Assembly: GCA_002167555.2 (NCBI GenBank)
Contig: NHDL02000002.1
Coordinates: 138,340 to 161,810 of the forward strand
Length of the DNA stretch: 23,471 nt
Source of the DNA: Deltaproteobacteria bacterium TMED58
GTDB taxonomy: Bacteria; Desulfobacterota_D; UBA1144
Direction: 5' to 3'
The position numbers and the translations under genes were made by a program. Below are positions 1-23,471 of this stretch, piece after piece. A model generated the notes under the pieces. That model was not told the origin of the DNA. It was given only the letters and a program-made list of their open reading frames with translations, and searched no databases. Each line of letters opens with the position of its first letter. Position 1 is the stretch's first letter.

Positions 1-54
1 AATGCTACTAGTGCGGCTACTCATGCAATTACAGCAATGATGACAAGGACATAA
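1..54 (+). CDS. C-terminal tail of an unidentified protein (partial)
   Basis: The first 17 codons are open from the window edge and end at TAA (52-54); the peptide ends HAITAMMTRT. It is too short to assign to a family. It would converge on lepA with a 56-bp gap (55-110) in which I see no convincing terminator hairpin. It could be a chance open frame. Confidence 0.3.
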   Translation, partial: NATSAATHAITAMMTRT

Positions 55-110
55 TTACTTAGTATTAAATATGGAATCACCTTTTATATGGTTTCAGACT
101 TGCTCACCAG

Positions 111-1910
111 TTATTCTTTACTTGTTAGTACGGCCATAAAAGCTTCTTGAGGTATTTCAACACTTCCAACGTTTTTCATTCTCTTCTTTCCTTCTTTTTG
201 TTTCTCAAGTAATTTTCTTTTTCTCGTAACATCACCACCATAACATTTAGCAGTTACATCTTTTCTTAATGCTTTTACAGTTTCGCTTGCAATTATTTTT
301 GATCCTATTGCGGCTTGAATTCTGACTTCAAATAATTGTCTAGGAATTATTTCTTTGAGTTGTTCAGTTATATCTCTTCCTCGGTAGTATGAATTAGACC
401 TATGAGTTATAAGTGATAGGGCGTCAACAATCTCACCATTTATTAAAGTATCAAGTTTAACAAGGTCTGATTCTACAAGATTTGTAGGCTCATAATCCAT
501 GGAGCAGTATCCTTTTGTTATTGATTTAACTTTATTGTAAAAATCATAAATCATTTCTGACAAAGGAATTTCATATTCTAGAATTAATCTTTCTTCTGAG
601 ATAAAGTTTATATTTTTTTGCACTCCCCGTCTTGATTCACACAATTCGAGCAAACCACCAAGATAACTTTTAGGAGAGTGAAGGCTAATTAGAACAAAAG
701 GCTCTCTGATTTTATTAATTTCACTTAAATTAGGTAAATTCTTTGGGTTATCTACCTTCACTATTTTTCCGTTTGTCTTATCTACTTCGTATACAACAGT
801 AGGAGATGTAGCAATTAAAGATAGATTAAATTCTCTTTCTAATCTTTCTTTTATTATTTCCATATGTAATAAGCCTAAAAAACCACACCTGAAACCAAAC
901 CCTAAGGCGGCTGAGTTTTCTGCTTCGTAATCTATTGAGGAGTCATTTAAACTAATTTTTTCTAGAGCTTCTTTAAGTTGTTCATAAAAATTTGAATCTA
1001 TTGGATATAGACCACAAAAAACCATAGGTTTAATATTTTTAAAACCTTTAAGCGGCTCTGTTGCAGGTTTTTCAGTGAGTGTAATAGTGTCACCCACTTT
1101 TGCATCACCCAGTTCTTTAATTGATGCAGTTATAAAGCCAACTTCACCTGCGCTAAGAGTTTTAACCGATTTAGATTTTGGATTAAAGATTCCTAAATTT
1201 CTTGTTTCATAAGATCTTTCTGTAGCCATCATTTTTATTTTTTCACCTAGCTTAAGAGTTCCACTGAATACTCTAACTAAGAGAACAACACCTAAGTAAG
1301 TATCGAACCAACTATCAATTACAAGGGCTTTTAAATTATCAGACTTATCAATTTCTGGTGATGGGACTTTATCAATAACTTCATCTATTATGTTCAAAAC
1401 ACCCTCACCAGTTTTTGCACTTACAAGGACAGCGTTGCTGCAGTCAACTCCGATAGTATTTTCAATTTCCTCGCATACTTTCTCAGGATCAGACGAGGGT
1501 AGATCTATTTTATTAATTACTGGGATGATTTCAAGGCCCATATCAGCTGCTAGAAAAGCATGGGCTAATGTTTGTGCTTCAACGCCCTGTGTTGCATCCA
1601 CAACTAATAATACTCCCTCACATGCCATCAGGCTTCTAGAAACCTCATAGCTGAAGTCAACATGACCTGGTGTATCTATAAGATTAAAAATATAGTCTTT
1701 TCCATCCTTACCTTTGTGATTGATCCTTACAGATTGGGATTTGATGGTTATACCTCTTTCTCTTTCAATATCCATATTATCAAGGAATTGATTGGTCATA
1801 TCTCTTTTTGTAACAGTGTTTGTTAACTCTAGAATTCTATCAGCAAGCGTAGATTTACCATGATCAATGTGCGCAATAATGCTAAAGTTTCTAATATTTT
1901 CTTTCTTCAT
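111..1910 (-). CDS. lepA: Elongation factor 4 (LepA), ribosomal translocase-like GTPase
   Basis: A 599-residue protein, the usual LepA length. LepA is a cytosolic GTPase related to EF-G that binds the ribosome and affects elongation and initiation fidelity. The GTPase motifs are intact: P-loop AHIDHGKS at residues 13-20, RGIT switch near 52-55, DTPGH at 79-83 and NKID at 133-136. The EF-G-like middle domains follow, and the C-terminal LepA-specific domain contains [22 protein letters not shown] and the basic stretch [23 protein letters not shown]. The ATG at 1910 sits 21 bp after the DUF1015 stop, with AAAGG just upstream. It is probably the last gene of the purE-tsaC-DUF1015-lepA operon. Nothing is missing. 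Identification is very secure. Confidence 0.98.
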
Positions 1911-1931
1911 CTACCTTTGAGTATAAATCAT

Positions 1932-3122
1932 TTAATACAATTTATTTAATAATAATCCTGTAGCCACTTTGGGATAGAAGTAAGTCGATTTTTGGGGCAT
2001 TTTGTCATTATTGAGAACAACTTTCATTATATCGGAAGGTATGAATTTTGGGAGAATTAATCCAACTGATTTGTCACTTATAGTAGACTTAGCATCCTCT
2101 AGACTCTTGAAATGTCCAACACTAGAATAAGATTCCTTATAAGCATCAATGATTTTTTCTTGAACAGCATAAACGCTCATGGAGTAAAAGTTTTGTAGGT
2201 CATTTTCTCTAATTTTACACTTTAAGACTACATTGTTCTTTTTATCAATATAAAAAAATTCATCAGTAACTAATAAATCTTCATTCATTTCACCCGACCA
2301 ATTTTCAGTTTTAAAATTTTCTAATACACTGCTGGTTATTTCTTTTGAATTTTTGGTTTCATTCAAAATTCTATGTGTTGGATTTATTAGGAGCCCATCT
2401 TGGATAGTCCCTGTCAAATAAAACATTACGTAGCCTGCTTCATTATTTTTATTTTCTTTTGAATAATTTAGAGAAGTTTCATATCTATGATGCCCATCAG
2501 CTATCAATATTTCTTTTGGTTCAAAGTATGATGTGATTTCAGAGAGAATATTTTTATTATCAATTTTCCAAATCTTGTTTGTTATACCATCTAGTGATTG
2601 AGCTTCTATTATAGGGTCATTTGAATCTATGAATTGATTTATAATTTTCTCAATTTTACTATCCGCATTATCATAAACTCCAAAAATTGGACTTATATTT
2701 GTCTTGCATGAATTCATTAGTTTAAGCCTATCCGCTTTAGGCCCGCTAAAGGTCTGTTCATGGGGTAATATTATTTTTTCGTCAAAGTCACAAACTTTTA
2801 CAATTGCTACAATTCCAAGTCTTTCATAATCTTTTCCCTTAAAAGAAAATTTCTGATAATATGGATAAATACTTTCTTTTTCTTCTTCAATTAGAACCTG
2901 ATTTGCAATCCATTCATTGAGTAGCCTGGAGGCCTCATCATATTTTTTATCACCCTCGGTTTTATTTAAATCAATTTTGATAATATTATTTTCGTCCATT
3001 GAATAAAGCAGTTCTTGTTGTTCTTGATTTATAACATCATATGGTGGAGCTATAACTTTACTTATATCGCTTATTTTTTTATCGTTATATCTCAGCCCTT
3101 TAAAGCCCTTTACTTTTGCCAT
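1932..3122 (-). CDS. DUF1015 family protein (function unknown)
   Basis: A 396-residue cytosolic-type protein with the hallmarks of the DUF1015 (COG4198) family: an N-terminal KGFKGLRY start, APPYDVI at 25-31, HEQTFSGPKADRL at 121-133 and ADGHHRYET at 208-216. The conserved histidines and acidic residues look like an active or metal site, but no reaction is established to my knowledge. Full length for the family; no signal peptide or membrane segment. Its ATG lies 23 bp inside the 3' end of tsaC, so the two are translationally coupled, and lepA follows after 21 bp. From memory, relatives often sit near serine-biosynthesis genes; that is not the case here, where the neighbours are translation and purine genes. 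Confidence 0.9.
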   Translation of the reverse strand: MAKVKGFKGLRYNDKKISDISKVIAPPYDVINQEQQELLYSMDENNIIKIDLNKTEGDKKYDEASRLLNEWIANQVLIEEEKESIYPYYQKFSFKGKDYERLGIVAIVKVCDFDEKIILPHEQTFSGPKADRLKLMNSCKTNISPIFGVYDNADSKIEKIINQFIDSNDPIIEAQSLDGITNKIWKIDNKNILSEITSYFEPKEILIADGHHRYETSLNYSKENKNNEAGYVMFYLTGTIQDGLLINPTHRILNETKNSKEITSSVLENFKTENWSGEMNEDLLVTDEFFYIDKKNNVVLKCKIRENDLQNFYSMSVYAVQEKIIDAYKESYSSVGHFKSLEDAKSTISDKSVGLILPKFIPSDIMKVVLNNDKMPQKSTYFYPKVATGLLLNKLY

Positions 3123-3735
3123 TATAAAAATCCTTTATACTCTTAGATTCTAAATCACCGTCTCTAATAATCAAAAGCTCCCTTTCTGTAGCTTTTACTA
3201 TAGTTGAACCAAGTGACTTTTCTATATCTCCATAATCTATAATTGAGTCTACTAAATTATGAAAAGTATTATATATTGTTTTAAATAAAAAAATATTTTT
3301 ATTTCCGCTTACATTGGCACTTGTAGATATTATTGGGATATTAATAAAATTAAATAAATTATCTACAAATTTATGAGACGAAATCCGACAACAAATCTCA
3401 TTTCTTTCACTAATTATTTTTTTATTGATTGAAGATTTTTCCTTTGCTTGAAGCAAAATTGAGAATGGACCTGGTGAGAATTTTGATATTAGTTTTTTTT
3501 CAATATCTGTTGGACTACATAAATCCTCAATCATATTTAGATCTTTAAATATTAAAGTAAAATTTTTTTCTTTATCTCTTTGTTTAATTTTATATATCTT
3601 TTCTATTGCTTCTTCGTTATTTGCAAGACAACCCAATCCGTATAGAGTTTCAGTTGGATAACAAAAAACTCCACCATTTTTTAAAAGGGAAATAAGTTTT
3701 TGATAATCTATATCTGACTTATTGTAGACTGACAA
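3100..3735 (-). CDS. tsaC: Threonylcarbamoyl-AMP synthase (TsaC/Sua5/YrdC family)
   Basis: A 211-residue YrdC-fold protein. This family makes L-threonylcarbamoyl-AMP from threonine, bicarbonate and ATP, the first step of the universal t6A37 modification of ANN-decoding tRNAs. Visible motifs: YPTETLYGLG at 26-35, the KQRDKEKNF substrate loop at about 50-58 and STSANVSG near 137-144. At 211 residues it is the short (TsaC-like) form, without the extra Sua5 C-terminal domain. The start lies 2 bp after the purE stop and the 3' end overlaps the DUF1015 gene by 23 bp, so it is in the middle of an operon. Its transferase partners TsaD, TsaB and TsaE are not in this window. Confidence 0.93.
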   Translation of the reverse strand: MSVYNKSDIDYQKLISLLKNGGVFCYPTETLYGLGCLANNEEAIEKIYKIKQRDKEKNFTLIFKDLNMIEDLCSPTDIEKKLISKFSPGPFSILLQAKEKSSINKKIISERNEICCRISSHKFVDNLFNFINIPIISTSANVSGNKNIFLFKTIYNTFHNLVDSIIDYGDIEKSLGSTIVKATERELLIIRDGDLESKSIKDFYNGKSKGL

Positions 3736-3737
3736 TT

Positions 3738-4226
3738 TTATTTATTATGTTTCTCAGCAGCTTTTTTAACTTTATCCTTTAAGCTTTGTCTAAAGTTATT
3801 TAAGGATTCTTTTATTTCAGGATATTTAATTGCAAGAATAGATGCCGCATAAATTCCAGCATTTCTTGCTCCGCCTTTTCCAATAGACATTGTAGCAACG
3901 GGTATTCCAGGAGGCATTTGGACTATTGAAAGAAGTGAGTCCATTCCATTAAGGCAGGAAGAATCTATTGGTATGCCGATTACAGGTAAAGTTGTATATG
4001 ATGCTACAACTCCTGGTAAATGAGCAGCCCAACCAGCAGCAGCTATTATGACTTCAACTCCTCTTTCTTCAGCTGTACTCATATACTCTTCTAAAAGCTC
4101 GGGTGTTCTGTGAGCTGAAGCAATTCTTAAATCGTAAGCAACTCCCAGTTCATCAAGAATCTTGCATGCATCGGAAGCTTTTTCTAAGTCTGAATCACTT
4201 CCACAAATTATTCCTACTCTACTCAT
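3738..4226 (-). CDS. purE: N5-carboxyaminoimidazole ribonucleotide mutase (PurE class I)
   Basis: A 162-residue class I PurE, converting N5-CAIR to CAIR in de novo purine synthesis; the family forms octamers in the cytosol. Motifs: GSDSD at 9-13, the SAHRTP loop with His39, AAHLPG with His69, and MPPGIPVATMSIGKGGARNA near the C-terminal half. The position two residues before AAHL is Trp (AGWAAHLPG) where many PurE proteins have Gly; I believe this position varies in the family. purK is not adjacent. It is the first gene of the minus-strand operon; a TATACT candidate -10 lies upstream on the minus strand (about 4264-4269) but I see no good -35. Confidence 0.96.
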   Translation of the reverse strand: MSRVGIICGSDSDLEKASDACKILDELGVAYDLRIASAHRTPELLEEYMSTAEERGVEVIIAAAGWAAHLPGVVASYTTLPVIGIPIDSSCLNGMDSLLSIVQMPPGIPVATMSIGKGGARNAGIYAASILAIKYPEIKESLNNFRQSLKDKVKKAAEKHNK

Positions 4227-4285
4227 GGTTTTAACTTATCTTGATTATGCTAATATTTCAAGAGTATATTTTTTGGAGTAGGATT

Positions 4286-5023
4286 TTGATTACAAAAGAA
4301 TTTTTGGACGACGTTTGCTATATTACCCAACATGACCATGCTAGGGTTTCATTAGATTTATTTTTAATGATTAGTGAGGATATAACGCAGGGTTTAGAAG
4401 CTTCAGAGGAATTAAAATATGCTATTAGAAACCATGATTGTGGATGGATTGAATATGATACTGCTCCAAAAGTTGATGAGAATGGTAAAGTACATACTTT
4501 CCAAAATATGAAGATTTCACTTCAGGATGAGCTTTGGATGAAAAGTATTACCAGCTCAGTTATTCCTTATTCCTCACTTTTAATTGCTGAGCACTTTAAG
4601 TCTTTGAGTGATAATTCTGTTTCTAGAGAAAATAAAAATAATTTTTCTCAAATATGTGATTCATACATAGCAAAAAATTATTCAAAATTAATTGATGATA
4701 TTGATGATAAAAAATTCAAAATAGAACTAGAGTTTTTGAAATTTACAGATCTACTATCTTTAATTTTATGTAGAGAGAGGGAAGTGGCGAAAAATTTAAT
4801 ACCTTCAATTAAAAGTTTAGATGGTAAGACTTATGACGTAAATATCAAAAAAATTGACGATTCAATTTATAAGTTTCCATCAGGATTTTTGAAGTCTAAG
4901 CAGAATATGATTGAAATCCCTTATAAAATGCTACCTAAGGATTTAATATTAACTCCTAAGAAACTAAAGGATGAGTTTAGGCAATCCAGGACCAAATATA
5001 GAAGAATAGGGCTATCTAGCTGA
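4286..5023 (+). CDS. DUF3891 family protein (function unknown)
   Basis: A 245-residue protein resembling DUF3891: an N-terminal ITQHDHAR segment at residues 13-20, then NHDCGW followed by a conserved DTAPKVDENGKVHTF stretch. The repeated His-Asp pairs suggest a metal-dependent helical fold (inference); no reaction is known to me. I chose TTG at 4286 because GGAGTAGG at 4275-4282 is a good ribosome site at the right distance and because it puts ITQHDHAR close to the N-terminus as in relatives. An in-frame ATG at 4247 would add 13 residues but has no ribosome site. A weak promoter (TTGATT 4241-4246, TATATT 4265-4270) fits a very short leader. The 3' end overlaps the opposing ligase gene by 12 bp. 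Confidence 0.75.
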   Translation: MITKEFLDDVCYITQHDHARVSLDLFLMISEDITQGLEASEELKYAIRNHDCGWIEYDTAPKVDENGKVHTFQNMKISLQDELWMKSITSSVIPYSSLLIAEHFKSLSDNSVSRENKNNFSQICDSYIAKNYSKLIDDIDDKKFKIELEFLKFTDLLSLILCREREVAKNLIPSIKSLDGKTYDVNIKKIDDSIYKFPSGFLKSKQNMIEIPYKMLPKDLILTPKKLKDEFRQSRTKYRRIGLSS

Positions 5024-6646
5024 TATATATCTTTCTAAATTAATTTCCTTTAAGAATGTTCTTTTGATTTTTTGGGTAGACGTTTTTTCAAACTGATCCA
5101 GTGTTATATAAAATTTATTTACTCTCTTATAAGATTCAAGCTTCTTATTAATCTCTATACCTTCTTTATAGATAATTTTTCTAATTTCCTCAATATTTTT
5201 AGTTTTAATCAATTCTTCTTCAGGGTGAATCAACGCGATTATATCTTTATCGTTATTACTAAAAACTACTATGTCCTCTATATAAATTGATGATGAAAAA
5301 AATTCCTCTATTTCCTCAGGGTAGATATTCTTACCCCCTTTATTAACTATTACGAATTTATCTCTTCCAGTAATGTATAAGTAGTTTTCTTCATCTAGGT
5401 AGCCAATATCCCCAGTATTAAGCCATCCATCTTCTAAAACTTCATCTGTCCCTTTTTTATTTTTATAATAACCTAGGAATATATTTGGCCCTTTAGCTTT
5501 AATAACACCGTGTCCGTCATCATTTAGATTTGTAATTCTGATTTTGCAGGATTCTATTACTTTTCCAACTGAACCAATTTTTTCTTTACCTAAAGGATTT
5601 ACAGATATTAGTGGCGAGGCCTCTGACAGACCATATCCTTGCGTAATAGGCATTCCGATTTTCTTGAAAAAACTTTCAACCTTTGAATTAAGAGCTGCAC
5701 CACCACTTAATAAAAGCTTTAAATTGTCAAGTCCTAGCTTATGTTTTAGAACTCTTCCAAATAATTTAGGTGCGATATTTATTAATACTCTTTGAATAAT
5801 AGATTGTGAGATTTTTTTATTAAGGCCATTGTGTATCTTCTCAAGTATTAAAGGGACAACTGGCCATATTGTTGGCTTAATTTCTTTCATTTCTTTTATC
5901 ATAGTAGGCAAGTCAATTTTAGAGCAGAAGTGAACATAGTTACCTTTACTAAGATTATGCAAGATACTGCATGTTAACTCATAAACATGGTGTAGTGGCA
6001 GTATCGAAAATGATTTTTCATAGCTTTTTAAAGGTAAAATATTATGAATATCGTTTATATTGGACAATAAATTTTTATGAGTTAATACAACTCCCTTTGG
6101 TTCACCAGTTGTCCCAGAAGTGAAAAGTATTTCAGCTATATTGTTCTCTACTTCATACTTTTCATTATCAATATTTTTTAATAGTATTAACGATTGAAGT
6201 TCTTTATCTTCCTCTGATTCTATTTTGATGATAGCGCTGTCCATTGGCCTTATAATAGATTGGTAGTCTTGGTGTAATTTAAAGTTTTTAATTTTATCTA
6301 CTAAAAAAAGTTTTGATTCAGTGTATTTTAATATAAATTCAATACCTTGTTTGTTCATTTTGGGGTCAATTGGTACCGCAGTGCACCCAATCTTAATTAT
6401 AGAAAAAAAAGAGATAACCCAATCAATAGAGTTTGACCCCGATAGGGCAATGTTTGCTCTCTCTTTCAGACCTAAATTTCTTAAATCATTAGCTTTTTTT
6501 GATATAGATGTCATAAGTTCAAGATATGTAAGAGTTATAAGTTTTGAATTTTTATATTCTGATAAAGCTATTCTATCGGGAAACTTTTCAGTTGAAATCT
6601 CAACTAATTCATAAAGGGATTTGATCTTATCAAAAGCTGGTTTCAT
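5012..6646 (-). CDS. AMP-dependent acyl-CoA synthetase/ligase (probably long-chain fatty acid)
   Basis: A 544-residue ANL-superfamily adenylating enzyme, which activates a carboxylic acid with ATP and usually transfers it to CoA. The core motifs are all present: FTSGTTGEPKG at 175-185, QGYGLSEASP at 336-345, TGDIG at 411-415, GRDK at 427-430, and the C-terminal catalytic lysine K526 in TSTQKIKR. No membrane helix or carrier domain is attached. The nearest general type is medium/long-chain fatty-acyl-CoA ligase, but the acid substrate cannot be read from sequence; acyl-ACP or other acids are possible. It is transcribed alone, divergently from amt across 101 bp, and overlaps the DUF3891 gene tail to tail by 12 bp. 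No strong ribosome site precedes the ATG. Confidence 0.88.
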   Translation of the reverse strand: MKPAFDKIKSLYELVEISTEKFPDRIALSEYKNSKLITLTYLELMTSISKKANDLRNLGLKERANIALSGSNSIDWVISFFSIIKIGCTAVPIDPKMNKQGIEFILKYTESKLFLVDKIKNFKLHQDYQSIIRPMDSAIIKIESEEDKELQSLILLKNIDNEKYEVENNIAEILFTSGTTGEPKGVVLTHKNLLSNINDIHNILPLKSYEKSFSILPLHHVYELTCSILHNLSKGNYVHFCSKIDLPTMIKEMKEIKPTIWPVVPLILEKIHNGLNKKISQSIIQRVLINIAPKLFGRVLKHKLGLDNLKLLLSGGAALNSKVESFFKKIGMPITQGYGLSEASPLISVNPLGKEKIGSVGKVIESCKIRITNLNDDGHGVIKAKGPNIFLGYYKNKKGTDEVLEDGWLNTGDIGYLDEENYLYITGRDKFVIVNKGGKNIYPEEIEEFFSSSIYIEDIVVFSNNDKDIIALIHPEEELIKTKNIEEIRKIIYKEGIEINKKLESYKRVNKFYITLDQFEKTSTQKIKRTFLKEINLERYISAR

Positions 6647-6696
6647 TTCTCTAATAATACAGTATGACCAAGGATTTTTAATCTCTTAATTTTAAT

Positions 6697-6711
6697 TGGC
6701 ACACATATTGC
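6697..6711 (+). promoter_or_regulatory. Sigma-54 promoter of the first amt gene
   Basis: TGGCAC, a 5-nt spacer and TTGC match the -24/-12 consensus. The invariant GG (6698-6699) and GC (6710-6711) are separated by exactly 10 nt. The predicted start is about 6722, giving a short leader with AGGAGG at 6735-6740 before the ATG at 6748. Sigma-54 control fits an ammonium transporter. No clear NtrC dyad is seen in the short upstream gap. Confidence 0.85.
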
Positions 6712-6747
6712 CATCCAACCATAAGAATAAAATTAGGAGGTTTAAAA

Positions 6748-8034
6748 ATGTTTAAAAAAACTAAAAATTTTTTCATTTTTATATTTTTGTCTATACTGAC
6801 AGTTTTTTCAGTAAATAGCGCATCAGCTTCAAGTTCTCCAGACGAGACAGCATTTATTTTTAATACTTTATTATTTTTGATATGTGGCTTTCTTGTTATG
6901 TGGATGGCAGCTGGTTTCGCAATGCTGGAATCAGGTATGGTTAGATCAAAAAATGTTTCTACAATTTGTTTAAAAAACGTCGGATTATATTCAATTTCAG
7001 GAATTATGTTCTACATAGTTGGATATAACTTAGCTTATGGAATCCCTGAAGGTGGATACATGGGCAGCTTTAGTTCATTTGTTGCAGCTGAGGATATGGC
7101 TACTGGTTATTCAGCTCACTCAGATTGGTTCTTCCAGATGGTTTTCTGTGCAACAACAGTATCAATAGTTTCAGGAACTATAGCAGAAAGAATAAAAATA
7201 TGGCCTTTCTTCATTTTTGCTGCAATTTTGGCTGGTATTATTTACCCAATCGAAATGGGATGGCAATGGGGAGGAGGATGGCTATCATCAATGGGATTCT
7301 CTGATTTTGCTGGATCTACATTGGTTCACGCAGCTGGTGGAGCAGCAGCTTTAGCAGGTGCTATTATCATTGGCCCTAGAATTGGAAGATTTGCCGCAGA
7401 TGGTACATCAACACCAATTCCTGCATCTAGCATACCTCTAGCTACATTAGGTACATTCATACTTTGGTTAGGTTGGTTTGGATTCAACGGCGGATCACAA
7501 CTTGCTATTGGTTCCATGGATGATGCAGTTGCGGTTTCAAATATTTTTGTTAACACAAACATAGCAGCATGTTCTGGATTAATAGTTGCTATGATTATTT
7601 CACAAACAATTTATGGAAAAGTAGATGTTACTTTTGCCTTAAACGGCGCACTAGCAGGACTTGTTTCAATCACAGCGGAGCCTTTAATGCCTACAGCATA
7701 TAGTTCTATGTTGATTGGTGGAATAGGCGGAATGATTGCAGTCTTTGGTACACAGTTTATCTCAAGCTTAAAGATTGACGATGTAGTAGGTGCTTTACCA
7801 GTTCACTTAATTGCTGGAATATGGGGAACCATTGCTGTTGCAATAACAAACCCAGATACATCTTTCGTGACACAAACTATTGGAGCTTTCTCTGTAGTAA
7901 TATTTGTCTTCATTCTATCTGCAGTCGTATGGTCAGTACTTAAAATGACTATAGGAGTCAGACCAACAGAAGAAGAAGAACAATTAGGTTCTGATAAATC
8001 GGAGGTTGGTATAGAAGCATATACAATCCAATAA
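6748..8034 (+). CDS. amt: Ammonium transporter (Amt), first of two
   Basis: A 428-residue Amt/Mep/Rh-family inner-membrane channel that takes up ammonium; the family is trimeric with 11 membrane helices. An N-terminal signal peptide (KK, hydrophobic core, cleavage probably near residues 25-28) precedes the first helix. Motifs: GFAMLESGMVRSKN at 57-69 and the pore twin histidines H194 (STLVHAAGG) and H353 (GALPVHLIAGIWG). The C-terminal tail ends in an acidic EEEEQLGSDKSEVG segment, the part that meets PII/GlnK proteins in relatives. It has an excellent Shine-Dalgarno AGGAGG and a sigma-54 promoter. It is only distantly similar to the second amt downstream, so the two are not a recent duplication. 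No glnK is adjacent. Confidence 0.96.
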   Translation: MFKKTKNFFIFIFLSILTVFSVNSASASSSPDETAFIFNTLLFLICGFLVMWMAAGFAMLESGMVRSKNVSTICLKNVGLYSISGIMFYIVGYNLAYGIPEGGYMGSFSSFVAAEDMATGYSAHSDWFFQMVFCATTVSIVSGTIAERIKIWPFFIFAAILAGIIYPIEMGWQWGGGWLSSMGFSDFAGSTLVHAAGGAAALAGAIIIGPRIGRFAADGTSTPIPASSIPLATLGTFILWLGWFGFNGGSQLAIGSMDDAVAVSNIFVNTNIAACSGLIVAMIISQTIYGKVDVTFALNGALAGLVSITAEPLMPTAYSSMLIGGIGGMIAVFGTQFISSLKIDDVVGALPVHLIAGIWGTIAVAITNPDTSFVTQTIGAFSVVIFVFILSAVVWSVLKMTIGVRPTEEEEQLGSDKSEVGIEAYTIQ

Positions 8035-8048
8035 AACGATCGCATAAA

Positions 8049-8143
8049 CGCAAACCTGCGTAGCAATACTTATATTTAAGCCTTTGCTACCTCCTGGATA
8101 AGCCCCTGTTTCCTAGCTTTTACGGGGCTTATCTTCTTTTTTT
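8049..8143 (+). ncRNA. Structured 3' region of the amt transcript, possible 3'-UTR-derived small RNA
   Basis: Between the first amt stop (8034) and the second sigma-54 promoter lie several stem-loops. A small hairpin CGCA-aacc-TGCG is at 8049-8060. A second pairs GTAGCAA (8060-8066) with TTGCTAC (8084-8090) around an inner CTTA/TAAG stem. ACCTCCT at 8089-8095 resembles the anti-Shine-Dalgarno. The intrinsic terminator is at 8096-8143. This much structure downstream of a stop codon, ending in a U-tract, is what a 3'-UTR small RNA looks like. That it is released or functional is inference. Confidence 0.35.
8096..8143 (+). terminator. Intrinsic terminator of the first amt transcript
   Basis: ATAAGCCCC (8098-8106) pairs with GGGGCTTAT (8124-8132), extended by G8097-C8133 and a G-U pair. 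A 17-nt loop lies between the arms and a T-rich tract (8134-8143) follows. The loop is unusually long, and 14 of its bases (8110-8123) are complementary to the start of the second amt leader. Confidence 0.85.
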
Positions 8144-8193
8144 ATAACCTGGCATGATAATTGCATAATATAGTTGTAAGTAAAAGCTAGGAA
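8110..8193 (+). repeat. 14-bp perfect inverted repeat linking terminator loop and second amt leader
   Basis: TTCCTAGCTTTTAC at 8110-8123 is the exact reverse complement of GTAAAAGCTAGGAA at 8180-8193. The left arm fills most of the terminator loop and the right arm begins about 5 nt after the predicted sigma-54 start. The arms flank the second sigma-54 promoter, with centres 70 bp apart. Confidence 0.9.
8150..8165 (+). promoter_or_regulatory. Sigma-54 promoter of the second amt gene
   Basis: TGGCAT, five bases, then TTGCA. The invariant GG (8151-8152) and GC (8163-8164) are 10 nt apart, as sigma-54 requires; only one base of the TGGCAC element deviates. The predicted transcription start is about 8175-8176, leaving an 88-nt leader. 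Confidence 0.8.
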
Positions 8194-8238
8194 CCCCTTA
8201 TTTAGAATTCTTTTATATTAAGGTATTGATTTTACTTA
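8177..8238 (+). promoter_or_regulatory. Folded 5' leader of the second amt mRNA
   Basis: TAAGTAAAA (8177-8185) pairs perfectly with TTTTACTTA (8230-8238), and CCTTA (8196-8200) with TAAGG (8219-8223) inside it. The ribosome site AGGAG (8253-8257) is outside the fold. The 5' strand of the outer stem overlaps the bases that could instead pair with the amt terminator loop, so the two pairings exclude each other. Confidence 0.45.
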
Positions 8239-8263
8239 TAATTTTTGACCATAGGAGTCTATT

Positions 8264-9499
8264 ATGAGTATTGTCACTATAGTTACATTACTTTTATTTT
8301 TTGTTCCATTAAGCTCTTTTTCATCCGAGCTTAATTCAGGAGATTCCTCCTGGATTTTAACTTCGACAGCTCTAGTTCTTTTTATGACTTTGCCAGGACT
8401 TGCATTGTTCTACGGCGGATTAGTAAGATCTAGAAATGTTTTATCAGTTCTTATGCACTGTATTGCAGTTGCATGTTTAATGTCTATTCTTTGGGTTGTA
8501 GCAGGCTATTCTATAGCTTTTGGGGATGGACTTGATTTAAATAAATACTGGGGTGGTTTCTCAAGATTCTTTCTTTCAGGCGTTGATTCTGAAAGTCTTT
8601 CTGGAACTATTCCTGAAACAGTTTTTACTGGATTTCAAATGACTTTCGCGGTAATAACACCCGCACTTATAATTGGTGCCTTTGTTGAAAGAATTAAGTT
8701 TTCATTCGTACTAATTTTTTCAGCTTTATGGATGCTGCTCTGCTACGCACCGGTAACTCATTGGGTATGGGGCGGTGGTTTCTTAATGGAGCTAGGAACA
8801 GTTGATTTAGCTGGGGGATTAGTCGTCCATGAAACTGCAGGGATTGCGGCCTTGGTTATAGCATGTTTTTTAGGTACCAGAAAAGATACCGGGAAACCTC
8901 CACATAACCCAGGATATGTAATGTTAGGTGCATGTATGTTGTGGGTTGGATGGTTTGGATTTAACGCTGGCTCCCAACTCGCTGCTAATGGTAGCGCCGG
9001 GATGACATTATTGGTAACCCATCTTTCTGCATCTGCTGCATCACTTTCATGGGCAACCTATGAATATTTTAAACATGGAAAAGCTTCTTTGGTAGGTTTA
9101 GTTACTGGTACTATTGCAGGTTTAGCTACAATTACCCCTGCATCGGGCTCTGTAACACCATTAGAGGCAATTTTACTAGGTTCTATTGCAGGAATATTAT
9201 GTCAAGAAATGTGTAGTGTAATTAAAAGTAAATTTAATATTGATGATTCATTAGATGTATTTGCAGTTCATGGTTTTGGTGGAATTTTAGGGACACTTTC
9301 AATAGCTGCATTTGGTCATGCTGGATGGTATGAGCAACTTTACGGAGTATTAACTGTTGGGATATATACATTAGTTATGACAACTATAATCGTTGTTGTG
9401 GTTAAGGCGATAGTTCCACTTCGAGTAGAGTCTGACGATGAAGAAGTTGGTTTAGATCAGTCAGAACATGGGGAAAAAGCTTACGATTTAAGTAGCTAA
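8264..9499 (+). CDS. amt: Ammonium transporter (Amt/AmtB-like), second of two
   Basis: A 411-residue Amt-family channel, closer in its motifs to proteobacterial AmtB than the first copy. It has an N-terminal hydrophobic signal segment (residues 1-20), FYGGLVRSRNVLSVLM at 49-64, and pore histidines H189 (GLVVHETAG) and H336 (DVFAVHGFGGILGT). Their spacing of 147 is close to that in E. coli AmtB (H168 and H318). The tail carries the acidic DDEEVGLDQSEHGEKAY segment typical of PII-regulated transporters. The start is supported by AGGAG at 8253-8257. It has its own sigma-54 promoter and a folded leader. It ends only 5 bp from the stop of the opposing tautomerase gene, with no terminator of its own visible. 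Confidence 0.96.
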   Translation: MSIVTIVTLLLFFVPLSSFSSELNSGDSSWILTSTALVLFMTLPGLALFYGGLVRSRNVLSVLMHCIAVACLMSILWVVAGYSIAFGDGLDLNKYWGGFSRFFLSGVDSESLSGTIPETVFTGFQMTFAVITPALIIGAFVERIKFSFVLIFSALWMLLCYAPVTHWVWGGGFLMELGTVDLAGGLVVHETAGIAALVIACFLGTRKDTGKPPHNPGYVMLGACMLWVGWFGFNAGSQLAANGSAGMTLLVTHLSASAASLSWATYEYFKHGKASLVGLVTGTIAGLATITPASGSVTPLEAILLGSIAGILCQEMCSVIKSKFNIDDSLDVFAVHGFGGILGTLSIAAFGHAGWYEQLYGVLTVGIYTLVMTTIIVVVVKAIVPLRVESDDEEVGLDQSEHGEKAYDLSS

Positions 9500-9504
9500 G
9501 TGTT

Positions 9505-9690
9505 TTATTTTTCCGAAAGCATTTTTCCGCCGACACCCCATTGATTTCTAGGGACCTCATCAATCTGAACGTAGGTTGATGAGGCCGGCTTCCCGGCAAC
9601 TTTCAGCATTGTATTGGTAATATCGGAAACAATCTCTTTTCTTTGCTTCTGAGTTAATTTACCAGCGACTTTAACATTTATATAAGGCAT
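9505..9690 (-). CDS. 4-oxalocrotonate tautomerase family protein
   Basis: A 61-residue small tautomerase. Met1-Pro2 at the N-terminus supplies the catalytic amino-terminal proline after methionine removal, and VQIDEVPRNQWGVGG near residues 41-55 is the signature C-terminal half of the family. Members form hexamers and tautomerise keto-enol acids; the physiological substrate here is unknown. The frame is open upstream to 9813, but the family start is the ATG at 9688-9690. It lies 1 nt after the stop of the zinc-ribbon gene, with no ribosome site of its own, so translation is probably coupled. The coding DNA is locally richer in G+C than its surroundings and holds a 9-bp inverted repeat (9555-9563/9576-9584). 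Confidence 0.88.
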   Translation of the reverse strand: MPYINVKVAGKLTQKQRKEIVSDITNTMLKVAGKPASSTYVQIDEVPRNQWGVGGKMLSEK

Positions 9691-9691
9691 A

Positions 9692-9889
9692 TTAGCATCC
9701 AAATAGAACCATAAACTTCTTACCACAACAGTGACAGACTTTATCAGCTTTGCTCTCTTCGGGATCGTTTTTATCGATCTTCTCATGAACAACTGGAAAT
9801 AACTTTGCTCCACAAGTTGGACACTCTTTATGGTAAGCAGAAATAGGTTCTACAACATTCAAATTTTCAATATTATTTAATTTTTCCAC
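9692..9889 (-). CDS. Small zinc-ribbon protein, unknown function
   Basis: About 65 residues from a GTG at 9887-9889. It has CPTCG and CHCCG cysteine pairs separated by a charged segment and a final Cys (FMVLFGC), which looks like a four-cysteine zinc ribbon. I do not recognise the family. The frame stays open upstream to a GTG at 9962-9964, but that extension reads through a terminator-type hairpin (9906-9961), so the shorter start is more likely; neither has a strong ribosome site. It abuts the tautomerase gene (1-nt gap) and is probably co-expressed with it. The cysteine pattern and coupling support a real gene; the exact start is uncertain. Confidence 0.55.
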   Translation of the reverse strand: MEKLNNIENLNVVEPISAYHKECPTCGAKLFPVVHEKIDKNDPEESKADKVCHCCGKKFMVLFGC

Positions 9890-9905
9890 AATTATATAGT
9901 ACAAT

Positions 9906-9961
9906 AAAAAAAGCCCCTTAAGCAAGGTGCCACCCCGTATATTAAACACCTTGAAGGAGCT
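9906..9961 (-). terminator. Intrinsic terminator/attenuator upstream of the zinc-ribbon gene
   Basis: On the minus strand AGC, CCTT and AAGGTG (9961-9947) pair with CACCTT, AAGG and GCT (9929-9912), about 13 bp with small internal loops. Seven T residues follow (9912-9906). A shorter alternative, CCTT-gctt-AAGG (9927-9916), competes for the same strand. No gene ends just upstream on this strand, so the hairpin lies in the leader of the genes it precedes. Confidence 0.6.
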
Positions 9962-10046
9962 CACCTTTTAATCTAACTAATTTTTATTTTTTGTCACTGA
10001 TTTTTTAATTCTTTTTTAGCATCCAATTATATTGAAAGATTTAGAG

Positions 10047-10052
10047 TATAAT
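10047..10052 (+). promoter_or_regulatory. Perfect -10 hexamer directly before radA
   Basis: TATAAT ends 7 nt before the radA ATG at 10060, placing transcription start at or next to the initiation codon. No -35 element of quality is seen 17 bp upstream and no Shine-Dalgarno precedes the ATG, so radA may be leaderless. Confidence 0.55.
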
Positions 10053-10059
10053 TAAAAAC

Positions 10060-11400
10060 ATGTATATATGTAGCTCTTGTGATAAGGAGTTTGTTAAATG
10101 GCAAGGTCAATGTGAATCATGCGGAGAATGGAATTGTATTGAAGAAATTAAAATCAAGGATAATAAAAAATCAAATACTTTACGATTAGTAAAAGATACC
10201 AAGCCGATAAAATTATCATCAGTCAAAGTTAAGGATAACATAAGGTTTTCAAGTAATTTTTCTGAAATTGATAGAGTTTTGGGTGGTGGATTTGTTCTTG
10301 GATCTTCTATAGTTATAGGTGGCGAACCAGGTATTGGCAAGTCGACATTGGCATTACAATTAGCAAGATTGGCTAAGGATGATTTTAAGTTTATGTATTT
10401 TTCAGGGGAAGAGTCTCAAAAGCAAATTAAATTAAGAGCTAGCCGGATAGGTATTGACTCTGAAAATTTAATGCTATCAGAAGATAACACCTTAGAAATA
10501 ATTAAGTCTCAGATTAGAGAACTAGCCCCTAGTTTTGTAATTATTGATTCTATTCATACTATAAAAAGTAATGAGATTTCCAGCTCAGCTGGATCAATAA
10601 GTCAGGTTACAAATTGCTCTAATGAATTATCTGATTTATCTAGAGAGCTCAATTTTACAATTATACTTGTTGGTCATATAACAAAGGAAGGAGTAATTGC
10701 CGGCCCTAAGGTTTTAGAGCATTTAGTAGATACAATTCTATATTTTGAAAAAATTGATAATGGCAACTTAAGGGTTTTAAGGACATCTAAGAATCGTTTT
10801 GGAGCAACGGACGAGATTGGAGTTTTTAATATGACTGATAAGGGGCTCGAAGAAATAATTGATACTACTAGTTTATTTACTTCTAATCAGGATAAATCTC
10901 CAGCGGGGTCCGTTATATCGTCAACTCATGAAGGAACTCGGCCAATTTTGATTGAAGTGCAGTCACTTGTATCAAAGCCAACCCAGTCTTTTGGTAAAAG
11001 ATATTCAACGGGTATTGATCTTAGTCGAATAAATTTAATAGTCGCTATATTGGAGAAATATTGTGATTTAAAGCTTTCAGATAAGGATATATTTATAAGT
11101 TTGGCTAAGGGCATAAGGGTTAAAGATATCTCTAATGACTTAGCTGTAGCCGTATCAATATATTCTAGTTTTAAGGATATGTCAGTTATGAATAATAGTG
11201 TTTTTATTGGTGAACTAGGTCTTAGCGGGGATGTAAAAAAAATCGATAATATTGAGAAAAGAATAAAAGAGATTTCAAGGCTGGGCTTTAAATATTGTAT
11301 TGTGCCTAAGAATTCTAAGGATGATATTCAAACAAAGTTTAATAAAATAAAAATATTAGAAATAGAGCATATAAAGGAAATTGAAAAGTTTTTTAATTAG
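10060..11400 (+). CDS. radA: DNA repair protein RadA
   Basis: A 446-residue RadA (Sms), the RecA-related helicase that extends and processes recombination intermediates with RecA. Domains in order: four-cysteine zinc finger (C4, C7, C18, C21, ending CGEWN), RecA-like ATPase with Walker A GEPGIGKST at 88-96 and Walker B IIDS near 161-164, the RadA-specific KNRFG motif at 244-248, and a Lon-protease-like C-terminal domain containing GELGLSG at 384-390. The length is normal. The N-terminus is a few residues shorter than usual because the ATG sits almost on the zinc finger. murI follows 14 bp later on the same strand, probably in one transcript. Confidence 0.97.
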   Translation: MYICSSCDKEFVKWQGQCESCGEWNCIEEIKIKDNKKSNTLRLVKDTKPIKLSSVKVKDNIRFSSNFSEIDRVLGGGFVLGSSIVIGGEPGIGKSTLALQLARLAKDDFKFMYFSGEESQKQIKLRASRIGIDSENLMLSEDNTLEIIKSQIRELAPSFVIIDSIHTIKSNEISSSAGSISQVTNCSNELSDLSRELNFTIILVGHITKEGVIAGPKVLEHLVDTILYFEKIDNGNLRVLRTSKNRFGATDEIGVFNMTDKGLEEIIDTTSLFTSNQDKSPAGSVISSTHEGTRPILIEVQSLVSKPTQSFGKRYSTGIDLSRINLIVAILEKYCDLKLSDKDIFISLAKGIRVKDISNDLAVAVSIYSSFKDMSVMNNSVFIGELGLSGDVKKIDNIEKRIKEISRLGFKYCIVPKNSKDDIQTKFNKIKILEIEHIKEIEKFFN

Positions 11401-11414
11401 TAAGGATTTTATAA

Positions 11415-12203
11415 TTGAAGATAGGAATTTTTGATTCAGGAATAGGTGGCCTAACAGTATTTAAAGAAATCTCTAAGGCTCTTCCGTCTTTTGAAATTAT
11501 ATATTTAGGTGATACTGCTAGACTTCCCTATGGAATAAAATCCAAGAGAACAATCGACAGATATTCAATTAATAACGTTAAATTATTAAAGTCTTTAGAT
11601 TGTAAAATTATTGTTATAGCTTGCAATACAGCATCTTCTTATTCGACAAATTTATTAAAGTCTAAATTCAAAATACCAATCTTTGATGTTATTTCTGCAG
11701 GCGTAAAGGCCGCACTTAAGGATAATCCAAAGATTTTAGGAGTCATTGGCACAGATTCAACCATTAACAGTATGGCATACAATAAAATGATTCTGAATAA
11801 TAATTCTAATATTAAGGTTTATACTAAAGCATGTTCAATATTTGTCCCAATCATTGAACAAGGTCTAATTAAAAAGAAGCATTACGATAAGATAATAGAA
11901 GAGAACTTAAAGTTCTTTAAAAATAAAAATTTAAATGGATTAATTTTGGGGTGTACGCATTACCCTATTATTAAGCGAAAGATTAAAGATTATTTAGGAG
12001 ATGATATAAGTCTTATTGACTCATCTTTAGAGGTTTCTGCAACGCTTAAAAAATATTTAGAAATTAATTATCCGAATGAGTTTACAAAAAGGAAAAGTAA
12101 AAGAAGTATTTTGTTGACCGATAAATCAAATTACTTCGATTCAGTTATTAAGAAAATTTTTAATAAATTAGATTTTAATATTAAGTTAATTGATATAAAG
12201 TAA
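11415..12203 (+). CDS. murI: Glutamate racemase
   Basis: A 262-residue glutamate racemase, which makes D-glutamate for peptidoglycan. Visible: FDSGIGGLTV at 6-15, GDTARLPYG at 32-40, and the two catalytic cysteines C70 (IACNTASS) and C180 (GCTHYP). The initiation codon is TTG at 11415, supported by AAGGA at 11402-11406 and by the family N-terminus KIGIFDSGIGG. Its final codons form the left arm of a strong hairpin that ends the transcript. Lies directly downstream of radA. Confidence 0.96.
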   Translation: MKIGIFDSGIGGLTVFKEISKALPSFEIIYLGDTARLPYGIKSKRTIDRYSINNVKLLKSLDCKIIVIACNTASSYSTNLLKSKFKIPIFDVISAGVKAALKDNPKILGVIGTDSTINSMAYNKMILNNNSNIKVYTKACSIFVPIIEQGLIKKKHYDKIIEENLKFFKNKNLNGLILGCTHYPIIKRKIKDYLGDDISLIDSSLEVSATLKKYLEINYPNEFTKRKSKRSILLTDKSNYFDSVIKKIFNKLDFNIKLIDIK

Positions 12204-12229
12204 GGCTAAATTCTTAGCCTTACTTTATA
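12194..12229. terminator. Bidirectional terminator between murI and etfA
   Basis: A 16-bp perfect stem (12194-12209 with 12214-12229) around a 4-nt loop, centred between the convergent murI and etfA genes and overlapping the murI stop codon. TTTTT at 12233-12237 follows on the plus strand; the minus side has no clear T-run. Confidence 0.75.
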
Positions 12230-12235
12230 AAATTT

Positions 12236-13213
12236 TTAAGATAATTTTTTAAATTCTTCTGTAAGTGCAGGAAGAACTTCAAATAAATCACCGCATATTC
12301 CGTAATCGCATTTTTGGAAGATAGGTGCATCTGGGTCTTTATTTATAGCTACAATTACTTTGGATGAACCCATTCCAGCGTAATGTTGAACTGAGCCAGA
12401 AATTCCAACTGCTATATAAAGATTTGGTGCAACTACTTTACCTGTTTGGCCAACTTGCATTTCATATGGAACATATCCTGAGTCTACTGCAGCTCTTGAG
12501 GCACCAGCACCAGCACCTATACTATCAGCTATATTAAAAATTAACTCGAAGTTCTCAGTACTTGCGACTCCCCTTCCTCCAGAAACTATTTTATCTGCCT
12601 CTGTTAGTTCAGGCCTATCTTTAGGAACAAGCTTTGTCTCTAGAACCTTAATATTTTCTTGGGAAGGAACTTGAGCTGTTTCCTGTATAACCTCACCAGC
12701 TCCTGAACTCTCAACCGCTTTAAACGTATTAGGCCTTATTGTTGCAATCATTGGCTTAACATCATGAAAAGTAATACCTGAAATTGATTTCCCAGAATAT
12801 CTATATCTTTTAATTGATAAGGTTGAGGACGAACTTATATCTACATCAACAGCATCAAGAACAAGTCCTCCAGATGTTAATGCAGAGACACGAGGTAAAA
12901 AATCTTGATTTTGTAAAGTATTACCTCCAAGTATTATATCAGGATTATGTTTTTTAATAGCCTCAGAAAGTGCTGAAGCATAAGCGCTAGGATTAAAGTC
13001 ATTTAGAGCAGGATCTTCTACTTTATAAACCTTATCAGCACCATATTTTCCTAAATCACCTTCAATTGCACCCGCGCTTTCTCCAACAAATACGGCAGCA
13101 ACAGTTGCAGAATTTTTTTCTTTAAGTTTTACAGCAGCTGTTAGAACTTCATATGTGACGTTTCTAACTTTTCCATCTGCTGTTGTATCAACTAATACCC
13201 AAATTTCACTCAT
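12236..13213 (-). CDS. etfA: Electron transfer flavoprotein alpha subunit
   Basis: A 325-residue EtfA. With EtfB it forms the soluble flavoprotein that accepts electrons from acyl-CoA and related dehydrogenases and passes them towards the quinone pool. The C-terminal FAD-binding domain is clear: GGRGV, then VPYEMQVGQTGKVVAPNLYI, GISGSVQHYAGM and KDPDAPIFQKCDYGICGD. The N-terminal domain (1 to about 190) is the usual paired alpha/beta fold with LGGNTLQNQDFLPRVSA. The start is supported by AAGGAG just upstream; it lies 10 bp after etfB in the same operon. No dehydrogenase or Etf:quinone oxidoreductase gene is in the window, so the electron donor is not identified. Confidence 0.97.
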   Translation of the reverse strand: MSEIWVLVDTTADGKVRNVTYEVLTAAVKLKEKNSATVAAVFVGESAGAIEGDLGKYGADKVYKVEDPALNDFNPSAYASALSEAIKKHNPDIILGGNTLQNQDFLPRVSALTSGGLVLDAVDVDISSSSTLSIKRYRYSGKSISGITFHDVKPMIATIRPNTFKAVESSGAGEVIQETAQVPSQENIKVLETKLVPKDRPELTEADKIVSGGRGVASTENFELIFNIADSIGAGAGASRAAVDSGYVPYEMQVGQTGKVVAPNLYIAVGISGSVQHYAGMGSSKVIVAINKDPDAPIFQKCDYGICGDLFEVLPALTEEFKKLS

Positions 13214-13223
13214 TTTTCTCTCC

Positions 13224-14060
13224 TTAAATAATCTTTGCTTCTTCTCTTAAAAGTTTTGTTAAATTTTCAGCTGCTGCCTGGACTTCAGCAGACTCAACCA
13301 TATCAGAATTGCCACCCTTCAAGACATTTAGACTTCTGTTGATTACTGGAATATCTATATTATCAATTTTATATCTTGATCCATCGGCTCCTAGATTTTC
13401 TTGTGCAAGACCTAATTCTTCTAGGTTTATTGCATCAACTGTAACTTCTTCTAGTGGCTTCTTCTTAGCTTTCATAATTCCAGGAAGCGAAGCATAACGA
13501 GGCTCGTTTAGTCCCCTTTCAGCTGTTACTAGCGCAGGAAAATTTAATTCAATTATCCTCTGTCCGCCTTCAATTTCAGATTGGACTTTTACAGTTTTAG
13601 CTGCATCATCAACATCAACTTTTGTGGCTATTGTTGCCTGAGGGATATCTAGCTCGGCTGCAACTTGAATTGCAACTTGTCCTGATTCTTCATCAATCCA
13701 TTTCTTGCCAGCCAATATCAAATCAACATCACCCATAGCTTTTATTTTAGAAGCTATTAATTTAGCTGTTGCATAAGAATCAGTTGCACCAAAATTTTCG
13801 TCTTTTATATGTATGGCAGAATCTCCACCCATAGCTAAAGCTGTTCTAATTGTTTCTAGAGCTCTATCAGGCCCTATACCTAGGATCACTACCTCAGCAC
13901 CAGTGCTTTCTTTGATTTTTACGGCTTCTTCAACTGCAAATTCGTCAAAAGGATTTAATATCCACTTTAAACCTGTTTCGTCAATTCCATTTCCTGAAGA
14001 ATTAGCTGCAATTTTAGCCTCTGTATCAGGAGTCTGTCTTACGATAACTACGATCTTCAT
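13224..14060 (-). CDS. etfB: Electron transfer flavoprotein beta subunit
   Basis: A 278-residue EtfB, slightly longer than the usual 250-260. Visible: NPFDEFAVEEAVKIKE near 36-51, GKKWIDEESGQVAIQVAAEL in the AMP-site region, and the partner-recognition loop LNEPRYASLPGIMKAKKKPL near 180-200. It binds AMP structurally and docks the dehydrogenase in related proteins. It is the first gene of the etfBA operon, with GGAGGT (14066-14071) 5 nt before the ATG and a good sigma-70 promoter upstream. The proteins look like the standard non-bifurcating type used with fatty or amino acid oxidation, but that is inference. Confidence 0.97.
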   Translation of the reverse strand: MKIVVIVRQTPDTEAKIAANSSGNGIDETGLKWILNPFDEFAVEEAVKIKESTGAEVVILGIGPDRALETIRTALAMGGDSAIHIKDENFGATDSYATAKLIASKIKAMGDVDLILAGKKWIDEESGQVAIQVAAELDIPQATIATKVDVDDAAKTVKVQSEIEGGQRIIELNFPALVTAERGLNEPRYASLPGIMKAKKKPLEEVTVDAINLEELGLAQENLGADGSRYKIDNIDIPVINRSLNVLKGGNSDMVESAEVQAAAENLTKLLREEAKII

Positions 14061-14092
14061 TTTTTACCTCCAGTTTATAAAAAAACCATAAA

Positions 14093-14121
14093 ATTGTAAA
14101 CTAATATAAGCTTCTTGTCGA
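14093..14121 (-). promoter_or_regulatory. Sigma-70 promoter of etfBA
   Basis: On the minus strand TCGACA (14121-14116; one mismatch to TTGACA), a 17-bp spacer, then TACAAT (14098-14093; one mismatch to TATAAT). Predicted start about 14086, giving a 26-nt leader before the etfB ATG. Confidence 0.7.
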
Positions 14122-14138
14122 GATTTTTAAGCATTGAT

Positions 14139-14744
14139 TTAGTCAATCTTTCTTCTATCTATTAGTGATTTTGCGAGTGTATTTTTATCAATATAGTTAA
14201 CTTCAGATCCTATGGGTACACCTATTGCTATCCTGGTAATCAAGGGGCATAGGTCCTTAATCTTTTCATAGATGAATTGTGCTGTAAATTCTCCATCGCT
14301 TGTTGGGTCTGTAGCCAATATTATCTCTTTGAATTTTTTTTCTTTAACCCTAGTAATTAATTTATCTATTTTTAAATCTTGAGGGCTGATACCTTGAGAA
14401 ATAGAAAGTAGCCCTTGTAAGACATGAAATTGACCCTCATATTCCCCACTATTTTCTATAGATATAACATCAACGGCATTTTCAACTATACAAAGGACTT
14501 CTCCTTCTTTTTCTGAATCTAAGCAACCACATTTTTCATCAAAAATAAAAATATTACAAGTCGGGCAAGTTTTTACTTTCTTCCTTGCTTCGACTAATGA
14601 TTTGGCAATTTCTAAACTTAAGTCGGAAGGTTTCTTCATAAGGTGGAGAGCAAGTCTTGAAGCTGTTGAGTTTCCAATACCGGGAAGCTTTGATAATGAC
14701 TCTATTAGTTTAACAAGTTCTTTTGGTAAATAGTTAGTGCCCAT
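14139..14744 (-). CDS. recR: Recombination mediator RecR
   Basis: A 201-residue RecR, which with RecF/RecO loads RecA on gapped DNA. Order of domains: helix-hairpin-helix LPGIGNSTASRLA at 20-32, a four-cysteine zinc finger (C60, C63, C72, C74), a Toprim domain from about residue 83, and the C-terminal GVPIGSEVNYID segment. Its ATG abuts the ybaB stop with no gap, so translation is coupled. It is the last gene of the tRNA-Ser/SRP RNA/dnaX/ybaB/recR block; 78 bp separate it from etfB, which has its own promoter. Confidence 0.97.
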   Translation of the reverse strand: MGTNYLPKELVKLIESLSKLPGIGNSTASRLALHLMKKPSDLSLEIAKSLVEARKKVKTCPTCNIFIFDEKCGCLDSEKEGEVLCIVENAVDVISIENSGEYEGQFHVLQGLLSISQGISPQDLKIDKLITRVKEKKFKEIILATDPTSDGEFTAQFIYEKIKDLCPLITRIAIGVPIGSEVNYIDKNTLAKSLIDRRKID

Positions 14745-15068
14745 TTAGAGGAACCCTGGTGGAATTCCTAATGATGTCGCAGCACGCGACATTTCACTAT
14801 TTACTTCTTCCTTACCTTTAGCGAGAGCCTCATTTATGGCTACTTGAATTAAATCTTGAAGCATTTCTTTATCACCCGAGGATATTATCTCATCCTCAAT
14901 ATGAATACTTAGTATTTCTCCATTACATTTTGCTGTAACTTTAACCATGCCACCGCCAGCTGTAATTTCTAAGGTCTTATTTCCTGCTTCCTCTTGAAGT
15001 TTATCCATTTGAACCTTCATTTTTTCAGCTTGCTTCATCATACTTTTCATGTTTCCAGGCATTTTCAT
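14745..15068 (-). CDS. ybaB: YbaB/EbfC family nucleoid-associated protein
   Basis: A 107-residue member of the small DNA-binding dimer family found between dnaX and recR across bacteria. Features: N-terminal MKSMMKQAEKMKVQMDKLQEEA coiled helix, the central GGGMVKVTAKCNGE strand region, and a helical tail ending GIPPGFL. Role in DNA organisation is known for relatives; a specific function here is not evident. One base separates it from dnaX and none from recR. Confidence 0.96.
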   Translation of the reverse strand: MKMPGNMKSMMKQAEKMKVQMDKLQEEAGNKTLEITAGGGMVKVTAKCNGEILSIHIEDEIISSGDKEMLQDLIQVAINEALAKGKEEVNSEMSRAATSLGIPPGFL

Positions 15069-15069
15069 T

Positions 15070-16668
15070 TTATTTATCCTTTTCTATATCTAATACCCTA
15101 CAATCAAAAGTATTAAATAAATTTTTCATTGTTTCTGATTCAAATAGTTTATCCTTTTTTTCTTGAAATTTAAAATCATCAGAGTCTTCAACTTTGTCTA
15201 ATTCATTGGAATTTAGAATTGACATTGTGATTGATACATTAAATATTTCTTCTATTGTATCTTGAAGCTCTGCTAATCTTACTTTTTCATTTAAAATTTT
15301 GTAGATAAGATTATTTTTAGTATCAATTGTCATTTTATTTTTTTGAATTTTAATATCACAGCTTTTTAATAATTTGGAATTTTCATTGTTAAGAATGTCT
15401 AATTCTTTTATAAGATTTGATTCGTTTAATTCATTGGCGGGGAATTTTGGAGTTTTTTTTTTAATAGTTGGCCCAGTTTCTTTTGATTGAGTAGATTTTT
15501 TATTGATTTTTACTGCATCTTCTTGAGATTGACGAATTTTATTATTAACTTCTTCCTCATTAATAATTTCATCAAAATTTAAGTAATTAGCCATAAGACA
15601 CAGTTTGATTAAATTAGACTCAATCAAAAATTTTATGTTTTGGGTTTTTCCGCACATTTCATAGAGCTTTATCAACTGATCAAAAAGGTTCTCAAATATC
15701 TCTATATCATATTTCTTAAGTTCATTTATTTGAGATTCTTCAATGTTTATTATGTCTTCTATTTGATTTTCTATCCCCAACTTGTAGTAAATTGCTGATC
15801 TAAAATAGTTCAAGAGAGAATGTATAAATTTCTTGGAATCAAATCCACTTTTATATATAGAGTCATAATTTGTGAGACATTCTTTAATGTTACTTTCAAG
15901 AAGATTTTTAGAAATTTCAAAAAGAATTTGATCACTGGTTGCACCAAGGATTTTTCTAGCATCACTAATAATAATTGATTTATTAAGTGAAGTCATAAGT
16001 TGTTCAAGGACACCTAAGGAGTCTCTAACAGATCCGCGTGATTCTTCTGCTATTAAAGACAAAGAATTTTTATCAATTGATATTTTTTCCTTATTGCATA
16101 TATTCTCCAAATTATGGATTAGCGAACTTTTGCTTAACGTCTTAAAATTAATCATCTGGCATCTTGATAGTATTGTTGGTGGTATTTTTTCAACTTCAGT
16201 CGTTGCCAATATGAAAACAGTATTTTTATTAGGCTCTTCTAAAGTTTTCAAAAGAGCATTAAATGCTGCCTTAGAAAGCATGTGAACTTCATCAACTATA
16301 AAAACCTTATAGGGACAATTTATTGATGAGTAATTCGAACTTTCAATTATTTCTCTTATTTGATCAACACCATTGTTTGACGCTGCATCAATTTCAATAA
16401 CATCTAAAGACTTATTCTCGTCAATTTCATTACAAACTGAACATTTAACACAGATTTTTTTATCTCTTAGTTCATTACAATTAATTGTTTTTGCAAATAT
16501 TCTTGCCAATGAGGTTTTACCCACTCCTCTTGAACCACAAAAAATCAATGCATGTGGAATAGAGTCTGTTTTTATAAAACTTTTTAAAACAGTTAAGGCA
16601 TTTTCTTGGCCCACAACCTCTTCAAAGGTTTTTGGTCTATATTTTCTGGATAAAACTTTATATGACAT
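15070..16668 (-). CDS. dnaX: DNA polymerase III subunits gamma and tau
   Basis: A 532-residue DnaX, the clamp-loader ATPase of the replicative polymerase. The AAA+ core is complete: Walker A GSRGVGKTS at 45-53, zinc-module cysteines C64, C73, C76 and C79, Walker B IVDEVH at 124-129, LLKTLEEP sensor region and SRC at 168-170. The C-terminal third is a lysine/glutamate-rich tau-type extension with weak conservation. A run of ten A residues (coding KKK at 403-405) falls after domain III; slippage there would give a truncated gamma-like product of about 411-413 residues. The start ATG lies 30 bp after the SRP RNA, without a clear ribosome site. Confidence 0.96.
   Translation of the reverse strand: MSYKVLSRKYRPKTFEEVVGQENALTVLKSFIKTDSIPHALIFCGSRGVGKTSLARIFAKTINCNELRDKKICVKCSVCNEIDENKSLDVIEIDAASNNGVDQIREIIESSNYSSINCPYKVFIVDEVHMLSKAAFNALLKTLEEPNKNTVFILATTEVEKIPPTILSRCQMINFKTLSKSSLIHNLENICNKEKISIDKNSLSLIAEESRGSVRDSLGVLEQLMTSLNKSIIISDARKILGATSDQILFEISKNLLESNIKECLTNYDSIYKSGFDSKKFIHSLLNYFRSAIYYKLGIENQIEDIINIEESQINELKKYDIEIFENLFDQLIKLYEMCGKTQNIKFLIESNLIKLCLMANYLNFDEIINEEEVNNKIRQSQEDAVKINKKSTQSKETGPTIKKKTPKFPANELNESNLIKELDILNNENSKLLKSCDIKIQKNKMTIDTKNNLIYKILNEKVRLAELQDTIEEIFNVSITMSILNSNELDKVEDSDDFKFQEKKDKLFESETMKNLFNTFDCRVLDIEKDK
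15453..15462 (-). other. A10 homopolymer in dnaX, candidate slippage site
   Basis: Ten consecutive A residues on the coding strand at codons 403-406. Shifting one way gives a TGA after KNSKIPRQ; shifting the other gives a TAA after LQNSPPMN. Both alternative frames therefore end within about nine codons, as at known dnaX frameshift sites. No obvious stimulatory Shine-Dalgarno or hairpin was found. Confidence 0.45.
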
Positions 16669-16698
16669 ATCAATTCAATTACACAATTTTTTTATTTG

Positions 16699-16794
16699 GC
16701 TGACTAATCAAGGATACCCAATCTTAATTGCTACCGTTGCTACATTTCTGTCCTGGCGGAGTTTACAATAGACTGTCATCAAAGACTAGTCAGC
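16699..16794 (-). ncRNA. ffs: Signal recognition particle RNA (4.5S, small bacterial type)
   Basis: The two ends pair: GCTGACTA (16794-16787) with TAGTCAGC (16706-16699). At the apex is the Ffh-binding domain: GCCAGG, a 3-bp ACA/TGT stem closed by a GAAA tetraloop, then TAGCAACGG. The conserved CAGG and AGCA of the symmetric loop are both present. The common apical stem UCC/GGA with GGAA is replaced here by ACA/UGU with GAAA, so pairing is kept. About 96 nt, the length of small bacterial SRP RNAs. It lies between tRNA-Ser and dnaX, the same place as scr in Bacillus. Ends may be off by a few bases. Confidence 0.9.
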
Positions 16795-16803
16795 AAAAAT
16801 CTA

Positions 16804-16890
16804 CGGAGAGTGTGGGATTCGAACCCACGAGAGGTTTGATCCTCTACACGCTTTCCAAGCGTGCGCCTTCGGCCACTCGGCCAACTCTCC
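16804..16890 (-). tRNA. tRNA-Ser (anticodon GGA)
   Basis: A class II tRNA with a 7-bp acceptor stem (GGAGAGT/ACTCTCC), discriminator G at 16804, anticodon stem CACGC/GCGTG with GGA (16854-16856 on the plus strand), a long variable arm, and a T arm GTGGG-TTCGAAT-CCCAC. It reads UCC and UCU. CCA is not encoded. First gene of the block leading to SRP RNA and dnaX. Confidence 0.97.
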
Positions 16891-16972
16891 AACGAAACAA
16901 TATTAACATTTTCCGGGCCTATTATCTTTATCATTTTATTTATTTCATCTATCAGTTAAGATTGATTGGTCT

Positions 16973-17521
16973 ATGAAAAAATGGAATATTGAAGATAAGA
17001 TACTATTAAAAAATTTAAAAATTTTCGACTTGTTTAAATATAAGCTAGTTTCTCCATATTCTGAAAGTGAAAAAAAAAGCTTTGATTTTTTTGTCTTTCA
17101 GTCTGTAGATTGGATAAATATTTTGCCAATTACTAAAAATGGTAAAGTAGTTTTTGTCGAACAATATAGGCCTGGAACCGATTCTATAACTTTAGAGCTA
17201 CCTGGTGGCATGTCTAATGAAGATGAAGAACCAATAGAATCTGCAAAAAGGGAATTAAAAGAAGAGACTGGTTTTTCTATGGGTCAATGGTCTAAATTAG
17301 GCGTAGTACATCCTAATCCCGCGATTCTAACTAATCAGTGTCATACTTTTTTAGCCTTAGATGTAGAGGAAGTTTCAAAACCAGAAAATGCGGGAAGTGA
17401 ATATACTCAAATAAGTTTTGTTGATTTGCAGGATTTAGACAAAATGGTATTAAAGGGTAAAATAACTCATTCGCTAGTGATTAACGCAATTTATTGGTAT
17501 AACCATTATAAGGCAGATTAA
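16973..17521 (+). CDS. NUDIX hydrolase, ADP-ribose pyrophosphatase-like
   Basis: A 182-residue NUDIX protein. The Nudix box is exact (G79, E85, then RELKEETGF at 93-101), preceded by EQYRPGTDSITLELPGG, the pattern of ADP-ribose/NDP-sugar pyrophosphatases (NudF type), which hydrolyse ADP-ribose to AMP and ribose 5-phosphate. Substrate is inferred from the overall pattern only. The ATG at 16973 has no strong ribosome site; a TAAGAT hexamer about 10 nt upstream could be a -10, implying a very short leader. tRNA-Leu begins 3 nt after its stop, so the two are co-transcribed. Confidence 0.9.
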   Translation: MKKWNIEDKILLKNLKIFDLFKYKLVSPYSESEKKSFDFFVFQSVDWINILPITKNGKVVFVEQYRPGTDSITLELPGGMSNEDEEPIESAKRELKEETGFSMGQWSKLGVVHPNPAILTNQCHTFLALDVEEVSKPENAGSEYTQISFVDLQDLDKMVLKGKITHSLVINAIYWYNHYKAD

Positions 17522-17524
17522 TTC

Positions 17525-17608
<84 letters not shown>

Positions 17609-17618
17609 TTGAATAAAT

Positions 17619-18122
17619 ATGAATATAAAAAACTTTTTGAATCTAAATTTTTTGAAGTTCTTGTTTTTATCTCTTAACGGGAGAATAAATAGACAGACCT
17701 GGTGGTATTCACAATTTTTTTTAGTATTTCTAGGTGTTCTAATTTTAATTCCTTTTTCTTCTTTGCTTAATTTATTGAATTTTGATAAGTCTCAGGTTGA
17801 GAAATTTATATCATTTATGGTCTTGCTAATATCTGCCTTATCAATATTTCCCGACTCAAAAAGACTTCAGGATAGATCTATAAATGGTCTTTATGCAATA
17901 TTTCCTTATTTAGCAGCAATACCACTACAGTTTCATTTTGTTCCGGAATTTTTACTGAAAATATATATAATTTGTACTTGGATTCTTAAAGCATACATTT
18001 TTGTAAATACTGGAATTTTAAAAGGGGAAGATAAACCTAACAAGTATGGAGAAATAGATGATTTTAAAGGCGATTACAAGGAGAAAGTTTCAGTAGTCGA
18101 AAATGATAAGAATAAAGATTAA
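17619..18122 (+). CDS. DUF805 inner-membrane protein
   Basis: A 167-residue protein with the DUF805 pattern: GRINRQTWWYS near residues 21-31, several hydrophobic membrane segments (about 33-52, 63-79, 90-105, 110-130), the cytosolic KRLQDRSINGLY motif in the middle, and NKYGE near the end. Relatives are small inner-membrane proteins of unknown function. The start is the ATG 10 nt after the tRNA-Leu 3' end, without a ribosome site. The tail is charged (KEKVSVVENDKNKD) and overlaps the stop of the opposing moeZ-like gene by 4 bp. Confidence 0.85.
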   Translation: MNIKNFLNLNFLKFLFLSLNGRINRQTWWYSQFFLVFLGVLILIPFSSLLNLLNFDKSQVEKFISFMVLLISALSIFPDSKRLQDRSINGLYAIFPYLAAIPLQFHFVPEFLLKIYIICTWILKAYIFVNTGILKGEDKPNKYGEIDDFKGDYKEKVSVVENDKNKD

Positions 18123-19237
18123 TAACGTGGCATTTTTTCATCAAAGGCAGCAGCCCATGCATCTATTCCACCAGCTAGGTTTTTAACCTTCTTGAAGCCC
18201 ATACCCTTTAATATTCTTGTAGCTTGTAGACTTCTCATCCCGTGATGGCAATAAACAATTATCTCATCAGCACTATCAAGTTCATTGGCCCGAGATGTAA
18301 TTTCACCCAAAGGAATTAAAGTTGAATTAGCAAGTTTGCAAATTTCGTACTCACCATATTCTCTCACATCAAGTAGGGTTACATTTCTTTTTTCATCAAC
18401 AATCTTTTTAAGCTCATCAACTTTTATTTCAAGCTCATTTTCAGCCTCTGGTGAATTATTAATTCCACAAAACTCTTGATAATCTATCAATTTTGTTATT
18501 TCAGGAGTATCAGGATTTTTTCTCAGTTTGATTTCTCGAAAAGTCATTTTTAAAGAATCATAGAGCATTAATCTTCCACTAAGAGTTTCTCCGACATCTA
18601 GAATTATTTTTACAGTCTCAGTTGCTTGTATGACACCAATTATTCCTGGTAAAATTCCAAGCACTCCGCCTTCTGCACAAGAAGGTACCATTCCAGGCGG
18701 GGGAGGTTCTGGATATAAATCTCTGTAATGCGGCCCACCTTTATGATTGAATACTGTCGCTTGTCCTTCGAAGCGAAAGATACTTCCATATACATTTGGC
18801 TTATTTAATAATACGCAGGCATCATTGACAAGGTATCTAGTAGCAAAATTATCTGTACCATCAACTATGACATCGTAATCTTTAAAAAGATCCAGGGCAT
18901 TATCAGACGTCAATCTTAGGTTGTAAGTATTTACAGTTATATCGGAGTTTAGTTCGTGGAGTCTTTTTTTAGCAGACTCAACTTTAAGTTCACCTATTCT
19001 ATCCTCGGCATGAAGAATTTGTCTTTGTAGGTTGCTAAGATCGACTACATCATCATCTACAATACCTAATGTACCAATTCCTGCAGAAGCTAAATACAAC
19101 GCAAGAGGAGAGCCTAATCCGCCAGCTCCGATGCATAAAACTTTAGCACTAGCTAGTTTTTCTTGACCTTGTACACCAACTTCTGGCATTATCAGGTGTC
19201 TGCTATATCTTCCAATCTGACTCTTTGTTAAACTCAA
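18119..19237 (-). CDS. moeZ: ThiF/MoeB-type adenylyltransferase with rhodanese domain (MoeZ-like)
   Basis: A 372-residue two-domain protein. The E1-like domain (1 to about 255) adenylates the C-terminal glycine of a ubiquitin-like sulfur carrier: GAGGLGSP at 37-44, DDDVVDLSNLQRQ at 61-73, DGTDNF at 126-131 and Cys187 in PSCAEGGVLG. The rhodanese domain (about 275-372) has LLDVREYGEYE and active-site Cys330 in CHHGMRS, and would hand over persulfide sulfur. The two CxxC pairs that bind zinc in E. coli MoeB are missing: HYRD stands at 170-173 and a shortened NPDTPEI at 241-247. I believe MoeZ of actinobacteria lacks them too. Start is TTG at 19235-19237, with TAGGAT upstream. The carrier protein is not in this window. 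Confidence 0.9.
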   Translation of the reverse strand: MSLTKSQIGRYSRHLIMPEVGVQGQEKLASAKVLCIGAGGLGSPLALYLASAGIGTLGIVDDDVVDLSNLQRQILHAEDRIGELKVESAKKRLHELNSDITVNTYNLRLTSDNALDLFKDYDVIVDGTDNFATRYLVNDACVLLNKPNVYGSIFRFEGQATVFNHKGGPHYRDLYPEPPPPGMVPSCAEGGVLGILPGIIGVIQATETVKIILDVGETLSGRLMLYDSLKMTFREIKLRKNPDTPEITKLIDYQEFCGINNSPEAENELEIKVDELKKIVDEKRNVTLLDVREYGEYEICKLANSTLIPLGEITSRANELDSADEIIVYCHHGMRSLQATRILKGMGFKKVKNLAGGIDAWAAAFDEKMPRY

Positions 19238-19330
19238 TTGAATATCCTATAAAAGTTAAGTTGAAAATATAGCATAAATTAAGAATTTTGAAATATATTT
19301 AGAAAGTTATTTTTAAATTAACTTCAATAT

Positions 19331-19359
19331 TTGTCTTTTTTCTATTAATTAAGTAGAAT
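19331..19359 (+). promoter_or_regulatory. Candidate sigma-70 promoter for the histone-like gene and guaBA
   Basis: TTGTCT (19331-19336), 17-bp spacer, TAGAAT (19354-19359). A short dyad AGTAG/CTACT (19352-19365) overlaps the -10. A second TAGAAT at 19388-19393 lies 5 nt before the ATG and could give a leaderless transcript. The rest of the 19238-19398 gap is AT-rich, with no other feature that I can see. Confidence 0.45.
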
Positions 19360-19398
19360 CCTACTACAAAAATTGGAAATATTGGGGTAGAATATAAA

Positions 19399-20019
19399 AT
19401 GAAACAAACTACAATTAAGATTAGCGTTACTCAAGATGGTCTCCTTCCCGAAGAAGTAACACTTCTTGGAAAAATTTTTATTCCTCCAATTCAAAAACAA
19501 ATATTAAAATCAACTGGTTTTGAGAAAATAGACGACTCTACTTATGCAGGAGTTATGCCTGTTAAAATAATAGCTAACGCTAAAGTTCAAGAAATTGAAT
19601 TCGAGATTGGAGCTATTCCTGATTTTAGGAAAAAAGTGGTGGAATTTGTTAATGTTGTAAGCTTGCAAGATTTCATTGAACCCGAACCCGAACCGGTTGT
19701 AGAAACTAAGAAGAAGTCCACTAAATCAAAGAAAGAAAAAGATCAAAAAAAGGAATCTGTTAAGCCAAAGAAGAAAGTAGTTGGCACTAGCCCACTTAAA
19801 TCAAAAGCAAAAAAGGCTTCAGCAAAAAAGGCTTCAGCAAAAAAGGCTTCAGCAAAAAAAGCAGTAGCTAAAAAATCAACAGCTAAAAAATCAACAGCAA
19901 AAAAAACAATACCAAAAAAAGTTGCACAAAAAAAGACAGCTATAAAAAAGGTAGCATCTAAGAAGTCATCTAAAAAGACTTCTAAGGTTTCAAAGGTAAA
20001 TAAGACGAAGAGGAAATAA
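19399..20019 (+). CDS. Histone H1-like lysine/alanine-tailed protein with unknown N-terminal domain
   Basis: A 206-residue protein in two parts. Residues 1-95 form a mixed, near-neutral segment ([21 protein letters not shown], then [15 protein letters not shown]) that I do not recognise. After an acidic hinge EPEPEP at 94-99, residues 103-206 are extremely basic, with repeated [10 protein letters not shown] and similar units, like the tails of bacterial H1-type histones such as HctB or BpH1. Such tails bind DNA without sequence specificity; nucleic-acid binding here is inference. The tail is encoded partly by perfect 15-bp repeats. No ribosome site of quality precedes the ATG. guaB follows immediately, so the two may be translationally coupled. 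Confidence 0.75.
19807..19866 (+). repeat. 15-bp tandem repeats in the histone-like tail
   Basis: Three perfect copies of GCAAAAAAGGCTTCA (19807-19821, 19822-19836, 19837-19851) and a degenerate fourth, encoding AKKAS. The period is a multiple of three, so copy-number change keeps the frame. A-tracts recur every 15 bp, out of phase with the DNA helix, so strong static bending is not expected. Confidence 0.9.
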
Positions 20020-20021
20020 AA

Positions 20022-21488
20022 ATAAATAAAGAAGCAAGAATTAAAGATTCCCTGACTTTTGACGATGTTCTACTCGTACCTTCATATTCCGCTATAATGC
20101 CTGCTGCAGTAAATGTAAGGACTAAGATTACAAAAAAAATATCCTTAAACATACCAATCATTAGTGCTGCAATGGATACCGTAACCGAGGCTAGAACTGC
20201 TATTGCTATGGCGCAAGAGGGAGGATTGGGTGTTATTCATAAGAATATGAGTATCGAGGATCAATCGGATGAAATACAAAAGGTTAAGAAGTATGAAGGT
20301 GGAATGATAATTGAGCCACATACTATTTCACCTCAATCCACTGGAAAGCAGGCACTTGATATAATGACAAATAAGAATTTTACTGGACTACCGGTCACAG
20401 AGAATGGTGACACACTTTTAGGAATAATAACTATGAGAGATTTGAGATATGAAAAAAATCTCCATTATAAAGTTAGCAAATTAATGACTCAAAAAGAAAA
20501 CCTTAAAGTTGTTGAAGCTGGAACTAGTCCTAATGAAGCAAGAGAATTATTACATAAATATAAAATTGAAAAACTACCAGTTGTAGATAAAAAGTTCAGG
20601 CTTCAGGGATTGATTACCATGAAGGATATTCAAAAAAGTAAGCAATTCCCTTCTGCATCTAAGGATAAACAAGGTAGATTGTTGGCAGCAGCAGCTATTG
20701 GTGTTGGGTCTGATATGGAAGATAGAGTAAAAAGTTTGATCAAAAGCGGACTAGATATTTTGTTTATTGATACAGCCCACGCTCATTCTAAAAAAGTTAT
20801 AGATGCATTAAAATTGATTAAAAAGAAATATAAAGCTATCCAAGTGGTAGTTGGAAATATTGCAACAAGTGATGCTGCAAAAGAGTTAATTAAGGCCGGA
20901 GCAGATTCCTTAAAGGTTGGAATTGGACCTGGTTCAATTTGTACTACAAGAATAATTGCCGGAATCGGTGTCCCTCAACTAACAGCAATTCTTGATGTAT
21001 GTTCAATTGCTAAAAAAAGTAATATTCCTGTCATAGCCGATGGTGGAATAAAATATTCTGGAGATATAACAAAAGCTTTAGCAGCTGGTGCTAATTGTGT
21101 AATGATTGGAAATTTGTTAGCTGGAACAGATGAGGCACCTGGTGAGATGGTTTTATATCAGGGTAGAACATTCAAAACCTATCGGGGTATGGGTTCTATA
21201 GAAGCGATGAAAGAAGGAAGTAAAGATAGATATTATCAAGATGATATTATTGATTCAAAGCTTGTTCCTGAAGGTATAGAGGGCAGAGTGTCATATAGAG
21301 GTCCAATTGGTAAAGTTATTTATCAGCTTGTTGGTGGTCTAAAAGCTGGGATGGGTTATACGGGCTCAAAAGATTTAACTACTTTGAAATCAGCTAAGTT
21401 TCTTAAACTAACCAATGCAGGACTTAAGGAAAGCCATGTGCATGATATATCTATAAGCAGAGAAGCGCCTAACTATTCATTAGATTAA
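20022..21488 (+). CDS. guaB: IMP dehydrogenase, probable non-standard start codon
   Basis: IMP dehydrogenase, oxidising IMP to XMP with NAD in GMP synthesis. The conserved N-terminus [18 protein letters not shown] is encoded upstream of the first ATG (20097), yet no ATG, GTG or TTG lies between it and the in-frame stop at 20001. I chose ATA at 20022: AGGA at 20011-20014 is 7 nt upstream and the product is 488 residues, the same as E. coli GuaB. ATT (20040) or CTG (20052) are alternatives. In this numbering two CBS domains span roughly residues 100-215, the catalytic loop [12 protein letters not shown] has Cys307, and the flap has [10 protein letters not shown] and VPEGIEGRV. Lies 2 nt after the histone-like gene and 5 nt before guaA. 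Confidence 0.9.
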
Positions 21489-21493
21489 CTATT

Positions 21494-23029
21494 ATGAACT
21501 ATAGTAGAGTATTAATTTTAGATTTTGGTTCACAAGTTACAAAGTTAATAGCGCGAAAAATTAGAGAATTAAATATTTACTGTGAAATTCTCCCCTATAA
21601 GACCAATATAAAAAATATTAAGCAAATATCTCCTGATTGTATAATTCTTTCTGGAAGCCCAGCAAGTGTTCATGATAAAAAGCCACCAAAGCCTGATTTA
21701 AATATTTTTGATTTGGATTTGCCGATATTAGGTATATGTTATGGAGCTCAATTTTTATCAAAAATATTGGGTGGTAAAGTTGCTAAATCAAAGACTAGAG
21801 AATTTGGTCCATCAAAGCTTAAAAAAATTTCAAATTCAAAACTATTAAAAAATATTAAAAATAATGAAATATCATGGATGTCTCATGGTGATACAATTGT
21901 TAAATTGCCGAATAAAATAAAAGCTATAGCTAAGTCGGAATTCGGATCAATTTCATTATTCTCATCAAGTGATTTCATGATAGTTGGAACTCAGTTTCAC
22001 CCTGAAGTTGCCCATACTGCTTTTGGCCAACAATTTTTAAAAAATTTTTTAGTCGATATTGTTGGATGTAAACAAAATTGGAAACCTGAAAAGCTCGTAA
22101 ATCAAAAGATAAAAGAAATTAAAGAGTTGGTTGGAAAGGATATAGCTATTTCTGCGATTTCTGGTGGTGTCGACTCTAGTGTTTCTTCTGTTCTTGTAAG
22201 TAAGGCAATAGGAAGAAGGCTGAAATGTTTTATAGTTGATACAGGCCTAATGAGATATAATGAAGTAAAAGAAATACTTCCTGTATTAAAAAGTCTTGGG
22301 GTAAAACCAAAAGTTATAAATGCTGGACCCCTTTTCCTAGGAAGACTTAAAGGTATAGTTGACCCTGAGAAGAAAAGGAAAATTATAGGTAAAACATTTA
22401 TTGAACTATTTGATAAAGAATCTAGAAAAGTATCAAATGCAACATTTTTAGTACAAGGGACCTTGTATCCAGATGTAATAGAAAGTGTTAATGTAAGTGG
22501 CCCTTCCGCTATAATTAAGTCTCATCATAATGTTGGTGGCTTACCTAAAAATATGAAACTCTCTTTAATTGAGCCTTTAAGAGACTTATTTAAAGATGAA
22601 GTTAGGGATTTAGGTAAAGCTCTAAAAATTAAAAAAAGTTTAATTGGCAGACATCCTTTTCCTGGACCAGGCTTAGCAATTAGAATAATAGGTGAGGTTA
22701 CTAAAGATAGAGTAAAGCTCTTACAAGCAGCAGATAAGATTTTTATTGACATCCTTAAAGAAAAAAATCTTTACGATAAAATATGGCAAGCTTTTTGTGT
22801 TTTAATTCCAATAAAGACTGTAGGGGTGATGGGAGATGAAAGAACTTATGAAAATACAATAGCAATAAGAGCAGTTAATAGCGTGGATGGTATGACAGCA
22901 AATTGGGCTAGGATACCTTTTGATGCCTTAGATTTAATATCCTCAGAAATTATTAATAATGTTAAAGGTGTAAATAAAGTTGTTTTCGATATTTCTAATA
23001 AACCGCCCAGCACAATAGAATGGGAATGA
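21494..23029 (+). CDS. guaA: GMP synthase (glutamine-hydrolysing)
   Basis: A 511-residue GMP synthase, which aminates XMP to GMP using ATP and glutamine. The N-terminal class I amidotransferase has Cys82 (GICYGAQ) and the His169/Glu171 pair (HPEVAHT). The ATP pyrophosphatase domain begins with the P-loop SGGVDSS at 223-229. The C-terminal dimerisation domain contains GRHPFPGPGLAIRI and ends in IEWE, the universal tail. Length is close to the E. coli enzyme (525). It follows guaB by 5 bp in the operon, and its stop overlaps the ATG of the glycerate kinase gene (ATGA). Confidence 0.98.
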   Translation: MNYSRVLILDFGSQVTKLIARKIRELNIYCEILPYKTNIKNIKQISPDCIILSGSPASVHDKKPPKPDLNIFDLDLPILGICYGAQFLSKILGGKVAKSKTREFGPSKLKKISNSKLLKNIKNNEISWMSHGDTIVKLPNKIKAIAKSEFGSISLFSSSDFMIVGTQFHPEVAHTAFGQQFLKNFLVDIVGCKQNWKPEKLVNQKIKEIKELVGKDIAISAISGGVDSSVSSVLVSKAIGRRLKCFIVDTGLMRYNEVKEILPVLKSLGVKPKVINAGPLFLGRLKGIVDPEKKRKIIGKTFIELFDKESRKVSNATFLVQGTLYPDVIESVNVSGPSAIIKSHHNVGGLPKNMKLSLIEPLRDLFKDEVRDLGKALKIKKSLIGRHPFPGPGLAIRIIGEVTKDRVKLLQAADKIFIDILKEKNLYDKIWQAFCVLIPIKTVGVMGDERTYENTIAIRAVNSVDGMTANWARIPFDALDLISSEIINNVKGVNKVVFDISNKPPSTIEWE

Positions 23030-23471
23030 TTATTGAAGATAAAATAAAAGTAACACTAGATAGAATATATGATGCTGCTCTTAAAGCAGCAAGGCCATAC
23101 GATTGTGTAACTAAAAACTTAACCGTCACAGATGATTTTTTAAATATAAGCGAGAAAAAATATAAACTTAATAACTATAAAAATATTTTCATAATTAGTT
23201 TTGGTAAGGCCGCGTATGATATGGCAAAAGGTGCCGAAAAAATTTTAAAGAATAAAATCTCAAAAGGTATAGTTGTTTCAAATACTCGTATCCATGAGGA
23301 CATTCCCAGATTTAGATTTTTAGAGTCAACGCATCCAGTTCCTGATAAGCGCAGTATTGATGGAGCAAGAGAGATAATAAAGATTCTAAACACTAGTGAC
23401 GAAAATGATTTAATTATTTTTTTGGTTTCGGGAGGTGGTAGTTCAATAATTGCTTTACCTGAGGAAGGGCT
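23026..23471 (+). CDS. Glycerate 2-kinase, MOFRL/GckA family (partial, runs off the window)
   Basis: The N-terminal 148 residues of a GckA/TtuD-type glycerate kinase, which phosphorylates D-glycerate to 2-phosphoglycerate in C2/C3-acid metabolism. Visible: FIISFGKAAYDMAKGAE, ESTHPVPDKRSIDGAREI and the nucleotide-binding loop LVSGGGSSIIALP, at the positions expected for the family. The ATG at 23026 overlaps the guaA stop (ATGA), implying coupled translation. The C-terminal MOFRL domain would lie beyond the window. Recognition is by motif order and is fairly secure. Confidence 0.85.
   Translation, partial: MIIEDKIKVTLDRIYDAALKAARPYDCVTKNLTVTDDFLNISEKKYKLNNYKNIFIISFGKAAYDMAKGAEKILKNKISKGIVVSNTRIHEDIPRFRFLESTHPVPDKRSIDGAREIIKILNTSDENDLIIFLVSGGGSSIIALPEEG

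Follow-up and report, generated by a model that had tools for sequence, protein, structure and literature searches.

In Staphylococcus aureus, the icaR mRNA is described as carrying a stretch of 3′UTR that is complementary to its 5′ leader and controls translation (PMC3868564). A similar 3′UTR/5′-leader complementarity links the 3′ end of amt-1 to the leader of amt-2, two tandem ammonium transporter genes within the stretch of DNA analyzed here (23,471 nt from Deltaproteobacteria bacterium TMED58, hereafter the window). In the icaR account, however, both ends belong to one gene's mRNA and meet at the Shine-Dalgarno sequence (PMC3868564), whereas the amt arms, known from sequence alone, lie on two messages, with the leader site upstream of the Shine-Dalgarno. 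A second counterpart is GlnZ, a small RNA (sRNA) released from the glnA 3′UTR, in which a nitrogen-assimilation message supplies a trans-acting RNA from its 3′ end, as proposed for amt-1, but which is reported as a processed sRNA of Enterobacteriaceae (PMC9731577), whereas the amt case, so far a matter of sequence, comes without a detected Hfq. As far as these two accounts go, icaR and GlnZ show both ingredients to exist in nature, and neither is homologous to the amt case.

The amt-2 leader would also resemble riboswitch-like two-state translational leaders, in which one strand is shared between a helix at the 5′ side and a competing helix over the start codon, but it comes without a ligand, a known aptamer or an Rfam match and is represented by four sequences only. 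Glutamine riboswitches (glnA RNA and Downstream-peptide RNA) lie ahead of nitrogen genes in marine bacteria; the amt-2 leader likewise precedes a nitrogen gene but matches no Rfam model.

Organization of the amt-1/amt-2 locus

The upstream gene, amt-1 (6748-8034, forward strand, as are all features below), is an ammonium transporter of the marine subtype (TIGR03644, 582 bits, cut-off 514) and is followed by amt-2 (8264-9499; TIGR00836, 390 bits, cut-off 343). Based on its sequence and fold, amt-1 ends in an intrinsic terminator (8097-8133) with a 10-bp stem formed by GATAAGCCCC (8097-8106) and GGGGCTTATC (8124-8133), a 17-nt loop, TGTTTCCTAGCTTTTAC (8107-8123), and a T-rich tail on its 3′ side. 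The sigma-54 -24/-12 promoter of amt-2 (TGGCATGATAATTGC, 8150-8164) matches TGGCAY-N5-TTGC, and the same promoter is found in three relatives, G002, G004 and G010:C12; counting from C(-12) at 8164 places the predicted +1 at 8176. RpoN (PF04552) is encoded in all 14 related genomes, and box and sigma factor together identify amt-2 as a sigma-54-dependent unit.

Upstream of the terminator, the amt-1 3′UTR contains a hairpin (8059-8090), GTAGCAA...TTGCTAC, and then an anti-Shine-Dalgarno-like ACCTCCT. Hairpin and terminator jointly reach a fold z of -3.66, and the hairpin arms are conserved in G002, G003, G004 and G010:C12. The conserved pattern across 8059-8095 is GTAGCAA-N13..18-TTGCTAC with ACCTCCT after it; an AYCTCCT word upstream of the terminator is also present in G006-G009, G011, G012 and G010:C6, and absent in G003 and G004. 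This element is possibly a 3′UTR RNA with an anti-Shine-Dalgarno seed. A different genus offers another 3′-end/5′-leader complementarity in this spacer (loci L014 and L015 of G009 and G008): the word preceding the amt-1 terminator, ATATCTCCTT in G009, complements the ribosome-binding site of amt-2 (AAGGAGATAT).

An exact 14-base match between terminator loop and leader

A sequence-only reading of the window had noticed that 14 bases of the terminator loop, TTCCTAGCTTTTAC at 8110-8123, are the exact reverse complement of GTAAAAGCTAGGAA at 8180-8193, close to the predicted sigma-54 start, and had judged a chance match of this kind unlikely. Direct reading bears out the match, and the leader arm begins 4 nt after 8176. 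This is the only exact 14-bp inverted repeat with a spacer of 20-150 nt in the 23.5-kb window, against 0.025 expected per shuffled window, and the longest complement in 20,000 Markov draws (17 nt versus 88 nt) was 12, so that, as complementarity between a would-be 3′UTR-derived trans-acting sRNA and its target, 14 exact base pairs are beyond chance. Even allowing for its post hoc choice, the match is more than chance. The 14-nt word occurs exactly at these two places only in the genome.

Extra copies of the word in the family number five, all of them in long open frames (on either strand) and none in leaders. An exact-word scan of viral contigs returned many matches, which were taken as chance, and the promoter-plus-word pattern had no match in these contigs.

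Conservation of the two arms in related genomes

The order comprises 14 genomes, in which several spacers besides the window's own are informative. G010:C12 has the same layout as the window, with 11 contiguous base pairs between loop (TGTTTCCTAGCTTTAAT) and leader (GTAGGTAAAAGCTAGGAACC), and G002 has 9 (loop TAGTTTCCTAGCTTTCGT, leader ATAAGTAAAAGCTAGGCATT); the corresponding core in the window's species, G000, is 14 bp. Across these three species, 12-13 loop bases, including the core GTTTCCTAGCTTT, and 12 leader bases are invariant. Identity at four-fold synonymous sites of amt genes is only 32-59% in the species comparisons (65% in one pair), which places both arms above a saturated synonymous background. 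The leader word AAGTAAAAGCTAGG (AGGTAAAAGCTAGG in G010:C12) is present in all four species having the leader. The conserved blocks of the spacer are the promoter, the terminator with its loop, the ribosome-binding site, both strands of a leader helix (P1, described below) and its adjoining GCUAGG; identity in the central part of the leader falls to 34-54%.

Two other spacers differ more. In G003, the loop (TATTTACTAGCTTTTATA) retains most of its core, and the amt-2 promoter, leader and start codon are absent from the assembly; the gap apparently lies between two TTATTTTTT words, and this loss (L004, G003:C14) is either a real deletion or an assembly collapse. G004 retains the leader word (AAGTAAAAGCTAGGAA) as well as the two sigma-54 promoters, and its terminator loop, TAAAAGTTAAGAAATA, is inverted relative to the others, core included, with no complementarity to the leader (loop-leader pairing of -3.8 kcal/mol, versus -20.1 kcal/mol for the window's own pair).

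Gene content around these spacers also varies. In G004 (L005, G004:C52), the same sigma-54 leader precedes a gene of a different amt clade, with 49% identity to amt-2, and amt-2 remnants lie further downstream, a gene replacement behind a retained leader. G010:C6 carries three consecutive amt genes (L033, L031, L011), the second of which has a sigma-54 box of its own, and the further amt-2 of G010, on C12, is closer to the window's genus and perhaps sits on a foreign contig.

A likely 5′-terminal helix in the amt-2 leader

The leader arm is made up of part of the 5′ strand of P1 and an adjoining unpaired segment, GCUAGGAA. P1 is a 10-bp helix between 8176-8185, at the predicted 5′ end of the transcript, and UUUUACUUAU at 8230-8239, and is conserved in all four species having the leader: every one of the 40 cells (100%) is paired, versus 42-50% in slid registers. 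All four copies of the helix start within +1 to +3 of the predicted transcript start, the word being offset from that start by 4-6 nt, and an invariant unpaired GCUAGG adjoins its 5′ strand, the rest of the intervening segment being variable. Sequence changes in P1 consist of one double change (U-A to C-G, in G004) and three one-sided wobble changes. With only four sequences, covariation control (a) was not exceeded (137 of 500 shuffles), and comparison of the sequences therefore makes P1 a likely, rather than a proven, RNA helix. Because the leader arm would be engaged in this intramolecular helix with 8230-8239, its conservation is explained independently of the loop.

A covariance model of the leader recovered the four amt leaders at E < 1e-9 among 57 genomes of the class and nothing beyond them, the next matches being at E 0.015 or weaker. 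Searches of the window region and four relatives against Rfam gave no match at the gathering score, and weak sub-threshold matches were taken as chance; for an upstream open frame behind AGGAA, no conserved start codon was seen. We regard the leader as a candidate cis-regulatory RNA that has not been described before.

The 3′ strand of P1 could also take part in an alternative (anti-P1) helix, in which UACUUAUAAU (8233-8242) would pair with AUUAUGAGUA (8261-8270), covering the amt-2 start codon, with lengths of 10, 10, 9 and 9 bp across the species. Here 95% of cells can pair across all four, versus 25-52% in slid registers, and there is no double change. Since they share a strand, P1 and the alternative helix are mutually exclusive folds, and the two lie within ~1.5 kcal/mol of each other in G010:C12, G002 and G004. 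In G000, equilibrium favours the start-codon helix by 3.7 kcal/mol (0.94), so that switching there would have to be kinetic. With the 5′ strand of P1 blocked, the value for the start-codon helix rises to 0.89-0.97 in every species. A start-codon helix of such length has a ~1-5% chance of arising in any single sequence, and the modelled folds are thus no more than suggestive of a two-state translational leader, in which the alternative helix would sequester the start codon.

Alternative explanations for the loop arm

The sequence-only reading had proposed that the 3′ end of the amt-1 message pairs in trans, loop to leader, with the amt-2 message. The match, the promoter, the location in a loop and the conservation of both arms in three species all hold, but the partnership of the two arms does not follow from them. 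The reading looked to related spacers for compensatory changes, and there are none, all changes within the pairing being one-sided. It also held that a homologous region keeping both sigma-54 promoters while losing the complementarity without compensation would speak against it; G004, which retains promoters and leader, is such a case, with the caveat that the gene behind its leader is an amt paralogue other than amt-2 (49% identical to it) and the G004 assembly is fragmentary. In a loop-by-leader matrix, no cognate pair stands clearly above the non-cognate ones, and the best partner of the G000 loop is the G004 leader (15 nt, -21.5 kcal/mol), longer than any cognate pair. Pairing that would be conserved or compensated in a 3′UTR-derived sRNA is partly retained in G010:C12 and G002 and absent in G004. 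Hfq (PF17209) and ProQ (PF04352) were found in none of the 14 related genomes; GlnZ is Hfq-associated, and such a chaperone is not obligatory for all antisense RNAs. In the literature on amt 3′UTR RNAs and terminator-loop seeds, we found nothing directly matching. A trans interaction under selection, cross-regulating both transporters, would suit a match beyond chance, two arms that persist in G000, G010:C12 and G002 while synonymous sites are saturated, a loop core largely present in G003, and a loop centre that exactly matches the unpaired GCUAGGAA. Given the non-pairing loop of G004, the lack of compensation or cognate preference, the chaperones not found, and the retention of most of the G003 loop though the leader is gone from that assembly, we consider it unlikely.

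The two arms could instead be a DNA-level element, namely a single protein-binding site present twice in opposite orientation, near -66 and +5 on either side of the sigma-54 promoter, and serving as an operator by looping or occlusion. Core to core, the arms are 73 bp apart in G000 and G002 and 72 bp apart in G010:C12, ~seven helical turns, which is consistent with such an arrangement. So is the G004 loop, which resembles the other loops only as its reverse complement (matching G000 in 14 of 19 aligned columns), a finding compatible with a site that works in either orientation. This turned-round similarity, however, reaches only P 0.037 against shuffles (compared with G003), the genome holds no further copy of the word within one mismatch and two-mismatch copies at background level, no regulator gene is seen nearby, and P1 accounts better for the leader copy; we regard a DNA element as improbable. 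Finally, the loop arm may be a relic or a coincidence, i.e. a now functionless inverted duplicate of the leader word, or else its source, the copies eroding at different rates and the leader word being kept for its own structure only. The G000 loop complements the G004 leader beyond any cognate pair, as if copied from an ancestral leader, complementarity declines from 14 to 11 to 9 to none, and the shorter loops of G011 and G012 still have TAGCT in genomes without any such leader. Against this, the invariance of 12-13 loop bases in three species whose 4-fold sites are ~32-55% identical exceeds neutral decay, and we hold this explanation to be doubtful, albeit one to be taken seriously.

A candidate two-state leader and its significance

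The explanation we favour, and to which we give about an even chance, is a structured two-state leader of amt-2, with the amt-1 terminator loop as a possible trans trigger in this lineage. Under this explanation, the amt-2 transcript from the sigma-54 promoter would begin with a short structured 5′ leader containing 8180-8193, whose first ten bases would form the 5′-terminal P1 with 8230-8239, followed by the invariant unpaired GCUAGG. With P1 formed, the start codon would be free; with P1 open, its downstream strand would occupy the start-codon region and hide the start codon, and the leader would thereby provide translational on/off control of amt-2. The loop is complementary to the six innermost positions of the 5′ strand of P1 together with the neighbouring unpaired GCUAGGAA, so that its binding would disrupt P1 and shift the balance towards the fold that hides the start codon. 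The loop could then act as a trans trigger, by toehold and subsequent strand displacement, pushing the leader to its hidden state in the window's species and two close relatives (G010:C12 and G002), and not in G004.

Within this explanation, the leader structure is the best-supported element, and its switching can reasonably be inferred, with an effect on translation that may accompany it. The loop as trans trigger is possible but unproven, and not general; a 14-bp duplex does not fit in a closed 17-nt loop without some opening, which counts against it. A natural toehold switch, in which the amt-1 terminator loop invades P1 of the amt-2 leader and hides its start codon without a known RNA chaperone, such that abundant amt-1 message shuts off amt-2, would be a long shot.

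If the leader does switch, it would add a post-transcriptional layer to the control of ammonium uptake in a streamlined (~1 Mb) genome, in which few regulators are expected. If the loop is indeed its trigger, the two paralogous transporters would be connected by direct mRNA-to-mRNA cross-talk, without a detected RNA chaperone.
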